Assembly (NCBI GenBank): GCA_021824175.1
Contig: JAKALP010000003.1
Coordinates: 186,001 to 250,000 of the forward strand
Direction of reading: 5' to 3'
DNA length: 64,000 nucleotides
Source of the DNA: Deltaproteobacteria bacterium
GTDB taxonomy: Bacteria; Desulfobacterota; Desulfobacteria; Desulfobacterales; Desulfosarcinaceae
Part shown: piece by piece, positions 1 to 64,000 of the stretch
How the letters are laid out: each line of letters opens with the position of its first letter
Position numbering within the stretch: the first letter of the stretch is position 1
Notes under the pieces: model-generated
Told to the model about the DNA's origin: nothing
The model's input: only the letters and a program-made list of their open reading frames with translations
Databases searched by the model: none
Made by a program: the position numbers and the translations under genes

Positions 1-1510
1 GCTGGGCCTCCTTGGCCAGCAGATCCTTGATCAACTGCTGCCAGAGGGCCTCCTCCCCAGGCCAGATCACGGGCGGCAGCCACCACCAAGTGGTGCTCAC
101 CTGTCCGGCGGGCAGGCGGCGGACGATATCGGCGGTAAGCCACAAGGCCAGGCTGGTCTTGGGAATGCGCGCCCCGGCGTGACGCATCACGTGCATCAGG
201 CGCACATTGGGATTGCGGGGACCGCCGGGCGCCAGACGCAGGTTAAAACTCGATTGATCCTCGGGCGGGGTGGCCACCGTACGAATCTGGCGCTCCAGGC
301 GCTGGATCTCATCCGCCAGATAAGATTCTCTCCGATCGATGAGAAAGACCGGCAGACTTTTGCCGGCCGCGCCGCCCTTGGCGGTCTTGAAGAAGTATTT
401 GCCGCCCTTGGGCACGCTCTGATTCAGATCCAGGGTCTGGTGCCCCTCTTCGTCTTCGTAACCGATGCGCAACTTGTCACCGCTAAACAGATCGAGGCGC
501 GGTTCGATGTATGGCTTTTCCCGCCCCCCGCGTATGGTTCCCACTAACAGACCGGAGGCGGAATCGGTGCTGGTGTCAATGGGGTTCTGGGGCCGCTGGG
601 GCAGAAAATGATAATGGGTCCCTGGCCGGCCCAGGGATTGTTCCAGCAGCCCTACGGCCGAGCGCTTGGCCTGGGCATCCTGGCCTTCGTCGCGCAACAT
701 TTTATACGCCGCCACCGTGTAGTACACATAATGGGGACCTTTTTTACGGCCTTCGATTTTCCAGGCCCGCACCTGGGGAATCTCGGCCAGCACCTTGACC
801 AGCACATCCAGGCTCAGATCCTGGCAGGCGAAAAAGCGCTTTTCATCACGCTCATGGGTATAGCGGCGGCGGCAGGGTTGCACGCAGCGGCCCCGCAAGC
901 CGCTTTTGCCGCCCATGTAGCTGCTCCAGTAGCAGCGCCCCGACACGCCGTAGCACAGCGCGCCATGCACGAAAAGCTCCAGCCCCAGCTCGGGCGGACA
1001 GGCTGCGGCCATCAGCTTGATCTCTTCAATGTTGAGTTCCCGGGGCAGCACCACGCGCTGCACGCCCAGGGTCTTGACCAGATGGGGCAATGCCGCCGGC
1101 TGGGAGACATTGGCCAGCGTGGAGAGATGGAATTCGCCGTTGTAGCCTACCTGTTTGGCCAGGCCCATGACCGCCAGATCCTGCACGATGAGGGCATCGG
1201 GCTTGGCGTGCTGGGTAATCCAGTCCAATTGCCGGCCCAGGGGCAACAGCTCATTGGGTTTGATCAGGGTGTTGACCGTCAAATAGACTTTAGCGTTTTG
1301 GCGGTGGGCCAGATCCACCAGCTCGGCCAATTCCTTGGGTTGGAAATTGGTGGCCGCCATGCGGGCTGAATAGGACTTCAGGCCGCAATAGACTGCATCG
1401 GCTCCGGCGGCCAAAGCCGCCAGAAAGCTTTCCCGATTGCCGGCCGGCGCCAGAATCTCGGGTTTGGGGCCTTTAAAATCGCCGGCCTTGCGTCGTACGA
1501 TATTTTGCAT
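1..1510 (-). CDS. Peptidase U32 family protein (3' part cut by window edge)
   Basis: The first 503 codons of a U32 (collagenase-like) family protein are present and the C-terminus lies beyond position 1. The N-terminus carries the family TIM-barrel opening PEILAPAGNRESFLAAL. At about residues 178-214 lies the U32 signature: an ELFVHGALCYGVSGRC stretch, then GLRGRCVQPCR. Its cysteines are thought to form or support an iron-sulfur site in relatives such as RlhA and TrhP, which modify rRNA or tRNA; other members are annotated as proteases. The length so far and the extra C-terminal region fit the long (over 600 residue) YegQ/RlhA-like branch. The start is the ATG at 1508-1510, with a GAAAG-type ribosome site just upstream. 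An RNA hydroxylation role is inferred from family precedent. The family call is secure; the substrate is not. Confidence 0.9.
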   Translation of the reverse strand, partial: MQNIVRRKAGDFKGPKPEILAPAGNRESFLAALAAGADAVYCGLKSYSARMAATNFQPKELAELVDLAHRQNAKVYLTVNTLIKPNELLPLGRQLDWITQHAKPDALIVQDLAVMGLAKQVGYNGEFHLSTLANVSQPAALPHLVKTLGVQRVVLPRELNIEEIKLMAAACPPELGLELFVHGALCYGVSGRCYWSSYMGGKSGLRGRCVQPCRRRYTHERDEKRFFACQDLSLDVLVKVLAEIPQVRAWKIEGRKKGPHYVYYTVAAYKMLRDEGQDAQAKRSAVGLLEQSLGRPGTHYHFLPQRPQNPIDTSTDSASGLLVGTIRGGREKPYIEPRLDLFSGDKLRIGYEDEEGHQTLDLNQSVPKGGKYFFKTAKGGAAGKSLPVFLIDRRESYLADEIQRLERQIRTVATPPEDQSSFNLRLAPGGPRNPNVRLMHVMRHAGARIPKTSLALWLTADIVRRLPAGQVSTTWWWLPPVIWPGEEALWQQLIKDLLAKEAQ

Positions 1511-1779
1511 CTGCTTTCACTACTATTCCGCTCCCGAGTTCTTTCAAAACGCCAGGCGTTTTTACGGGAAGTTGGTCGATTTAATTCCGGTGCCATACTT
1601 GAAATCAAGGTCGTCTCAAATTCGCAGCATCCGATACCCGTCACCATTTCATCACCGATATCCACCGGCAAAGGCTTCCTTCTACCCTTGCACCCTTGGA
1701 GCGTCAAGGCTTTTGAATCCATTTCATCCAGATCTTGCGCGCGTAACCTACCCACTCGACCCGGTCTGTGCGCAAATGC

Positions 1780-2958
1780 TCATTGGACTGCTTTCAGCGC
1801 CCCTTGCCAGCGGCCGGCGATCCACAGCAATGCGCCAAGCATGACCAGCCCGCTGCCCGCCGCCAGCCAAGCGATCACGCCAATGCGCTCGGCCCAGGGC
1901 AATGAAATCATGGCCATGGCCCCGGCCCCGACCAGAAAATAGAGAAAAATCAACAGGGATGAAGCGGTTCCGACATCCTGGCTCACCTGTTCCAGCACCA
2001 GGTTGTTGCTCAAGGGGCGGGTCATACCGATGCAGAAGGTCACCAGGAACATGGAGACCGCAAAGGGCAAAGGGCCTTTAGGACCAATCATCCCCATGCT
2101 CAGGCCGCCAAGGGCAATGCCCCCAAAGCCGGCCAGCATCATGGGCCATCCCGCCCGGCGACGGGTCCACCGGCTGCAGGTGAACGCGCCGATCATGATG
2201 CCGGTGGCGTTGCCGCCGAAAAACAGGCCGAATTGTTGGGCATCCAGGTGAAAATGGGAAATGTAGATGGCCGGTGAACCGGCGATGAAGGCAAATACCG
2301 GCGCGGTGCTTAAAGCCATCAACGCATTGAGAATCATGAAGCGCCGGTTTCGGAAGAGTTTCAGGTAACGCCCCACGATTTGAAAAAAGGCAGCCGGCAC
2401 TTTTTCCCGCAAAGGTTCGGCCATGCGCAGCACGCCAAACCAGGCCCAAATTCCCCAGGCCGCCTGGATGAAGAATATCCAGCGCCAACTCAACCCCTTG
2501 AGCACCCAGCTGCCTGCCACCGGAGCCAACATGGGCGCCAGGGCCACGATCACGCCCACATGGGCCAGCAACTGCTGCCGTTCCCGGGCTTGAAACAGAT
2601 CCTTGGCAATGGCCAGCGAAAGGGCCGAAGCCGAGGCCGCGCCAATGGCCTGTAAAATGCGCGACCCGATCAGGCTTTTGACGCCGCTGGCCGCGCCGCA
2701 GGTGAAGCTGGCCAGGACATAAAGGGCAATCCCGAACAGCAGCAGGGGCCGGCGGCCATAACTATCCGACACCGGGCCATAGGCCAGCAGCGAAATGCTG
2801 AAAAAAACAAAAAAGAGCACCAGGGTTAAATTAATGGTGGCCAGATCCGTTCCCCAAGCCGCTTGCAGCATGGGCAGAGCCGGCAGATACATATCCGTGG
2901 AGACCGGCGGAAAAGCGGTCAATAGGGCCAACAGGAGCAGAATTTGACGATAGGACAT
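1780..2958 (-). CDS. Bcr/CflA-type MFS drug efflux transporter
   Basis: A 392-residue inner-membrane transporter with about 12 hydrophobic segments. The opening TDMYLPALPMLQAAWG is the typical N-terminal signature of the Bcr/CflA group of 12-TM drug:proton antiporters (DHA1 family). The loop after helix 2 has the MFS motif A variant GPVSDSYGRRPLLL, and the SRILQAIGAASASA stretch in helix 4 fits antiporters. Length matches the family (about 390-400). Substrates in characterised relatives include bicyclomycin and sulfonamides; here they cannot be predicted. It is followed by a 269-bp spacer and then the U32 gene on the same strand. No clear terminator was seen between them. The ribosome site is weak (GAATCGGG region). 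Confidence 0.9.
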   Translation of the reverse strand: MSYRQILLLLALLTAFPPVSTDMYLPALPMLQAAWGTDLATINLTLVLFFVFFSISLLAYGPVSDSYGRRPLLLFGIALYVLASFTCGAASGVKSLIGSRILQAIGAASASALSLAIAKDLFQARERQQLLAHVGVIVALAPMLAPVAGSWVLKGLSWRWIFFIQAAWGIWAWFGVLRMAEPLREKVPAAFFQIVGRYLKLFRNRRFMILNALMALSTAPVFAFIAGSPAIYISHFHLDAQQFGLFFGGNATGIMIGAFTCSRWTRRRAGWPMMLAGFGGIALGGLSMGMIGPKGPLPFAVSMFLVTFCIGMTRPLSNNLVLEQVSQDVGTASSLLIFLYFLVGAGAMAMISLPWAERIGVIAWLAAGSGLVMLGALLWIAGRWQGALKAVQ

Positions 2959-3275
2959 ACTACCCGATTCCGTTTCAGTGCTTGATTACAGGCGAACTCA
3001 AAAAGCGATCCATACCGTGATTATCCCACCTTCACAAGACCGATGGTCGCCCTTTGCTTTGGGCCGTTTTTCCGACCCATTTCTTTATTGCTGCCATCCT
3101 CCGCCCTCTTTGGCCTATTTACTGGGCATTATTCAAGACCTGGCACACCCTGTCCCCGCCCGCCATGCAGGCTTGAAAGGCCCATTGCCGGGTGCCAGTT
3201 TTGACATCAATGATTTGGTGCCTAAGTTTTCTGTCAACTTATTGAGAATGATCCTTTGATCCTTGGAGGTGGCAT
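2959..3275. other. Divergent spacer between the Bcr/CflA gene and the 49-aa gene
   Basis: This 317-bp spacer holds no convincing gene. An open frame of about 90 codons exists on the plus strand but has no recognisable product and runs over the promoter listed separately. It should carry promoters for both flanking genes; only the rightward one was recognised. Confidence 0.5.
3201..3228 (+). promoter_or_regulatory. Predicted sigma-70-type promoter of the 49-aa gene
   Basis: A perfect -35 TTGACA at 3201-3206 is followed by a 16-bp spacer and a weaker -10 TAAGTT at 3223-3228. This lies about 47 bp before the start codon at 3276. Predicted from sequence only. Confidence 0.45.
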
Positions 3276-3425
3276 ATGAAAAACCCGGTAGAAATCCTCA
3301 AGGCAAAAGAAGAGATACCAAGAGAAGAGAAACCGCAAGAAAAGCATATTGATGTGCAAGAACTCAACTTTGAATGCGACGCCGAAGACCATGACTTTTT
3401 GTGTGCCTTGCGCATCGCGGGATAA
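3276..3425 (+). CDS. Orphan 49-residue acidic small protein
   Basis: An ATG at 3276 sits 8 bp behind a strong TTGGAGGT ribosome site and opens a 49-codon frame ending in TAA at 3423-3425. A strong hairpin terminator lies 26 bp further on. The N-terminal half is highly charged (many K and E). The C-terminal half has two cysteines and ends FLCALRIAG. There is no signal peptide or membrane segment. I do not recognise the family. A complete promoter, ribosome site, ORF and terminator argue that it is a real gene. A charged leader followed by a short Cys-containing tail resembles some RiPP precursors in shape only, and no maturation enzyme lies next to it. A small regulator or metal-binding protein is equally possible. 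Confidence 0.6.
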   Translation: MKNPVEILKAKEEIPREEKPQEKHIDVQELNFECDAEDHDFLCALRIAG

Positions 3426-3451
3426 TTATTAAGAAGATAAGTAAAAAATTA

Positions 3452-3484
3452 GGGGTGCTCCTGGTAACTGGGCGCACCCCTTTT
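3452..3484 (+). terminator. Rho-independent terminator after the 49-aa gene
   Basis: The 7-bp stem GGGGTGC (3452-3458) / GCACCCC (3474-3480) is followed directly by TTTT. It closes the small transcription unit. Confidence 0.8.
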
Positions 3485-3585
3485 GCATTGTTTTTTCTTT
3501 CCACCAACTAATATTTCCGGATGGGAAGCATACCCGATTCGCGCCCGCTGTTACACTGCTGGTGACATTTTTTTACTTTTGCTGG

Positions 3586-4271
3586 TTAGCCAAGAAAATT
3601 GTACTTTATAATGCAGTAAAAAGCCCGCAAGCCATCTTTCCAACCGATTTTCTTTCCTTCTTCATAAGTGCGGCCGAAGTAGGAAATGCCGACCTCGTAA
3701 ATTCTGCACCGCAGTTTGGATATTTTGGCGATGATCTCCGGTTCAAAACCGAAGCGGTCCTCCTCAATACGAATTCGCTGGATGATTTCCCGCCGGAAAA
3801 CCTTGTAGCAGCTTTCCATGTCGGTGAGATTGAGATTGGTGAACATGTTGGACAGCAGCGTCAGCAGGCCGTTGCCGATGCGATGCCAGAAATATAACAC
3901 CCGGTGGGGTTGACCGCCCATAAAGCGTGAACCGATCACAACGTCTGCCTTGTTTTGCAGAATCGGCGCCAGCAAGTTTGGGTACTCGCTGGGATCATAC
4001 TCAAGGTCAGCATCCTGGATCAGAACAATGTCCCCCGTGGCCGCTTGGATACCCGTGCGCAAAGCAGCGCCTTTGCCCTTATTGATGTCATGCAAAAGTG
4101 ATCGACGGATGACCGCAGATCTCCCTGCAACAGATCCCGCGTACCATCCCTTGAACAATCATCAACAATGATGATTTCTTTGGGTTCGTAGGGTGCTTTA
4201 CGAACCGCATCAATGATTAACCCAATCGTTTTCAGTTCGTTGTAACAGGGAATAATGACACTCAACTTCAC
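3586..4271 (-). pseudogene. GT2 glycosyltransferase (dolichol-phosphate mannosyltransferase-like), frameshifted
   Basis: The start codon is the ATG at 4269-4271. The first 60 or so codons encode a classical GT2 GT-A beginning: [13 protein letters not shown], then the UDP/GDP-sugar-binding [14 protein letters not shown]. The frame is then lost. The rest of the enzyme continues in another frame with [16 protein letters not shown], the metal-binding DAD-like QDADLEYDP and the acceptor-side GSRF motif, to a stop at 3586. The break maps to an A4 run at 4094-4097 (T4 on the coding strand). One extra T would restore [13 protein letters not shown]. The restored length, about 228 residues, fits small soluble polyprenol-phosphate glycosyltransferases. 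It lies 83 bp behind the MFS gene on the same strand. A true mutation, a sequencing or assembly error, and programmed slippage at the T run all remain possible. Confidence 0.85.
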
Positions 4272-4354
4272 GATGTCAGCGCCTCCTTAAGACAGTCGAA
4301 TCGGGTTGCCAGTTGAAGAAGGGCTTTTATACACCATTGCAATCGATTTTCCAC

Positions 4355-5746
4355 TCAAATCCGATCGGCGCGTTGCGTCCTTTGCCCTGGTTCTTCAGCG
4401 CCCCGGTGATCCTTTACCGTTTCGACTCCCTGCGCGGCCATTGGCGCAACCCTGCCGGTGCGTATCCGCAACAGATCAGCGCACTCCCTTTCCAGGGGAG
4501 CGAAAACCCTTTGGTAAAGCAAAACATAGACGCCTTGCAGGCCAGCGGCGATCAGAAAGGGCATGACAAACCAGCCGGCGCCGATCAACGCTCCGGCCGC
4601 GGCCGGACCCAGGGACTGGGGTAGTTGCATGGAAAGGGCATTCAGACTCGCCGCGAAGCCTCGCCGTTCTTCGCGGACCGCCGATATCACCAGAGCCTGC
4701 CTGGCGCCGGTGGTCCCCCGGTTCAAGGCCGTGCGCAGAATATAGACCAGGGATGCGAGCCCATAAACCGGCATGAAGGGCAGAATCAGCAGCAGAATCA
4801 GCCCGCCGCTTCGCCCCCAAACCACCGAGCGCACCAGTCCCGCCCGTTGGGTCAGCCGGCCTACCATCAGAGCGGCCAGGCCGGTTATCAGGAAGGATAG
4901 GGCCAGGATGGGGCCGATCACCAACGGTCCTATCAAAAAGCGCCTGGCGAACCAGTAGGAAATGAGCGGGCCGGTGAGACCGATGGCCAGGCCGTTGAAA
5001 GCGTTCAGACCCATCAGATGCCACAGAAAACGCCTTTCCCGCGTCGGGGCGCCGACCGACGGGGCGGTGGCGGGCCACACCGGTTGGCGCGGCCGGAATT
5101 CGGGCGCCGTTGCCAACAGGAGCAGGTTTACGGCGTTGCCCAGCAGGACCAACCCAAAGAGTGGCCGGAAACTTCCGGCTTGACCCAAATAGGGCCTTAG
5201 AAGCCGGGGCAGGACCGCCGCCAACGCCCCCAGCGTCATTCCAAAAAAGCCGATGGCGGTGTTGAGACTGTAAACGACACCCCGCCTTTCGGGTGCGACG
5301 GTTTCGGCCAGCCAGGCCTGCTCGGCGGGAGCAAAGGGACCGGCGGCGCCATTGGCTCCCCGGCCGAACCCGGCCAGGATGATCGCCACGCATAGAAGGA
5401 CGGGATCGCTGGAAAGCATGGCCAGCAAGGCGCAGGCGCAGGATAACACTTCATAAGCGATGAGAAAGGGCTTGCGGCTGGAGCGGTCGCTGAACACCCC
5501 GACCAGGATGTTCAATGCGGCCCCGGCGATGCCCGCCGCGCTCAGCACCAGGCCGATGGCCGCCCCCCGCCAGTCGAGGGCGTGCAGAAAGAGCGCCAGA
5601 TCCACGACCAACGCGCCCTGGCTGATGCTGCGCCAGAAACGGGCGCTCAGCAGGCGCCGCGTTGTAAGGGCCAGGCTGTTCCAGTTTCTCATGAGGCCGC
5701 GAAAGGAGGGCCGATCTTCAAAATACAATGGTTTGATCTCCATCAC
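4355..5746 (-). CDS. MFS transporter
   Basis: A 463-residue major facilitator superfamily protein with about 12 membrane segments in two halves. The cytoplasmic loop of the first half contains GVFSDRSSRKPFLIAYE, an MFS motif A-like stretch, and the second half has the parallel VGRLTQRAGLVRSVVWGR loop. The N-terminal 35 residues are soluble and include LALTTRRLLSARFWRSI ahead of helix 1. It starts at the GTG at 5744-5746, or at the in-frame ATG one codon later; neither has a strong ribosome site. The frameshifted glycosyltransferase lies 83 bp downstream on the same strand, so the two may be co-transcribed. The substrate cannot be predicted, and nothing in the sequence assigns it to a named MFS subfamily. 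Confidence 0.85.
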   Translation of the reverse strand: MMEIKPLYFEDRPSFRGLMRNWNSLALTTRRLLSARFWRSISQGALVVDLALFLHALDWRGAAIGLVLSAAGIAGAALNILVGVFSDRSSRKPFLIAYEVLSCACALLAMLSSDPVLLCVAIILAGFGRGANGAAGPFAPAEQAWLAETVAPERRGVVYSLNTAIGFFGMTLGALAAVLPRLLRPYLGQAGSFRPLFGLVLLGNAVNLLLLATAPEFRPRQPVWPATAPSVGAPTRERRFLWHLMGLNAFNGLAIGLTGPLISYWFARRFLIGPLVIGPILALSFLITGLAALMVGRLTQRAGLVRSVVWGRSGGLILLLILPFMPVYGLASLVYILRTALNRGTTGARQALVISAVREERRGFAASLNALSMQLPQSLGPAAAGALIGAGWFVMPFLIAAGLQGVYVLLYQRVFAPLERECADLLRIRTGRVAPMAAQGVETVKDHRGAEEPGQRTQRADRI

Positions 5747-6073
5747 GCTTCAGTTCCGGGCATAATGATGGCCTTGGGCGCAAAAGGAGGAAATGGGGTC
5801 CAGCCCTTAATCGGGGTAGAGAAAAAATGTATGGCGTCCTGGGACAGTGGGACTGCGAATGGATCGCATGCTGTCGGTGCCTACTTGAACTAAAAAGCAA
5901 CCATGCTATTGTTTGAAAATAAGAGACGGGCCATGTGCGCCGATGCCCGTTGTTTATAACGGATTGGCGGCGTTTTCTAGTAGTAGCCACGGCCACCAGC
6001 AATTCCATGGTGGGCATTACCGCGGCCATGAACGAAAACTCACATGACCTTTGACAAAGAATAGGTGAAACCC
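5747..6073. other. Spacer between the MFS and site-2 protease genes
   Basis: No convincing gene is visible. A hairpin ACGGGC/GCCCGT near 5926-5954, followed by a short T-rich stretch, could be a weak plus-strand terminator. Two very short ATG frames are present, one Cys-rich, but neither has supporting signals. Confidence 0.4.
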
Positions 6074-6697
6074 ATGGGAATGTTGAGACTTCTTGTTGAA
6101 AACCCGGTGGCATTCATACTGATCGCCGTGCCGCTTTTATATGCCATAATCTTCCATGAGCTGGCCCACGGCTGGGTGGCCTACCGTTTGGGTGACCCCA
6201 CCGCCAAGATGCTGGGCCGGTTGAGCCTGAATCCCATCAAGCACATCGATCCCATCGGCACCCTCATGCTGTTTCTGTTCGGCTTCGGCTGGGCCAAGCC
6301 GGTCCCTGTGAATTTCAGCCGGCTCAAGGGCGGCGCCACCGGCATGATCATGGTCTCCGCGGCCGGCATTATCGCCAATATGCTGCTGGCGTTCATCGCT
6401 TTCCTTTTGCAGCGCCTGGGGTCGTTCGCACCTGGCAGTCTTCCGGGGGTGATGCTTTACTACATGGCCCAGATCAACATCATTTTAGCGGCCTTCAACC
6501 TCATTCCGTTGCCGCCCCTGGACGGCTCCAAAATCGTCATGGGGTTTGCCCCGCCCGATGTGCGCAACTTTCTGCTGCGCATCGAACCCTACGGGTTTTT
6601 CATCATCATCGGCCTGCTCTACCTGGGCTGGCTCAACCCGGTGATTGAATTCTTCCGCTCGGCGATCCTTGCCTTGATCAATCTTTTGCTTCCGTGA
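6074..6697 (+). CDS. Site-2 protease family zinc metallopeptidase (M50)
   Basis: A 207-residue integral membrane protease. The zinc motif HELAH lies at residues 28-32 in the first hydrophobic segment, and the second metal-ligand motif appears late as PLPPLDGSK (Asp of the LDG motif). Between them are glycine-rich transmembrane segments, with GWAKPVPVN in the loop typical of the YwhC/Rv-type minimal site-2 proteases. These enzymes cut membrane-embedded substrates such as anti-sigma factors; the target here is unknown. I chose ATG 6074 because AGGTG precedes it at the right distance. A GTG at 6065 in the same frame would add three residues but has no ribosome site. Neighbours lie on the opposite strand, so it is probably transcribed alone. 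Confidence 0.9.
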   Translation: MGMLRLLVENPVAFILIAVPLLYAIIFHELAHGWVAYRLGDPTAKMLGRLSLNPIKHIDPIGTLMLFLFGFGWAKPVPVNFSRLKGGATGMIMVSAAGIIANMLLAFIAFLLQRLGSFAPGSLPGVMLYYMAQINIILAAFNLIPLPPLDGSKIVMGFAPPDVRNFLLRIEPYGFFIIIGLLYLGWLNPVIEFFRSAILALINLLLP

Positions 6698-6760
6698 AAG
6701 GATGAACCGGCGCGGATTGTTTTTGGCCTCCAGGCATCGCCGCAATCTAACTCCATCCGA

Positions 6761-8659
6761 TCACGATCCCTCGACACGCTCATTACGGCGGGCTTCGGCT
6801 TTTGCTTTCCTGCGCGCAAAATGAGCTGCCAGGGAGACAATCAAGTCCGATGGATAACGGGTCAAGAGCCCATTGCTGAGGCGATGGTTGAAGTAAAGAA
6901 ATTTGGCCGCCAGTCCGGGAATCACCAGGAACTTCTTCTGGCGCAAGGCTTTGACAATGGCCCTGGCCACAATATCAGGGTCCAGCAGGCCGGCCATGCT
7001 TTTGACGGGCCGGGCTTCCGGGGGTAAAGTTTTGGCTTCCTGCTCGATTAAGGGCGTGCGCACTTCGGGCGGACAGACCAGGGTCACGCGGATATGGTGG
7101 CGATTGAGTTCGCTGCGCAAACATTCGCTGAAGCCCACCAGGGCATATTTGGTAGTGCCGTAGGCCGTATAACCGAACATGCCGATCAACCCGGCCACCG
7201 AGGCGATGTTGACGATGCGCCCGGCGCCTTTGGCCTTCATGGACGGCAGCACGGCGCCGACGGTGTTGCGTGTGCCGTAGACGTTGGTCTTCATGGCCTG
7301 ATCGAACTGCTCGTAGCTGATGTTTTCGAAGTAATCGCCGGAGCCCACGCCGGCGCTGTTGATCAGGATATCGGGCGCGCCGCAGCGTGTGACAGCCTGC
7401 CCGATTTTCTGCTGCACATCGGCGTTGTCGGCCACATCCATGACAAAGGAGTGGATGCGCTGGGTTGGCAGAACAGCCAGGGTTCTCAAGGCCGCACAGA
7501 TCGCCTCCAAACGAGCCTGGCCGCGAGCGAAGAGCACCAGATCACACCCCTGCCGCGCCAGCAATTGGGCCGTGGCCAGGCCGATGCCGCTGGAGCCGCC
7601 GGTGATAAACGCCAGCTTCCCGCCGAATGCTGGCGCGGGGGCGGACGCCCCATAGCTCCCTCCTCGAGCCATGGCTTCCTTGATCCGCCGGAGCCCTTCG
7701 GCATAGGCGACCCGGGGTTCATAGCCCAACTCCTTTTTGGCGCGCTCAATGGGAATACGGTTATCCGAGCCCACTAAATTCAATGCTTCAGCCGTGATGG
7801 GCGGGCGTTTTTGAATATGGAAGAACTTCCAGAGCACTTCGCAGGTCGATGCCGCCAATACAGCCAGAAACCACGGAATGGATTTGGGCGGTTTGGCGTC
7901 AACTATTGTGGCGATGTCTTCGAAGTACTTCTTCCAGGTAACCGGCAAATCATCGCAGGCGTTGTATACTCTTCCCAGGGCCGTTTCCTTGGACGCGGCC
8001 AACAGAAGTAGATCGGCCACATTATCTACAAAGGCGAGCCCCGCGTTCATCTCGCCGCCGGCCACCAGTCCAGGCGAACCGCTCTTCAGAACGTCCACCA
8101 CGTCGCGCAGCCAGGGGCCGGAACCCGGACCATAAACATTGGCCGGTCGCACCACCACAAGCTTCATGCCCCGTTGATGGTATTCCCAGGCCATTTTCTC
8201 CTGGGCCTGCTTGGCCCGACCGTAGGGCCCGAAGGTTTTGCCGTAACCAGCGTCCTCGAAGCATTCCTGGCGGCGGATCTTGTCACCGTAGACCACGATG
8301 CTGGAGGCCAGCACCACCCGCGCTCCGGTCTGCAGGGCCTGTTCAAAAACATGGCGGCTGCCCTCCACGGTAACTGCCTGGTACAAGCGCTCGTCGCCCC
8401 AATCGCCCACCACGGCGGCCAGATGGATGATGACGGCCGCCCCCTGGGCCGCGCGGGCCACGGCCGACGGGTCCGTGATGCTGCCCCGCACGACCTCCAC
8501 TTTATCACCCCAGGCCGGGGGCATTGCTTCATGGGGTAGAACCAATGCCTTGACGGCGATGCCCGCCGCGAGAAGTTTTTCTACCACCGAGCGTCCGATA
8601 AATCCCGTGGCGCCGGTAACCAGAACCGGTTGAGCCATTTCTGCCATTGCGTTATTCAT
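6761..8659 (-). CDS. Double SDR fusion: extended NAD-dependent epimerase/3-beta-HSD-like domain plus classical SDR
   Basis: A 632-residue fusion of two Rossmann dehydrogenases. The N-terminal half (about 10-330) is an extended SDR, with TGATGFIG at 15-22, an ASSIVVYG strand and the YGRAK catalytic YxxxK. It most resembles NAD-dependent epimerase/dehydratases and 3-beta-hydroxysteroid dehydrogenase-like proteins. The C-terminal half (about 345-600) is a classical SDR, with GGSSGIG at 354-360, an NSAGVG motif and YGTTK as YxxxK. Its tail, with KFLVIPGLAAKFLYFNHRL, recalls lipid-type SDRs such as 3-ketodihydrosphinganine reductases. The ribosome site AAGGAAAC precedes the ATG. It is last of three minus-strand genes, 35 bp behind the activase. 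I infer two consecutive redox steps on a product of the glycyl radical enzyme. The substrate is unknown. Confidence 0.85.
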   Translation of the reverse strand: MNNAMAEMAQPVLVTGATGFIGRSVVEKLLAAGIAVKALVLPHEAMPPAWGDKVEVVRGSITDPSAVARAAQGAAVIIHLAAVVGDWGDERLYQAVTVEGSRHVFEQALQTGARVVLASSIVVYGDKIRRQECFEDAGYGKTFGPYGRAKQAQEKMAWEYHQRGMKLVVVRPANVYGPGSGPWLRDVVDVLKSGSPGLVAGGEMNAGLAFVDNVADLLLLAASKETALGRVYNACDDLPVTWKKYFEDIATIVDAKPPKSIPWFLAVLAASTCEVLWKFFHIQKRPPITAEALNLVGSDNRIPIERAKKELGYEPRVAYAEGLRRIKEAMARGGSYGASAPAPAFGGKLAFITGGSSGIGLATAQLLARQGCDLVLFARGQARLEAICAALRTLAVLPTQRIHSFVMDVADNADVQQKIGQAVTRCGAPDILINSAGVGSGDYFENISYEQFDQAMKTNVYGTRNTVGAVLPSMKAKGAGRIVNIASVAGLIGMFGYTAYGTTKYALVGFSECLRSELNRHHIRVTLVCPPEVRTPLIEQEAKTLPPEARPVKSMAGLLDPDIVARAIVKALRQKKFLVIPGLAAKFLYFNHRLSNGLLTRYPSDLIVSLAAHFARRKAKAEARRNERVEGS

Positions 8660-8694
8660 GTCTAGTTTCCTTCTAAATTTTTTTTATGATCGGG

Positions 8695-9633
8695 TCATTC
8701 GGACAGTTCGATGCCCATTTCCCGGTAAATGGCCCGGCAGCGTTCTAGGCGGGTGGTATCCGCGAATGAAGTCATGGCGGGATCATGTGCATAAGGGGTC
8801 TCATGTCCCAGCTTCCGATTTTTTTCGTGCCAGAGGGGGTTGTAGGCCAGTAGGGCCGCCCGCTTTACACCCAGGCCGCTTAGAAATTCGGCCATGGCGC
8901 GCAGGTTTTCTTCGCCGTCGGTGATGCCCGGCACCAGGGGCGTGCGCGGCAGTAGTATTTTTCCATCTCTATGTGTCGCAATTATTAGCTGCTTGAAATT
9001 AGCGATGATCCGTTCGTTGCTCAGGCCGCAGTACTTCTTATGCGCCGCGCGATCCATGAGCTTAAGGTCGAAGTAAATTGCATCCAAGTATGGATAAAGT
9101 AATTCCATGAAGCGCGGCAATTCAAAGCCCCCACAAGTTTCCAGCAGGGTATGCAATCCATGGACTTTGGCCATGCGAAGCAAGTCGGAAACAAAATCCA
9201 TGTAGAGCGTGGGCTCGCCGCCGGAAAGGGTGAGCCCGCCCCCCGAGGTGTCGAAGAAGGGCTTGTCCGGCAGCACTTGGGTTAGAATTTCTTCCACGCT
9301 CATCTGCTTTCCCACCCGTTCTAAAGCGCCCGAGGGGCAAACCTCAGTGCAGGCGAAGCAAAGACGACACTTGCCGCGATCCACATAAACACGATGACTT
9401 TTGGAAAGTGCTTCATCCGGGCAGATCTTGCGGCACTCGCCGCAATCCACGCACCTATCAGAGTCAAAGGCGATCTCCGCCGCCGGGCTGCGGCTTTCGG
9501 GGTTGTGACACCAGACGCAGGCCAGGGGGCAGCCCTTGAAGAAGACCACCGAGCGGATGCCCGGCCCGTCATCCAAGCTGTTGCCTTTGATCTCCAGGAT
9601 CAGCGGCAGTTTGGGGGCAGCGTTGGCCATCAT
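8695..9633 (-). CDS. Glycyl radical enzyme activating protein (radical SAM)
   Basis: A 312-residue radical SAM enzyme that should install the glycyl radical on the neighbouring enzyme by hydrogen abstraction with a 5'-deoxyadenosyl radical. The radical SAM cysteines are C35, C39 and C42 in CPLACVWC. A ferredoxin-like insert at about residues 60-105 has two 4Fe-4S cluster motifs (CVDCGECRKICP and CRLCFACTEVCP), as in activases of the dehydratase and decarboxylase branches rather than the short PflA type. The SAM-binding GGE follows as TLSGGEPTLY. Its ATG overlaps the stop of the glycyl radical enzyme (ATGA at 9630-9633), which implies translational coupling and a dedicated partner. Confidence 0.96.
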   Translation of the reverse strand: MMANAAPKLPLILEIKGNSLDDGPGIRSVVFFKGCPLACVWCHNPESRSPAAEIAFDSDRCVDCGECRKICPDEALSKSHRVYVDRGKCRLCFACTEVCPSGALERVGKQMSVEEILTQVLPDKPFFDTSGGGLTLSGGEPTLYMDFVSDLLRMAKVHGLHTLLETCGGFELPRFMELLYPYLDAIYFDLKLMDRAAHKKYCGLSNERIIANFKQLIIATHRDGKILLPRTPLVPGITDGEENLRAMAEFLSGLGVKRAALLAYNPLWHEKNRKLGHETPYAHDPAMTSFADTTRLERCRAIYREMGIELSE

Positions 9634-12590
9634 CCCACTCCGAATTGGGCGCGCTCGATCAACTCAATCTGCATGTTGCGGTTCAAGGTCACGAAATAAG
9701 CGTTATAGCCGGAGATGCGCACCATCAGGTTCTGGTAGTTTTCAGGGTGTTCCATGGCAGCGCGCAGGGTGTCGGACGACACCACGTTGAGCTGCATCTG
9801 CATGCCGCCCAGGTCGCAGTAGGCCTGAGCGTAAGAGGCGATGGTATCCACGGTCTGCTGATGGCTTTCGCCCGGCGCCGGCACCACCTTGACGTTGAAG
9901 GCGATATTGTTGTTCAGGTTGGCGAAGTCGAGGGCCGCCACGTCGCGCAGGTTGGAGAGGATGTTCTTGGACGCATGGGGTTCGGGGGTCAGACCAGGCG
10001 TAAAGGCCTTGCCGGCCAGGCGGCCCGAAGGCAGCGCGCCAGTCAGGGTGCCGAAGGCCACGTGGTTGGACATGGACCAGAAGCCTGTGGTGTAGCGGCC
10101 GCCCCGGTAGTTGAGGTGTTGCCAGAAGAGATCGTGGGCCAGCTTGGACACCCGGTTGGCCATGGCCAAGGCTTGCGCATCGCCGGAACCGAACAGGGGC
10201 ACCTTGGTCTTGATCATGGCCAGCAGGGCCGCATGGTCGGCGAAATTGGCGTTCACGGCCGCCAGGAGTTCGGCAAAGGAGATTTTCTTCTGGTCGAACA
10301 CCAGGGTCTTGATGGCCATGAGGGAGTCGGTAATGTCAGCCAATCCGATACACGCGGTGCCGGAAGAATTATAGAGCGCGCCGCCATGGGTGACGTCCTT
10401 GCCCGTCTTCAGGGGACCTTGCATCAAAGCTGAAATGTAGGGCGTGGGCCGAAGCATTTGGTGGGCCTCGCCCAGGTAGTTGTTGTATTCACAGGTCAGA
10501 TCCGCCAGCAGTTGCAACTGGGCAGCGAAGGCATTGAAGAACGCATCAAACTCTTTGAAAGCACCGGCCGCAATATCTCCCGTGGCCGGGCCCAACTGCC
10601 AGCGCATCAGGGGATGGCGACCATTATTGAGGGCCATCTCCAGGGCCGCCACCATGTTGAACATCATGCAGTTGGTGTGGCCCAGATGGCGGCCCGAGAG
10701 GGTCGGCTCCACGCAGCCCGTGGCTGACCAGTCGCGCAGGTGCTCGGCCGGATAATTGAAATCGGCCAGCGAGGCCATGACCCGCTCGTCGTTGTGAATG
10801 GAGGGCGTGGCCAGGGTGTTCACATTGACTTCACACAGCCGCCGCAGATAGGCGCGGCTGTTCTTCTCCTTGTGGTAGCGGGCGTTGACGTTGGGGTCGC
10901 GGATGCCAAGCATCTCCGTGACCTTGAGGAAGATGTAGGTCATATCATTGACCGCGTCTTCGCCCTGGGGCGTGACGCCGCCCAGGGTGATGGCCTGGTC
11001 CGAAGAGCTGCCGCCGAAGAGATGGTTGCCGATGTCCGGGATCAGGGGCAGATGGTCAGTGCAGCGCATGTAGAGACAACCGATCAGTTCCACGGCGTGG
11101 CGGATGTAGGCCGCGCGCGCCGTCTCATTTTCCAGCCGTTCCATATCCGCCTTGAAATAGGGCTGCAGCCACTGGTCCAGGCGGCCCAGGGAGAAGCCGG
11201 CGTTGGTGTTCTCCATGTGCACGCCGATCCAGATGATCCACAAGGCGTTGACCGCTTCGTCCAAGGTGGCGCAGGGATTGGCTGGCACCCGGCGGCAGAT
11301 CTGCGCCAGCTTCGCAAGCTCGGCTCGGCGCGCTGTGTCTGCTTCGACGCCCGCCAGCCGGTCGGCTTCCACTGCCAGGTTGCGGGCATAGGCTTCGATC
11401 CCCTCCAGGCAGATGGCCATGGCCTGCAATGTGTCGCGCTTTTCCTGCATGGACGGCGGTGTGTGCGCCAGTTCGCGCGCGATGTCGGCCCGGATGCCGC
11501 CGGTGCCCTGGGCCAGGATTCTGGGATAATCGAGAATGGTGTGGGACAGGGCCACGGTCTTCCACAAAAAGCAGGCCGCGAAGCGCTCGTCCAGCTCCTG
11601 GCAGATGGGGTAGTGCTTGTGGTCGCGCACCCATTCCCGGAAGTTGCGCTTGAGCCAGAAGGGAAAGATGCGCTGGTGCAGGGCCTCCACTGTTTCCGGG
11701 GAGACCTCGTAAGGGTTCAGCGGACGGTAGGGCGCGGTCAGCAGCTCGCCCCAGATCATGGTGCCGTGGGCGTCCGGGTAGAGCACCACCCCGATCTCCT
11801 GGGTGGTCGTGGTGCCGGCGATCAAGTCTTTGGAGCGGATCAGGGGCTTTTTATGGGTCATGAGGTAGTTGAACGCCTGGGCCTGGCGCAGCACGGGGAT
11901 ATGCGGCCGGCCGTTGGAATCGGTTTCAAATCCGTTTTGTTTGAACCAGCGCGTCAAAATCTCCGGCCGCTCTGGGCAGAGGGCGGGTTTGGTTTTCAGA
12001 TGAATGCCCAGAAATTCTTTCAGGCGCGGAAAATCTTCGAGCCCGAAATCGGAGAGGTAAGGATCTTTGAGGAACCGCACGCCGGTATCAACGGCGGCCG
12101 GCTTGAGCTGGCGCAGCCGTCGGCCGCCGATGGAGGTCTGCGTGGCCTTTTCAGCATCATAGGCCCGTCCTTCGGCCCGGGTCTCTTTTTTGAGCTTGGC
12201 GATCTGCACGGGCTTCAACAGCAAGGAGAGATAAAAGTTGATGAGCTGCAGGTAGCCGATATTGCCCCTGGTGGCCATCTTGTTTTGCATCAGGGCGATC
12301 ATCAGTTTGTTGGGCGGTTCCGTGGCGGCCGCCTTCAAGGCCTGCTCATCCTTGAAGATCAGCATGGCATCCGGCGGGTCGGGAATCGGTGAACAGACCC
12401 GCACCCGGCCGGCCTTGAAAATCAGGGCCTGCTCCACGCTGCCGGTTTCGGTGCGCACCCCGAAGGTGAAATCCAGCCAGCCGTCTTCGGATTTCAAATA
12501 TTGGTTGAGCTTCCTGCGCTGGTTGAAGTTCATGGCAAAGAAGCGCAGGAAAAGATGGGTCAACGTGTTGCTCAGCGTCCAAGGGCGCAT
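9630..12590 (-). CDS. Glycyl radical enzyme with N-terminal SCP2-like domain
   Basis: A 986-residue member of the pyruvate formate-lyase superfamily. The thiyl cysteine is Cys626 in the motif TGCVEP, and the radical glycine is Gly961 in VRISGYNAYF near the C-terminus. GCVEP, with its general-base Glu, is the signature of the dehydratase/C-N or C-S lyase branch (glycerol or diol dehydratase, choline TMA-lyase, isethionate lyase), not of PFL itself. The body is normal in size. The extra length is an N-terminal domain of about 130 residues (about 20-140) whose pattern (LDFTFGVRTE, DAMLIFKDEQALKA, NKMATRGNIGYL) resembles SCP2 sterol/lipid-carrier folds. The start is supported by AGGAGAGGTG. It is coupled to the activase and lies 92 bp behind the TetR gene. 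A hydrophobic or CoA/lipid-linked substrate is an inference. Confidence 0.92.
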   Translation of the reverse strand: MRPWTLSNTLTHLFLRFFAMNFNQRRKLNQYLKSEDGWLDFTFGVRTETGSVEQALIFKAGRVRVCSPIPDPPDAMLIFKDEQALKAAATEPPNKLMIALMQNKMATRGNIGYLQLINFYLSLLLKPVQIAKLKKETRAEGRAYDAEKATQTSIGGRRLRQLKPAAVDTGVRFLKDPYLSDFGLEDFPRLKEFLGIHLKTKPALCPERPEILTRWFKQNGFETDSNGRPHIPVLRQAQAFNYLMTHKKPLIRSKDLIAGTTTTQEIGVVLYPDAHGTMIWGELLTAPYRPLNPYEVSPETVEALHQRIFPFWLKRNFREWVRDHKHYPICQELDERFAACFLWKTVALSHTILDYPRILAQGTGGIRADIARELAHTPPSMQEKRDTLQAMAICLEGIEAYARNLAVEADRLAGVEADTARRAELAKLAQICRRVPANPCATLDEAVNALWIIWIGVHMENTNAGFSLGRLDQWLQPYFKADMERLENETARAAYIRHAVELIGCLYMRCTDHLPLIPDIGNHLFGGSSSDQAITLGGVTPQGEDAVNDMTYIFLKVTEMLGIRDPNVNARYHKEKNSRAYLRRLCEVNVNTLATPSIHNDERVMASLADFNYPAEHLRDWSATGCVEPTLSGRHLGHTNCMMFNMVAALEMALNNGRHPLMRWQLGPATGDIAAGAFKEFDAFFNAFAAQLQLLADLTCEYNNYLGEAHQMLRPTPYISALMQGPLKTGKDVTHGGALYNSSGTACIGLADITDSLMAIKTLVFDQKKISFAELLAAVNANFADHAALLAMIKTKVPLFGSGDAQALAMANRVSKLAHDLFWQHLNYRGGRYTTGFWSMSNHVAFGTLTGALPSGRLAGKAFTPGLTPEPHASKNILSNLRDVAALDFANLNNNIAFNVKVVPAPGESHQQTVDTIASYAQAYCDLGGMQMQLNVVSSDTLRAAMEHPENYQNLMVRISGYNAYFVTLNRNMQIELIERAQFGVG

Positions 12591-12654
12591 ACTACACCTC
12601 TCCTTATTAATTGCATGAGACTAGTGCGTGAGCGAAAACCCTCTATTTCTTCCC

Positions 12655-12666
12655 TTTGATATCAAA
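12655..12666. promoter_or_regulatory. Palindrome upstream of the glycyl radical enzyme gene
   Basis: A perfect 12-bp palindrome TTTGATATCAAA, extended by another GATATC copy at 12668-12673, lies in the spacer between the TetR stop and the enzyme start. It could be an operator or part of a promoter. It differs from the palindromes upstream of the TetR gene. Confidence 0.3.
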
Positions 12667-12682
12667 TGATATCGAATCAACT

Positions 12683-13354
12683 TCAATACAACGGCTCGCC
12701 CCGGTCGCTGTGCTGTTTCATGGCCATGATCTGGCCGATCAGGTCGTTGAGCCGTTTTTCCACAAATGCCTCCACATCCTCCAAGACCTCATGAAACAGC
12801 CGGCTGTTGCACAGCGTCACCAGGCCGTGCAGATCAGACCAGAAGCGCACCACCTGATAGAGCACGAATTGCTCTTTGTCCGGACCGGCCGTGGGCAGAT
12901 AAGCGGAGATGGGCTCCACAAACAAAGCCAGGCATTTGAGGGCGTTCTGCTTTTCATGCAACGCCAGGGGTTCGATGTTGCTGCCCACATAGTCCAGGTA
13001 TTTGGGCGTGTGCAGGTTGAACATGATGTCGTAGTAGCTGGGAAAGGCGCGGCCGAACTCCACATAGGCCCGGGTCATGGCCTGGATGCGCTCTCCCAGA
13101 TCAGCGCAATCCGCTGAGCGGCGGGTCAGCAGCTCGTGCAGCTTTTCAAAGCCCCGCACCCGGATCATGAGGTTGAGTTCGTCGCGACCCGCGTAATAGT
13201 TATAGATCGTGGTGGCGGTGATCCCCAGCCGGCCGGCGATTTTGCGCACGCTCAGATTGACAAAGCCCTCATCGATGATGATGGCCAGGGCGGTATCGAG
13301 GATCTTCTGGCGGGTTTGTTCGACCTCTTCCGCGGTCATGGGAGTTTTGGGCAT
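12683..13354 (-). CDS. TetR-family transcriptional regulator
   Basis: A 223-residue TetR-type repressor. The helix-turn-helix domain spans about residues 12-60 and ends in the family hallmark ITATTIYNYYAGRDEL, where helix 3 contacts DNA. The C-terminal domain (about 65-215) is the variable ligand-binding and dimer region. The start is ATG 13352-13354, behind AAGGAG. It is the first gene of the minus-strand cluster, 92 bp before the glycyl radical enzyme gene. Two palindromes at 13374-13399 directly upstream look like its autoregulatory operators. The likely inducer is the substrate, or a CoA ester, of the pathway encoded behind it; that is inference from gene order. Confidence 0.93.
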   Translation of the reverse strand: MPKTPMTAEEVEQTRQKILDTALAIIIDEGFVNLSVRKIAGRLGITATTIYNYYAGRDELNLMIRVRGFEKLHELLTRRSADCADLGERIQAMTRAYVEFGRAFPSYYDIMFNLHTPKYLDYVGSNIEPLALHEKQNALKCLALFVEPISAYLPTAGPDKEQFVLYQVVRFWSDLHGLVTLCNSRLFHEVLEDVEAFVEKRLNDLIGQIMAMKQHSDRGEPLY

Positions 13355-13373
13355 CCATTTTCTCCTTCGAAGG

Positions 13374-13399
13374 ATAACAGTGTTATATTAACGGCGTTA
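13374..13399. promoter_or_regulatory. Tandem palindromic operator for the TetR regulator
   Basis: Two near-perfect palindromes stand back to back: ATAACAGTGTTAT at 13374-13386 and TAACGGCGTTA at 13389-13399, each with one mismatched central base. They share the TAAC/GTTA half-site, with centres 14 bp apart. They begin 20 bp upstream of the TetR start codon and overlap where its promoter should be. This is the usual place for TetR autoregulation. Confidence 0.65.
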
Positions 13400-13486
13400 T
13401 TTTGAGTCAAGACCTTGTTGTCTGGTTGGTAGGCCGCTTGAATAGAGTAGAGTAGCTATGAAAGAAAGACGTGTTCAAAAATTGGA

Positions 13487-13729
13487 ATGAGAACCATCAT
13501 ATTGATCTCAAAGGATGAAACTGATACTTTACAATTTATGGACAGAAAAGCGACTACCCTTTCCCGCATGCTCGATCATCGGAATGATGACTTTGTTCCA
13601 GGTAAGCCTGAAGAGCGTATCGGCCTTGTTTGGCCACTGACCCAGGAAATCGTATCTTTAAGCGTCAAGCACAATGCTGAACGAAGATTACAAAGACATG
13701 TTACAAGCCTTGTCCGACGAAAAGGTTAA
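13487..13729 (+). CDS. Small protein paired with a nucleotidyltransferase
   Basis: An 80-codon frame overlapping the following nucleotidyltransferase gene by 56 bp. Its second half, PEERIGLVWPLTQEIVSLS followed by AERRLQRHVTSLVRRK, has the organised look of small proteins encoded just before MNT/AbiEii-like nucleotidyltransferases. That likeness is from memory of similar gene pairs and not a verified match. The true start is uncertain: ATG 13487 gives the full frame, but ATG 13538 (MDRKATTL) is also plausible, and no strong ribosome site precedes either. I infer a partner, possibly an antitoxin or accessory subunit. Both genes are AT-richer than the flanking metabolic genes. Confidence 0.5.
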   Translation: MRTIILISKDETDTLQFMDRKATTLSRMLDHRNDDFVPGKPEERIGLVWPLTQEIVSLSVKHNAERRLQRHVTSLVRRKG

Positions 13730-14138
13730 ATTCCTTTTGGTCGGGGCTTACGCGCTGGCGGCTCACGGATACCCAAGGGCTACGATGGATATCGACATTT
13801 GGGTCATGCCGTCACCGCGCAACGCCGATGCCGTCTTAAGAGCTTTGAAGCGTTTCGGCGCTCCTTTGCACAACCTGACCAAAGACGACCTTCAGGTAGA
13901 TGGCACTATTTTCCAAATCGGGGTCGCCCCAAGGCGTATTGATATCATCACCACAGCAACAGGGCTTGAGTTCGAAAAAACCTATCAGCGATCCATCTCC
14001 ATGATTTTAGAAGGAATCGAAGTCCACATCCCTTCCCTCGAAGATATGATTCAAAACAAACGGGCATCAGGCAGAACCAAGGATCTGGCCGATGCTGAAG
14101 CCTTGGAATTCCTGAAAAGCACTTCCGGCAACCAATAA
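13674..14138 (+). CDS. Nucleotidyltransferase (MNT/AbiEii-like fold)
   Basis: A 154-residue nucleotidyltransferase-fold protein. The core motif is LLVGAYALAAHGYPRATMDIDIW: glycine-rich turn at 23-25 and metal-binding D39-x-D41. A third strand carries RRIDIITTA at about 90-98. The C-terminal helix EDMIQNKRASGRTKDLADAEAL is the K-x5-R-x-KDxxD-type tail common in AbiEii/DUF6036-like toxins and in antibiotic-type nucleotidyltransferases. It starts inside the preceding small gene, so the two are probably co-translated. Such pairs often act as toxin-antitoxin or phage-defence units, but no activity is proved by the sequence. It could be a simple cellular NMP transferase. Confidence 0.8.
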   Translation: MLNEDYKDMLQALSDEKVKFLLVGAYALAAHGYPRATMDIDIWVMPSPRNADAVLRALKRFGAPLHNLTKDDLQVDGTIFQIGVAPRRIDIITTATGLEFEKTYQRSISMILEGIEVHIPSLEDMIQNKRASGRTKDLADAEALEFLKSTSGNQ

Positions 14139-14276
14139 CCAACCTTTAAATTTGATCTATTAACGATGCCGGGAATTCAATGGCATGGTTGTCAGCGTTT
14201 TTGGCGTATGCTTCCTTGCTGAATGCCGATTCTTTGTTATATTGAAGCTTCATTTTGCATGATGAAAGGATTCGCC

Positions 14277-15032
14277 ATGAAATTAGCAGTCAGCGGCAAA
14301 GGCGGGGTGGGCAAGACCACCTTTTCGGCCTTATTGATACGGACCCTCAGCGACATGGGCAAAAAGGTGCTGGCCATCGATGCCGACCCGGACGCCAATC
14401 TGGCATCGGCCCTGGGCATACCCAACGCCGATCAGATCACGCCCATCGCCGAGATGAAGGATATGATCTTTGAACGCACCGGCGCCCAGCCCGGCACCGT
14501 GGGCGGCTTTTTCCGGCTCAACCCCCAGGTGGACGATCTGCCCGACTCCCTCTCGGTGAAGAAGGACAACATCAAGCTGATGCGCCTGGGCAGCGTCAAA
14601 AAGGGCGGCGGCGGCTGCCTGTGCCCGGAAAGCACGCTGCTCAAGAGCCTGGTGATGCACATCGTGCTGGCCCGGGATGAAGTGGTGGTCATGGACATGG
14701 AGGCCGGCATCGAGCACCTGGGCCGGGCCACGGCCAGCGCGGTGGACAAGCTCATCGTGGTGGTGGAGCCGGGCCGCCGCAGCATTGATACCGCCGAGCA
14801 CATCCGCAAGCTGGCCAAGGAGATCCGCCTGGAACGTATCGCCGTGGTGGGCAACAAAATCCGCTCGCCCAAAGATGAAGAGTTTATCCGCCGGCATCTC
14901 AGCGATTTTGAAATCCTGGGCTTCATGCCCTATGGCAATGAATTGGTGGAGGCGGATCTTAACGGCCAATCGCCATATGAGATCAATTCTCCTGCCAAGA
15001 CGCGAGTCAAGGAGATGATAGAAAAACTGTAA
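14277..15032 (+). CDS. cooC: CooC-type nickel-insertion ATPase
   Basis: A 251-residue MinD/ParA-fold P-loop ATPase. The deviant Walker A GKGGVGKT is at residues 7-14, and the strand IDADPDANL follows. The CxC motif Cys114-x-Cys116 in [10 protein letters not shown] matches the metal-binding cysteines at the dimer interface of characterised CooC proteins. These load nickel into carbon monoxide dehydrogenase, or into acetyl-CoA synthase as AcsF. No CODH genes are in the window, so the target would be elsewhere. ATG 14277 is preferred over the upstream ATG 14223, because AAAGGA precedes it and the family begins directly with the P-loop strand. It is monocistronic here, and a palindromic repeat follows its stop. 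Confidence 0.9.
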
Positions 15033-15044
15033 TTCTGATTATTA

Positions 15045-15115
15045 ATTCTCACACAAAGCCACGAAGCCATGAAGGAGCTCTTCACCTTTGTGGCTTTGTA
15101 GCTTTGTGCGAGAAT
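15045..15115. repeat. Palindromic intergenic repeat
   Basis: The inverted repeat opens with ATTCTCACACAAAGCCAC and closes with GTGGCTTTGT ... GCGAGAAT. It is of the same general kind as the CTCGCAAAGACGC repeats at 19726-19802 and 62300-62372. It may double as a terminator for cooC. Confidence 0.7.
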
Positions 15116-15162
15116 TGTATTGTTCTGGGCATTAGGCCTGGTTTAAGTATTCAGAAGTCAGA

Positions 15163-15220
15163 ATTCAGGAGCCAGAAAATGCTGTTTGCTGTTGCAGATC
15201 TTTTATTCTGACTCCTGAAT
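15163..15220. repeat. Short inverted repeat
   Basis: The arms ATTCAGGAGCCAGAA (15163-15177) and TTCTGACTCCTGAAT (15206-15220) are complementary at 14 of 15 positions. The repeat lies between cooC and the helicase gene. Confidence 0.7.
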
Positions 15221-15265
15221 GCCTGTATAGCAAATGAATTTCTATGAGAACAACGCCCGCCACCC

Positions 15266-17389
15266 ATGTCTAACCACCGCCGATATTCGGCCCGCGCACC
15301 CCGCGGGAATCGACGCCAACCGCGCGGCAAAGCACGCGAGGTGGCCTTGCGCCCCGGCGCCGATTCACGCCTCAAGCAGATCTTTACCCAGATCGGCATT
15401 CCCGAGCCCAAGCCCATTGTGCCCGATCCATTTCAGCTCCAGGCTCTGGAGGCGGTGCGGCAGGCCGACTGCCTGGTCACCGCGCCCACTGGCGCCGGCA
15501 AAACCTGGATCGCTGTCCAAGCCATTGCCCGGATCTTTGAACAAGGCGGCCGGGCCTGGTATGCTTCTCCTCTCAAGGCCCTGACCAACGCCAAGATGGC
15601 GGAGTTTTCAGCCCATTTCGGACCGGAGAAGGTCGGCATCCTCACCGGCGACCGCAAGGAGAATGTGGATGCGCCCATCATCGTGGGCACCACCGAAATC
15701 CTGCGCAATCAGCTCTACGATGCCATGCACCACGGCAAAACCCTGGAAACCGATTTCGTGGTGCTGGACGAGGCCCATTATCTGGGCGACGAAGAGCGCG
15801 GCGTGGTGTGGGAGGAGACCATCATCTACCTGCCCCAGCGCATCCCGCTGCTGATGCTCTCGGCCACGGTGGGCAATGCCCAGCAGATCGCCCTCTGGCT
15901 GGAGGCCATCCGGGGCCGGCCTTGTGAGGTGGTCCAGGAAACACATCGGCCCGTGCCTCTGTATCCCATGCTGTTGCACCCTGGCGGCATGTTGCTGCCG
16001 CTGCTGGTGACCGGTGAAAAAGGCGGCAGCCGCCTCTACAAAAAAGTGGCCGATTTCATCACGGCCCGCCATGCGCCCATGCTGGCGCCGCCGGGCAAAC
16101 TGCCGCCCTTTGGACAGATCCTGGCCGTGCTGCGCAAATACAATCTGTTGCCAGCCATCTTCTTCTTGAAATCGCGAGCCGATTGCGACCAGGCCCTGCA
16201 ACTGTGTCTGGAAAACCGCATCCAGGATGATGAGCAGGCCGAGCGGCTCAACGCGCGTCTGGAGGAACTCACCGAGCGCTTTCCCCACGTGCGGCGTCAC
16301 CGCCAGCGCTGGCTGGCCGAGCATTTCGCGGTGGGCTCCCACCACAGCGGCCAGTTGCCGGCCTGGAAGCTGATCCTGGAATCCTTGATGAGCGAAGGGT
16401 TGCTGGATGCCATCTTTGCCACCTCCACGGTGGCCGCGGGCGTGGATTTCCCGGCCCGCACCGTGGCCTTCCTAAATTCCGACCGCTTCAACGGCCGCGA
16501 TTTCGTGCCCCTGGATGCCACCGAACTGCACCAGATGACCGGCCGGGCCGGGCGGCGCGGCAAAGACCAGGTGGGCTTTGCCCTGGTAGTGCCCGGCAAA
16601 TACATGGATGTACGCCAGGTGGCGCGGCTGCTCAAGGCCACGGCCGCCGACGTGCACAGCCAGATCCGCATCAACTTCTCCATGGCGCTGAATCTGCTCC
16701 TCTCCCACACCCCGGCCGAAGTGGACAATCTGCTGCATCGCTCCCTGGCCGCCTTTCAGCGCCACGGTGCGGCCTTTGGCGACGAACAGGCCGCCCACAC
16801 CCATCTGTGGAACGCTTTCCAGCGCCACCTGGAGTTTCTGGAAGAGACCGGTTTTGCCGATGATCAGGGACGGCTCACCGAAGACGGTCTGTGGGCTTCC
16901 CAACTGCGCATCGATCAACCCCTGCTGGTGGCCGAAGGGCTGCGCGCCGATCTCTTTCCCCGCAACGATCCAGCCTTGCTGGCCGGCGTCATGGCCGGGC
17001 TGGTCAATGACAAAGAGACCGACGAGCATCTGGACAAAAAAACCCTTCCCGAAGAGCTGACCAAAGCGGTAAAGCACCTGTTGCGCGGGCTCTTCGGTCT
17101 GATGGGCCATATGGAGGCCCGGGGTTTTGAGGTGCGCATGATCTACTTCCGCCCCATGCTGGCGGTGTGGCTCTGGGCCTTGGGCCGGCCCTGGGAGAAG
17201 ACTTATCAGGCTGGCCAGATGGCCGAGGGCGATCTGGCCATGCTGGTGCTGCGCACGGCTGACAACCTGCGCCATGTGGCCGGGCTGCGCGCTGTGTTTC
17301 CCGAAATGGCCGACACGGCCCGGCGAGCCATTGAGTTGATTTTGCGCGATCCAGTGATGCCGGGTTTGGAAAATTCGTTGACTGGTTGA
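15266..17389 (+). CDS. Ski2-like DEAD/DEAH-box helicase
   Basis: A 707-residue superfamily 2 helicase. Motif Q/I: Walker A APTGAGKT at 73-80. Motif Ia: ASPLKALTNAK. Motif II: DEAH at 168-171. Motif III: SATVGNA. Motif V: ATSTVAAGVDFPA. Motif VI: HQMTGRAGRRG. This order and the QMxGRAGR form are typical of the Ski2/Hel308/LhrC-like group. The C-terminal 230 residues are helical and lack an obvious DSHCT domain. The Arg-rich N-terminus (first 25 residues) may bind nucleic acid. It probably unwinds RNA or DNA in repair or RNA decay; the substrate cannot be told from sequence. Flanking spacers are full of repeats, so it appears to be a single-gene unit. Confidence 0.93.
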   Translation: MSNHRRYSARAPRGNRRQPRGKAREVALRPGADSRLKQIFTQIGIPEPKPIVPDPFQLQALEAVRQADCLVTAPTGAGKTWIAVQAIARIFEQGGRAWYASPLKALTNAKMAEFSAHFGPEKVGILTGDRKENVDAPIIVGTTEILRNQLYDAMHHGKTLETDFVVLDEAHYLGDEERGVVWEETIIYLPQRIPLLMLSATVGNAQQIALWLEAIRGRPCEVVQETHRPVPLYPMLLHPGGMLLPLLVTGEKGGSRLYKKVADFITARHAPMLAPPGKLPPFGQILAVLRKYNLLPAIFFLKSRADCDQALQLCLENRIQDDEQAERLNARLEELTERFPHVRRHRQRWLAEHFAVGSHHSGQLPAWKLILESLMSEGLLDAIFATSTVAAGVDFPARTVAFLNSDRFNGRDFVPLDATELHQMTGRAGRRGKDQVGFALVVPGKYMDVRQVARLLKATAADVHSQIRINFSMALNLLLSHTPAEVDNLLHRSLAAFQRHGAAFGDEQAAHTHLWNAFQRHLEFLEETGFADDQGRLTEDGLWASQLRIDQPLLVAEGLRADLFPRNDPALLAGVMAGLVNDKETDEHLDKKTLPEELTKAVKHLLRGLFGLMGHMEARGFEVRMIYFRPMLAVWLWALGRPWEKTYQAGQMAEGDLAMLVLRTADNLRHVAGLRAVFPEMADTARRAIELILRDPVMPGLENSLTG

Positions 17390-17826
17390 TTCGTTTATTG
17401 GTTGATGGGTTGATTCGTTGATTGGTGGTGGGGTCGAGTGGTAAAGAAAGGTGAATAGACTGAAGACTGAAGGCTGAAGGTGGAAGGAAGAAGATTGATG
17501 GCACCGCAAAAGTCGCTCGATGTTTGTAACGTCATCCCCGCGAAGGCGGGGAACCAGTAATTCAATTACTTCTGGATTCCCGCCTTCACGGGAATGACGC
17601 CCTTACGGACTTTTTGCGAACTCGTCCAGATTGATGGTGGAAGAAATTATCACTGCTCTCAGACACCGGACGGACCGCACCACTTCCTGTCCCCGTTGGG
17701 GAGAGGGCTGGGGTGAGGGGCAGCCTCAAGAGCAGAACATGATTGTCTCTATGGAGAGCAGATACGCGCTTTGAAACCGAATCAACCAATTAACGAATCA
17801 ACGAATCAACTAACCCAGGGGAGATT
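17390..17826. repeat. Composite intergenic repeat block
   Basis: This 437-bp spacer has no gene. It opens with degenerate tandem copies of GTTGATTCGTTGATTGGT (17395-17432), and the reverse complement of the same motif returns at 17772-17814, so the block is bounded by an inverted pair. At 17530-17599 lies the widespread CGTCATCCCCGCGAAGGCG palindrome with its CGGGAATGACG arm. At 17690-17720 is a GGGGAGAGGGCTGGGGTGAG repeat, also seen near 38.7 and 48.8 kb. The order suggests nested insertion of small non-coding repeats. Confidence 0.75.
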
Positions 17827-18201
17827 ATGGGAAAAAGAAGCCGCAAGGGATTAATTCGTCTGGTCGATGCCACGCGTTTCTCCATCTATGGTTTCAAAGC
17901 CGCCTGGCGGGATGAGGCCGCCTTCCGCCAGGAGGTGGTCGCGGTGGCGATCTTGGTGCCGCTGGCCTTCTGGCTGGGCACCACGGCGGTTGAGCGCGCG
18001 CTGCTGATCTTTTCAGCCCTGTTGATGCTCATCGTGGAGTTGCTCAACTCCGCCATCGAAGCAGTAGTGGACCGCATCGGCCTAGAAGATCATCCGCTCT
18101 CCGGCCAGGCCAAGGACATGGGGTCGGCGGCCATCCTGGTCACGCTGATCGCCGGCGGCGCGGTGTGGCTTTTTATTGCGTGGAAGCGGTTTGTTGCTTG
18201 A
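17827..18201 (+). CDS. dgkA: Diacylglycerol kinase, prokaryotic type
   Basis: A 124-residue integral membrane lipid kinase that phosphorylates diacylglycerol to phosphatidic acid, recycling lipid left over from envelope biosynthesis. The signature ELLNSAIEAVVDRIG lies at about residues 69-83, just before the third membrane helix, with the conserved KDMGSAA following. Three hydrophobic segments and the length match DgkA (about 120 residues). The amphipathic N-terminus has the expected AFRQE before helix 1. The ATG is preceded by GGGGAG. The aminopeptidase gene starts 19 bp downstream, so the two are probably one operon. Confidence 0.95.
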   Translation: MGKRSRKGLIRLVDATRFSIYGFKAAWRDEAAFRQEVVAVAILVPLAFWLGTTAVERALLIFSALLMLIVELLNSAIEAVVDRIGLEDHPLSGQAKDMGSAAILVTLIAGGAVWLFIAWKRFVA

Positions 18202-18220
18202 GGGAGTGAGGAGAAGAAGA

Positions 18221-19702
18221 ATGCTCAATTTGACTGCCGTTGCGCTGGATCGCACCCGAGTTGAAACCCTTGCCGTACCGGTATGCGAGGACGCCGAAAT
18301 CCACCTGGATGACCAGGTGCGCCAACTGATCGCCAAAGCCAAAGCCATGGAAGAATTCTCCGGCGAGAAGGGACAAAGGCTCGTGCTCTATGACCCGGCC
18401 CAGACCCTGGTGCACCGGGCTATTTTCATTGGCGTGGGACCGCGCAAGAAAATCGATGCCGAAACGCTGCGCGCCTTCGCCGGCCAGGCCGTGAAGAAAG
18501 CCATGGCCCTCAAGGCCGCGGACCTGGTGCTGGCCGTGCCCTTGGCCGAAACATCTCCCGTACCCGCCCAGACATGCGCCAAAACGCTGCTGGAAGGCGC
18601 CCGGCTGGCCAACCACAGCTTCCAACGCTATAAAGAAAAATCCAAGAACCATCTGCTGAAGAAGATCTCCCTGCTGGTGCCGCCTGCCCTGATCAAAACC
18701 TTCAAGCCGTTGCTGGCGCCTGTCGACGCGGTCTGCCAGGGCGCTCTCCATGCGCGCGAATGGGTGAGCACTCCTTCCAATGACAAACTGCCCGTGCAAC
18801 TGGCTAAAGAGTTTGTTGAAACTTTTAAAGGCAGCGGCGTGACGGTGCGGGTGCTGGACGAATCCCAGCTCAAGCGCCAGAAGATGAATGCCCTGCTGGC
18901 CGTGGCCGCGGGCAGCAGCCATCCGCCCTGCCTGGTGGAGATGATCTATGCCCCCGCCAATGCCCGCCAAACCGTGGTGCTGGTGGGCAAAGGCATTACC
19001 TTTGACACCGGCGGCGTCAACCTCAAACCCTCGGCCGGCCTGGAGACCATGAAGGCCGACATGTCCGGCGCCGCGGCCGTGGCCGGCGCCGTCCTGGCCA
19101 TTTCCAAGCTCAAACCCCGGCAGCGCATCATCGGCATCACCCCCATTGTGGAGAACATGATCTCCGGCTCAGCCACCCGGCCCGGCGACGTGGTCACCAG
19201 TCTGGCCGGTAAAACCGTAGAGATCGGCAACACCGATGCCGAAGGCCGCCTGATCCTCATCGATGCCATGGCCTATGCCCAGAAGCGCTTCAAACCCGAT
19301 GTGATGATCGATCTGGCCACCTTGACCGGCGCCTGTGTCATCGCCCTGGGAGAGAAAATGGCCGGCGTTTTCTCTCCGGACAACGCCTTGCGGCAAACCA
19401 TCGTGGAGGCCGGCCAGGCCGTGCATGAGCGCTGCTGGCCCATGCCCATGCCGGACGATTATATGGAGCTGCTTAAAAGCGACATCGCCGACATCAGCAA
19501 CATGTCCAGCTCGCGCTATGGCGGCGCCATCGCGGCCGCGCTTTTTCTCTCCGAATTTGTCAACGGCACCCCCTGGGCCCACATCGACATCGCCGGCCCG
19601 GCTTTTTCCAAAAAAGGCTCTGACTACTGCGGCCCCGGCGGCACGGGCTTTGGCGTGCGGTTGTTGTGTGAAGTAATTGAACGCTTGGATCAGGACAAGT
19701 AG
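18221..19702 (+). CDS. pepA: Leucyl aminopeptidase (M17)
   Basis: A 493-residue cytosol aminopeptidase. The C-terminal catalytic domain carries the metal and active-site motifs GKGITFDTGGVNLKPS, MKADMSGAAAV and the family signature NTDAEGRLIL. The N-terminal domain (about 1-170) is the less conserved alpha/beta domain of the hexameric family. It removes N-terminal residues from peptides using two divalent metal ions. ATG 18221 is chosen because GAGGAGAAGAAG lies directly upstream; an upstream frame extension would run into dgkA. It follows dgkA by 19 bp. Confidence 0.96.
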   Translation: MLNLTAVALDRTRVETLAVPVCEDAEIHLDDQVRQLIAKAKAMEEFSGEKGQRLVLYDPAQTLVHRAIFIGVGPRKKIDAETLRAFAGQAVKKAMALKAADLVLAVPLAETSPVPAQTCAKTLLEGARLANHSFQRYKEKSKNHLLKKISLLVPPALIKTFKPLLAPVDAVCQGALHAREWVSTPSNDKLPVQLAKEFVETFKGSGVTVRVLDESQLKRQKMNALLAVAAGSSHPPCLVEMIYAPANARQTVVLVGKGITFDTGGVNLKPSAGLETMKADMSGAAAVAGAVLAISKLKPRQRIIGITPIVENMISGSATRPGDVVTSLAGKTVEIGNTDAEGRLILIDAMAYAQKRFKPDVMIDLATLTGACVIALGEKMAGVFSPDNALRQTIVEAGQAVHERCWPMPMPDDYMELLKSDIADISNMSSSRYGGAIAAALFLSEFVNGTPWAHIDIAGPAFSKKGSDYCGPGGTGFGVRLLCEVIERLDQDK

Positions 19703-19725
19703 ATCATTCTATCCGAACAACATTT

Positions 19726-19802
19726 TTCTCGCAAAGACGCCAAGATCGCAAAGACTATCAAGAGATGATCGTTTCTTGGCGTCCTTTGCGTCTTTGCGAG
19801 AA
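19726..19802. repeat. Palindromic CTCGCAAAGACGC repeat
   Basis: The left arm starts TTCTCGCAAAGACGCCAAG and the right arm ends TTTGCGTCTTTGCGAGAA. Together they form a long imperfect hairpin between pepA and the DinB-like gene. A related copy is at 62300-62372. Confidence 0.8.
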
Positions 19803-19829
19803 TCAAAAAAATCAAAGACGGAGGCAACT

Positions 19830-20267
19830 ATGACTGCACCCTTCGTGGTAGAAAACACGAAAGAGCGAAATCGTCTGAAAGATCTGGTGGGGCGCCTCAG
19901 CGACGCCCAATTAACCCGCACTTTTGATTATGGCTGGACCGTGGCCGCGGCCCTGGCCCACCTGGCCTTCTGGGACCATCGTTCCTTCATTGCCTTGCAG
20001 AAGATCAAGGCCACCCACAAGGCACCCGAACCATTCGATTTTGACACCATCAACGACGCCCTGCTGCCTCTGTGCATGGCCATTGCGCCCCATGAAGCGG
20101 CCCGTCTGGCCATAGCCGCGGCCGAGAAGGTTGATAAAGATCTGGAATCCCTGACGCCGGAGCAAGCCGCGGCGGTTGAAGCCATGGGCGAGCGCTCGCG
20201 CCTTTACCGCTGCGTGCATCGCAAAATGCATCTGGATGAGATCGATCAGTTGATCGCTAAAGAGTAG
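19830..20267 (+). CDS. DinB/MDMPI-like four-helix protein
   Basis: A 145-residue protein that resembles the DinB/maleylpyruvate isomerase-like helical bundle family. N-terminal helix: RNRLKDLVGRLSDAQLTRTFD. Then GWTVAAALAHLAFWDH, with the His and Asp positions typical of the metal or thiol site. A late RCVHRKMHLDEID supplies the last conserved His. Members are thiol-dependent transferases or proteins of unknown function, and the substrate here is unknown. ATG 19830 is chosen because GGAGGCAAC precedes it and because upstream sequence belongs to the palindromic repeat. A DinB-type damage role is not implied by the name. Confidence 0.75.
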   Translation: MTAPFVVENTKERNRLKDLVGRLSDAQLTRTFDYGWTVAAALAHLAFWDHRSFIALQKIKATHKAPEPFDFDTINDALLPLCMAIAPHEAARLAIAAAEKVDKDLESLTPEQAAAVEAMGERSRLYRCVHRKMHLDEIDQLIAKE

Positions 20268-20357
20268 TTGTTTTTTAACGCAGCGGCCGACTATAGCGCA
20301 AAGGCTCACAGAGGAATCCTTTCAATTTATTACTGCCGAATTCTTCACTATCCGCCA

Positions 20358-20386
20358 TTTACACCCCGCGGCCAAGCGGGTATAAT
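20358..20386 (+). promoter_or_regulatory. Strong sigma-70-type promoter
   Basis: TTTACA (20358-20363), a 17-bp spacer and a perfect TATAAT (20381-20386) precede the zinc-ribbon/methyltransferase pair. Confidence 0.75.
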
Positions 20387-20424
20387 ATCCGAAAACTCTG
20401 CAACAAAGGAGGCTTACAATACCC

Positions 20425-20760
20425 ATGACGGATGAAGATAAAACCCCTGAGTCGGATAAAGAGTGGGACAACCGGGTATTGTGCAGTGACGGAAACTGCA
20501 TTGGCACGGTGGGACCCGACGGCCGCTGCAAAGAGTGCGGCATGATTTATACAGGTGACCAGCCCTTGCCCAAAGGCGAAGGCAACGATGATCTGTTTTC
20601 CCTTGACGAAGAGCCCGATTCCTCCCAGCCCGAAAATAAGGATGCGTCCGCCGACGTGTCCGATGATGAATGGTCCCAGCGCAAGCTCTGCCCGGATGAA
20701 AACTGCATCGGCGTCATCGGCCCCGACGGCCGCTGCAAAGAGTGCGGAAAACCCGGATGA
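20425..20760 (+). CDS. Tandem zinc-ribbon-like small protein
   Basis: A 111-residue acidic soluble protein made of two copies of one Cys4 module joined by an acidic linker. Copy 1 has C20, C25, C35, C38 and copy 2 has C89, C94, C104, C107. The pattern is C-x4-C-x9-C-x2-C in both, with the shared core GPDGRCKECG. A conserved Trp precedes each module. The last 24 or so bases of each module are almost identical at DNA level, pointing to recent duplication or gene conversion. Metal (zinc) binding is likely, but the family is not one I can name. A strong promoter and an AAAGGAGG ribosome site precede it. The next gene overlaps its stop codon. Confidence 0.75.
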   Translation: MTDEDKTPESDKEWDNRVLCSDGNCIGTVGPDGRCKECGMIYTGDQPLPKGEGNDDLFSLDEEPDSSQPENKDASADVSDDEWSQRKLCPDENCIGVIGPDGRCKECGKPG

Positions 20761-21485
20761 GCACCCCTTTGGAGAAGAAGTCCACGGTCGCCGAAATCCA
20801 GGCGCGCTTTGACCAGGATGTGGAACGGTTCTCCAATCTTGAAACCGGTCAAACCGCCACCATGGACGCGCCGCTGGCCATGGAGCTGATCACCCAAGCC
20901 GCCTTTCGGGCCACCCCAAAAATTCAGCGCGTACTGGATATCGGCTGCGGCGCGGGCAACAATACCATCAAGCTGGCGCAATTCACTTCCCCGTTTGATT
21001 GCGACCTGGTGGATCTGAGCCGTCCCATGCTGGAGCGGGCCCATGAGCGCGTCGCGGAAGTCAACACTGGCCGCATTCGCCTGTTTCAAGGCGATATTCG
21101 TGAGTTGCCCTTTCCTGATGAATACTATGATGTGATTCTGGCCGCTGCGGTATTGCACCATTTGCGCGATGACCGCGATTGGGAGTCAACCTTCGCTAAA
21201 ATCTTCCACTTGACCGCGCCGGGCGGCAGCGTCTGGATTACCGATCTGGTTAGCCATGAACACGCCGCGGTACAGGCCATGATGTGGCAACGATATGGCG
21301 ACTATCTTCTTTCAGTGGGCCGTGAGGCGTATCGCAATAGAGTCTTTGATTATATCGACAAGGAAGATACGCCGCGGCCGGTGACCTACCAACTGGAATT
21401 GCTGCGCAAGGTGGGGTTTGAGCAAGTCGAACTTCTACATAAGAATACTTGTTTTGCCGCCTTTGGCGCCATTAAATCCAAATAG
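20757..21485 (+). CDS. Class I SAM-dependent methyltransferase
   Basis: A 242-residue Rossmann methyltransferase. Motif I: VLDIGCGAGNNTIKL at about 60-75. Motif II: the acidic strand end DLVDLSRPML. Then FQGDIRELPFPDEYYDVIL, with motif III/IV AAVLHHLRDD. The HHL pattern is typical of the UbiE/Methyltransf_11 and 25 groups that act on small molecules. The ATG at 20757 overlaps the stop of the zinc-ribbon gene (ATGA), so translation is coupled. A GTG at 20742 in frame is less likely. The substrate is not predictable. Tight coupling to a Cys-rich protein suggests joint function. Confidence 0.9.
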   Translation: MSTPLEKKSTVAEIQARFDQDVERFSNLETGQTATMDAPLAMELITQAAFRATPKIQRVLDIGCGAGNNTIKLAQFTSPFDCDLVDLSRPMLERAHERVAEVNTGRIRLFQGDIRELPFPDEYYDVILAAAVLHHLRDDRDWESTFAKIFHLTAPGGSVWITDLVSHEHAAVQAMMWQRYGDYLLSVGREAYRNRVFDYIDKEDTPRPVTYQLELLRKVGFEQVELLHKNTCFAAFGAIKSK

Positions 21486-21508
21486 CCGGCAAATAAAGAT
21501 ATCAGCAA

Positions 21509-21949
21509 TTATCCCCTTAACTTTATTCTAATCCATGCTGGATTGCGTCTACAATCAAGAACGGCATAAACAAATGCAGTATCTTTTTCAACGCGATAGT
21601 ATATGGCAAATGGAAATCTCTTCGAAAGTAATCGTTGGTATTTTTCGTAATGCATAGAATGAATTCCGGCACAAATTTTCAATGATTCAACGTCTGAAAA
21701 TAATGATTCTACAAGCTATCTCAAAATAAAGATTTTGGGCCAAAATCGCGGCGGAGGCAAATTTTAAACCGCAGACATACTGAAGTATTTCGAGGATTTA
21801 AAATTTGCCTCCAACAAAGAGTTTGGGCCAAAAGATTATTTTGAGATAGCTTGTAAAAAATATTCACCAAGACCTTCCTCCTGCTTTTCATAAAAGTAAA
21901 ATCCGTCAACCAGGTCTTGGTTCGCGGATTTAAGAATTTTTATTTTCAT
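21509..21949 (-). pseudogene. ParE/RelE-family toxin interrupted by a MITE
   Basis: The ATG at 21947-21949 overlaps the antitoxin stop as ATGA. The first 32 codons (beginning MKIKILKSANQDLVDGFYFY) match the N-terminus of a ParE/RelE toxin. Reading then enters an insertion at 21712-21853 and stops after 37 residues. Removing the 142-bp element together with one copy of its TA duplication restores a clean 98-codon frame. The second half then contains RFPFAIYYRVEKDTAFVYAV and ends at TAA 21509-21511. The length and the closing VLDCRRNP stretch suit the ParE-like fold. The toxin should be inactive as it stands unless the element excises precisely. Confidence 0.9.
21712..21853. mobile_element. 142-bp MITE with TA target duplication
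   Basis: The terminal inverted repeats begin CAAGCTATCTCAAAATAA and are perfect for 18 bp at each end. A second, inner palindrome has arms GGAGGCAAATTTTAAA and TTTAAAATTTGCCTCC. The element is flanked by a TA dinucleotide on both sides (21710-21711 and 21854-21855). It has no coding capacity. TA duplication points to mobilisation by an IS630/Tc1-mariner-type transposase, which is not in the window. Its whole length can fold into one hairpin. Confidence 0.9.
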
Positions 21950-22164
21950 GACACTGAATTCCTAATGCCCTTCTTGGCACTCTCCCAATCAATGAATTCG
22001 TCTGTGCCATCCTTTATCGCCTTTTCTCTTTCCTGCAATATGTCTCCGTGCCATTGCGGGGACTCCAAACTCCCCGCGTTTTTACACAGATCATCCCAGA
22101 GTGTTTCCATGGTCTGAATTTTTTCTTCAACTGACATATCTTTTAACGGCAAGGTGATAAGCAT
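21946..22164 (-). CDS. Addiction-module antitoxin (ParE/RelE partner)
   Basis: A 72-residue antitoxin of the putative addiction module component family. LPLKDMSVEEKIQTMETLWD at the N-terminus, then a helical C-terminus with REKAIKDGTDEFIDWESAKK, is the typical layout. ATG 22162-22164 is used because GGAGGTGCCAG precedes it; the longer upstream frame lacks a ribosome site. Its stop overlaps the toxin start. It remains intact although the toxin is split, so it is now an orphan antitoxin that could still repress its own promoter or neutralise related toxins. Confidence 0.85.
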   Translation of the reverse strand: MLITLPLKDMSVEEKIQTMETLWDDLCKNAGSLESPQWHGDILQEREKAIKDGTDEFIDWESAKKGIRNSVS

Positions 22165-22257
22165 CTGGCACCTCCAAATTGATTTGAACAAGGTCTCCAA
22201 TAGATATGTTATATGTATACCACCATCGTGTGGCAAATCAATGATCCCCAAAGAGCG

Positions 22258-23784
22258 TCACCGATACTGCCGATAATCCACATTATACCGCTTGGCCTTG
22301 TAAGCAAAGATGCGCACCGTGGTTTTCAGGATCTGAGCCGCCAGGGTGATATTGCCGCGCGTATTCTTCAAACTGTCGATGATCATCTCCCGCTCCAGGT
22401 TGGCCACGGCATCGTCTAAGGAGAGTTCGGGCAGGGTGCCGCTCTCCTGGCCGGTTTGCAAGGTGGGCGGCAGGTGATAGCTGTGGATGACGCCGCCGTC
22501 GCACAGCAGCACGGCGCGCTCAATGCAGTTTTCCAGTTCGCGCACGTTGCCCGGCCAGTGATAGGCCATCAGCATGTCGATGGCGGGCGTGGAAAAGCGC
22601 TTGATCTCTTTGTTATTCTCCTTGCTGTAATTTTCAAGGAAGTAATCGGCCAGCAGTAGAATATCGTCTTTGCGCTCGCGCAGGGGCGGCATGTAGATGG
22701 GAAAGACATTGAGACGGTAGTAGAGATCGCCACGAAAGGTGCCTTCCTCCACGGCCTGCTCCAGGTTCTTGTTAGTGGCGGCGATGACGCGCACATCGGC
22801 CTTGAGGGTCTTCTGACCGCCCACGCGCTCAAACTCTTTTTCCTGCAGCACGCGCAGCAGATTGCCCTGCACATCCAGACCGATGGAGCCGATCTCATCC
22901 AGGAAGATGGTGCCCTTGTTGGCCAGCTCGAACTTGCCCAGCTTCTGCTTGATGGCGCCGGTAAAGGCGCCCTTCTCATGACCAAAGAGTTCGCTTTCGA
23001 TGAGATTGGCCGGGATGGCGGCGCAGTTGACCTTGATAAAAGGCCCCTTGGCCCGGTGACTGTTGTAGTGCACCGAGTTGGCCACCAGCTCCTTGCCCGT
23101 GCCGCTTTCGCCGCGCACCAGAACCGTGGCGTTGCTTTTGCAGACCTGGGAGATCATCTGAAATACTTCGCGCATCTTGTTGCTGTTGCCCACGATATTG
23201 GTGATGCGATACTTGTTCTCCAGCTCGTCGCGCAACCGCTGGTTTTCGGCGTAGAGCTGCTCTTTCTCGCGCCGGATGATCTCCAGATTGACCACATGAT
23301 GGGCGATCATGGTGGCCACCACCGAAAGCCATTTCTGGCCTTCCTTCAGTGAATAGCTTTCATCATAGAGCCGGTCCACGCTCAAGGCGCCGATGACCTG
23401 ACTGCCTTTCTTAATGGGCACGCAGATAAAGGACAGCTCTTCAAAATCGGTGCGCTTGCGGCGCACGGCGGTGCGATCCAGAAACAGCGGCTCCTCGCTG
23501 ATCTTGGGGATGGTAATGGCCTTACCCGTTTGGATCACCCGGCCGGTGATGCCTTCGCCCAGCTTGTACTTGACCCGTTCGATGGTGCTGGCCGACAGGC
23601 TGTGGGCCACTTCAATATTGATTTCGTTGGTCACGGGATCGAGAATCGACACCGTGCCGCGCACCATCTGCATGGAACTGGACAGGATATCCAGGACTTT
23701 ATATAACGATTTTTTCAGATCCAGGTACTCGCTCAGCGCCTGGCTGATTTCATAGAATAGGGTTAGCTCTTCGATGCGTTTCAT
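22258..23784 (-). CDS. NifA-like sigma-54-dependent activator (GAF-AAA+-HTH)
   Basis: A 508-residue enhancer-binding protein. An N-terminal GAF domain covers about residues 1-165. The AAA+ sigma-54 activation domain covers about 195-430, with Walker A GESGTGKE, the sigma-54 contact loop GAFTGA (intact), Walker B IFLDEIG and the arginine finger region [20 protein letters not shown]. The C-terminal Fis-type helix-turn-helix is about 465-508 ([18 protein letters not shown]). GAF plus AAA+ plus this ending with a basic tyrosine-rich tail is the architecture of NifA. No nitrogenase genes are near, so NifA function is a suggestion only. It lies 93 bp upstream of the antitoxin gene on the same strand. 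Confidence 0.92.
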
Positions 23785-24204
23785 GCAATTAGCCTCAGTG
23801 CTCTATGGCTTCATTCGGTGATGTATCGCTGGTCAGTCTATTTATTACCACAAGGCACAAGGTTGCAAAGGGGGCAGAGTTGCGAAGACGCAAAGGCACG
23901 GAGAAGCAAAGATCATGCAATTCACTCTTTTTAGTTTTCGGGTGGCCGAGGTTCTGGATTCGATGATATTTCTGATTGCAACATGCCATGAAAAATCGCT
24001 TCTATTTTGTCCCTTAGCCCCTTAGTCCCTTTGTCCCTTAGTCCCTTAGTCCCTTTGTCCCTTTGTGCCTTTGCCCCTTTGCCCCTTTGTGCCTTTGTCC
24101 CTTGAGCTTGTGGTGAAACAATACGTCATCGTAATTACGGCTGTGTGTACTCAGTGAAAACATTTTTGGCGACAACGGCGCGCACTATAACAAAATTGTA
24201 ATAA
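23785..24204. repeat. Low-complexity tandem repeat spacer
   Basis: No gene is visible. At 24007-24104 about ten degenerate copies of a unit like CCCTTTGTCCCTTAGT run in tandem. A related sequence in the opposite sense lies at 23854-23910 (GGCAAAGGG and GACGCAAAGGCAC types). The same repeat family recurs at about 38.6 and 48.6-49.0 kb. The unit is 8-16 bp and irregular, with no unique spacers, so this is not a CRISPR array. Confidence 0.75.
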
Positions 24205-25416
24205 ATGACAAGCCCAACCATCATTCATTTGGACATGGATGCATTTTTTGCCTCCGTGGAGCAGCTGGACCGGCCGGAACTCAAAGGCCAATGTCTGGTG
24301 GTGGGAGGTGCGCACCGAGGCGTGGTGGCGGCCGCCAGTTATGAGGCCCGCAAATTCGGTATCCATTCGGCCATGCCGATCTTCCAGGCCAAACAGCGCT
24401 GTCCCCATCTGGTCATCGTGCCGCCGCGCCATGGCCGCTACGCCGAAATCTCCGACCAGATCATGGCCATTCTGAGGACCTTTTCGCCCTTGGTGGAACC
24501 CATCTCCATCGACGAGGCCTATGTGGATATCACCGGCTGCCGGCGTTTGCATGGCGCGACCCGCGAGCTGGCCCAGGCCATGAAGGACAAAATCAAATCC
24601 CAGACCCGCTTGACCTGCTCGGTGGGCATCGCGCCCAACAAGTTTTTGGCCAAAATCGCTTCGGATTTCAACAAACCCGACGGCCTGACTGAAATCCGGC
24701 CCGATCAGGTGACGGCCTTTATCGAAACCCTGCCCGTGGCCAAGGTACCTGGTGTTGGGGCCCAGGCCCAGAAGGCCCTGGCCGCCATGGGCATCCAGAC
24801 CCTGGGGCAGGTCAGGCAATATTCGGAAAGGCAGATCGTCGGCCGCCTGGGCAAGTTCGGCCACCGGCTGATGGAACTGGCCGACGGTCATGACGACTCC
24901 CCGGTGGTCCCTGAAAGCGAGCCCAAATCCATGAGCAGTGAGATCACCCTGGATCGCGATACCCGTGACCGGGCCCAGCTTGTTACCCACCTGTTGTCCC
25001 AGGCCGAAAGTGTGGCCAGGGATCTGCGGCGCCACCAGGTGCGGTCCCGCACCATCACACTGAAGGTGCGCACCGCCGATTTCAAGCGCCACACCCGCAG
25101 CCAGACCCTGGAGCGACCGGTACAGTCCGCGGACGCGATCTATAAGACAGCCGTGGAGCTGCTCAACGCCTTTGCCATGAGCCAGCCGGTGCGGCTCATC
25201 GGCGTGGCCGCCGGCAATTTGCTTTCCGAGGACACGCCGGTCCAGCAGGAGCTGTTCGAGGCGGATGAGGGCCGGCGCAACGAACACTGGGAAAAGGTGG
25301 GACGCGCCATGGATGTCATTGCACGGCGTTATGGCGGAAAGACGGTGGTACGAGGCACGCTGGCGGAAAAGAAGAAGAATGAAAAGACAGTAGAGAAAAA
25401 CAAAGGGCGGACCTAA
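24205..25416 (+). CDS. dinB: DNA polymerase IV (Y-family)
   Basis: A 403-residue translesion polymerase. Catalytic palm motifs: HLDMDAFFASVEQ at about 8-20 and SIDEAYVDIT at about 103-112. The fingers include YEARKFGIHSAMP. The thumb helix-hairpin-helix region is VAKVPGVGAQAQKAL at about 180-194, and the little-finger domain follows to about 350. The expected beta-clamp motif near the end is represented by QQELFEADEG. The polymerase copies damaged DNA at low fidelity. The length is slightly longer than E. coli DinB (351) because of a charged Lys-rich tail. No LexA box was identified upstream, so regulation is open. Confidence 0.95.
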   Translation: MTSPTIIHLDMDAFFASVEQLDRPELKGQCLVVGGAHRGVVAAASYEARKFGIHSAMPIFQAKQRCPHLVIVPPRHGRYAEISDQIMAILRTFSPLVEPISIDEAYVDITGCRRLHGATRELAQAMKDKIKSQTRLTCSVGIAPNKFLAKIASDFNKPDGLTEIRPDQVTAFIETLPVAKVPGVGAQAQKALAAMGIQTLGQVRQYSERQIVGRLGKFGHRLMELADGHDDSPVVPESEPKSMSSEITLDRDTRDRAQLVTHLLSQAESVARDLRRHQVRSRTITLKVRTADFKRHTRSQTLERPVQSADAIYKTAVELLNAFAMSQPVRLIGVAAGNLLSEDTPVQQELFEADEGRRNEHWEKVGRAMDVIARRYGGKTVVRGTLAEKKKNEKTVEKNKGRT

Positions 25417-25500
25417 GCCCGCCCATCTATTCTTCCAAACTATCGTCACCGGCTGAACAAAACAATCTCTTCCCTTCAGCCTTCAGTTTTTTTCTTCAGC

Positions 25501-26619
25501 CTATTCTACTCCCCCCTCTGCCTCATCAGACTCCTGGCTCGCGCTCTGCAACAACAGCAACCGGATCTCCTTGATCTGGGTGTTGATCATGGCGCTGACC
25601 CAGAAGAATGCAAATCCCAGCACGCCCGTGGCCAAATAGGCAAAGCCCAGCAACAAGGCCACGGGCAGACGGTTGGCCATGGTCGTATCCGCGCTGCTGA
25701 TGCCGGCTTGGACATCGTTAAGGGTGGTCCAGGAGAGAATGGCTCCCACCACGCCGGCCACCAGGATCAGCCAGGCGGCCAGCGGCAGCAGACGCATCAG
25801 ACTGCTGCCGGCGCTTCGCGCGGCCTGTTGATTGGAGGCGGAGATGGCCGCAATGGTTGCGGCGGAGTAAACCGAAGAGGGGGTCTCGCTGGATGCTGGC
25901 TCAGCTTCGGCCGCTGCTTCAACCGAAACAGGCTCCGCCTCCGAGACCGGAGGAGCCTCCTCGGCCCCCATCTGGAAGGCCGGTTCGGGCTCGGCCTCGC
26001 TCACCGCCGCCTCGGCCGGCTCCACGGGAGCAGGGGCCTGGGCCTCTTCGATATTTTCTTGATCCAGGGACAAAACGACCGGGGCATCGGTTTGCGGGGC
26101 ATCGGTATGGATCACGTCCATTTCATCCTTGGCCGCCGCTGAAGATTCAGCTTCGGGTTCGGCTTCAAACATGCGTTCGAGTTCGGCCGCCAGGTTGCTC
26201 GATGCCGGCGCGGCCTCATCCACGGCCTCGGGCAGGAGCTCCTGTTGAGCCTCTTGAGGCGCGGCCTGCGCCTCCGCCTGATCCGTCCCTTTGCCGAGCT
26301 GCGCCTCTTCACGGCGCTTTTTGATCCCCTCGGTCACAAACATCTTGGCCCGCTGCAAGGTCTGTTCACGCAGCTCGTCTTTTTCAACGGGATAGAACTT
26401 CTTGCGCAAGCGCCGCTCCACCCGTTCCCGGGCTTGTTTCAGGGTTTCCTCATGCACCGGACTGCTTTTCTTGGTCCCGGTCAAACCCTCCACGGGCATG
26501 GACTCGGTAGTCGTGGTCAGGTGCTTGGCGTACACCACGCCGCAGGCCGGGCATTCCGTTGGCGGAGCAAACACATTGTCTCTGTTTTGACGGACATAGC
26601 CGCATTTTGGGCACTTCAT
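25501..26619 (-). CDS. Zinc-ribbon, Ala/Glu-rich, two-TM membrane protein
   Basis: A 372-residue protein of unknown function with a clear layout. Residues 1-35 form a zinc ribbon (CPKCGY ... CPACGVVY, two CxxC pairs). Residues 50-110 are basic and helical (REQTLQRAKMFVTEGIKKRR). Residues 110-270 are a low-complexity Ala/Glu/Pro linker that is probably disordered. Two hydrophobic membrane segments (LLPLAAWLILVAGVVGAI and ALLLGFAYLATGVLGFAFF) lie at about 285-350, and the tail is acidic. It looks like a membrane-tethered cytoplasmic sensor or scaffold. I know no named family for the whole protein. Confidence 0.75.
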   Translation of the reverse strand: MKCPKCGYVRQNRDNVFAPPTECPACGVVYAKHLTTTTESMPVEGLTGTKKSSPVHEETLKQARERVERRLRKKFYPVEKDELREQTLQRAKMFVTEGIKKRREEAQLGKGTDQAEAQAAPQEAQQELLPEAVDEAAPASSNLAAELERMFEAEPEAESSAAAKDEMDVIHTDAPQTDAPVVLSLDQENIEEAQAPAPVEPAEAAVSEAEPEPAFQMGAEEAPPVSEAEPVSVEAAAEAEPASSETPSSVYSAATIAAISASNQQAARSAGSSLMRLLPLAAWLILVAGVVGAILSWTTLNDVQAGISSADTTMANRLPVALLLGFAYLATGVLGFAFFWVSAMINTQIKEIRLLLLQSASQESDEAEGGVE

Positions 26620-27057
26620 TTTGGCCTCATCATCTAAGGTTAGAATTGATCGGTCACCAAGAACTTAGCAATAACCATGCCTTTAACAAAGTGTTGAAAT
26701 CAGAAGCGGATTCCAGCATACTGATCCCGGGCGGCCTCAAGCAAGCACCCTTTGAGAGCAATACGGTGTGGCCCCGCGACACCCTTGGGCATTGGCACCT
26801 GTTTGATGAGTTCAAAGGCCCTGCGCCCAAATCCAAAAGGAATTCCCCGACACATCATCCTTCAACTGCACTGGATATGGAATGAGTTTAATGGCTTTGG
26901 GGTACCGGGTGCAAATGAAAAATAAGCAGGACATCCACTGTGTCGAACCGCAGGCGCCCGGAACTGCTGTCAGTAAAATGGCAAAGGGTGACAATTTGCG
27001 GCCCCCAGCCTGGTGATACCAAAACGATCCGTTCATTAACCATGGGAGAAAAAATAG
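26620..27057. other. 438-bp spacer without recognised features
   Basis: Short open frames exist on both strands, but none has recognisable content. The only clear signal is GGGAG upstream of the next start codon at 27058. Confidence 0.5.
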
Positions 27058-29034
27058 ATGGCCAAGGTTTTAAGAGACACCCGTTCCTATCGCGGCATGC
27101 TGCAATCCGATGATGGCCTGATTATAAAGGTGCTCAACCACAGCGGCAACAAGATCACCTTTCAAAGCGCGTTCGGATTGTCCCACCACATGATCGAGCG
27201 CCTCAAGAGCCAGCCCGAGCACATCATGTTCAGCGAGCGCTCCCGCATCGCGCGGTTAGGAATTCAGATCACCTGCGAGCCGCCATCCATCGATCAATTG
27301 AACGGCGATATGCTGATCGTCACCCTGACCGCCACCTCGGCCATGATCCCCGGCTACCCGAGCCTCGATCAATTGCGCCCCTTTTTTGACGAAGGCCTGC
27401 CCGTCGGGCGCATGGTCTTTTGCGATCCCGAAGCCCTGCTCTCCTCCGAAGAGGTGATGGCCGCCATCGAACGCGCCGACCTGAAGCTGCCGGCCTCCAC
27501 GGCCATCTCCAGCGACGGCAGCATCGTCATCGCCCCCCACCGGGTGGTGTGCCATTTGCGGGAAAAAATCAGCGAAGAGACCTTTGGCCGCATTCTGCTG
27601 TGCGAAGACGGCCGGGAGATGCTCAACCGCTATCAAATTCCGGCCGGCGTGCCCCATCTGATCATCCCGCCGGGCGAAGGGGTCATCACCACCTGCTCCA
27701 TGTATCTCAACGAACATTACGTGGTGCTGCAAAGCGGATTTTCCCTGGGGCGCAACCTGCCGGCCACGGTGCTCGACCCCATCAAGACCCGCGGCATCCG
27801 CATCTATCTGGAGATCATCAACGGCACGCGTCACACCATCATCAACCCGCTCATCAGCGCCCGGGTCTACGGCGCGCCGCGCTCCCGCACCACCGAACGG
27901 CGCAAAACCGGCCTCAACCTGGGCCGCATGAGCGGAACGGACCTTAAATCCCTGCAAAAAAGGCTCAACGGCAAACGCCGGCGCACCTGCCACTTCATCG
28001 ACCGCTCCGTGGCGGTCATCGACACGGCCCAGGAGATCAAGTCCGCCCAGATCCTCACCAACGGACCGGAGCGAGCATGTGAAATTTCCAAAGCCCAATG
28101 CGCCGTGGCCCGCATGGAGTTCTCCTGGCGCAGCCACTGCCCCCATGAATACGCCACGGCCCATATCAAGACCGATGACGAGCAGGGACAAATGATTCTG
28201 GCCATGAAGTACTTCCCCAACCTGATGGAGCACCTGGACATCATGAACCTGGTGGCCCAGAACAAGATCCGGGCCATTTACTTCTATGAGGCCTCCTGCG
28301 AACACGGCCCTTTTCTCTCCCAGGAAGACCATTCGCGCCTGCAGGAGTATCATGCTTTCGGCGTGGATGTATATTGGATGTGCAGCTTGAACCAGCGCCT
28401 GATGGTGCACACCATGCGCGACGGCAAAGGCTACTTCGTGGCCATTGAGCGCCTGGCCGATTTTCACAAATCCATGCTCTTCGCATTTTACGGCTCCAAC
28501 CTGCCCCTGTCCAAGACGGGCGCGAATCGCCTGGGCGGGCTGATGGATGCCCTGGTGGCCTTTTGGGGCCACAACATCGGCATTGTGACCGGCGGCGGCA
28601 GCGGCGTAATGGAAGTAGCCAACACCATGGCCCGCCAGCGCGGCATTCTTTCCGGCGCCAACTATCTGGACATCACCGACCAGGCCATGACCACCAACGT
28701 GGACTTTTGCCAGGTGTTCCAAGCCACCTGCCGCCACAGCCGGCAGAAGTGGTTCGAGATTGCTTCTTTTCCCATCTTCAACGTCGGCGGGCTGGGTTCG
28801 CTGGAAGAGCTGGGCATCACCTTGTGCAACATGAAACTCTCCATCATGGAGCGCGTGCCCATCATCCTCTTCGACACCGAAGGCCAGCGCGACTTCTGGT
28901 GCGGCATGCGCCAGCAGCTCGCCGATATGGTGCGCCACCAGCGCGCCCCCGCCTGGATCGAAGAGTACGTCATCATCACCGATGATCCCAAGGTGGTGAC
29001 GGAAGTATATCGCAAGCAGCTGCATCTGTTTTAG
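27058..29034 (+). CDS. Large protein with C-terminal LOG/SLOG-like nucleotide-binding domain
   Basis: A 658-residue soluble protein. The C-terminal region (about 470-640) is a Rossmann-like LOG/lysine-decarboxylase-like domain: FAFYGSNLPLSKTG, IVTGGGSGVMEVAN (phosphate-binding glycine turn), and later NVGGLGSLEELG. The last stretch stands where LOG proteins have PGGxGTxxE. Here Pro is Val and Thr is Ser, while the glycines and Glu are kept. The N-terminal 460 residues contain no domain I recognise; GVPHLIIPPGEGVITTCSMY and HFIDRSVAVIDTAQEI are well-structured stretches. LOG proteins cleave cytokinin ribotides, and related SLOG domains bind nucleotides in signalling. Here nucleotide binding is likely and catalysis uncertain. 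Confidence 0.7.
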   Translation: MAKVLRDTRSYRGMLQSDDGLIIKVLNHSGNKITFQSAFGLSHHMIERLKSQPEHIMFSERSRIARLGIQITCEPPSIDQLNGDMLIVTLTATSAMIPGYPSLDQLRPFFDEGLPVGRMVFCDPEALLSSEEVMAAIERADLKLPASTAISSDGSIVIAPHRVVCHLREKISEETFGRILLCEDGREMLNRYQIPAGVPHLIIPPGEGVITTCSMYLNEHYVVLQSGFSLGRNLPATVLDPIKTRGIRIYLEIINGTRHTIINPLISARVYGAPRSRTTERRKTGLNLGRMSGTDLKSLQKRLNGKRRRTCHFIDRSVAVIDTAQEIKSAQILTNGPERACEISKAQCAVARMEFSWRSHCPHEYATAHIKTDDEQGQMILAMKYFPNLMEHLDIMNLVAQNKIRAIYFYEASCEHGPFLSQEDHSRLQEYHAFGVDVYWMCSLNQRLMVHTMRDGKGYFVAIERLADFHKSMLFAFYGSNLPLSKTGANRLGGLMDALVAFWGHNIGIVTGGGSGVMEVANTMARQRGILSGANYLDITDQAMTTNVDFCQVFQATCRHSRQKWFEIASFPIFNVGGLGSLEELGITLCNMKLSIMERVPIILFDTEGQRDFWCGMRQQLADMVRHQRAPAWIEEYVIITDDPKVVTEVYRKQLHLF

Positions 29035-29083
29035 TGGAATGTGAGTCACGAATACTGCATGAAAACCAATGAACCTCTCTTTA

Positions 29084-29157
29084 TCGTACTCGTACGCGTA
29101 CTCGTACTCGAATAATTTCCTCATATTTTTCGAGTACGCGTACGAGTACGAGTACGA
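29084..29157. repeat. GTACTCGTACGC inverted and tandem repeat
   Basis: The left side holds tandem CGTACTCGTACGCGTACTCG and the right side its complement, separated by about 20 AT-rich bases. It forms a strong hairpin after the LOG-like gene and may serve as a terminator. Confidence 0.75.
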
Positions 29158-29312
29158 CCTGCGCGGAAGCTTTTAACGTGCTACAGCCAGGATCTGCACC
29201 CGTTTTATCGGGCCAGATTGATCCTTAATAAGAACATGCGCACGTCCAGCGAATATTAATATTGACCATTGAAAGATAAATGGAATGATAAATCTGCTTA
29301 CCAGAGATCAAA

Positions 29313-29394
29313 CTTTCCTTGTTCCCGCGCTCTGCGTGGGAACATTTTGGACAGATGAAAACCATTCCCACGCAGAGCGTGGGAACGAGGAAAG
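29313..29394. repeat. CTCTGCGTGGGAA palindromic repeat
   Basis: The arms CTTTCCTTGTTCCCGCGCTC... (29313-29342) and ...GAGCGTGGGAACGAGGAAAG (29365-29394) are near-perfect complements. This is a widespread bacterial intergenic palindrome. Its right end supplies the GAGGAAAG in front of the ATG at 29401. Confidence 0.8.
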
Positions 29395-29400
29395 CATTAA

Positions 29401-29834
29401 TGCTCGTAGCAAACAATAAAGAGGGAAATGGGAAAAAACTAATCCATAGACCAAAGGAATGGCAAAAATATCTTCATGCCATGTATTTTGGAAAGCTCTA
29501 TTTTTGGCAAGAAGAGGCGTTAGTTTGCCCTATACATATGGAGCCTTATGAATGTTACGTTGAACACGGAAATTGGGTAGATGATTTTTATGATGATATT
29601 GGGGAAAGTCTCGAAGGAACGTATTGGCATGATGAGCATTATGATGGTGCCGATTATGGTGGATACCACAGAACTTCTAAAACAATAAAGGAAGTGCGGT
29701 ATCCGAAAAGAGAAAAGCAAGTTTTGCATCTAGTTGAAGACTTTGTTTCGTCGAAGAGGAAGCCATTCAATCCCACAAATTGGAGTATCCCTGAGTCTTT
29801 ATTATGGATCGATACTCTGAAAAAATGGTGGTAA
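29401..29834 (+). CDS. Hypothetical protein beside a palindromic repeat
   Basis: A 144-residue protein rich in Tyr, Trp, His and Asp: WQKYLHAMYFGKLYFWQEEA, YDDIGESLEGTYWHDEHYDG, and a C-terminal LLWIDTLKKWW. There is no signal peptide, membrane segment or family motif I recognise. A longer frame from 29319 would translate the palindromic repeat and is not credible. ATG 29401 has GAGGAAAG upstream, supplied by the repeat. The gene is clearly AT-richer than its neighbours, which suggests recent transfer. The repeat may have replaced the original 5' end, so the natural N-terminus is uncertain. Confidence 0.5.
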
Positions 29835-29920
29835 TTGCATAACGTGTGTGTCCAGAGGGCGGCGAGGAGCATACCGCTCCTGACACACTGTGTTATTATC
29901 TTTCAGGGCAAGGAGTAATT

Positions 29921-30280
29921 ATGTTTGGCAAAAAATCCAATCGCGGATACACTGAAATTTTATGCGGAATAAAAATCAAGACTCTGGCTTATGGCGAAGA
30001 CACCTTGATGACGGAATTTGTGCTGTCAAAAGATTCGCTGTTACCGGAGCATCACCATAGGCATGAGCAAACAGGATACCTGATCAAAGGGAAAATAAAG
30101 CTCACCATTGAATCAAAATCACAAATTATTAATCCGGGAGATAGTTGGTGCATACCATCCAATGCGAAACACAAAGCAGAGATAATTGAAGACTCAATCG
30201 CAATCGAAGTATTTTCCCCTTGCCGGGAAGAATACAAACAATATGCTGTTTCAGATGATTTGAATGAACACCACCAGTGA
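29921..30280 (+). CDS. Cupin-domain protein
   Basis: A 119-residue single-domain cupin. Motif 1 is [22 protein letters not shown] (G-x5-HxH-like metal ligands, then Glu and the closing glycine). Motif 2 is [18 protein letters not shown], with its His. Both metal-binding motifs are complete, so a metal-dependent enzyme or sensor is possible; the substrate is unknown. ATG 29921 is chosen because AAGGAGTAATT precedes it. Like the preceding gene it is AT-rich relative to the window. The gap between them is 86 bp, so the pair may have arrived together. Confidence 0.85.
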
Positions 30281-30434
30281 AATAGTGGTATTCATATCAG
30301 CACATTTGGCTATTGGCCCCCTTCATGTCGTGCGCCCAACCGGCGCTAACCGCCGCCAACCATTTTCGGTTGAGTCGATTATGGGATATAATCGCCTCAA
30401 ATTTTGAGTCGAAAAGGAACCCAAAATGGTTGGC

Positions 30435-32702
30435 CTAATTCCAATCCTGCCACCCCAGAATCACAGTATCGTTGAAGCGTCGCCAAAGATCATTGCCCGG
30501 CGGCCTCTGCCTATCATGGATTTGGATTACAGGCACGGCGCCCATCAAAGCATTGGCCACCAGCACTTGTTCGGCGGATAGAAGTTCTTCGACCCGCACC
30601 GGACGCTCTACTATCGAATACCCCCACTCCTGCAGCTTGCGGCTCAGGGAGCTGGCCATCACGCCGGGCAGCACGGCCTTGGACGCCGGTCGCACGACCT
30701 CGTAGCCGTTAATGACCAACAGATTGGCGGTATTGGTCTCGGAGACCGTGTCGTCCGGATTGAGAATCAGGGCCTCGTCATACCCCTCCCGCTGGGCCCA
30801 TTGGCCGGCCAGCAGGTAGTAAAGATAGTTTAAAGTCTTGTGGCCCGCCAGGGGCGTCTGGCGCGCTTCAGGGTAGATCCCCAAACGCAGTCCGGCAGCG
30901 GGCTCGCCCGACAAACGGTGGGTATAGGGTCGTGCGGTTACAACCAAAGTGTGATCCCACGGGGGCTGGGTGCGGCTGCCGCGCGTGGCCATGATCTTTA
31001 CCGCCGCGCACTGATGTTGCAGTCCATTGGCGCTCACCACTTGAGCAATAATTGCTTCCCAGCTTAGATCAGGCGGCGCGGCGGGCATCAGGGCCCGCCA
31101 GGTGGCCTCAAACCGCACCCGGTGATCTCCCAGCAGGGGCGCGACGCCCCGATCCACGCGGATGGTTTCAAAAAAGCCGAAACCGTACTGCACGCCCTGA
31201 TCCATGACCGGCACGGCGGCCGCCGCCGCAGGCACAATCTTTCCATTGAACCAAACCATGGGTTCCATAAGCTTTACTTCCTGTTGCCGTCCTGCTTCCA
31301 TCAGCGTCCGGCCTTTGTGCAACGTCTCTTCATACTCCTTGCGGGGCATGGAATCATAGACAATGCCGCCGCCCACCGAGAAGCACAATGTGTCGTTAAC
31401 CACCGTGGCCGTGCGGATGGCGATGGAGAGATCCATGGTGTCGTGAAAGCTGATATAGCCGATGCTGCCACAGTAGAGATGGCGGCGGCAAGGCTCCAGT
31501 TCATCGATGATCTCCATGGCGCGCACCTTGGGACAGCCGGTGATGGAGCCGCCCGGAAACGCGGCCCGCACGAGATCCACGCTGGTTTGCTTTTCTTCCA
31601 GTTCTCCTTCCACGATGGAGACCAGATGATAGACGTTCTGATAGGCTTCGATGCGCTTATGTTCGGCCACGCGCACCGTGCCGGGCCGGCACACCTTGCC
31701 CAAATCATTGCGCAGCAGATCGACGATCATGGAGAGTTCGGCCCCATCCTTGGCGCTGGTCGCGAGCTTTTGGCGCAATTCAATATCTTCTTCGGGGGTC
31801 CGGCCCCTGGGCCGGGTGCCTTTGATGGGGCGGGTTTCCACTTGCCGGCCGCGTTGCAGCAAAAACCGCTCCGGCGAAGTGGAAATAATCTGATGATCGC
31901 CGCCCTGGATAAATGCGAAAAAGGGCGCCGGATTTAATTCGAAGAGCTGCCGGAACAAGGCAAAGGCGCTGCCGGCAAAGGGGGCGCAAAAGCGCTGGGA
32001 AAGATTGACCTGATAGACATCGCCGGCCGCGATATAGTCAATGATGCGCTGGACCGCGGCCTCATACTCCGGCTGGGAGAAATTGGCCTTCATGCTGGAG
32101 GTGCAGAGATCATAGGCTGATTTCTCCGGCGGCCGACCGGATGCCTGTTGATGAAATCGGCGCAGTACATCATCGCTTTGATCTTTTTGGCCCTGACGCA
32201 ACGGCAAAAATAGCTGAGAGGTCTGAGCCTGACGATCATGCACGACCGTCAGGGCGTGGCCGTGGAGCAGCATATGGGGCAGAAGCAGATCATCCACGCT
32301 GGTGCGGGGCAGTACTTCCAGTTGATCTTTCAAATCATAGGCCAGGTAGCCCATCAGGCCGGCTATGAAGGGCGAGGAGTTGTTCGGCCAAGGCAGATAC
32401 AAGGCGCGCTGAATCCGGCTCAGAACCTCAAACGGATTTTCCATGATTATCCGCGAGTCTCCATCGACGCTCAGCACCACTTGCCGCGACCGGGCGCGCA
32501 AGGTCAGCCAGGGCCAGATTCCCAACAGATGATAGCGGGCGCAATCCAGCTCCCCGCCGCTGAGCAGCAGCACGGTGCCAGGCAGATGGGCAAAGCGGGC
32601 CGCCAGATCCAGGAACGGCTCATCCAGGGTTAAAGGCTCCACCCGAACCCCGGCCAACGGCTGGAGTTCCAGATCCAGACTAGCTGTAAATTCTTTGGTC
32701 AT
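30435..32702 (-). CDS. pabB: Aminodeoxychorismate synthase component I fused to aminodeoxychorismate lyase
   Basis: A 755-residue bifunctional folate-pathway enzyme. Residues about 1-480 are the chorismate-binding PabB domain: GDVYQVNLSQRF, PIKGTRPRGRTPEED, ELSMIVDLLRNDLGKVC, and FPGGSITGCPKVRAMEIIDELE. Residues about 490-755 are a class IV PLP-dependent PabC-like domain with GFGFFETIRVDRG, the PLP-lysine region AGHKTLNYLYYLLA and ETNTANLLV. Together they convert chorismate to 4-amino-4-deoxychorismate and then to p-aminobenzoate plus pyruvate. The PIKGT motif is the PabB form, with a lysine nucleophile, rather than the TrpE form. It overlaps pabA by 23 bp. Confidence 0.95.
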   Translation of the reverse strand: MTKEFTASLDLELQPLAGVRVEPLTLDEPFLDLAARFAHLPGTVLLLSGGELDCARYHLLGIWPWLTLRARSRQVVLSVDGDSRIIMENPFEVLSRIQRALYLPWPNNSSPFIAGLMGYLAYDLKDQLEVLPRTSVDDLLLPHMLLHGHALTVVHDRQAQTSQLFLPLRQGQKDQSDDVLRRFHQQASGRPPEKSAYDLCTSSMKANFSQPEYEAAVQRIIDYIAAGDVYQVNLSQRFCAPFAGSAFALFRQLFELNPAPFFAFIQGGDHQIISTSPERFLLQRGRQVETRPIKGTRPRGRTPEEDIELRQKLATSAKDGAELSMIVDLLRNDLGKVCRPGTVRVAEHKRIEAYQNVYHLVSIVEGELEEKQTSVDLVRAAFPGGSITGCPKVRAMEIIDELEPCRRHLYCGSIGYISFHDTMDLSIAIRTATVVNDTLCFSVGGGIVYDSMPRKEYEETLHKGRTLMEAGRQQEVKLMEPMVWFNGKIVPAAAAAVPVMDQGVQYGFGFFETIRVDRGVAPLLGDHRVRFEATWRALMPAAPPDLSWEAIIAQVVSANGLQHQCAAVKIMATRGSRTQPPWDHTLVVTARPYTHRLSGEPAAGLRLGIYPEARQTPLAGHKTLNYLYYLLAGQWAQREGYDEALILNPDDTVSETNTANLLVINGYEVVRPASKAVLPGVMASSLSRKLQEWGYSIVERPVRVEELLSAEQVLVANALMGAVPVIQIHDRQRPPGNDLWRRFNDTVILGWQDWN

Positions 32703-33291
32703 GGGGATTGTCCATGGGCCCGAGTTTTAGGAAGTTCTCCACTATCTCAAAGCCAAAGTCGGTTAAAAAACTCTCCGGGTGAAACTGGACGCCGCACAGC
32801 GGATACTGGCGGTGGGCCAGGCCCATGATGATACCGTCTTCGCAGCGAGCCGTGATAGCCAGTTCCGCGTCCAGGGCCGCTTCGGCTGGAACCACGGCCA
32901 GGCTGTGGTAGCGCGCGGCGGCAAAAGGCGAGGGCAGGCCCTGGAACAACCCCTGGCCTTCATGAAATACTTCGCTGGTTTTGCCATGGCGGGGCTGGCG
33001 AAACCGAATGGTTTGGCCGCCGAATACTTCATTGAGGCACTGCAGGCCCAGGCAGACGCCCAGGATAGGCACACGCCGGTGCCAGTGGCGGATCAATTCC
33101 ATGGAGATGCCGGCATGGGCCGGGTCCTTGGGGCCGGGGCTGATCAAGATGTAGTCCGGGGCCAAGGCCGTCACCTGTTCCAGGCTAATCTTATCGCTGC
33201 GAAACACTTTGACTGTCAGCGGATATTGGCGAAACATCTGCACCAGATTGTAGGTGAAGGAGTCGTAGTTGTCGATGACGAGAAGTTTCAT
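32680..33291 (-). CDS. pabA: Aminodeoxychorismate/anthranilate synthase glutamine amidotransferase
   Basis: A 203-residue class I glutamine amidotransferase that supplies ammonia to PabB. N-terminus: MKLLVIDNYDSFTYNLVQ, followed by ISPGPKDPAHAG. The nucleophile elbow is GVCLGLQCLNEVFGG, with Cys79. The catalytic His-x-Glu is in CGVQFHPESF, about residues 168-170. The length fits PabA/TrpG (about 190-200). The ATG has almost no ribosome site; a hairpin with a U-tract ends only about 9-17 nt upstream, and a short leader frame overlaps the start codon as ATGA. That suggests expression is set by attenuation or translational coupling. Confidence 0.96.
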   Translation of the reverse strand: MKLLVIDNYDSFTYNLVQMFRQYPLTVKVFRSDKISLEQVTALAPDYILISPGPKDPAHAGISMELIRHWHRRVPILGVCLGLQCLNEVFGGQTIRFRQPRHGKTSEVFHEGQGLFQGLPSPFAAARYHSLAVVPAEAALDAELAITARCEDGIIMGLAHRQYPLCGVQFHPESFLTDFGFEIVENFLKLGPMDNPHDQRIYS

Positions 33292-33347
33292 TCATGCACC
33301 AAATAAAACAGCCACCCTTTGAGTCTGGGTGGCTGAGCCTGTTTCAT
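33288..33347 (-). CDS. Possible 19-residue leader peptide of the pab operon
   Basis: The frame runs from ATG 33345-33347 to a TGA that overlaps the pabA start as ATGA. Its last residues are KGWLFYLVHE, with one Trp, one Phe and one Tyr. The terminator hairpin lies inside this frame, so a translating ribosome would disrupt it and deliver itself to pabA. No strong ribosome site precedes it. The aromatic run partly follows automatically from translating the GGGTGGCTGTTTTAT of the hairpin, so coding status is uncertain. Confidence 0.3.
   Translation of the reverse strand: MKQAQPPRLKGWLFYLVHE
33300..33335 (-). terminator. Terminator/attenuator hairpin just before pabA
   Basis: A perfect 9-bp stem CAGCCACCC (33309-33317) / GGGTGGCTG (33327-33335) with a 9-nt loop is followed on the minus strand by TTTTATTT. 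It sits between the predicted promoter and the pabA start codon. Confidence 0.75.
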
Positions 33348-33394
33348 AACTCAATCATGCCGGGCGCTGCAGCCCGAACGCTGTGTTGGAGCGA

Positions 33395-33423
33395 TCAATA
33401 AACTGAAATCCCCGTGACGTCAA
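33395..33423 (-). promoter_or_regulatory. Predicted promoter of the pab operon
   Basis: On the minus strand, TTGACG (33418-33423), a 17-bp spacer and TATTGA (33395-33400) give a leader of about 95 nt before pabA. A small CGGGC/GCCCG hairpin at 33361-33376 lies in that leader. The rest of the 33292-33596 spacer shows no gene. Confidence 0.5.
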
Positions 33424-33596
33424 GTTATCGTTAGTCCCGCACACCCGTCACGATTGACTTTGCGGCGCTACTCGTATAGGTCTTTAAGCAGATTGCTGAC
33501 CGGCGCTGGGCCAAACCGATGCTCTCAAAAACCGATGGCCTCCCATGCGGCGGAACCCATGAAGTTGCTCTGAACGACCGATTTTTGTGACCCACG

Positions 33597-34946
33597 ATGC
33601 CGGATAAAACGCTAGTTACCACCATCGCCAGCCAGGAAAACCTGGTCCGTATTCTGGACAATCTCAAAGAAGGAATCATTGCCCACGACTTGCGGCGGCG
33701 CATTTTTTTCTTCAATGCCGAGGCCGAACGCATCACCGGCTACTCACGCGACGAAGTGTTGGGCCGCGATTGTCACGACGTGTTCGATGCCCCCTTCTGC
33801 GGCCAGCGCTGCTCGTTTTGCGATGGGGGCCCCATCGTACGAGACCACGCTACCTATCCGTTAAATATTACCAATAAGAGAGGCGAACCGCGCCGGCTGG
33901 AGTTCCGCGCCACCATGATGCGCGGCGACGATGAACAATTTGTCGGCGTGCTGGCCGCTTTCACGGATGTCACCGAACTGCTGGAGCTGCAGCAGCACAG
34001 CGACAAGACCAACCGCTTTGCCAATATCATCGGCGGCGACAGCAAAATGCGGGCCGTCTATCAGCAGATCGTGGATGTCTCCCAATACGATTTCCCGGTC
34101 CACCTCTACGGCGAGACCGGCACCGGCAAAGAGCTGGTGGCCAACGCGGTTCACAATGAAAGCCGGCGGGGCGGCGCGCCCTTTGTGCCCATCAACTGCG
34201 GGGCCTTGCCAGAAGGGTTGATTGAAAGCGAACTATTCGGCCACGTCAAAGGCGCCTTTTCAGGGGCCATCCGTGAGAAAAAAGGCCGTTTCGAGCTGGC
34301 CGACGGCGGCACCGTGTTTCTGGACGAAGTGGCGGATCTGCCCAAACCCCTGCAGGTCAAATTGCTACGATTCTTACAGGAGGGCACCTTTGAGAAAGTG
34401 GGTGGCGAGCGCACCATCAGCGTCAATGTGCGCGTGATCAGCGCCACCAACAAAGATCTCAAACAAGAGGTGCAAAGAGGCGCTTTCCGTGAGGATCTCT
34501 TTTACCGCCTCAATGTGATTCCCATCCATATCCCGCCCCTGCGGGAGCGCAAGACCGATATCCCGTTGCTGGCCGGCCATTTTTTACAGCAGGTGGCCGA
34601 ACGCAATCACCAAACAGTCCCCGAAATCGCCGAAGAGGCCCTGGCCGTGATGATGGATTATGCCTGGCCGGGCAATGTGCGCGAATTGCAGAATGCCGTG
34701 CAATTCGCCATTGTCAAATGCAATAATAAAATCATTACGCTCAATGATCTGCCCCTGGAGTTGCGCCAGACCACATGCCTGCCCAACCGGATTGTACGGG
34801 CCCGCAAACTTGATGTGCTTTCGGTGCGCGAAGCCCTGGTCAAAACCGGCGGCAACAAGGCCAATGCGGCCCGCAAACTGGGGGTGGGACGCGCCACCCT
34901 GTACCGCTTTCTGGACGAACATCACGAATTGGCCGGCAGCGACTGA
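33597..34946 (+). CDS. PAS-domain sigma-54-dependent regulator with GAFSGA loop
   Basis: A 449-residue enhancer-binding protein. Residues about 10-125 form a PAS domain with an unusual cysteine cluster CGQRCSFC at about 68-75 (C-x3-C-x2-C), which could bind a metal or iron-sulfur cluster. The AAA+ domain covers about 145-375, with Walker A GETGTGKE, Walker B FLDEVAD and RLNVIPIHIPPLRERKTD. The sigma-54 contact loop reads GAFSGA (Ser222) instead of GAFTGA. The Fis-type helix-turn-helix is at about 410-445 (TGGNKANAARKLGVGRATL). Ser for Thr is tolerated in some activators but often weakens sigma-54 engagement. No obvious ribosome site precedes the ATG. The target genes are unknown. Confidence 0.92.
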   Translation: MPDKTLVTTIASQENLVRILDNLKEGIIAHDLRRRIFFFNAEAERITGYSRDEVLGRDCHDVFDAPFCGQRCSFCDGGPIVRDHATYPLNITNKRGEPRRLEFRATMMRGDDEQFVGVLAAFTDVTELLELQQHSDKTNRFANIIGGDSKMRAVYQQIVDVSQYDFPVHLYGETGTGKELVANAVHNESRRGGAPFVPINCGALPEGLIESELFGHVKGAFSGAIREKKGRFELADGGTVFLDEVADLPKPLQVKLLRFLQEGTFEKVGGERTISVNVRVISATNKDLKQEVQRGAFREDLFYRLNVIPIHIPPLRERKTDIPLLAGHFLQQVAERNHQTVPEIAEEALAVMMDYAWPGNVRELQNAVQFAIVKCNNKIITLNDLPLELRQTTCLPNRIVRARKLDVLSVREALVKTGGNKANAARKLGVGRATLYRFLDEHHELAGSD

Positions 34947-35304
34947 TCGCTCACCCTCCACTGCTTCTTGCCTTTGCGCTCTCATTGACCTCTCGGTGCT
35001 TTTAAGCCTGAATTGTTTGTTTGCGTGACTGGATTCTGCACTATCCAACAAGCGACTTAATTCATCCGTGCCATCCGTGTAATCCGTGGTCATTTTTTTA
35101 CCACGGATTACACGGATGGCACGGATGAGGGTTTAAAATCGTATGAAGCTCAGAAAACGCACGTGAAGAGGTATTGATAAGGTGATTTCAAAATCGGTAT
35201 TTTAGCCCAGAACCCCAACGGCCGATAATGGTAAAGATGAGCGCTCGCAGAGGGCCGTGCCCATGGTTGGAACGCAAAAAAGATCCAAATGGAGATAGGG
35301 AGCC
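34947..35304. other. Spacer with a 27-bp perfect inverted repeat
   Basis: No gene is present. The dominant feature is the hairpin at 35063-35127, listed separately. AGGGAG precedes the start codon at 35305. Confidence 0.6.
35063..35127. repeat. Perfect 27-bp inverted repeat
   Basis: The arms at 35063-35089 (starting CATCCGTGCCATCCGTGTAA) and 35101-35127 are exact complements around an 11-nt T-rich loop. This is a CCACGGATTACACGG-type palindrome, widely found between bacterial genes. It may terminate transcription of the PAS regulator. Confidence 0.85.
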
Positions 35305-37701
35305 ATGACGCGTACCCCCATACGCATGCTGGTGGTGGAAGATTCCGACGAAGACCGCTCGACCTATCGGCGCCTGCTCCAGGCCGATCCTGATCACGAT
35401 TTTGTGATCCAGGAGACGTGCAACGCAGCCGAAGGCCGGGCTGCCTTGGAGTCGACCCCCCTGGATTGCGTGCTGCTGGACAACACCTTGCCCGACATGG
35501 ATGGGCTCGCGTTTTTACAAAGCATCACCGCATGTGTCAGCGCCCAATGCACGCCGGTCATTCTGCTGACCGCCATGGGCAGCGAAGCCGTGGCCGTCCA
35601 AGCCATGAAAAACGGGGCCGCCGACTATCTGAATAAAAACACCCTGACCACCGAACTGCTGGTGCGCGCCATCCGCCACGCCCTGGAGCGCCGGGATGAC
35701 CGCCAGGCCCTGCTGGAGCACAACGCCCGGCTGCAAGCGGCCAACCGCCAGATTGTCGAGCAGCAAAAGGCGCTGATTGAAGAAGAACGCCTCAAGGTGA
35801 TGCTGCAGATGGCCGGCGCCACGGCCCATGAGCTCAACCAGCCCCTGGCGACCCTGATGGGCTACATCGATCTGTTTGAACTGGACCGTGACGACCCGGC
35901 CAAAGTGGCGGCCTATATGGAAAAGATCCGCGAGGCCGGGCAGCGGATCGCCAACATCGCCCATAAGATCCAAAGCATTCGGCCCGAACAAGCCCCGGCT
36001 CTGCCGGGCGGCGGGCATCTGATCACTTTTGACCGCGACATTCGCCTGCTGGTCGTGGAAGACCGCGATCAGGACTTTGGCGCCATCGTGCGGGCCCTGG
36101 CCAATCAACCGCGCATCCAGTTGCTGCGGGCCTCGGATTTTGCCGAAGCCCTCCGACTGCTGGCCCAGCAACCTATTGAGGCCATTATCCTGGATTATCT
36201 GCTGCCTTCTGGCAATGGGCTCGACTTCTTAGCCCAGCTCGAAAAGCAGGGCATTGAAACCCCCGTGATCTTCAGCACCGGTCACGGCGATGAGATGGTC
36301 GCGGCCAAGGCCATCCAGTCCGGGGCCTACGATTACCTGCCCAAAACCAAAATCAATGCCGACAACCTGGTGCGCATGGTGGCCAACACCCTTGAAAAGC
36401 ACCGCCTGAAAAACGAAGTGCGCCAGGCCATGCAGGCCATGGCCGAGATGTCGGTGCGCGACGATCTGACCGGTCTCTACAATCGCCGCTATATGAACGA
36501 ACTGCTGGAGCGGGAGTTCTCCCGGGCCAAACGCTACAACCACGATCTCTCCTGTTTGCTGCTGGATGTGGATTTCTTCAAGCAGGTCAACGACGCCTTT
36601 GGCCATATCTTCGGCGATCAAGTGCTCAAGGAGTTTGCCAGCCATCTGAAGGCCAATGTGCGCGACAGCGACTACTGTTTCCGTTACGGCGGCGAAGAGT
36701 TCATGGTGCTGCTGCCCAATACTTCCATTGAGGGAGCCAACCAGACCGCCGAGAAACTGCGCGCCTTTGTGGAAAGCCATATCTTCCGCGACGGCGCCAC
36801 CGCGACCCACATCACCATCAGCATTGGCAGCGTTTGCCTCAAAAAACACCGGCCGTCCGATGAACGCACCCTGCTGGCCTACGCGGACAAAGCCTTGTAT
36901 CGCGCCAAAACCGAGGGACGCAATCGCCTAAAGGAGTATTTGGAGATATCGGAACCGCCATCCACCAGCCGGCTGTACGCCGACGTCGACCTGGCCTACT
37001 TCCGCGAACGGCTGGCCTCCATTTTGGAGAAGACCCGCAGCGCTTCCTTAAACTCTCTGTCGTTGCTGATGAATCAATTGGGCGCGGACCTGTACAAGGA
37101 ACATCATCGCAAAGCCTTGATCCAGATCGAGCTGCTGGGCGCCCGCATGCGGTTGCCGGGCGCCGTAGTGGAGACCATCAAGCGCGCCGCCTCCATCCAT
37201 GACTATCTCAAAGCCTTGCTGCCCCAGTCGGTGCTTTCCAAAAAAGACCCCTTGGACCCGCAGGAACGCGCCTGCATCCAAAGCCACGCGGCCATGCTGG
37301 CCGAACTGACCCGTATGTTCGAAGTATTTCGCGCCGAACGCGAAATACTGCTCTACCATCAGGAGCATTATGACGGCACCGGCTATCCTACCGGGTTGAA
37401 GGGCGAGCAAATTCCCCTGGGCGCGCGCATCTACGCCATCGCCGATGCCGTGGCGGCCATGATGTTTGATCGTCCCTATCGCCAGGCCCTGACCAGCCGC
37501 CAGATCGTAGAAGAATTGATCAACAATGCCGGCACCCAGTTCGATCCAACGCTGGTGAACTATTTTTTACAAGCCGTGGAAGAGAATCCAACGTTACCCC
37601 TCTCTGGCGAAGAACTCGCCCTACGAACCCAATGGCTAAACACTCAAGCAGAACCAGCAAAAGGAATCGCGCATGCAAACTCGTCTACAGGCACTGATTA
37701 A
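35305..37701 (+). CDS. REC-DHp-REC-GGDEF-HD-GYP signalling hybrid
   Basis: A 798-residue cytoplasmic protein. Receiver 1 has phospho-acceptor Asp59. A coiled coil leads into a histidine phosphotransfer helix pair with AHELNQPL (His175). Receiver 2 has Asp297. The diguanylate cyclase domain (about 385-550) has an intact GGEEF active site at 462-466 and an inhibitory RxxD at 453-456. The HD-GYP phosphodiesterase domain (about 570-760) has H632-D633 (HDYLK instead of HDxGK) and GYP at 693-695. No HATPase domain is present between the DHp pair and receiver 2, so His175 must be phosphorylated by another protein or be structural. The protein could both make and degrade cyclic di-GMP. It overlaps the following HDOD gene by 29 bp. 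Confidence 0.93.
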   Translation: MTRTPIRMLVVEDSDEDRSTYRRLLQADPDHDFVIQETCNAAEGRAALESTPLDCVLLDNTLPDMDGLAFLQSITACVSAQCTPVILLTAMGSEAVAVQAMKNGAADYLNKNTLTTELLVRAIRHALERRDDRQALLEHNARLQAANRQIVEQQKALIEEERLKVMLQMAGATAHELNQPLATLMGYIDLFELDRDDPAKVAAYMEKIREAGQRIANIAHKIQSIRPEQAPALPGGGHLITFDRDIRLLVVEDRDQDFGAIVRALANQPRIQLLRASDFAEALRLLAQQPIEAIILDYLLPSGNGLDFLAQLEKQGIETPVIFSTGHGDEMVAAKAIQSGAYDYLPKTKINADNLVRMVANTLEKHRLKNEVRQAMQAMAEMSVRDDLTGLYNRRYMNELLEREFSRAKRYNHDLSCLLLDVDFFKQVNDAFGHIFGDQVLKEFASHLKANVRDSDYCFRYGGEEFMVLLPNTSIEGANQTAEKLRAFVESHIFRDGATATHITISIGSVCLKKHRPSDERTLLAYADKALYRAKTEGRNRLKEYLEISEPPSTSRLYADVDLAYFRERLASILEKTRSASLNSLSLLMNQLGADLYKEHHRKALIQIELLGARMRLPGAVVETIKRAASIHDYLKALLPQSVLSKKDPLDPQERACIQSHAAMLAELTRMFEVFRAEREILLYHQEHYDGTGYPTGLKGEQIPLGARIYAIADAVAAMMFDRPYRQALTSRQIVEELINNAGTQFDPTLVNYFLQAVEENPTLPLSGEELALRTQWLNTQAEPAKGIAHANSSTGTD

Positions 37702-38560
37702 CAGTCACATTGAAGGGTTGCCCACGCTGCCCACCGTGGCCACCCGAGTTTTGGAAATCACGGCCGATGTAGAAAATTCCACCAAAGTATTATGGGAAGT
37801 CATCGCGTCGGACCAAGCCCTGGCCGGCAATGTGATGCGAATCGCCAACTCGGTTTTCTATGGGCTGCCCAAGCAGGTCACATCCTTGGAACAGGCTCTG
37901 AACCTGCTGGGCTATGTGGAGATTCGCAATCTGGTGATCGCCCAGGTGGTCTTCAACAGCTTTAAGCACGTAGACCAAAATGGCCCCCTGGATCTGCGAC
38001 CCCTGTGGGCCCATGCCTTCACCTGCGCCCTGGCCTCCAAACTGATCACGCGGCACACCAGCCTGCGGGATCAGGACACCTATATAGCTTGCCTGGTACA
38101 TGACATCGGCAAGCTGGTGATCTACACGGCCCTGCCTGAAGCCTATGCTGAAATGACCAAGGAAGTGGGCGCGGCCAATTACACCGTCTTCGAAATGGAA
38201 GAGCGCTTTTTCGGCATCACCCATGAGCAGGTGACGGCCCGCATCCTTGAAACCTGGCTCTTCCCGGACCCGGTGGTGGCGGCCGTGGCCAACCATCACC
38301 ACCCGGAAAAGGCCGCGCCCAATGATCTCTTCACCTGGGTGGTGCACGCCGCGGATCTGCTGACCCATTGGAGCGACGCGGTTTCTTGCCAGGATCAGGC
38401 CAAACGCGAGAAGTATCAGCGCATCCTGCTGCGGCCGGAGATGGGGGTCGTTTTCAATCTCTTTGGCAACTGGCACGCGGATACCCTGGAGAACACCCGC
38501 CGTCAACTGATGGAGCTTAAAGGCCAGCAACAAGGGATGTTGGCGCTGTTTACGGCTTAA
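37673..38560 (+). CDS. HDOD-domain signalling protein
   Basis: A 295-residue HDOD protein. LPTLPTVATRVLEI at the N-terminus and SDQALAGNVMRIANSVFYG match the HDOD core. An HD-like VHDIGK at about residues 143-148 and later NHHHPE retain His/Asp positions that are absent in many HDOD proteins, so residual metal binding is possible. HDOD proteins act in signalling networks of motility, biofilm and stress, often next to cyclic di-GMP enzymes. It starts inside the upstream gene (ATG 37673, AAAAGGAA ribosome site). The pair is therefore one operon and probably one pathway. Confidence 0.92.
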   Translation: MQTRLQALINSHIEGLPTLPTVATRVLEITADVENSTKVLWEVIASDQALAGNVMRIANSVFYGLPKQVTSLEQALNLLGYVEIRNLVIAQVVFNSFKHVDQNGPLDLRPLWAHAFTCALASKLITRHTSLRDQDTYIACLVHDIGKLVIYTALPEAYAEMTKEVGAANYTVFEMEERFFGITHEQVTARILETWLFPDPVVAAVANHHHPEKAAPNDLFTWVVHAADLLTHWSDAVSCQDQAKREKYQRILLRPEMGVVFNLFGNWHADTLENTRRQLMELKGQQQGMLALFTA

Positions 38561-38573
38561 CCTATTGACTACC

Positions 38574-38744
38574 GAGAACACAGAGAGCGCAGAGGGACTA
38601 AGGGACTGAGGGGCAAAGGCACAGAGGTACAAAGGCGCTAAGACACTAGTGGAAGTAGAATATACCAGTATGCTGTTTATGCCATCGGCCTCACGAGCAA
38701 GGGCTCCCTCTCCCCTGGGGAGAGGGCCGGGGTGAGGGGCCACC
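38574..38744. repeat. Degenerate GGGACTAAGGGACT repeats and GAGAGGGCCGGGGTGAG palindrome
   Basis: Positions 38574-38646 hold the AGGGACTAAGGGACTGAGG repeat family. Positions 38707-38739 hold CTCTCCCCTGGGGAGAGGGC followed by GGGGTGAGGGG. Both families recur elsewhere in the window. Confidence 0.7.
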
Positions 38745-38803
38745 TCACCTTTTAGACGACATATAGGATTCCTCTCCATCCCCAAGCGCTTCACGCTAAA
38801 TCC

Positions 38804-39529
38804 ATGACCAAACCCATCACCGTGCTGATCGTTGGCGCCGGGCGCTTTGGCGCCAATTATGTGAAGGTCCTGAGTCAGATCGCGGCCCAAAGAAAGCCAC
38901 CACTGCCCCCCATCGGCCATCTGGTGGTCAGCCGCACCGCGGGTCCAGCGGCCCAAGCGCTGGCGGCTCAAATCGCGGCCCAGGCACAATGCCCGATCGA
39001 TAAAGTCACGGGCGTTGAAATCAGCAATATCCAGCAGCTCGAAGAAGTAATCGACCAACATGCGCCCGTCCTGACCTTCATTACGGCCCGGGATGCAACC
39101 ATCGGCGACGACATCCACGCCCCTTACGCCCTAACGGCCTTAAACCACAGCGCCGTGCTATGCGAGAAGCCTTTTGGCCAAGCCCGCGGAGACAGTGCCA
39201 CGCTCACGACCGCGGCTCGGTTGACAGCTCACCCCCAGGCCGCGCGCTTTGGTCTGGAACTGCCCATGGCGGTGGTGGCCATAGCCATGGCCGCTGATGC
39301 GTATTTGAACTCTTTACTTTCCCAGGCAGGCGCGATCGAATTTCTCTGGCAGCGGGCCAACCAGCACGCGGAGCTGATCAATGATCTGGCATTGCACCCC
39401 TGGTCGCTGTTGCCGGAGCGGGATCGCCTGAAAATCGAAGCAGCCCTGGCGGGGCGCCCCCTGGTGGGCGCGGTTCATACTCACCGCTCCCAACAATTTT
39501 TGGAAGCACTCCAAGAGTTGAAGCAATAA
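38804..39529 (+). CDS. Gfo/Idh/MocA-like Rossmann protein
   Basis: A 241-residue protein with an N-terminal dinucleotide-binding fold (VLIVGAGRFGANYVKVL, GxGxxG at residues 11-16) and the Gfo/Idh/MocA hallmark CEKPFG at about residues 121-126, where the Lys is catalytic. The family normally has 330 or more residues with a C-terminal beta-sheet domain. Here only a short helical remainder follows, so the protein is a reduced form or a truncated gene. The substrate is unknown. The ATG follows a repeat block, and no strong ribosome site is visible. Confidence 0.65.
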   Translation: MTKPITVLIVGAGRFGANYVKVLSQIAAQRKPPLPPIGHLVVSRTAGPAAQALAAQIAAQAQCPIDKVTGVEISNIQQLEEVIDQHAPVLTFITARDATIGDDIHAPYALTALNHSAVLCEKPFGQARGDSATLTTAARLTAHPQAARFGLELPMAVVAIAMAADAYLNSLLSQAGAIEFLWQRANQHAELINDLALHPWSLLPERDRLKIEAALAGRPLVGAVHTHRSQQFLEALQELKQ

Positions 39530-39549
39530 TCTAAGGATCAATAACTGAT

Positions 39550-41685
39550 CTACAGCTTAAATTTAGAGAGCTGTTGGCCGAGTTGCTCGGATATTTTGAG
39601 CAGACTGCGAGCGCCCTCATCCACTTGAGCGCTGTTGGTTAATATGTTGTCGGCCTTTTGATGGAAGCTTTGCATTTGTGAAGAGAGGTGTTGGGAGGAT
39701 TCGGCGTTTTTCGCCACGCTCTTGTTGACATCGGCAATACCGACGGATACGTGCGCGATGTTGGAAGCAATCTCCCGCGTGGTTTCAGACTGCTCTTCCA
39801 CCGCTCCGGCGATGGAGAAGACAAATTCGCTGATCGACCCTATTACTTGCGAAATGGAAGACATATCCTGGACGGTATCATCGGTTGATCTTTGCATGCC
39901 GGTGATGCGTTCCTTGATTTCATTGGTGGCCTGGGCGGTCTGCCTGGCCAGTTCCTTTATTTCATTGGCCACCACCGCAAAGCCTTTGCCGGCCTCGCCA
40001 GCCCGGGCCGATTCAATGGTGGCATTCAGGGCCAGAAGATTGATCTGCTCGGATATTTCCGTGATTGCTTCCGTCACCTTGTCGATGTCCTTGGCAGCGG
40101 ACCCCAGTTTGAGAATTCTCTCCGAGGCATTCTTCGAAACAGCCACGGCGTTTTTCGTGATTTGCCGCGCGTCTTCGGATCTTTTGGCCACTTCTCCCAC
40201 GCTGGCCGCCATTTCCTCGGCCGCCACCGACACGTGGTTCACATTGGTGTTGGTATCGTCGCATGAGGCCGAGACCCCTTTGAGCTCTTCGCTCGCGCCC
40301 GCCACCACTTGCAACATATGGGCGGTGTCTTGTTGAAGAACTTCAATATCCGCGGACATGCTGTGGGACAACCCGGAAAAATTTTGGGACGAAGATTGAA
40401 TCGCTTTGGCTTTTTCGACAATGCTTTGGACGATCTGGTAGAGTTTGTCCACAAAGGTATTAAATCGCCGGGCGAGATCGCCCACTTCATCTTCGCTGAT
40501 GACGGCCAGACGGGTTTTGAGATCGCCTTCACCCCCGGCAAGGTCGCCAAGCGCAAGGGCCGCCCGCTGAATCGACCGGGCGGTCGCCAGCACGTTGGTG
40601 ATTCCGAGGGCCATGCCCACCACAAATCCCACGACGATGAAAATAGCGCTCCAGATGAAGAATGAAGTGTAGCGCGAAAGACGTGGACTCAAAGAAGAAA
40701 TCACACCGATCCGGCTGTTTTTGTCGATGGGAATCCACGATATCACCCGTTCATTCACATTATCATACAGCGTACCCGCCTTTGCCGATGCCAACCCTTC
40801 CGACAGTTCCTGGGCCAGCCCTTGCCATCGCGGGATGGTTAAATCTTCCGAACGGGAACCGGCGCTCAAATGCCCGGCCGGGTCCGTTAAAAAGAACTGG
40901 CGGTCCGGATATGAAGAAGACACGGTCTTAAAAAGGGCTTCGGGTTGAAGGCCGGCCGCACCGTTTTCCGAGCGAAGAATAATGGCCTTGAGAAATTGAC
41001 CATCCCCATATTTGATTTCTTCTATAGTCTGATTAATCCCGGTATAAAAAGCGGCCGAACCCAGCCAGATGGCCAGGCCGACGGCAAACCCGATAAAACA
41101 GCAAAGCAGTTTCGGGAAGACTTTTAGACGGGCGGTGTCACACGCCAGATTTCTTCTCCGCAGCTGATCGGCCAAATATTCGGTGTTGGCCCCAAGAATC
41201 AGGCTCGTTGCGCCCAACACCATAAACGGGCAGGCCATGGTGCCGGCCAGGGCGCCTCCCCAGATGCCAAAGGCCGAAATGGCGCCTATTTCATAGCTAT
41301 GGTAGACTAAGAAATTCGCGCCGCAGGCGATAAACATCGACAACCCGTATAAAATGCTCAAGTGAATGGGCAGGGCGCTGTTTTGCTTTGCCGCAATGAT
41401 TAACTTTTCATCCGAAAAGTCCTTGGCATCAATACTCCGGGAGACCACTTCGCCCACGGGTTTGTAGAGCCCCAACACAATCAGCAGTTGAATGCCTACA
41501 CAAACCGCGAAGATAAGACCAGCCCACGCCATGAATGTCGTCGCCTGCTCGGCGGTTGCGGACATGCAGTAAAACACCGCGACCAATGGGCCTGCGAGCT
41601 GGACGCAAAAGAGCCCCGTATGGGCAAGAAGCAGATGCATGGGCGTCTTGCACATTGTTTCATCAAATATGCTTCTATCGATCAT
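39550..41685 (-). CDS. Methyl-accepting chemotaxis protein with multi-helix membrane N-terminus
   Basis: A 711-residue chemoreceptor. The N-terminal 200 residues contain about five hydrophobic segments rather than the usual one. A short extracytoplasmic region (about 215-340; YPDRQFFLTDPAGHLSAGS, PAS/Cache-like) and another membrane helix (SFFIWSAIFIVVGFVVGMAL) follow. Then come HAMP (about 365-420) and the signalling hairpin, with [37 protein letters not shown] compressed around the kinase-contact tip; its key residues are the conserved E-Q-I-N-L-L-A-L-N-A core. It ends at LSKFKL without a CheR-docking NWETF pentapeptide. The ligand is unknown. Confidence 0.93.
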   Translation of the reverse strand: MIDRSIFDETMCKTPMHLLLAHTGLFCVQLAGPLVAVFYCMSATAEQATTFMAWAGLIFAVCVGIQLLIVLGLYKPVGEVVSRSIDAKDFSDEKLIIAAKQNSALPIHLSILYGLSMFIACGANFLVYHSYEIGAISAFGIWGGALAGTMACPFMVLGATSLILGANTEYLADQLRRRNLACDTARLKVFPKLLCCFIGFAVGLAIWLGSAAFYTGINQTIEEIKYGDGQFLKAIILRSENGAAGLQPEALFKTVSSSYPDRQFFLTDPAGHLSAGSRSEDLTIPRWQGLAQELSEGLASAKAGTLYDNVNERVISWIPIDKNSRIGVISSLSPRLSRYTSFFIWSAIFIVVGFVVGMALGITNVLATARSIQRAALALGDLAGGEGDLKTRLAVISEDEVGDLARRFNTFVDKLYQIVQSIVEKAKAIQSSSQNFSGLSHSMSADIEVLQQDTAHMLQVVAGASEELKGVSASCDDTNTNVNHVSVAAEEMAASVGEVAKRSEDARQITKNAVAVSKNASERILKLGSAAKDIDKVTEAITEISEQINLLALNATIESARAGEAGKGFAVVANEIKELARQTAQATNEIKERITGMQRSTDDTVQDMSSISQVIGSISEFVFSIAGAVEEQSETTREIASNIAHVSVGIADVNKSVAKNAESSQHLSSQMQSFHQKADNILTNSAQVDEGARSLLKISEQLGQQLSKFKL

Positions 41686-41785
41686 GTCTCTTAATTGCTT
41701 TTAACCGTGCGTTTATATCGAGCGCCTTACCGGCGCGCAGCGGGCTTCCGCGCGTCCGCGTACAGACGAAGGTTATGATAAGAAA

Positions 41786-42208
41786 TTATCTTATCTCAGG
41801 TTCAAAAAGAAAAGCTCCATTATTTATGAGTATTTGGTAAAGTTGCTCATTTCTTTCGGCGCCGCACTTCATGCCCTCACAATGCCCCTCACGCGATAGT
41901 TTAACTAGAAACCACGCTGCGAAAAATGCACCAAGAATCCACCACGCGCTGAAGTCCATGAAAAAGTAGGCTATTAATGTCGCTGGAAAGATGAGAAACC
42001 CTGTCCATAATGTAATAACGTCATAAAGTATGAAATAAGCTTTAGGAATTCCTCGCAGGTTAATAGCCTGTGCCGCAACTGTTTTATTAGCTCTCACTCT
42101 TCCACTATTGTAAGCTTTTTTGTATTCATCCCAAGAAGGAAGATTGCCACCCCAAATATCCTTCATATCCTGGACGGCTGATTGTGCTATCTGCTCATTC
42201 ATTCCCAT
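41786..42208 (-). CDS. Hypothetical two-TM membrane protein
   Basis: A 140-residue protein. The soluble N-terminus contains DMKDIWGGNLPSWDEYKKAY. Two hydrophobic segments follow: AYFILYDVITLWTGFLIFP and WWILGAFFAAWFLVKLS, at about 60-110. A short C-terminal tail ends GAFLFEPEIR. ATG 42206-42208 is preferred because GAGGAGGTATCAA precedes it; an upstream GTG would overlap that site. I recognise no family. It lies between two chemoreceptor genes on the same strand, which gives no functional clue by itself. Confidence 0.6.
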   Translation of the reverse strand: MGMNEQIAQSAVQDMKDIWGGNLPSWDEYKKAYNSGRVRANKTVAAQAINLRGIPKAYFILYDVITLWTGFLIFPATLIAYFFMDFSAWWILGAFFAAWFLVKLSREGHCEGMKCGAERNEQLYQILINNGAFLFEPEIR

Positions 42209-42319
42209 TTGATACCTCCTCACAATTCATTATGGATCTTAAGCATGAAATCTCAACCACCCGACTTGCTCTACAAACCAAAAATGATGGAGGTCCAACC
42301 CATCTGCATGCTGCCGGGT

Positions 42320-44011
42320 CTATGTTTTGAACCGCTTCATCAACCCATTGAGCTGATCGGCCAGGCCTTTGAGTTCCACGGCGCTGGCATTGACCTGGGA
42401 ACAGCGGCCGGAGATGTCCGTCACGCCCTGGCTGATGCCAGCCACATCCTGGGCGATATCGGTGGAGGCGGTTGAGCTGTGGGCGACATTCTGATTGACT
42501 TCCTGCAATCCGGCAGCTGCCTGGCCGACGTTGGCGGCAATCTCTTTGGTGGCCACCGATTGCTCCTCGGCCGCCGATGAGATGGTGGTCACGATTTCAT
42601 TGATATCATTGATCACTTTGGAAATTTCGCCGATTTGCCGCACGGTCTCCTCGGTAGAGCCCTGAATCCCATTGATCTGAGCCTTGATCTCCTGGGTGGC
42701 GGCGGCGGTCTGGCGGGCCAGTTCTTTGATCTCGTTGGCCACTACGGCAAATCCTTTGCCGGCCTCGCCGGCCCGGGCCGCTTCAATTGTAGCATTAAGT
42801 GCCAGCAGATTGGTTTGTTCCGAAATCTCGGTGATCACTTCAGTCACCTTGCTGATGGCCCGGGCAGCTTCGCCCAGTTGATCCACCTTTTCAGTGGTGT
42901 TTTTGGTCTGACTGACAGCGCCGCTGGTAATGGTGCGGGCGGTCTCGGTGTGTTTGGCGATTTCGGCAATGGTGTTGTTCATTTCGCTGGCCGAAGCCGA
43001 GACCGACTCAATGTTGGTGGCCGCTTGTTCCATGGCCGCGGCCACGGAGTTGATGTTGGTGCTCATCTCTTCGGCGGCGGCCGCCACGTTATTGGTGTTG
43101 CCGGACATGGCATTGGCACCCTGGGTCATGTCATCTGAAATCGTGGTCAGGGTTTGGGCTGAGCGGCCCAACTGGTCGGCGTTGGCCTTGATGCGCCGGA
43201 CCATCTCGCCCATCTTCTCCACAAAAGCATTGAACCATTTGGAAAGCTCGCCCACTTCGTCATCCGAGGTCTGCGCCAGGCGCTTGGTCAGATTGCCTTC
43301 GCCTTCGGCAATATCCTTCAACCCAGCCACGGCCGCGTTGATGGGACGCGTGATGGCCCCGCTGAGAAGCCCGACCATTATCAGCGCCACGCCCGCCGCA
43401 ATCGCAATAAAGATCACCAGCCAAAGGATAGTGCTATGATATGTGGCCGCGGCATGCTGGCTGGCCTTCTCGGCCAAGCCCGCGTTCACCTCCGTGAGCT
43501 TGTCGAGCTTGTCACGCATCCGCTCGAATTTTTCCGCCGCCGCGCCCAGACAGAGGTCCATGGCCAGACGCCGGCCTTCGCGGGTGTCGGCCTTGCGGCC
43601 CTCCACAATCTGGCGCGACGCCTCTTTCCAATCTTCACGGGCCTTTTCAAATTGAGCGATAAGCGACTGCTCCTCGTCCGTGGCAGCCAAAGCCTTGTAC
43701 TTGTCCCAACGCTGCTGGGACTGTTTCAAGTTGGTCTCATATTCATCGAGCAGCTTTTTAAAGGTGTCTGACTCTGTGGCGGCAAACAGCATGGAGCGTT
43801 CCGCCACCAGCAACTGCTGCAGATCACGGTCCGCCTCCACCAGCAAATCCAGGGCCGGCATCCGCACCGCACTGATCTCATGCACATTCTGGTTCATATG
43901 GTTGACGCTGAGATACCCGGACAATCCCACGGCCGCGATAAAAAGCAGCATGACACCGTAGCCCACCGTCAGCTTCGAGCCGATTCGCAGATTTTTAAAC
44001 CACCCCATCAT
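42320..44011 (-). CDS. Methyl-accepting chemotaxis protein with four-helix-bundle sensor
   Basis: A 563-residue chemoreceptor. TM1 is at about 13-32. A periplasmic four-helix-bundle sensor (4HB_MCP type) covers about 33-190: [20 protein letters not shown], then [22 protein letters not shown]2 is at about 193-215, HAMP at about 215-270, and the signalling domain runs to about 540 with [20 protein letters not shown] at the tip. It ends in [11 protein letters not shown] with no CheR-binding pentapeptide. The start ATG overlaps the stop of the periplasmic Cache-like gene upstream (ATGA at 44008-44011), so the two are translationally coupled and probably act together. Confidence 0.95.
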
Positions 44012-44568
44012 TTCACCTTATCCACATCAATGCCAAAGGTGATGGCACCAATGGCCTTATCGCCGTCGATGACCGGAACCGAGACCTGCACCAGATAAAC
44101 CTTGGTGCTGTCATCGAACTTGACTTGGTCCACGAAGACCGCGCCGGCGCCGTTATTAAAGGATTTCTGCCATTTGGCTTCGTCGCCCTGCCAGTAGTCC
44201 GAGGTCTTGTCGCTCATAGCCACATTGGCGCCAAGGTTATCCATGACAAAGATCTCAGCATAAAATGGCTCCGATTTCTGGATGTCGCGCAGATATTTGC
44301 CGCACTCCGAATCCATGAGGGCCTGCATGTAATCCGCAATGCCGGCCGTGGCCATCCACTTGGCATCCAGAGCCTTGATCTGCTCCAGGGTTTTGCCCTT
44401 GGCGTTCTCGGCTTTGACCGCGGCCACGATCACCGGGTCCTTGCCATAAGCGGCCAGTTTGGTCTGGGCCAGATCTTTGATTTTCTGGGGAGCTTCCTCA
44501 GCCAGCGCCATGGCGGCCGGGCAGATAAACAAACATAGGACCATCAAAACGATTACACTTTTTTTCAT
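44008..44568 (-). CDS. Secreted periplasmic PDC/Cache-like sensor protein
   Basis: A 186-residue exported protein. The signal peptide is KKSVIVLMVLCLFICPAAMA, with cleavage likely after ALA at about residue 23. The mature domain resembles a single PDC/Cache module: SECGKYLRDIQKSEPFYAEI, FVMDNLGANVAMSDKTSDYWQ, and VYLVQVSVPVIDGDKAIG, the last being the typical closing beta-strand pair. Such modules usually sit inside chemoreceptors or kinases, and here it is a free periplasmic protein coupled to an MCP gene. I infer that it binds a ligand and docks to the MCP sensor. The ribosome site AGGAGAGTAACCC is strong. Confidence 0.85.
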   Translation of the reverse strand: MKKSVIVLMVLCLFICPAAMALAEEAPQKIKDLAQTKLAAYGKDPVIVAAVKAENAKGKTLEQIKALDAKWMATAGIADYMQALMDSECGKYLRDIQKSEPFYAEIFVMDNLGANVAMSDKTSDYWQGDEAKWQKSFNNGAGAVFVDQVKFDDSTKVYLVQVSVPVIDGDKAIGAITFGIDVDKVK

Positions 44569-44786
44569 GGGTTACTCTCCTGAGGGGCGGCGCAATGGAA
44601 ATGCCGCGCGGCTTTGCAATGAATAGTACTTCGATATATGGCCTGTGGTTCTGAAACCGTATTAAGGTTTCATCTCAGAAGCGGACCTCTAAAGGTGTAT
44701 CCCCTTGAATGTGAGACCCATAAGAATGGCGGCCATCGGAGCGGTCAACGGGCAGTGGTCTGCTTCGCTTGATATATCGGTGGGGA
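44569..44786. other. Upstream region of the Cache/MCP operon
   Basis: No gene is visible. A short inverted repeat TGAAACC/GGTTTCA at about 44653-44672 could be an operator. No clear promoter was recognised. Confidence 0.35.
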
Positions 44787-45275
44787 TTAAAAAAACTTGA
44801 GACGAAAAAGGCGGGCGCCCCGCCTTCTTTTGGTGATTTCGGCGGCTTGGGCCCGATAGGCATCGGCGGGCACCCACTGAGTGGATTGCTGGTACCTGGA
44901 CACGGTTTCAGGCAATTCCCGGCCGGTATCTTTGAGCGGCTCGATCTTGCGACTCTTCAAATCCACATGAAACCGCAAGGCCAACTGGGGCGCGGGTTGC
45001 TTGTTCCACTCCGCATGGAGGTAAACCGCCTCTGATATCGGATCGCGGTAAATCCCCGCGGCGGTTTGATTGCCATCGATTCGCACCGCGCCGATGGTCT
45101 GATAAGAATCGGAGAGCGGGTAGGGATCTCCGTCTGGCGCTGGGGGACTACAAACGGCAGGTGTTGGCAAGGAGGGCGCAAAAGCAAAATCGGTGGTTGC
45201 GATGCTCACCGCTTGATAAAGCCGGTTGCATTGGCTGGTATACCGGGACACTTTCGCCCTGCAGACTGAAATCAA
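44787..45275 (-). CDS. Hypothetical protein, doubtful frame
   Basis: A 162-codon frame behind tatA that opens with a TTG. The central part is well behaved as protein (DSYQTIGAVRIDGNQTAAGIY, LALRFHVDLKSRKIEPLKD), but the N-terminus (RAKVSRYTSQCNRLYQA) runs on from frames overlapping tatA, and the last residues are encoded by a terminator hairpin at 44805-44831. This could be a degraded gene or a real gene with a GTG start further in. I do not recognise the family. Confidence 0.35.
   Translation of the reverse strand: MISVCRAKVSRYTSQCNRLYQAVSIATTDFAFAPSLPTPAVCSPPAPDGDPYPLSDSYQTIGAVRIDGNQTAAGIYRDPISEAVYLHAEWNKQPAPQLALRFHVDLKSRKIEPLKDTGRELPETVSRYQQSTQWVPADAYRAQAAEITKRRRGARLFRLKFF
44805..44831. 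terminator. Bidirectional terminator hairpin
   Basis: GGCGGGCGCCCCGCC (44810-44824) is flanked by A5 on the left and TTCTTTT on the right, so it can act on either strand. Confidence 0.7.
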
Positions 45276-45298
45276 AGCCCTGGGTAAAAGTGCTTCGG

Positions 45299-45481
45299 TT
45301 AAGCCTTCTTGTCTTCTTCGATCTTATCCGGAGCTTTGGCGTCCTGCTCTTTGGTGGCCCTGCGGAAATTACTGATGGCTTTGCCCAGGCCGCCGCCGAT
45401 TTCGGGCAGCTTGCCCGCGCCGAAGATGATCAGGATGATCACCAGGATGATAATCAGTTCCGGGATGCCGATTCCAAACAT
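45299..45481 (-). CDS. tatA: Sec-independent protein translocase TatA
   Basis: A 60-residue TatA/E protein of the twin-arginine export system. One N-terminal membrane helix ([23 protein letters not shown]) has the conserved Pro-Glu before it and the [10 protein letters not shown] hinge after it. An amphipathic helix ([13 protein letters not shown]) and a charged tail follow. Length and motifs are canonical. The ribosome site CGGAGGAG precedes the ATG. tatB and tatC are not in the window. A TatA encoded alone is common in anaerobic deltaproteobacteria-like genomes. Confidence 0.95.
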
Positions 45482-45546
45482 AACTCCTCCGCTTCATCTT
45501 CCGAATAATTAGACTGACATGCTTCCAGCCGAATTTTGAATGGATC

Positions 45547-45954
45547 TCATTTACAGGGCGGATCCATTGGACCCAGTTCGCTGAGCAGTCCGCGAAACTC
45601 CTTTGAACGCAGGTATTGGTCCACGGCGCCCTGATACTCGATCCAGGTTTGCCATACCCGCAGCCACTGGTGATTATGCCAGGTGATGTCCGGATCGGCC
45701 ATCCCCTGCAGGCAATGAATATAGTCGCGGTACTCTTCGGCGCAGCTGTCGCAAAAATGGTATGGTATCTTCTGGGCCGCAGACCGCTCAGCCTGGTGGC
45801 CTTCGATGGTCGCGCCGCAACGTTCGCACTTGGATGCGCACTGGGTGCATTGAAACACCCGGTACAGCGCGCGCACTTTGCGTTTGCGCAACTCCAGAGC
45901 TTTCTGGGCCGCGGTCACTTTTAGCTTTTCATTGAGCGCGATCACATTGCTCAT
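45547..45954 (-). CDS. Cys-rich small hypothetical protein
   Basis: A 135-residue protein with a basic helical N-terminus (LELRKRKVRALYRVF) and a double Cys-pair region: CTQCASKCERCGATIEG, then HFCDSCAEEYRDYIHCL. The four CxxC-type pairs probably bind zinc. The C-terminal half is Trp-rich and helical (WHNHQWLRVWQTWIEYQ). There is no membrane segment. I do not recognise a named family; the layout recalls small zinc-finger proteins of unknown function. It lies 65 bp upstream of tatA on the same strand, which may mean co-transcription only. Confidence 0.65.
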   Translation of the reverse strand: MSNVIALNEKLKVTAAQKALELRKRKVRALYRVFQCTQCASKCERCGATIEGHQAERSAAQKIPYHFCDSCAEEYRDYIHCLQGMADPDITWHNHQWLRVWQTWIEYQGAVDQYLRSKEFRGLLSELGPMDPPCK

Positions 45955-46757
45955 GCGGGTTCCCCAAAAATATTTGAAATAATTACCAAGAACGTGGCGG
46001 AATATAGCACCCTGCCCAAGGCGGTGTCAACGCAAGGCAACGGCGCGCAGAGGCCCATTACCTGACCTGCTGGGCATTTGAGCGCCAGGCCTGCACCCCC
46101 AAGAAAGGATAATGGAAGAATAGCAGCAGCATACAAGAGTCCAAACCCTCGCCTGACAAAATGCGCGTCTGAAAAGGCACACCATCAACTATTTTTACTT
46201 GGCACTTTTTCATTTGTCTATAAGGCTTTTTATTCAAATTGACCCTTGGCTTATGCCAAATTCGGGGAGCGCGGCTTACAAATTTTGTCAAAATTCGACC
46301 CTGAATGGCTGTTTCAAAACCTGGCCCGCAGGATGGACTTTTCTATCTCTCTGAATTTTCGTGAATAATGCTTTTATTGAACTTATTGGCTTGGAACTTG
46401 CGTCTGGACCCATTTCGTTAGGCTGAAAAAACACCATCACAATCTGAACTGAAACGGACCTGGTGACCTGGTTGTTGGGCGGGGCGGTGCACATGATGTT
46501 TTTTTTATGAACCACGCAGAGAAGCAATTTCTTCCCAATCGCCATTTCTTCCAGTGTTCCTTAAGTTCAGAGGCACCCAACGCGCGTTTTGGATCACGCT
46601 TGCACCCGCGCGCGGACGGTCGCGATGGCGCCTATCGCAATTATTTCCACACAAACAACAACGCCAGCTCCATGTTCAGCGGCATTGAATAGAGAGTGCG
46701 GTTTTAATCTTTAACGGTTTGCGAAGCAAAATTGCGGTATTCAAACAGGGAGGAAAA
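45955..46757. other. 803-bp AT-richer spacer without a convincing gene
   Basis: Short frames exist on both strands, but none has a recognisable product, a good ribosome site or family motifs. The sequence is AT-richer than the flanking genes, which fits decayed DNA or a long regulatory region before the first carboxylesterase. The only firm signal is GGGAGG before ATG 46758. Confidence 0.5.
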
Positions 46758-48518
46758 ATGAGAAGCAAAACAGTGACGTTTCTGAAACAGACGGTTTGGC
46801 TGGGGATTGCGGTCTTGCTGGTACTCGGCGTGGGCATTGGCAACAGCTTGGCTTGCAAAGAAAAAGAGAAGAAGCATTTTCCATTGACCGTTCACACCAA
46901 GTACGGCGTGGTCAAAGGTTATTATAATACAGAAGAAACCGCCGCCTGGAAAAGCGTGCCCTTTGCCAAACCGCCGGTGGGCGACCTGCGCTGGAAAGCA
47001 CCCCAGGACCCCCAGCACTGGAGAGGCGTGCTGGATGCCACCCAGGAGTGCGAACCGTGCGCCCAGCTTAAGACCGACACCAATTGGGGCAAAGAACCAG
47101 TCATGGTGGGCAGCGAAGATTGTCTCTATCTGGATATCTACCGTCCCAAACATATGACTGGTTTTCTACCGGTCTATGTTTACTTCCATGGCGGCGCCAA
47201 CCACTTCGGCGGCAAAAGCGATTATGATGGTTCAGTGATCGCGGCCAAATCCCAGATGGTGGTGGTCATTGTGCAGCAGCGCCTGGGGCCATTGGGCTGG
47301 TTCACCCACGCCGCTTTGCGCCATGGCGAATCGGATCTGGACGACTCGGGCAATTACGGCACCTTAGACAACATCAAAGCTCTGGAATGGATCCATAAGA
47401 ACATTTGGGCGTTTGGCGGCAATCCCTTTAACGTCACCATCACCGGCGAGTCGGCCGGCGCCCATAACGTCATGAACATGGTCATCTCTCCTCTGGCCAA
47501 AAACCTTTTCCATAAAGCCATGAGCGAGAGCGGCGGCATGGTCACCAAGACCGTGGAAGAGGGCGAGGCCATGGCCGAGCTGATCATCGACCGCATTCTG
47601 ACCATGGCCGGATTGAGCCGGGAAGCCTGGAACAACATGACCCTGGAAGAACAAGAAGCATTTTTGCGCGGGCTGGATGCGGGCCAGATCTGGCTGCCGA
47701 TCATCTATGATGTGCCCTTGATGACCTTTGACGCCTTTGAAGACGGCGTGGTGGTGCCCGGCAGCGTGACCGCCACCATCCGTTCGGGCAACTATAACAA
47801 AGTGCCCATCATCCTGGGCGCCAACAAAAGTGAGATGAAGGCTTTTATGCCACTGTACGGGCCGCTGCTGACCCAGCAGTCGGGCATCAACATTCCCTGG
47901 ATTAACCTCATCGGCGTACTGCAAGGTTACTTTCCGCTGGATTATGTACTGCCTACCGAGTTTGACAAAAAACTCTACCAAGTTTCCGGTTACTACGGCA
48001 GCCGAAACTGGCGCGCCAAATTCGTGGACGAACGCGCCCGCGCCCTGGCCGATCAGCAAAGCAATGTCTACGCCTACCAGTTCAACTGGGGCGAGCCCGG
48101 CTCCGGCCCCACGCCCTTTGACTTCATCTACGGCGCGCTGCACACCCTGGATATTCCCTTCTTCTTCGGCGCGGACAGCGACATCTGGGGTTATGCCTTT
48201 ACTCCTGACACCGACACCGCCGGCCGCCAGGCCCTGCGCGATGCCATGATGAAGTATTTGGCCAACTTCGCCCGCACCGGCAACCCCAACGGCAAGGGGA
48301 TGCCCCAGTGGGAGCAATGGTCCAACTCTAACGGCGCGGCCAAGGCCATTGTGCTGGACGCCGACATGACCCAGGCCAAAATCGGCATGAGCAGCGAAGA
48401 AGTCTCCATTGCCGCCGAGCAGTATAAACTGGCCATGGAGATCGCCACCTGGACCCAGTTGCAACAGGCCATGTACGGCTGGGTGCCCTGGGCTTTCCAG
48501 TGGCAGACCGCCGAATAG
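46758..48518 (+). CDS. Secreted type-B carboxylesterase, copy 1
   Basis: A 586-residue alpha/beta-hydrolase of the carboxylesterase type-B family. An N-terminal signal sequence (FLKQTVWLGIAVLLVLGVG) ends near NSLAC, so it is exported; lipidation at that Cys is possible but the lipobox is poor. Family motifs are PFAKPPVGDLRW, EDCLYLDIYRP, the oxyanion-hole VYFHGGANH and the nucleophile Ser232 in TGESAGAHN. The acid and His of the triad are expected in the second half (GANKSEMKAF; YGALHTLDIPFFFG). It hydrolyses carboxylic esters; the true substrate is unknown. ATG 46758 is chosen for its GGGAGG site. A close paralogue follows at 49266. Confidence 0.93.
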   Translation: MRSKTVTFLKQTVWLGIAVLLVLGVGIGNSLACKEKEKKHFPLTVHTKYGVVKGYYNTEETAAWKSVPFAKPPVGDLRWKAPQDPQHWRGVLDATQECEPCAQLKTDTNWGKEPVMVGSEDCLYLDIYRPKHMTGFLPVYVYFHGGANHFGGKSDYDGSVIAAKSQMVVVIVQQRLGPLGWFTHAALRHGESDLDDSGNYGTLDNIKALEWIHKNIWAFGGNPFNVTITGESAGAHNVMNMVISPLAKNLFHKAMSESGGMVTKTVEEGEAMAELIIDRILTMAGLSREAWNNMTLEEQEAFLRGLDAGQIWLPIIYDVPLMTFDAFEDGVVVPGSVTATIRSGNYNKVPIILGANKSEMKAFMPLYGPLLTQQSGINIPWINLIGVLQGYFPLDYVLPTEFDKKLYQVSGYYGSRNWRAKFVDERARALADQQSNVYAYQFNWGEPGSGPTPFDFIYGALHTLDIPFFFGADSDIWGYAFTPDTDTAGRQALRDAMMKYLANFARTGNPNGKGMPQWEQWSNSNGAAKAIVLDADMTQAKIGMSSEEVSIAAEQYKLAMEIATWTQLQQAMYGWVPWAFQWQTAE

Positions 48519-49079
48519 GCCGCACATAGGAAGTAAAATATACAATCCTTGTCTTCCATTTCCAACCCAGGGGAGGTTTCGGCCTCCCCTGAGACTTTTT
48601 GCTTCGCAGCCGGATGATGTGATCGAATTCTTCTTTAATAAAGGCACAGAGGGGCAAAGGCACAGAGGCACAAAGGGACAAAGTTTATAGTTGAATAGCG
48701 GCAGTTAGAGTTTAGGTTGTGTTAAGTGATTTTTAATGCCCTCGTCCTTCATATTTTCCCATTTTTGGCCCCTCACCCCGACCCTCTCCCCGCACGGGGA
48801 GAGGGAGTACTTCTTCGAACGTCCAGCGAGCAAAGACATTTTATCCCCCCTCCAAGACCACAAAAATACTTCTTAGTCCCTTAGTCCCTTTGTCCCTCAG
48901 TCCCTCAGTCCCTTAGTCCCTTTGTCCCTCAGTCCCTTTGCGCCTCTGTGCCTTTGCCCCTCTGTGCCTATTTTACTCCTCACTCATTTCACGCTCCGCG
49001 TGCTAATAATTATCTTCTTTCCATCAAAATAATAGCCAAAATTAGTAGAATTTGGCGATAGAATTAGGGGGTTCCCCAA
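48519..49079. repeat. Repeat-filled spacer between the carboxylesterases
   Basis: No gene is visible. At 48642-48682 lies GGCACAGAGGGGCAAAGGCA-type sequence. At 48769-48808 is the CCCCTCACCCCGACCCTCTC palindrome family. At 48870-48968 are about ten degenerate CTTAGTCCCTTTGTCCCTCA units. Families match those at 17.7, 24.0 and 38.6 kb. Confidence 0.75.
48568..48600 (+). terminator. Terminator of carboxylesterase copy 1
   Basis: The perfect stem CAGGGGAGG (48568-48576) / CCTCCCCTG (48583-48591) with loop TTTCGG is followed by AGACTTTTT. Confidence 0.85.
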
Positions 49080-49108
49080 TTGCCAAACTTTCACCTCCTA
49101 AATAGAAT
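49080..49108 (+). promoter_or_regulatory. Predicted promoter of carboxylesterase copy 2
   Basis: TTGCCA (49080-49085), a 17-bp spacer and TAGAAT (49103-49108) would give a leader of about 150 nt. The second copy thus appears to have its own promoter. Confidence 0.5.
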
Positions 49109-49265
49109 GGAATTGTTGGAGCTTGTGAAATATCAAGCTTCGGCAAGGAGATGAAGAGAGTACGGGAAACTCGCGGTGATGAAAAAAGTTTGCTTCTTCT
49201 TTAGCGAAATCGGATCTCGATGACACCTCGGACACGGAACGCAACAGCAGAGAAAGGAGCAAAAG

Positions 49266-51005
49266 ATGAAAAAGCTAACCAAACACCTCATTGGAACCTT
49301 GACGGCGCTCTCCCTGGCGGGGGCCGTCGCCCTGGGCGGCACGGCCTGGGCGGGTCAAGATTTCAAAACCACGGTCAACACCAAGTATGGCAAGGTCGAA
49401 GGCTTCTATAACACCGACCAGACCGTGGCCTGGACGGGCGTGCCTTTTGCCAAACCGCCGGTGGGCGAGTTGCGCTGGAAAGCGCCCCAGGAGCCTGAGA
49501 AATGGAAAGGGGTCCTGGACGCCACCCAGCCCTGTGTGCCCTGTTCTCAAATCTACACCACACCGGATTGGTTCAAGACCGGCACCATGACCGGCAGCGA
49601 AGACTGCCTCTACCTGAACATCTATCGGCCCAAAGATAAAAAGGACAAAGATCTCCCTGTGTATGTCTATTTCCATGGCGGCGCCAACCATTTTGGCTCG
49701 GCCAGTGACTATGATGGTTCCAAAATCGCGGCCAAGGGCGACCTGGTGGTGGTAGTGGTGCAGCAACGCCTGGGCCCCTTGGGTTGGCTGACCCTGCCGG
49801 CCCTGCGCCACGGCCAGTCGGCCCTGGATGATTCCGGCAACTTCGGTACCCTGGACAACCTTCAGGCCCTCAAATGGATCAATGAAAATATCAAGCGTTT
49901 TGGCGGCGACTCGGACCGCGTGACCATCACCGGCGAATCGGCCGGCTCTCACAACGTCATGAACATGGTGATCTCGCCATTGGCCAAGGGCCTCTTCCAT
50001 GGCGCCATGAGCGAAAGCGGCGGCATGAATCCCAAAACCGTGGCCCAGGGCGAAGCCATGGCCAATGAAATTCTATCCTATGTCTTGGCCGCCGACGGCC
50101 TCAGCTTGGCGGAGTACAACACCTGGACCCTGGAAGAACAGGAAGCCTATCTGCGCGGCCTGGATGCGGCCGATCTGTGGCTGCCCCTCAACGACCACAT
50201 CGGCACCATGACCTTTGACGCCTTCCAGGACGGCACGGTGGTGCCCGGCAGTGTGACCGCCACCATCCGCTCGGGTAACTACAACAAAGTGCCCATCATT
50301 CTGGGTGCCAACAAAAGCGAAACCAAAGCCTTTATGCCGCTCTATGGTCCGGCCTTATCGGCCCAGTCCGGCTTGAACATTCCCTGGCTGAACCTGATCG
50401 GCTGTTTGAAATACGGAATTCCCCTCGACTATGTGCTGAAGACTGATTTTGACAAAAAGCTCTACCAGGTGACCGGCTATTACGGCAGCCGCAACTGGCG
50501 CGGCAAGTTTGTGGACGAACGCGCCCGGGCCCTGGCCGACCAGCAGGACAATGTTTACGCCTACCAGCTCAACTGGGGCGAACCCGCTTCCGGCCCCACG
50601 CCCTTTAACTTTATCTATGGCGCCATGCACACCCTGGACATCCCCTTCTTCTTCGGTGATGACAGCGATATCTGGGGCTACGCCTTTACTCCGAGCAAGG
50701 ACACCGCCGGACGCAAAGCCCTCTCCGATGACATGATGAAGTATTTGGCCAACTTCGCCTACACCGGCAATCCCAACGGTGGTTCTCTGCCACAGTGGGA
50801 TAAATGGTCCAACCAGGCCGGCGCGCCCAAGGCCATCCTGTTCGACGCCAATGCCGATCAAGCCCTGCTGGCCATGAGCACCGAAGAGGTCTCCATCCCG
50901 GCTGAGCAGTATAAACTGGCCATGGAAATCGCCACCTGGACTCCGCTGCAGCAAGCCTACTACAAGTGGGTCCCCTGGGTCTTCCAGTGGCAAACCGCGG
51001 AGTAA
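49266..51005 (+). CDS. Secreted type-B carboxylesterase, copy 2
   Basis: A 579-residue paralogue of the preceding esterase, nearly co-linear with it. The signal peptide is clear: KKLTKHLIGTLTALSLAGAV, ending in AWA-G at about residue 29-30. Shared motifs are PFAKPPVGELRW, EDCLYLNIYRP, VYFHGGANH and the nucleophile Ser225 in TGESAGSHN. Both copies keep the unusual GANH oxyanion loop and end WVPW-F-FQWQTAE. Copy 2 has its own predicted promoter and terminator, so the genes are separately controlled duplicates that may have different ligands or conditions. The ribosome site AGAAAGGAGC precedes the ATG. Confidence 0.94.
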   Translation: MKKLTKHLIGTLTALSLAGAVALGGTAWAGQDFKTTVNTKYGKVEGFYNTDQTVAWTGVPFAKPPVGELRWKAPQEPEKWKGVLDATQPCVPCSQIYTTPDWFKTGTMTGSEDCLYLNIYRPKDKKDKDLPVYVYFHGGANHFGSASDYDGSKIAAKGDLVVVVVQQRLGPLGWLTLPALRHGQSALDDSGNFGTLDNLQALKWINENIKRFGGDSDRVTITGESAGSHNVMNMVISPLAKGLFHGAMSESGGMNPKTVAQGEAMANEILSYVLAADGLSLAEYNTWTLEEQEAYLRGLDAADLWLPLNDHIGTMTFDAFQDGTVVPGSVTATIRSGNYNKVPIILGANKSETKAFMPLYGPALSAQSGLNIPWLNLIGCLKYGIPLDYVLKTDFDKKLYQVTGYYGSRNWRGKFVDERARALADQQDNVYAYQLNWGEPASGPTPFNFIYGAMHTLDIPFFFGDDSDIWGYAFTPSKDTAGRKALSDDMMKYLANFAYTGNPNGGSLPQWDKWSNQAGAPKAILFDANADQALLAMSTEEVSIPAEQYKLAMEIATWTPLQQAYYKWVPWVFQWQTAE

Positions 51006-51070
51006 AATAGAGAAGCGAGAAAGCAGAGCAAGCGCCCAAAAAAATGGATGAGGCGCTTGATAAAAACAGA

Positions 51071-51109
51071 AAACCCGCCCCGGTCTTTAGCTACCGGGGC
51101 GGGTTTGTT
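51071..51109. terminator. Strong bidirectional terminator between the esterase and dnaK
   Basis: The 13-bp stem AAACCCGCCCCGG (51071-51083) / CCGGGGCGGGTTT (51094-51106) can terminate the esterase on the plus strand and dnaK on the minus strand. Confidence 0.85.
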
Positions 51110-51174
51110 ATATTATAAAATCTTAGGTGGCTATACTACTCTATTTAAGGCAGCCGCCTGGACATCCAAAAAAT

Positions 51175-53094
51175 TTACTTCTTATCTCCTTTGACTTCCT
51201 CGAAGTCGGCGTCCACCACATCGTCGTCGCTGCGATTGCCGGAGGCGGCCTGGCCGTTGGCTTCGCCGTTGGCGGCCTGCTCCTGCTGGGCGGTCTGCTT
51301 GTAAATGGCTTCGGCCAGCTTATGGGAGGATTGGGTCAGCTCCTCGGTCAGGCGCTTGATCTCGGCCACATCATCGCCCTCCAGGGCTTTCTTGAGGGCC
51401 GCGGCGGCCGATTCCACCTTGCCGCGCGTGCCGGCATCCACTTTGTCGCCCAAATCCTTCAACGATTTTTCGGTGGAGTAAATCAGGCTATCGGCGTGGT
51501 TGCGGGCTTCCACCAGCTCCTTTTTCTTCTTGTCTTCTTCGGAGTGCAGTTCGGCGTCCTTGACGGCCCGCTCGATCTCCTCCTTGCTCATGCCGCTGGA
51601 GGCCGTGATGCGGATGGATTGCTCCTTGGCCGTGGCGAGATCCTTGGCCGAGACATTGACAATGCCGTTGGCGTCGATGTCAAAGGTGACCTCGATCTGG
51701 GGCACGCCGCGCGGGGCCGGTGGAATACCCATCAGCTCAAAGCGGCCCAGGGTCTTGTTGTTGGCCGCCATCTCGCGCTCGCCTTGCAGCACATGGATGG
51801 AGACCGCGGGCTGGCTATCGGCGGCGGTGGAGAAAACCTGGCTCTTACGGGTGGGGATAGTGGTATTCTTCTCGATCAGCTTGGTCATGACACCGCCCAA
51901 GGTCTCGATGCCCAAAGAAAGCGGGGTCACGTCCAGCAGCAGCACATCCTTAACATCACCTTTGAGCACACCGCCTTGGATGGCCGCGCCCAGGGCCACC
52001 ACTTCGTCGGGATTGACGCTGCGGTTGGGTTCTTTGTTGAAGAGCCGCCGCACGCGCTCCTGCACGGCCGGCATGCGGGTCATGCCGCCCACCAGAATAA
52101 CTTCATTAATGTCGGAAGCACTCAGGCCCGCATCCTTCAAAGCGGTGCGCACCGGGCCTTCCAGATTGTCCAACAAATCGGCCACCAAAGCTTCCAGTTT
52201 GGCGCGGCTGATTTTCATGTTCAGGTGCTTGGGACCACTGGCATCGGCGGTGATAAAGGGCAGGTTGACGTCGGTTTCCATGGAGGTGGAGAGTTCCATT
52301 TTGGCTTTTTCGGCCGCTTCCTTTAGGCGCTGCAGGGCCATCTTGTCGTTGCGCAGGTCGATGCCTTGTTCGCGCTTGAATTCGCTGGCCAGGTAGTCGA
52401 TGACGCGCAGGTCGAAATCTTCGCCACCCAGGTGGGTGTCGCCGTTGGTGGCCTTGACTTCAAACACGCCTTCACCGATCTCCAGCACGGAGATATCAAA
52501 GGTGCCACCGCCCAGGTCAAAAACCGCGATTTTTTCTTCGCGCCGCTTGTCCAGGCCATAGGCCAAGGAAGCAGCCGTGGGTTCGTTGATGATGCGCAGC
52601 ACATTCAGGCCGGCGATCTTACCCGCGTCCTTGGTGGCCTGGCGCTGGCTGTCGTTAAAGTAGGCCGGCACCGTGATCACGGCGTCAACCACCGGTTCGC
52701 CCAGGTAGTCTTCGGCATATTTCTTCACATAAGAAAGGATGAATGAAGAGATCTCGGCCGGGCTATAGAGCTTGCCGCGCAGGTCGATGCGCACATCGCT
52801 GTTTTCAGCGCGTTTAATATGATACGGCAGAATCTTCATGTCCTTCTGCACTTCGGCGGATTCGAATTTGCGACCGATGAGACGTTTGACACCGAACACC
52901 GTATTCTCCGGATTGGTGATGGCCTGACGCTTGGCGATCTGGCCCACCAAGCGTTCGCCGCTGTCGGAAATGGCCACAATGGAGGGCGTGGTGCGCGCCC
53001 CATCGGGGTTGGTGATCACTTTGCTGTCCTTGCCCTCCATGATCGCCACGCACGAGTTGGTTGTTCCCAAGTCAATTCCAATGATCTTGCCCAT
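51175..53094 (-). CDS. dnaK: Chaperone DnaK (Hsp70)
   Basis: A 639-residue Hsp70. The ATPase domain (about 1-385) carries [16 protein letters not shown], the second phosphate motif [15 protein letters not shown] and [14 protein letters not shown]. The substrate-binding domain follows the [16 protein letters not shown] linker, and the lid is helical. The tail ends [12 protein letters not shown], close to the usual EEVD-like acidic bacterial ending. It refolds proteins in an ATP cycle with GrpE and DnaJ. GrpE lies 58 bp upstream on the same strand. dnaJ does not follow; a strong terminator closes the operon. The ribosome site AAGGAGGAGA is strong. Confidence 0.99.
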
Positions 53095-53152
53095 TTGATC
53101 TCTCCTCCTTAAAGAGTCATCTACTGACGATTATCTTCAATCCTTTGAAAAT

Positions 53153-53773
53153 CTATTCGGTGGTATCGGTCTTCGCATTACCGGCTTTGGAGACACTGAC
53201 CAGGGCCGGCCGCAACAGCCGATCGTGAATTTTGTAACCTTTTTGCAGCTCTTTGACGACGGTATTGGGGGGCTGATCATCGGCCGCTTCCTGCATCATG
53301 GCCTGGTGAAAATTGGGATCAAACGGCTCCCCGATGGCTTTGATGGGGCTGACTTGGTGACGGTCCAGAATCTTGAGAGTTTCGTTGAGGGTCAGGTCCA
53401 CCCCTTTGAGCAACGGGTCATCGGCGCAACGGCTGCCGGCGGCCGATTCAATGGCCCGTTCCAGATTATCCACCACGGCCAGCAGTTCCTTTAAAATGCG
53501 CTCATTGGCGTACTTGACCAGATCCTGCATTTCCCGGGCGGTTCTTTTCTTGTAGTTTTCAAAATCCGCGGTCGCACGCAACAGCCGGTCATAATTGTTT
53601 TGCGCTTCCTGGCGAGCCGCGGCCAGCTGAGCCGCGGTATCATCCTTGGGTTTGTCCTCAGCGGCGGCATCATCGGATTGCTCCTGGCCACTGCCGGCCA
53701 CTTCCTGCACTATCTCTTCTCCATCGACCGGTGCTGTCTCCATGTCGTCCTGTATCTCGATCCTTTTGCTCAT
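53153..53773 (-). CDS. grpE: Nucleotide exchange factor GrpE
   Basis: A 206-residue GrpE. An acidic, disordered N-terminus (about 1-60) leads into the long dimerising helix (AQLAAARQEAQNNYDRLLRA, then FENYKKRT). The C-terminal beta-domain has the signature GEPFDPNFHQAM followed by VVKELQKGYKIHDRLLRPALVSVS. It releases ADP from DnaK. ATG 53771-53773 is chosen because GAAGGAGGA lies just before it; a longer upstream frame has no ribosome site. No hrcA precedes it in the window, and a promoter lies at 53868-53895. Heat control by a CIRCE element was not found. Confidence 0.97.
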   Translation of the reverse strand: MSKRIEIQDDMETAPVDGEEIVQEVAGSGQEQSDDAAAEDKPKDDTAAQLAAARQEAQNNYDRLLRATADFENYKKRTAREMQDLVKYANERILKELLAVVDNLERAIESAAGSRCADDPLLKGVDLTLNETLKILDRHQVSPIKAIGEPFDPNFHQAMMQEAADDQPPNTVVKELQKGYKIHDRLLRPALVSVSKAGNAKTDTTE

Positions 53774-53867
53774 TCCTCCTTCAGCTCCTTTGTTCAATTC
53801 GATATCTATTTTGAATGCCCGCAAATATATAAGGTCGGAATATCATCTAAGCGATTAGAAGCGCCTA

Positions 53868-53895
53868 AAAATAAGACGACTTGGTGTGATGTCAA
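53868..53895 (-). promoter_or_regulatory. Predicted grpE-dnaK promoter
   Basis: On the minus strand, CTTGACA (TTGACA at 53890-53895), a 16-bp spacer and TATTTT (53868-53873) precede grpE by about 95 bp. The -35 is compatible with sigma-70 or sigma-32; the -10 is not clearly of either class. Confidence 0.5.
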
Positions 53896-53965
53896 GAAGG
53901 GCCGGAAGGGTAAAAAATACTTGATATGATGAGAGAATACGACAAAAAAAGAGACGGTCGGGAAG

Positions 53966-53995
53966 AAAGAACCGGCCCTGGAAACCCAGGGCCGG
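53966..53995 (-). terminator. Terminator of the SRP RNA gene
   Basis: The stem CCGGCCCTGG (53972-53981) / CCAGGGCCGG (53986-53995) with a 4-nt loop is followed on the minus strand by TTCTTTCTTCC. Confidence 0.8.
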
Positions 53996-54009
53996 GGGAA
54001 ATGAAAGAG

Positions 54010-54254
54010 GATTGTACGCCGTTATTGAAGTTAGATCTCGGAAAATCGGCCGGCATGACCGGGAACGATCCGCGACACAGACCGCATCACTTATCGCTGC
54101 TTCCTTCCGGACCTGACGAGGTTCGCGACCGTCTGTTGCGCGGCGGCCGGCCCGCCGGCCGATCATCTTTTGACCCAACCCTGGCAAGGGCGTTCAGCCC
54201 CGCTCGGTGGTTTCGGGGAATGGCACCGCAATCTCCCCACCGATCACAATCAAG
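54010..54254 (-). ncRNA. ffs: Signal recognition particle RNA, apparently the long form with an Alu domain
   Basis: The S-domain apical loop GTCAGGTCCGGAAGGAAGCA, the SRP RNA hallmark bound by Ffh, is at 54096-54117. Helix arms around it pair as CCGCG-ACAGAC with GTCTGT-CGCGG. Further out, three nested helices continue the helix 5 rod: 54154-54163 with 54045-54054 (10 bp), 54172-54179 with 54030-54037 (8 bp with two G-U pairs), and 54189-54193 with 54016-54020. The 5' part (minus strand from about 54238) reads GGGGAGATTGCGGTGCC, closely like the Alu-domain start of the Bacillus scRNA. A sigma-70 promoter and a terminator flank the gene. The 5' end is set from the promoter; the 3' end is approximate and could reach the terminator. 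Confidence 0.85.
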
Positions 54255-54260
54255 GGGCGG

Positions 54261-54289
54261 ATTATAAAGAGGGTGGAAGGGTTTTTCAA
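54261..54289 (-). promoter_or_regulatory. Sigma-70 promoter of the SRP RNA
   Basis: On the minus strand, TTGAAA (54284-54289), a 17-bp spacer and a perfect TATAAT (54261-54266) put the transcription start near 54254. The position shows that the transcript includes the Alu-like 5' region. Confidence 0.85.
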
Positions 54290-54328
54290 GGTAAAAGATT
54301 TGGGTGTGAGGGAATGCTGCATGCCACC

Positions 54329-55840
54329 TTAATCCATCCAGTTGAGCGTTCTCTCCACGGCCTTCTTCCATCCGGTAATGCCGGATTGGCGCTGGGCCGC
54401 CGCCATTTTGGGCTCCCAGCGTTTGTCCTGGGCCCAATTCTTTTTCAATTCGTCAAAGCCACTGGCCTGGCCGATGGCCAAGGCCGCGGCCGAGGCCGCG
54501 CCCAGGGCCGTGGTTTCGGTGATCTGGGGACGAATCACCGGCACGGATAGAATGTCCGCCTGAAATTGCATCAGCAGCTCATTGGCCACCATGCCGCCGT
54601 CCACCCTCAGCGAGTTGAGCCCCACGCCCGAATCTTTGTGCATGGCCTCTACTACATCCAAGGTCTGGTAGGCCACGGCTTCAAGTACTGCGCGGGCGAT
54701 ATGGCTTTTATTGATGTAGCGCGTCAGGCCCACGATCACGCCGCGGGCATCCGAGCGCCAGTAGGGGGCGAAAAGACCGGAAAAGGCCGGCACGATATAG
54801 GCTCCGCCGTTGTCGGCCACTTGTCTGGCCAGGGTCTCAACCTCAGCGGCGGTTTTAAAAAATCCCAAATTGTCCCGCAGCCATTGCACCAGGGCGCCGG
54901 CAATGGCCACTGACCCTTCCAGGCAGTAGATCGGTTTTTGGCCGCGCATCTGATAACCGACCGTGGTGAGCAGGCCGTGGGCGCTGGCCTTGGCCTGGGC
55001 GCCGGTGTTGAGCAGTAAAAAGCAACCGGTGCCGTAAGTATTCTTGGCTTCGCCGATTTCAAAACAGGTTTGGCCCACCAGAGCCGCTTGCTGGTCGCCC
55101 AGGGCCCCGCACACCGGCACGGCCGCGCCCAGAGGGCCGTCGGCCCTGGTGGCGCCCCAGGTTTGAGGATCAATGGAGGGCACGATGCGCGGCAGCATCG
55201 AAGAAGGGATATCCAGAATCTTCAGAATCTCTTCATCCCAGGCCAAAGTATGCAGATTCATCAGCAGGGTGCGGCTGGCGTTGGAGACATCGCTGACATG
55301 GGCGCCGCCGTTGGGACCGCCCGTGAGCCACCAGATGATCCAGGATTCAATGGTGCCGAAAAGAGCCTCGCCCTTTTGGGCGCTTTGGCGGGCCGCCGGC
55401 ACATGGTCCAGAATCCAGCGCAGCTTGGGGCCGGAGAAGTAGGTCGCAATGGGCAGGCCGGTCTTTGCCCGGAAACGGTCCTGGCCACCCTCCTGGGACA
55501 AACGGCGGCACAGCTCGTCGCTGCGCGTGCATTGCCACACAATGGCATTCATGAAGGGTTGGCCGGTACGCCGATCCCACACCACCGTGGTTTCCCGTTG
55601 ATTGGTGACGCCGATGGCCGCGATCTGCCGGCCGGATAAATGGGTTTTGGCCAGGGCCCCGCGGATTACTTCCTCTGTGTTGCGCCAAATCTCCATGGGG
55701 TCGTGCTCCACCCAGCCAGGCTGGGGGAAGATCTGGCGATGCTCCTTTTGATCCAGACCCACAATTCTTCCCTGGCGGTCGAAGATGATGAAGCGGTTGG
55801 AGGTGGTGCCGAGGTCGAGGGCGCCGATGTAGCTATTCAT
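54329..55840 (-). CDS. glpK: Glycerol kinase
   Basis: A 503-residue FGGY-family kinase that phosphorylates glycerol to sn-glycerol 3-phosphate with ATP. N-terminus: [17 protein letters not shown]. Then [17 protein letters not shown], the glycerol-site WQCTRS, and [14 protein letters not shown]. The C-terminal FGGY signature is represented by [20 protein letters not shown]. The length matches E. coli GlpK (502). It is the last gene of the minus-strand glp set (glpA, glpB, glpK), 164 bp behind glpB; the spacer contains an inverted repeat. Its product feeds the GlpAB dehydrogenase. Confidence 0.97.
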
Positions 55841-55900
55841 GGGGGCTCCTTGCCAAGAGAGGTTGTTTGTTTCAACGGTTGGTCGGTTTGGTTAAGTAAT

Positions 55901-56026
55901 AGTTTAAAGTAGAAAGTATGAAAGTTTAAAGTGAAGGTGTTCCGTCTGATTATAGCTCTTCGGCTTATCCATTAAAAATGATAGATTTCCATAACTTTAC
56001 ACTTTCATACTTTAAACTTAAAACTC
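55901..56026. repeat. AGTTTAAAGT inverted repeat, copy A
   Basis: The left arm (from 55901) reads AGTTTAAAGTAGAAAGTATG and continues; the right arm ends near 56026 with CATACTTTAAACTTAAAACT. A sister copy lies at 57338-57470. The right arm overlaps the last codons of glpB. Confidence 0.8.
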
Positions 56027-57294
56027 CTCTTTACTTCCTCCACCGCCGCATAGGCCGAAGCAATCGCCAGCCCCGAGCCGCACTTCTGGCGGACCCAATC
56101 CTGATATGCCAGAATGGAGCCGGCCGCGAATAGATTAGCATGAATCAGGCGGCCGTGGCCATCCACGGGCCGGAATTGCTGATCCACGGCCAGGCCAGCC
56201 CGGTTGATGGGGTGGCCGCCGGTGTGCAGCAGATCCTTATGATGCCAGGCCGCGCGATCCGCGGGCTGGACTACGGGCAGATTAAAGATGGTCTCCCGGA
56301 TGCCCTGGCGGTCGGCGTGCAGCCCTTTGCCGAAAAATCGGCCGCTGCACAGGACTACAGCCCGGGCGATCACCTGCTGGGCACCAGTTTCGTCACCCAC
56401 AGTCAAGGCCCAGCGGCCGTCGCCTTGCCGAACCGCGGCCAGCACGCGCTGCTGGCGCAGGCTCCGCACCCCAGCCGCGGGCAGGTGTTGTTCGAAGATC
56501 TCCTGCAACCGCAGCCCCGTGACCGCCGGCAGCATGGTGGGAATCTCAAACACCGGCACGCCCAGTCCTTGCTGCAGTTCCTTTAGAATTTGAACCGTGT
56601 GGTAGACCCCCATGACGGCCGGCAAAGCCACGGCCCGAGCGTCGCCGAGGTGCGGTTTGATAGCGGCGATGATTTGGGCGCGCACCTCGGAAGACTCCAT
56701 GGCCCTGGCCATACGCTCGGGATAAAGTTCTCCTTCGGGCTGCTCTGGAAAGCGCAGCCGGGTGGTCCGCAGGTTCGGCCAACGCGCGGTCAGACTCAAC
56801 ACAATCTGGCGGCCGCTGAAGCCCCGCAATCGCTTGAAATCCACCAGCAGGCAAGGGGTCTTGGCCGCCAGGGCGCGCGCGCCATGCGCCATGGTGTGGG
56901 GCACGGCGTACGTGGGTTTGATAGTGCCGGTGGGGGTAAGAATCAGGGTGTTTTTTTCAAGCGCCGCTTCATATGGGTATCCGTTTTGCCCGAAAAATTT
57001 CAAGATCTTCTCCAGGGCCGCGCGAATTACTTCATTACTCAACTTGGCGTAAGGATGCAGCGGCTCGTCCTGCCGCAGTTGCGCGATGCCTTGCCAGGGG
57101 TCGTGAAGTACTTTTCCTTCGGCCGCCGGATGCACCCCTAGTAAATCGATTAATCCGCTGGCAAAACCGATCTCCGAAGTCTGTCCCGCCTGAATGGTGT
57201 CGATGCCGTGCTCGACGGCAAACAGGGCCGCCGCGTTGCCGGCCATGCCGGCACCGATGATTAGTAAATCGCAACTTAATTTATTACTACCCAT
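56005..57294 (-). CDS. glpB: Anaerobic glycerol-3-phosphate dehydrogenase subunit B
   Basis: A 429-residue flavoprotein of the GlpB family, with LLIIGAGMAGNAAALFA (FAD-binding GAGMAG at 14-19) at the N-terminus. Late in the protein come AVVLCSGRFFGKGLHAD and HANLFAAGSILAYQDWVRQKCGSGLAIASAY, the typical GlpB ending. It works with GlpA to oxidise glycerol 3-phosphate to dihydroxyacetone phosphate under anaerobic conditions. GlpC, which usually anchors the complex to the membrane quinone pool, is absent here. The final residues SFKFKV are encoded by the right arm of a spacer repeat, so the C-terminus has been remodelled. It lies 222 bp behind glpA. Confidence 0.93.
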   Translation of the reverse strand: MGSNKLSCDLLIIGAGMAGNAAALFAVEHGIDTIQAGQTSEIGFASGLIDLLGVHPAAEGKVLHDPWQGIAQLRQDEPLHPYAKLSNEVIRAALEKILKFFGQNGYPYEAALEKNTLILTPTGTIKPTYAVPHTMAHGARALAAKTPCLLVDFKRLRGFSGRQIVLSLTARWPNLRTTRLRFPEQPEGELYPERMARAMESSEVRAQIIAAIKPHLGDARAVALPAVMGVYHTVQILKELQQGLGVPVFEIPTMLPAVTGLRLQEIFEQHLPAAGVRSLRQQRVLAAVRQGDGRWALTVGDETGAQQVIARAVVLCSGRFFGKGLHADRQGIRETIFNLPVVQPADRAAWHHKDLLHTGGHPINRAGLAVDQQFRPVDGHGRLIHANLFAAGSILAYQDWVRQKCGSGLAIASAYAAVEEVKRSFKFKV

Positions 57295-57337
57295 TTTCTA
57301 CTCTTATTGCACCTTTGTTGGATCAAGCATAGGGGTT

Positions 57338-57470
57338 AGTTTAAAGTATAAAGTATGAAAGTTTAAAGTTAAGGAATTCCACCGATTGGATAAAAAATTC
57401 TCCCAAAAGCACATATATAAATTCGATAGAATACCTCTGCTTAAATCTTAACACTTTACACTTTAAACTC
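57338..57470. repeat. AGTTTAAAGT inverted repeat, copy B
   Basis: The left arm (57338-57374) starts AGTTTAAAGTATAAAGTATG, and the right arm (57447-57470) reads CTTAACACTTTACACTTTAA and on. It is the same family as copy A at 55901-56026, so both glp spacers hold one. Confidence 0.8.
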
Positions 57471-57516
57471 TTCTCTTTATCCAGGGTAGTACTTAAATAC
57501 TGCTTGGTTGCCCATA

Positions 57517-59070
57517 CTACTCAATTTCTAAGCAGAATAACCCACAATGCATTGCCTCCAGCAGCTCAGCCTGGGCCAGGGCCGTATCCCACAGCAGGGG
57601 CTGCTGGCCGCGCCAGCGCTCTCTTAGGAAGGCCCGCAATTCTTCGACGCCGTTGGGATCTGCCAAATGGCCGCGGTTGTAGAGATGGGCCGCCAGCCGC
57701 AGGCTGCAGAAGGTGCCCTGGCAAGGGCCTTTGCCGATACGGCTGCGCAGGCCGATGGCCTTGAGACTGGGCCGGCCGCCCTGGCGCCGAATACTGGCCA
57801 CCAGGTCATCGGCCACGCTCTGGGGCACCATTTCACATTCGCACAGCAGGATATCTTTTAGATCGTGCTTTTGCAGCCACATGTCGGGCGCCAGACCCGG
57901 CTGCGTCCAACGGGCGTCGGTAGTATTGGCCAATGGTTCCGTGCGCGTACGACCCGCTGCTTTAACGCCTAATTTGGCGCACACCAGATCAGCGGTCTTT
58001 TCGGCCATCAGTCGATAGGTGGTCAGTTTGCCGCCGGTGATGGAGATGAAATTGGCGATGGGCGCCGGACCTTCGCCGTGGTCGATGAGCACAAAGCCCC
58101 GGCTGACGGCCCGGTCGTCCTGCGCCTGGCCCGAACCGGCCACCAGGGGCCGCACGCCGCAGTAGGCCCGGATATAGCGCGTGTCGGCCAGGGCCGGCAC
58201 CATGGTCCGGCCGTCATCGATCATGGCATCCACCTCATGGATTTCAGGGTAGATCACATCGGGCGAATCGACCCGTTCCGAGCTGGTTCCCAGAATTGAG
58301 ACCGTACCGGCCGGCACCAGAATATCGCCGCTGGCGGCCAGGCGCAGCCGGTTGATCACCCGCTGGGCCAGACGCTGCTGGGTGACCAGCAGTGTGCCCT
58401 TGGAGTAACGCATGGGAATATTAGCCCCGGCCAAAGCCGCCACCACGCCGGCCCAGGCGCCGGCGGCATTGACCACCACCTCGGCTTCGATAACGCTGAT
58501 CTGGCCGGTGAGGTTATCGCGCACCCGCACGCGCTGGATGCAGCCGTTGCAGCTGTCCACCCCCACCACGCAGCTGTGGCGCAGCAACCGGGCGCCATGC
58601 TGCTGGGCATAGGCCATGTTGTCCAGGGAGAGTTTGAAGGGATCGATGGTGGCATCTTCCACCGCAAAGGCCGCAATGATCCGCGGCGAAAGCGAGGGCT
58701 CCATTTCCAGGGCATCTTTGAGATCCACGGGCCGCGCGGGAATCCGGCAACGGCCGCAAGCTTCGGCGAAGCCGGTGATATACTGCTCGTCATCGCCGGG
58801 GATGGCCACGAAAAGGCCGCCGGTGGATTCGATGCAATGGGGGGCCATCTGCTTCAAGATCTGGTTTTCGCGGCTGCATTCCAACGCCGACGAAGGGTCG
58901 GACACCACATAGCGCGCGCCGCTGTGCAGCAGGCCGTGGTTGCCGCCCGAGGCGCCGGCATTGATATCCTGTTTTTCCACCACGATACTGGTCACGCCGC
59001 GCATGGCCAGGTCCCGGGCCAAGCCCGTGCCGGTCACACCAGCGCCAATGATGAGAACTTGGGTTTGCAT
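57517..59070 (-). CDS. glpA: Anaerobic glycerol-3-phosphate dehydrogenase subunit A
   Basis: A 517-residue FAD-dependent catalytic subunit. The dinucleotide fold is VLIIGAGVTGTGLARDLAMRG at about 5-25, followed by GASGGNHGLLHSGARYV, the DAO-type substrate region. Central motifs are VNAAGAWAG and YCGVRPLVAGSG. The C-terminal region (about 405-470) has the Cys-rich BFD-like Fer2 domain of GlpA, CECEMVPQS and GKGPCQGTFC. It oxidises glycerol 3-phosphate. ATG 59068-59070 fits the family N-terminus. The divergent glpR lies 214 bp away, with a palindrome between them at 59227-59242. Confidence 0.95.
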   Translation of the reverse strand: MQTQVLIIGAGVTGTGLARDLAMRGVTSIVVEKQDINAGASGGNHGLLHSGARYVVSDPSSALECSRENQILKQMAPHCIESTGGLFVAIPGDDEQYITGFAEACGRCRIPARPVDLKDALEMEPSLSPRIIAAFAVEDATIDPFKLSLDNMAYAQQHGARLLRHSCVVGVDSCNGCIQRVRVRDNLTGQISVIEAEVVVNAAGAWAGVVAALAGANIPMRYSKGTLLVTQQRLAQRVINRLRLAASGDILVPAGTVSILGTSSERVDSPDVIYPEIHEVDAMIDDGRTMVPALADTRYIRAYCGVRPLVAGSGQAQDDRAVSRGFVLIDHGEGPAPIANFISITGGKLTTYRLMAEKTADLVCAKLGVKAAGRTRTEPLANTTDARWTQPGLAPDMWLQKHDLKDILLCECEMVPQSVADDLVASIRRQGGRPSLKAIGLRSRIGKGPCQGTFCSLRLAAHLYNRGHLADPNGVEELRAFLRERWRGQQPLLWDTALAQAELLEAMHCGLFCLEIE

Positions 59071-59226
59071 ACATGAGTCCCTTATGCTGTCTGGTTTTGG
59101 CTTGTGAAAGCCAAGACCGGGTGTTAATGTCACACCCATGTCATTTGGTTAACATATCGGCTGCTTTGTTGAAATAATTACCAGAAATACAATTGAATGT
59201 CAGCAATGATTTTCATTATTGAAATT

Positions 59227-59242
59227 ATAATGTTCACATTAT
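59227..59242. promoter_or_regulatory. Candidate GlpR operator
   Basis: A perfect palindrome ATAATGTTCACATTAT (7-bp arms, 2-bp centre) lies in the glpA-glpR divergent spacer, 43 bp before the glpR start. A weaker TTTCATTATTGAAA stands next to it at 59210-59223. Position and symmetry fit a DeoR-family operator. Confidence 0.5.
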
Positions 59243-59284
59243 TACATTTTTAATGCGGATTACGCTTTGCCCCACGGAGATGGC

Positions 59285-60109
59285 ATGATCATTCATAAGG
59301 GCCAGCCCCCGATTCAACCTAAAGGTGCGACCGATGTCGCCACTGCCAAAACCAACCAGCCGGAGCGACACAGCCAGATCCGGCAGATGGTGCAGAACAA
59401 GGGGTTTATCACCATTGATCAGCTGGCGCGGGAATTCGGTGTCACCCCCCAAACCATCCGCCGCGATATCAATGCCCTGAGCAAAGCCGGCCTGATCCAG
59501 CGCTACCACGGCGGCGCTGGTATAGGCAGCAGTACGGAAAATGTAGCCTACAATGAACGCAAAGTGCTGTGCTACGAAGAAAAGCGCCAAATCGCCCAGG
59601 CCGTGGCCGCCCAGATTCCGGACAATGCTTCTCTTTTTATCAACATCGGCACCACCACCGAGGCCATTGCCCAGGCCCTCATCCAGCACAAGCGCCTGCG
59701 CATCATCACCAACAACCTGAACGTGGCCACGATTCTCTCAGCCAACCAGGATTTTGAAGTAATTGTGGCCGGCGGACTGGTGCGTCACCGCGACGGTGGC
59801 ATCATCGGCGAAGCCACCATCGATTTCATACAGCAGTTCAGGGTGGATTACGGCATCATCGGCATCAGCGGCATTGATCTGGACGGCACGCTGCTGGATT
59901 TTGATTACCGCGAGGTGCGCGCCGCGCGCGCCATCATCGACAGCTCCCGCAAGGTTTTCCTGGCCGCCGACCACACCAAGATCGGACGCAATGCCATGGT
60001 CCGCCTGGGCAACATCGCGGAAATCAATACCCTGTTTACCGATCAGGCCCTACCCCAGGCCCTGCTGGAGGTCGTAAACCAGGCTGAAGTAAAGCTGGTC
60101 GTGGCCTAA
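59285..60109 (+). CDS. glpR: DeoR-family glycerol-3-phosphate regulon repressor
   Basis: A 274-residue DeoR-type repressor. The N-terminal helix-turn-helix is ITIDQLAREFGVTPQTIRRD at about 42-61, followed by the family hallmark LSKAGLIQRYHGGA. The C-terminal sugar-phosphate sensor domain has NIGTTTEAIAQAL and later IGISGIDLDGTLLDFDYREV, matching the GlpR branch with a conserved LDFDYREV stretch. It should repress the divergent glpA and release DNA on binding glycerol 3-phosphate. ATG 59285, with GGAGA upstream, is chosen over a TTG at 59267. The N-terminus is still about 20 residues longer than E. coli GlpR. Confidence 0.93.
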   Translation: MIIHKGQPPIQPKGATDVATAKTNQPERHSQIRQMVQNKGFITIDQLAREFGVTPQTIRRDINALSKAGLIQRYHGGAGIGSSTENVAYNERKVLCYEEKRQIAQAVAAQIPDNASLFINIGTTTEAIAQALIQHKRLRIITNNLNVATILSANQDFEVIVAGGLVRHRDGGIIGEATIDFIQQFRVDYGIIGISGIDLDGTLLDFDYREVRAARAIIDSSRKVFLAADHTKIGRNAMVRLGNIAEINTLFTDQALPQALLEVVNQAEVKLVVA

Positions 60110-60141
60110 CCCACACCCCCAAAATGCGACTTCCAAATCCG

Positions 60142-60168
60142 GGCCTGCCTGCCCATCAGGCCTTTTTT
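60142..60168 (+). terminator. Terminator of glpR
   Basis: The stem GGCCTG (60142-60147) / CAGGCC (60157-60162) is followed by TTTTTT. The remaining 290 bp to the next gene contain small AT-rich palindromes (CGAAAAT/ATTTTCG near 60305-60320) but no gene. Confidence 0.8.
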
Positions 60169-60458
60169 CGATGTTTATTGTCGGGCATGGTCCCTCCGAT
60201 TTGAAACTATCCCCAAACATCAACATTTAACACTATAACAGATAATTACTGTGAAATATGGACAAGAGTTCGCCCAACCGCCATACCTATTAATGTTTTC
60301 TCACGAAAATCTATTTTCGAAATCGAAAAAAAGATGGTAAGAACCAATCCCATCCAGATCCAAACAGCTTCGCAAATTGGTTCGCTGCGTCCCAGGTGGC
60401 ATTCGCCATCATTCGCTCGCGTCGGGCCGTCCTTAACATACGCCGAAGGAGGCATGCT

Positions 60459-62243
60459 ATGGGCTCCACATTGAAAACAAATTCCACCCGCTACTTGCTG
60501 ATTCTGGCCTTGGTACTGATTTTGGGGGGCGGTTTTCTGGCGCATAAAATCCAGACCAGTGGCGGCATCCAGATTCGCGACGTGCGCTTTACGGGCTCGG
60601 GCGGCAAGCAGATGAGCGCCCTGCTTTACATCCCGCCCAATGTCAGCGGCACGAGCCGCGCGCCGGGCATCGTGGCCATCCATGGCTATATCAACTCACG
60701 GGAAACCCAGGACGGCTTTGCCATCGAATTCGCCCGGCGGGGCTATGTGGTGCTGGCCGTGGATCAAACCGGCCACGGCTATTCAGACCCGCCGGCCATG
60801 GCCAATGGCTTCGGCGGACCGGACGCCTTAAATTACTTGCGCTCCCTGGATTTCGTCGATCCGGACAACGTGGCCCTGGAAGGCCACTCCATGGGCGGCT
60901 GGGCCAGCGTGATAGCCGCGGCCAAGAATCCCCAGGGCTATAAATCCATCCTCCTGGCCAGCTCTTCCACCGGCAGTGCCGGCGCGCCCCAGGGCACGGC
61001 GGCCTTTCCGCGCAACCTTGGGCTGATCTTCAGCACCTATGACGAATTCTCCGCCCTGATGTGGGGCGTGCCCATTCCGGTTAATATCGTCAGCGCACCC
61101 AAGGCCAAAAAGGTTTTCAATACCGAGGAGAACATCGTACCCGGCCAGCTCTATGGCTCCATTGAGGAGGGCACCGCGCGCAGACTCTTCCAACCACGCA
61201 TGATTCATCCCTGGGTCCACTTTTCCAGCGAGGCCATCGGTTACGCCGTGGATTGGATGCAGGCCACCTTGAAGGGCGGCAACGGTCTGCCGTCATCGGA
61301 CCAGATCTGGATCTGGAAAGAGATCGGCACCCTCAGCGCCCTGATCGGCATGGTGCTGCTTTTACTGCCGCTGGGCGCCTATTTGCTGCGGACCCCATTC
61401 TTCAAGGATCTCGAAGAGAACGCCGCCCCGGCCAAATCAATGCGCGGCCTTGGCTGGTGGATCGGCGCGCTCATCATGGCCGCAATGCCGGTGGCGATCT
61501 ACATGCAGGTCTGGAAGTACCAGGGCCGGGGCATCCTCAAGGCCAACTTCATCTGGGGACAGCAAATTACTTCGGTGATCATGGTGTGGGCCCTGGTGAC
61601 GGCAGCCATTTCCATGATGCTATTTTTCCTTTGGCACGGGCTGATCAATCGAAGATCAGGAGCGGTCATGTCCGATTATGGCCTGGCCTGGAAAGGCGGA
61701 GCATCCTGGATCAAGATCGCCAAATCATTGCTCATGGCAGCAGTAATTATTGGTACCGCCTATCTGTCCCTGGTGTTCTCGGATTGGGCCTTTAAAACCG
61801 ATTATCGCTTCCGGGTCTTTGCCATCAAACCCATGTCCAGGCTCCAGTTCGGCATCTTCCTGGGGTATCTGATTCCCTTCATGTTTTACTTCCTGGTGCT
61901 CGGCGCCGTGCTGCACGGCCAGATGCGCAAAACGCGCGCCGACGAACAACCGCCGGCCCTGTGGCGGGAAATGGGGATCAATATCGTTTTACTCCTGGCT
62001 GGACTGATCGGATTTCTTCTCTACCAATATGTGCCGCTCTTCATGGGAAGGCCCATGCCGCGACCGGATCTCAATCTGGCCGCCATCGTGCTCTTCCAGT
62101 TCGTGGTCATATTCATCATCGTGGGAGTAGTTATGACCTATTTCCACCGCAAAACCGGGCATATCTATGTGGGCGCCTTCATCAGCGCCCTGCTCGTCAC
62201 CTGGGCGCTCACGGCGGGCCAGGCGATTCACTATCCTTATTGA
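60459..62243 (+). CDS. Alpha/beta hydrolase with multi-helix membrane domain
   Basis: A 594-residue membrane-bound hydrolase. One N-terminal anchor helix (YLLILALVLILGGGFLA) is followed by an alpha/beta-hydrolase domain (about 40-280) with an oxyanion HGYINS turn and nucleophile Ser144 in EGHSMGGWAS; the expected acid and His are in the PRMIHPWVHFS region. The C-terminal half (about 295-594) contains about seven hydrophobic segments in which I recognise no transporter family. A secreted-side lipid or ester substrate would fit but is inferred. ATG 60459 is chosen for AAGGAGG seven bases upstream; an out-of-frame ATG lies between. It appears monocistronic. Confidence 0.8.
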   Translation: MGSTLKTNSTRYLLILALVLILGGGFLAHKIQTSGGIQIRDVRFTGSGGKQMSALLYIPPNVSGTSRAPGIVAIHGYINSRETQDGFAIEFARRGYVVLAVDQTGHGYSDPPAMANGFGGPDALNYLRSLDFVDPDNVALEGHSMGGWASVIAAAKNPQGYKSILLASSSTGSAGAPQGTAAFPRNLGLIFSTYDEFSALMWGVPIPVNIVSAPKAKKVFNTEENIVPGQLYGSIEEGTARRLFQPRMIHPWVHFSSEAIGYAVDWMQATLKGGNGLPSSDQIWIWKEIGTLSALIGMVLLLLPLGAYLLRTPFFKDLEENAAPAKSMRGLGWWIGALIMAAMPVAIYMQVWKYQGRGILKANFIWGQQITSVIMVWALVTAAISMMLFFLWHGLINRRSGAVMSDYGLAWKGGASWIKIAKSLLMAAVIIGTAYLSLVFSDWAFKTDYRFRVFAIKPMSRLQFGIFLGYLIPFMFYFLVLGAVLHGQMRKTRADEQPPALWREMGINIVLLLAGLIGFLLYQYVPLFMGRPMPRPDLNLAAIVLFQFVVIFIIVGVVMTYFHRKTGHIYVGAFISALLVTWALTAGQAIHYPY

Positions 62244-62581
62244 TGCATTCCGCCATCTATTTACTACGAACTTTTTTCTAAACGCATTTGAATGAAATAA
62301 GCTCTCGCAAAGATGCGAAGAACGCCAAGAAACGCTAACCCTCTTGGCGAACTTTGCGCATTTGTGAGAGCTATTTTGTTCTGGCGGCCGTGGTTTCCCA
62401 AGGCGCCCGGATTAGAGGAGCGCGAAGTTCCTCGCCAAATCATGAATTTAAAGACAGGCCAAATGAAAGATGGCCAGCCGGAGATTCGAAATTGTCAAAC
62501 GTTGGGTTTGGTTTGACGCTGTCCAGTTCCAAGTGGTATGCAGTGAGCCGCTGTTAAGCACACCGTGATAGGGAGGGCATC
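62244..62581. other. Spacer before the 32-codon ORF
   Basis: Apart from the palindromic repeat at 62300-62372 there is no gene in this 338-bp spacer. GGGAGGGCATC at its end is the ribosome site of the short ORF. Confidence 0.6.
62300..62372. repeat. Palindromic CTCGCAAAGATGCG repeat
   Basis: The arms AGCTCTCGCAAAGATGCG and CGCATTTGTGAGAGCT border a central AAGAAACGC/CTTGGCG stretch. It is related to the repeat at 19726-19802 and likely folds as a hairpin after the hydrolase gene. Confidence 0.75.
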
Positions 62582-62680
62582 ATGAGCAAAACTACCGTAA
62601 CGATCCCCCCCAAAGGTACACAAGGCTCTGGGAATTCTCCCGGTATGGAAGTTAAAGTTGTTAACAATTTGGAGGCATAA
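62582..62680 (+). CDS. 32-residue ORF directly upstream of the flavoenzyme
   Basis: An ATG behind GGGAGGGCATC opens a 32-codon frame whose TAA (62678-62680) abuts the next ATG at 62681. The peptide (MSKTTVTIPPKGTQGSGNSP at its start, KVVNNLEA at its end) is polar, without Cys, Trp or a membrane segment. Its last codons contain GGAGG, which is the ribosome site of the next gene. It could be a leader peptide that couples translation, or a small subunit. I recognise no family. Its good ribosome site and exact junction favour translation. Confidence 0.5.
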   Translation: MSKTTVTIPPKGTQGSGNSPGMEVKVVNNLEA

Positions 62681-64000
62681 ATGACGGAACTTAAGGCGCT
62701 GTTGTCCCCCATCCGGATCCGCAAACTTGAAATTCCCAACCGCGCGGTGATGCCGCCCATGGGCACGGCATTGGCCGAGCGCGGCGGTATGGTCAGTCCG
62801 GCGTTGCTGGCCTATATGCGGCACATGGCCGCCGGCGGCGCGGGGCTGCTGATCTCCGAGATCACAGCAGTCCATCCCACGGCCGCGGTGACGCCCCACG
62901 AGGTGGGCTCCTGGGACGACCGCTTTATTCCCGGCCTGAAGAAGTTGGCCGAGGTCATGCACAGCGCCGGTAGTAAAGCGGCGTTGCAGTTGCACCACAC
63001 GGGCCGCGAAAGTCTTTACCAAATCAAAAAGGGGCAAGCGCTCGGCCCATCGGCCGCGCCCAGCCTGGTATACGGCCAAGCCGCCAAGGAGATGACCCTG
63101 GAGCAGATCCAAGAGATCATCGCTTCCTTTGGCGCGGCGGCCGCCCGGGCCCAGGAGGCGGGCTTTGACGCTGTGGAGATCCACGGGGCCCATGGATATC
63201 TGCTCACCCAGTTCCTTTCGGCCATCTCCAATCATCGCACCGATGAATATGGCGGCAGTTTTGCCAACCGGGCGCGCTTCACCGTGGAAGTGGTGCGCGA
63301 GGTGCGCCGCCGCGTGGGTTCCGATTTCCCCGTGCTGCTGCGCATTTCGGCCGAAGAGTTCATCAAGGGCGGCTACACGGTGGAGGATGTGTTGACCATT
63401 GTGCCGAATCTCATTACGGCGGGCATGGATGTGCTGCACGCTTCCCTGGGCACGCATGGCAGCCCGGCCGGCATCACCAGCGCACCGCCCGAATATGAGC
63501 CGGGCTTTAATGTCTGGCGGGCCGAAAAAATTAAAGAAAACTTCAAGATCCCGGTGATTGCCGTGGGCCGTTTCAATGATCCGCGCCAGGCCGATGCGGT
63601 CATTGCCAAGGGTCAGGCCGATCTGGTCTCCTTTGGCCGCCAGCAGTTGTGCGATCCTGATTATCTTCTCAAGGCCAGGGCCGGCCGCTACGATGAGATC
63701 CGCAAGTGCATCGCCTGCAACCAGGGCTGCATCGAACGCGAGATGTACGAAGGCAAATCGGTGCGCTGCGCCATCAATCCTGAAACCGGCCAGGAGCTTA
63801 TTTATCCGAGAAGTAAAACCAGTACTCCTAAGAAGGTCTGGATCATCGGCGCGGGCCCGGCCGGCTTGATTGCGGCCCAGGAGGCCCAACGCCTGGGCCA
63901 TGAAGTGCGACTGTTCGAGAAAGAAGCAATTGCCGGCGGCAATATTCTCTATGCTTGCAAGGCGCCCCACAAGGAGATCTACCTGGATTGGATTCAATGG
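62681..64000 (+). CDS. NADH:flavin oxidoreductase (Old Yellow Enzyme-like, iron-sulfur type), 3' end beyond window
   Basis: The first 440 codons of an FMN/FAD/4Fe-4S oxidoreductase of the 2,4-dienoyl-CoA reductase/trimethylamine dehydrogenase type. The N-terminal TIM barrel has IPNRAVMPPMGT, AAGGAGLLISE, FDAVEIHGAHGYLLTQFLS and SNHRTDEYGGSFANRARF, with the catalytic His-Tyr region of the OYE family. The 4Fe-4S cysteines are C343, C346 and C350 in KCIACNQGC, plus one later Cys (VRCAINP). From about residue 385 an FAD/NAD(P)-binding domain begins (VWIIGAGPAGLIAAQEA). It reduces conjugated enoyl groups in relatives; the substrate here is unknown. Its ATG abuts the stop of the 32-codon ORF. Confidence 0.93.
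   Translation, partial: MTELKALLSPIRIRKLEIPNRAVMPPMGTALAERGGMVSPALLAYMRHMAAGGAGLLISEITAVHPTAAVTPHEVGSWDDRFIPGLKKLAEVMHSAGSKAALQLHHTGRESLYQIKKGQALGPSAAPSLVYGQAAKEMTLEQIQEIIASFGAAAARAQEAGFDAVEIHGAHGYLLTQFLSAISNHRTDEYGGSFANRARFTVEVVREVRRRVGSDFPVLLRISAEEFIKGGYTVEDVLTIVPNLITAGMDVLHASLGTHGSPAGITSAPPEYEPGFNVWRAEKIKENFKIPVIAVGRFNDPRQADAVIAKGQADLVSFGRQQLCDPDYLLKARAGRYDEIRKCIACNQGCIEREMYEGKSVRCAINPETGQELIYPRSKTSTPKKVWIIGAGPAGLIAAQEAQRLGHEVRLFEKEAIAGGNILYACKAPHKEIYLDWIQW

Follow-up and report, generated by a model that had tools for sequence, protein, structure and literature searches.

Glycyl radical enzyme (GRE) eliminases, as far as the consulted part of PMC7077986 names them, have small soluble molecules as their substrates: glycerol, propanediol, choline, hydroxyproline and isethionate. 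The same part of that source describes a Cys-X-Glu motif for these eliminases and, for all of them except HypD, a proposal that its Glu deprotonates the hydroxyl which becomes the product aldehyde. SCP2 lipid carriers are known from a different setting, ubiquinone synthesis, in which the partner enzymes of UbiJ and UbiT are hydroxylases rather than GREs; according to the portion of PMC6747719 consulted, UbiT takes part, with iron-sulphur enzymes, in the O2-independent ubiquinone pathway, and two Zymomonas genomes have been reported to carry a ubiT-ubiU gene fusion. The locus described here, from a 64,000-nucleotide stretch of DNA (hereafter, the window), joins a GRE to a predicted SCP2 domain. 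In a literature search that left most subscription papers outside its coverage, we found no description of a GRE joined with SCP2 (sterol carrier protein), for which only a fungal genome paper came up, with DUF6765, or with both an aldehyde:ferredoxin oxidoreductase (AOR) and lipid, and the combination of GRE and ether lipid returned only apparently unrelated work under the same coverage.

Organization of the locus

The features of the locus are collected in Table 1. The activase and GRE genes overlap by 4 nt (ATGA), and the gene of the short-chain dehydrogenases (SDR) starts 35 bp past the activase. Pfam recognizes the PFL-like (residues 199-847; E = 1.8e-169) and Gly_radical (863-967; E = 2.5e-23) domains in the GRE and the Epimerase (12-234) and adh_short (348-542) domains in the double SDR, and the activase passes the cut-off of the NCBIfam model TIGR02494 (275.1 bits vs 174.35). 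Gene coordinates and Pfam thus agree with the first-pass annotation, which had described a 986-residue GRE, an ATGA-coupled activase, a two-domain SDR and a TetR gene with tandem palindromes, and Cys626 (GCVEP) and Gly961 (RISGYNAYF) lie at the positions that it had claimed.

Table 1. Coordinates of the features of the SCP2-GRE locus in the window
Feature	Positions	Strand	Details
TetR-family repressor	12683-13354	(-)	223 aa, first gene of operon; Pfam TetR_N + TetR_C_33
GRE with N-terminal SCP2 domain	9630-12590	(-)	986 aa
N-terminal helix and predicted SCP2-fold domain, ~residues 1-140 of GRE	12171-12590	(-)	Sub-threshold PF02036, AlphaFold2 + Foldseek, profile match to stand-alone SCP2 partners
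Predicted GRE eliminase catalytic part, ~residues 188-986	9633-12029	(-)	His350, Cys626, Glu628, Gly961
Radical SAM activase, extra 4Fe-4S domains	8695-9633	(-)	312 aa; Pfam Radical_SAM + 4Fe-4S; TIGR02494
Fused extended SDR + classical SDR	6761-8659	(-)	632 aa; Pfam, NCBIfam
Promoter/operator	13375-13410	(-)	Read from sequence; block conserved in relatives

Two palindromes, TAACGCCGTTA (13389-13399) and TAACACTGTTA (13375-13385), are located upstream of the TetR gene and overlie a promoter predicted by direct reading of the sequence, TTGACT (13405-13410) and TATAAC (13382-13387) separated by a 17-nt spacer. A consensus promoter scan, which requires T as the last -10 position, gave no call for this TTGACT-17-TATAAC arrangement. 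When the upstream regions of the window and four relatives were aligned, TTGA and most palindrome positions proved invariant, although some of the palindromes are imperfect; the tandem operators postulated upstream of the TetR gene are thus recovered as a block conserved in all five regions.

The catalytic part as a predicted eliminase

The presence of PF02901 and PF01228, the residues Cys626 and Gly961, and the barrel fold of the predicted full-length model (pLDDT 91.2, pTM 0.91) place the protein among GREs. In an alignment of the window protein with 79 homologues (L084, which contains 16 unknown residues, was omitted), Cys626 is found in all 80 sequences and Gly961 in 78, the remaining two having gaps. 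Also invariant are His350, Glu460, Gly465, Ser467, His599, Asp601, Glu628, Trp838 and His843, and Phe525 is present in 79/80; in a wider sample, His350 is retained in 32 of 33 sequences, with Gln in L018. The Cys-X-Glu motif characteristic of GRE eliminases (C626-V-E628) is likewise present in 80/80 sequences, and the best PDB match of the model is glycerol dehydratase (1r8w; TM 0.94 by target), followed by 1,2-propanediol dehydratases and CutC. Judged by this motif and closest fold, the catalytic part is predicted to be an eliminase. Benzylsuccinate and alkylsuccinate synthases, hydrocarbon GREs that add their substrates to fumarate and are not eliminases, also appear among the structural matches listed.

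The resemblance to glycerol and 1,2-propanediol dehydratases has clear bounds. Identity to glycerol dehydratase in the structural alignment is 27%, and the window enzyme carries the added SCP2 domain. Among His164, His281, Ser282 and Asp447 of 1r8w, which we take to have roles toward the substrate, only His164 is retained, as His350, whereas the other three correspond to Ala464, Gly465 and Asn640; because of these replacements, the substrate may be something other than a glycerol-like diol. Furthermore, Trp838 and His843 occupy positions at which both dehydratases have Tyr and Asn. Phe525, in turn, aligns with Phe333 of glycerol dehydratase, a position named in the consulted part of PMC7077986.

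With CutC, HypD, HpsG and the other curated GREs, the enzyme shares the superfamily, the type of activase and the Cys-X-Glu motif, but it falls far below their cut-offs and into a separate clade. The six best NCBIfam equivalog models gave 234-393 bits against cut-offs of 1000-1109, the best being HypD (393 vs 1100), and none of the cut-offs was reached, whether for CutC, HypD, HpsG/HpfG, formate C-acetyltransferases, or indoleacetate and hydroxyphenylacetate decarboxylase. In FastTree phylogenies, GREs fused to SCP2 and those with an unfused SCP2 gene form one clade (support 1.0) outside the characterized families compared; this holds for a set that omits L148 and L152 (contig ends), L156 (the GRE of which spans two frames), L186-L188 and, from L230 and L231, the GREs, and from which a score filter dropped the reference ORFs HpsG_G058, taken in a wrong frame, and G132. 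By scores and tree alike, the GRE lies outside the characterized families compared, in line with the initial reading.

An SCP2 fold at the N terminus

For the predicted model of residues 1-140, Foldseek gave 26 PDB matches at E<=0.001, every one of them either an SCP2 protein or an alkylsulfatase. The top matches are UbiJ-SCP2 structures, albeit at 15-18% identity for UbiJ. In the alkylsulfatases SdsA1 and Pisa1, the matching part is presumably the SCP2-like C-terminal domain; these proteins differ from the GRE in being hydrolytic metalloenzymes and in carrying that domain at the opposite end. At the sequence level, PF02036 scored 15.5 bits with the whole protein and 19.5 bits with the domain alone, short of the gathering cut-off of 21.3. 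In a set of 59 homologous domains picked for diversity, however, PF02036 was matched by 25 at E<=0.1, whereas each of the 18 other listed families was matched by one. A single-sequence phmmer search of the domain against the PDB yielded no match at E<=10 and a family profile was needed, with which the only four matches at E<=10 were all SCP2 (E 0.17-1.2). Profile comparison also matched the domain to the stand-alone SCP2 partners described below. Residues 1-140 are accordingly modelled as an SCP2 fold, and the likeness to SCP2 lipid carriers noticed at first pass is upheld by AlphaFold2 and Foldseek, even though Pfam stays just below its cut-off.

Fused, separate and second SCP2-GRE pairings

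The fused SCP2 domain is present in all 80 loci kept, which are spread over several phyla as named in the records. Of the 291 genomes surveyed in the class, 73 matched the SCP2 profile, some of them with several copies. Among these 291 genomes, with up to 12 candidates scored in each, 26 of the 28 stand-alone SCP2 matches adjoin a GRE; four short, higher-scoring matches (two in G158, one each in G123 and G105) are presumed fragments of fused genes and lie outside the 28. In 23 of the 26 loci with an adjoining GRE, the SCP2 gene is inserted between the GRE and activase genes. The sister clade of the fused GREs keeps SCP2 as a separate gene.

One of the GREs adjoining a stand-alone SCP2 gene belongs to another branch and represents a second pairing, with the gene order TetR-SCP2-GRE-activase in all three genomes, among the 291, that hold that GRE. 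L190, which alone represents this branch in the tree, falls with the glycerol/propanediol dehydratases (support 0.768) and keeps their Asp. The TetR proteins of this pairing belong to the same subfamily as those of the fused loci (260.9-301.0 bits, vs 18.2 for another TetR in one locus). Collectively, SCP2 was probably recruited twice by GREs. A 1022-aa match in G231, considered as a further GRE, proved to be a molybdenum enzyme.

Genomic neighbourhoods

Within 3 kb of the fused GRE, an activase is encoded in 67 of the 80 loci, TetR in 38, SDR in 22 and AOR in 11, and no fused locus has both SDR and AOR. Beyond 4 kb, 486 genes gave eight SDR matches and one AOR match, a comparison in which near genes are favoured over far ones because these loci also supplied the sequences for the SDR, AOR and TetR models. 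Neither SDR nor AOR lies within 3 kb in 47/80 fused loci, in some owing to contig ends. Consecutive TetR-GRE-activase-SDR genes (gaps <180 bp) are found in 10/80. The picture for joint conservation of the four neighbours is thus mixed: it extends to most loci for the activase, to about half for TetR, and to fewer for SDR and the full order. In the 27 stand-alone SCP2 loci other than L158 (6-18 kb fetched), no SDR or AOR was found, and TetR was found only in L190. Aldo-keto reductases are encoded nearby in some loci.

The double SDR is not a constant partner, which corrects the earlier proposal: AOR takes its place in some loci, and each SDR domain has a gene of its own in L034, L036, L038 and L040 and, further apart, in L039 and L081. 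After the neighbourhood survey, we no longer read the double SDR as central to the pathway. The best NCBIfam match of the 632-aa protein is the PRK07201-type double SDR (NF005539, a 657-position model), the first half of which we take to be an extended SDR, yet the score of 177.8 bits is well short of the cut-off of 549. The extended SDR scored 138.8 bits against OleD, a 2-alkyl-3-oxoalkanoate reductase (cut-off 580), and 133.8 bits against the hopanoid-associated HpnA (cut-off 367.65). As the SDRs reach no NCBIfam equivalog cut-off, sphingolipid, sterol and hopanoid readings suggested by SDR names were not adopted.

A model for the reaction and its alternatives

We consider it somewhat probable that the locus is a TetR-repressed anaerobic operon in which SCP2 supplies a radical eliminase of the glycerol/propanediol dehydratase type with a hydroxylated substrate of hydrophobic character. 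The substrate would most likely be a lipid with a vicinal diol and, less likely, an amino-alcohol. A hydrophobic ligand would cause TetR to leave the operator, and the SCP2 domain would take up the substrate, either at the membrane or off a carrier, and present it to the barrel active site. By analogy with the family, the activase would generate a radical on Gly961, which would move to Cys626, and the latter would abstract a hydrogen atom from the hydroxyl-bearing carbon, while Glu628, beside His350, would deprotonate that hydroxyl. The adjacent OH, or a different leaving group, would then be expelled, and the first carbon would become an aldehyde or ketone. The carbonyl could be reduced or re-oxidized by the two SDR domains in the window locus and oxidized by the ferredoxin-linked AOR in other fused members. 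The motif and the carbonyl-handling SDR/AOR neighbours of the fused form suggest such an aldehyde or ketone product, narrowing the original "carbonyl or alkene" to the former. Because the unfused loci have no carbonyl partners, we lowered our confidence in the model slightly. The separate SCP2 gene of the sister clade, together with the second pairing, lends weight to the earlier proposal that the substrate is hydrophobic, and a lipid is the substrate that we infer.

Alternatively, SCP2 might be a membrane tether or a docking part for the activase, SDR and AOR, with the GRE acting on some small, soluble compound such as a diol or an amine. The position of the SCP2 gene between GRE and activase in most unfused loci, as might befit a complex subunit, and a catalytic fold near that of small-diol dehydratases speak for this explanation, as does UbiJ, an SCP2 protein that organizes a multi-enzyme complex but, according to the consulted part of PMC6747719, also binds hydrophobic intermediates. 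We regard it as unlikely, given that the GRE has Ala/Gly/Asn in place of the polar His281/Ser282/Asp447 of glycerol dehydratase and that a shared hydrophobic substrate better explains SCP2 beside two GRE branches with the same TetR subfamily.

It is quite unlikely, in our estimate, that the enzyme is a lipid counterpart of CutC, an aminoalcohol or quaternary-amine lyase releasing a long-chain aldehyde and ammonia or an amine from a sphingoid base or an ethanolamine or choline lipid. Thr639-Asn640 and Gly465 do correspond in the alignment to the Thr-Ser and Gly of CutC, not to the His-Asp and Ser of glycerol dehydratase, and the AOR neighbours fit an aldehyde. His350, however, aligns with a His in glycerol/propanediol dehydratase, HypD, YbiW and PflD but with an Asp in CutC, the CutC model scores the GRE at 359.8 bits against a cut-off of 1050, and the Asp of the diol dehydratases is retained in the second of the SCP2-GRE branches. 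The 3-ketodihydrosphingosine reductase TSC10 is among the PDB matches listed for the classical SDR domain, ranked last of the best 60, but SDR similarity is unspecific. A biosynthetic step modifying a lipid, such as an unusual membrane lipid, rather than catabolism, appears very unlikely: the weak similarity of the extended SDR to OleD and HpnA, far below cut-offs, would fit it, whereas the patchy distribution with several copies in some genomes, TetR with its operator, and AOR or aldo-keto reductase neighbours are taken as more usual for accessory catabolism.

Significance

With a lipid-carrier fold that is fused in one branch, encoded separately in another and found again in a second GRE branch, this large clade is a testable candidate for anaerobic lipid radical chemistry. 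A gene set ready for assay comprises both the fused and the unfused types, the TetR that goes with them, and their AOR or SDR partners. As a bolder and doubtful extension of the eliminase model, these proteins may be lipid-diol dehydratases, a new GRE functional class that arose twice, uses SCP2 to bring a lipid of the membrane, for instance a 1-O-alkylglycerol, a monoacylglycerol or a long-chain 1,2-diol, into a radical active site, and has spread through anaerobes of sediments, digesters and the rumen. Carriers of SCP2-linked GREs include rumen Clostridiales and sulphate reducers. These findings hint at a widespread, apparently unstudied O2-free route for breaking down lipid-like molecules; if they are indeed lipid-diol dehydratases, these enzymes would let anaerobes attack, without O2, lipids whose breakdown aerobes initiate with oxygenases.

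The operon and its SCP2-like domain

Gene calls and Pfam matches agree with the first-pass annotation of the operon in this 6.07-Mb genome, including its four genes with their ATGA overlap and 35-bp gap, and Cys626 and Gly961 of the glycyl radical enzyme (GRE). The first gene encodes a TetR regulator and lies 92 bp ahead of the first GRE ATG. The putative promoter is our own reading and was not listed by a consensus promoter scan; the block of palindromes and promoter can still be made out when the window is aligned with four relatives, some of which have imperfect palindromes.

The Pfam SCP2 match to the window GRE falls short of the cut-off of 21.3 bits, at 15.5 for the whole protein and 19.5 for the isolated domain, and a phmmer search of the PDB with this single domain gave no match at E <= 10. 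The SCP2 match nevertheless recurs in 25 of 59 family domains, each of the other 18 Pfam families listed being found in one, and all four PDB chains retrieved with a profile of the domain at E <= 10 are SCP2 (best E 0.17). An AlphaFold2 model of the lone domain has a mean pLDDT of 76 (80–92 over the first 70 residues); all 26 structure matches at E <= 0.001 were SCP2 proteins, UbiJ first, or alkylsulfatases, and the predicted structure thus supports the SCP2 fold proposed for the N-terminus.

Coordinates and sequence features of loci in the window and in the comparison
Locus	Position	Strand	Feature
Window	upstream of TetR gene		Putative promoter TTGACT-17-TATAAC overlapped by two palindromes (direct sequence reading)
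Window	13674-14138		Small nucleotidyltransferase-like protein (DUF6036/AbiEii-type), divergent from the operon
L096	13031-14266		Radical SAM/SPASM protein bearing a SEC-C motif, next gene after a fused GRE
L181, L182	7887-10292		GRE and activase on Acinetobacter towneri and Moraxella osloensis plasmids
L191	6222-9218	+	Pyrogallol-hydroxytransferase-like molybdopterin enzyme, 998 aa, with fused SCP2-like N-terminus (profile 26.8 bits)

Catalytic part

The model of the full-length GRE (pLDDT 91.2, pTM 0.91) is closest to the solved folds of glycerol dehydratase and 1,2-propanediol dehydratases, followed by CutC and others. The broad PFL2-3 subfamily model gave 480 bits (cut-off 678), and no equivalog cut-off of the NCBIfam models was reached. 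The window GRE retains the Cys-X-Glu motif of glycerol dehydratase together with its His164 (window His350) and Phe333 (Phe525), whereas Ala464, Gly465 and Asn640 stand at the positions of His281, Ser282 and Asp447. His350, Glu460, Gly465, His599, Asp601, Cys626, Glu628, Trp838 and His843 are invariant in 80 aligned sequences, and Asn640 is present in 77; in a more diverse set, His350 occurs in 32 of 33 fused enzymes.

Fused and separate forms

A scan covering a single genome for each species yielded 406 stretches with the family pattern, 343 of which encode a relative. The best 80 of these 343 were kept; in all of them the alignment begins at or before query residue 19, so that each carries the SCP2 domain. 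Record titles place them in Desulfobacterales, Syntrophaceae/Smithella, Spirochaetes, Clostridiales, Lachnospiraceae, Actinomycetota, Chloroflexi, Myxococcota and SAR324, with caution on single phyla, since contigs of metagenome-assembled genomes may be misbinned. Several Clostridiales and Lachnospiraceae records come from goat or sheep gut, and others, of the RUG/RUI series, are presumably from rumen. Two or three fused genes lie close together on single contigs in three genomes (G208:C140, G152:C76 and G124:C104), which suggests diversification on related substrates.

An SCP2-profile search of 291 genomes of the class gave matches in 73. Besides fused frames of ~1000 residues, 28 matches fell in short frames of 136–232 aa. 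Inspection of the surroundings of all 28 revealed an adjoining GRE gene in 26, with the order GRE-SCP2-activase in 23 of these; activase was undetected in L147 and L155, in stretches fetched around SCP2. At L152 the contig starts just ahead of the SCP2 gene, with activase next, and at L158 an SDR replaces the GRE. The window's own genome also has an unfused set, on contig 48 (L029); its third GRE, on contig 41 (L175), scores 1004.7 bits, just above the cut-off of 1000, with HpsG, the model for 3-sulfopropanediol dehydratase.

The profile of the fused SCP2 domains matches that of the separate SCP2 proteins (98.5% probability, E 1.9e-15). A tree built from the catalytic part unites 33 fused with 17 unfused enzymes in a single clade (support 1.0) in which each form is monophyletic (0.886 and 0.991, respectively); in an enlarged tree of 36 and 20, support is 1.0 for the joint clade, 1.0 for fused and 0.976 for unfused enzymes. 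The association is real and wider than a single sequence could reveal. In the tree, a GRE carried by an Acinetobacter plasmid is sister to the clade and its nearest outside relative; no SCP2 match was found within 6–8 kb either side of it or of its close Moraxella relative. Tn3 transposase genes and one for a molybdopterin enzyme lie close to these plasmid GREs, whose host species are usually termed aerobic.

Gene neighbourhoods

An activase was matched within 3 kb of the fused gene at 67 of 80 loci, TetR at 38, SDR at 22 and aldehyde:ferredoxin oxidoreductase (AOR) at 11. The 486 genes lying beyond 4 kb gave 5, 2, 8 and 1 matches, respectively, a comparison limited by models built from these same loci. 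Nor are the loci independent: L047-L053 have one divergent AOR in common. The four-gene order is conserved in part, TetR-GRE-activase-SDR being consecutive in 10 of 80 loci, but an SDR lies within 3 kb in only 22.

SDR and AOR are mutually exclusive (0 of 80 loci with both within 3 kb). AOR follows or lies near the GRE, along with a gene read as ferredoxin, in the Clostridiales-type loci L062, L076 and L088, the L076 AOR being assigned by Pfam. In L091 and L095 the gene after the GRE encodes an aldo-keto reductase (assigned by Pfam in L091). Judged from gene content, three unrelated aldehyde/alcohol enzyme types beside the fused form point to a carbonyl product there. Neither SDR nor AOR was detected in the 6–18 kb fetched around each of the 27 stand-alone loci other than L158, which has an SDR, and TetR was detected at L190 only. 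The recurrent neighbours of unfused loci are a DUF6765-like protein (Pfam run on one) and a second, uncharacterised family, each flanking GRE-SCP2 in 10 of 21 loci (L140-L159, L029); a literature search found no paper on DUF6765.

A second SCP2-GRE pairing

L190, one of the 26 GRE-adjacent loci, has SCP2 first in gene order, unlike the 23 with GRE-SCP2-activase, and its GRE lies outside the SCP2-GRE clade, grouping with a Fusobacteria GRE (1.0) and then with glycerol and propanediol dehydratases (0.768), whose Asp it keeps at position 640. At E <= 1e-200, three of the 291 genomes hold an enzyme of this type, the other two being 82% and 78% identical to that of L190. In all three an SCP2 gene lies directly upstream of the GRE and a TetR gene before SCP2, two extra frames separating them at L190. 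These regulators belong to the subfamily of the window TetR (260.9–301.0 bits versus 18.2 for another TetR, in L230). Regulator, SCP2, GRE and activase therefore constitute a unit common to two GRE lineages, most simply through separate recruitment.

The L190 SCP2 belongs to a second group of roughly 120–175 aa, common in the class (matched in 43 of 291 genomes, mostly unfused, L203-L229); partners were examined for L158, with its adjoining SDR, and the three L190-type loci. The L191 protein is a further anaerobic enzyme with a lipid-carrier-like domain.

Proposed role

A hydrophobic, diol-like substrate would be supplied by SCP2 and dehydrated by GRE radical chemistry; alternatively, SCP2 may act as a tether in place of delivery. 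UbiT offers a useful parallel, being an SCP2 protein of an O2-independent pathway whose gene is fused to ubiU in two Zymomonas genomes (PMC6747719). The hydrophobic or lipid-linked substrate proposed initially gains support from the second SCP2 and TetR pairing, with a lipid itself as a candidate reading. That pairing is, in our view, the strongest argument for linking SCP2 and TetR to the substrate. The window GRE family is a new variant of the GRE eliminases.
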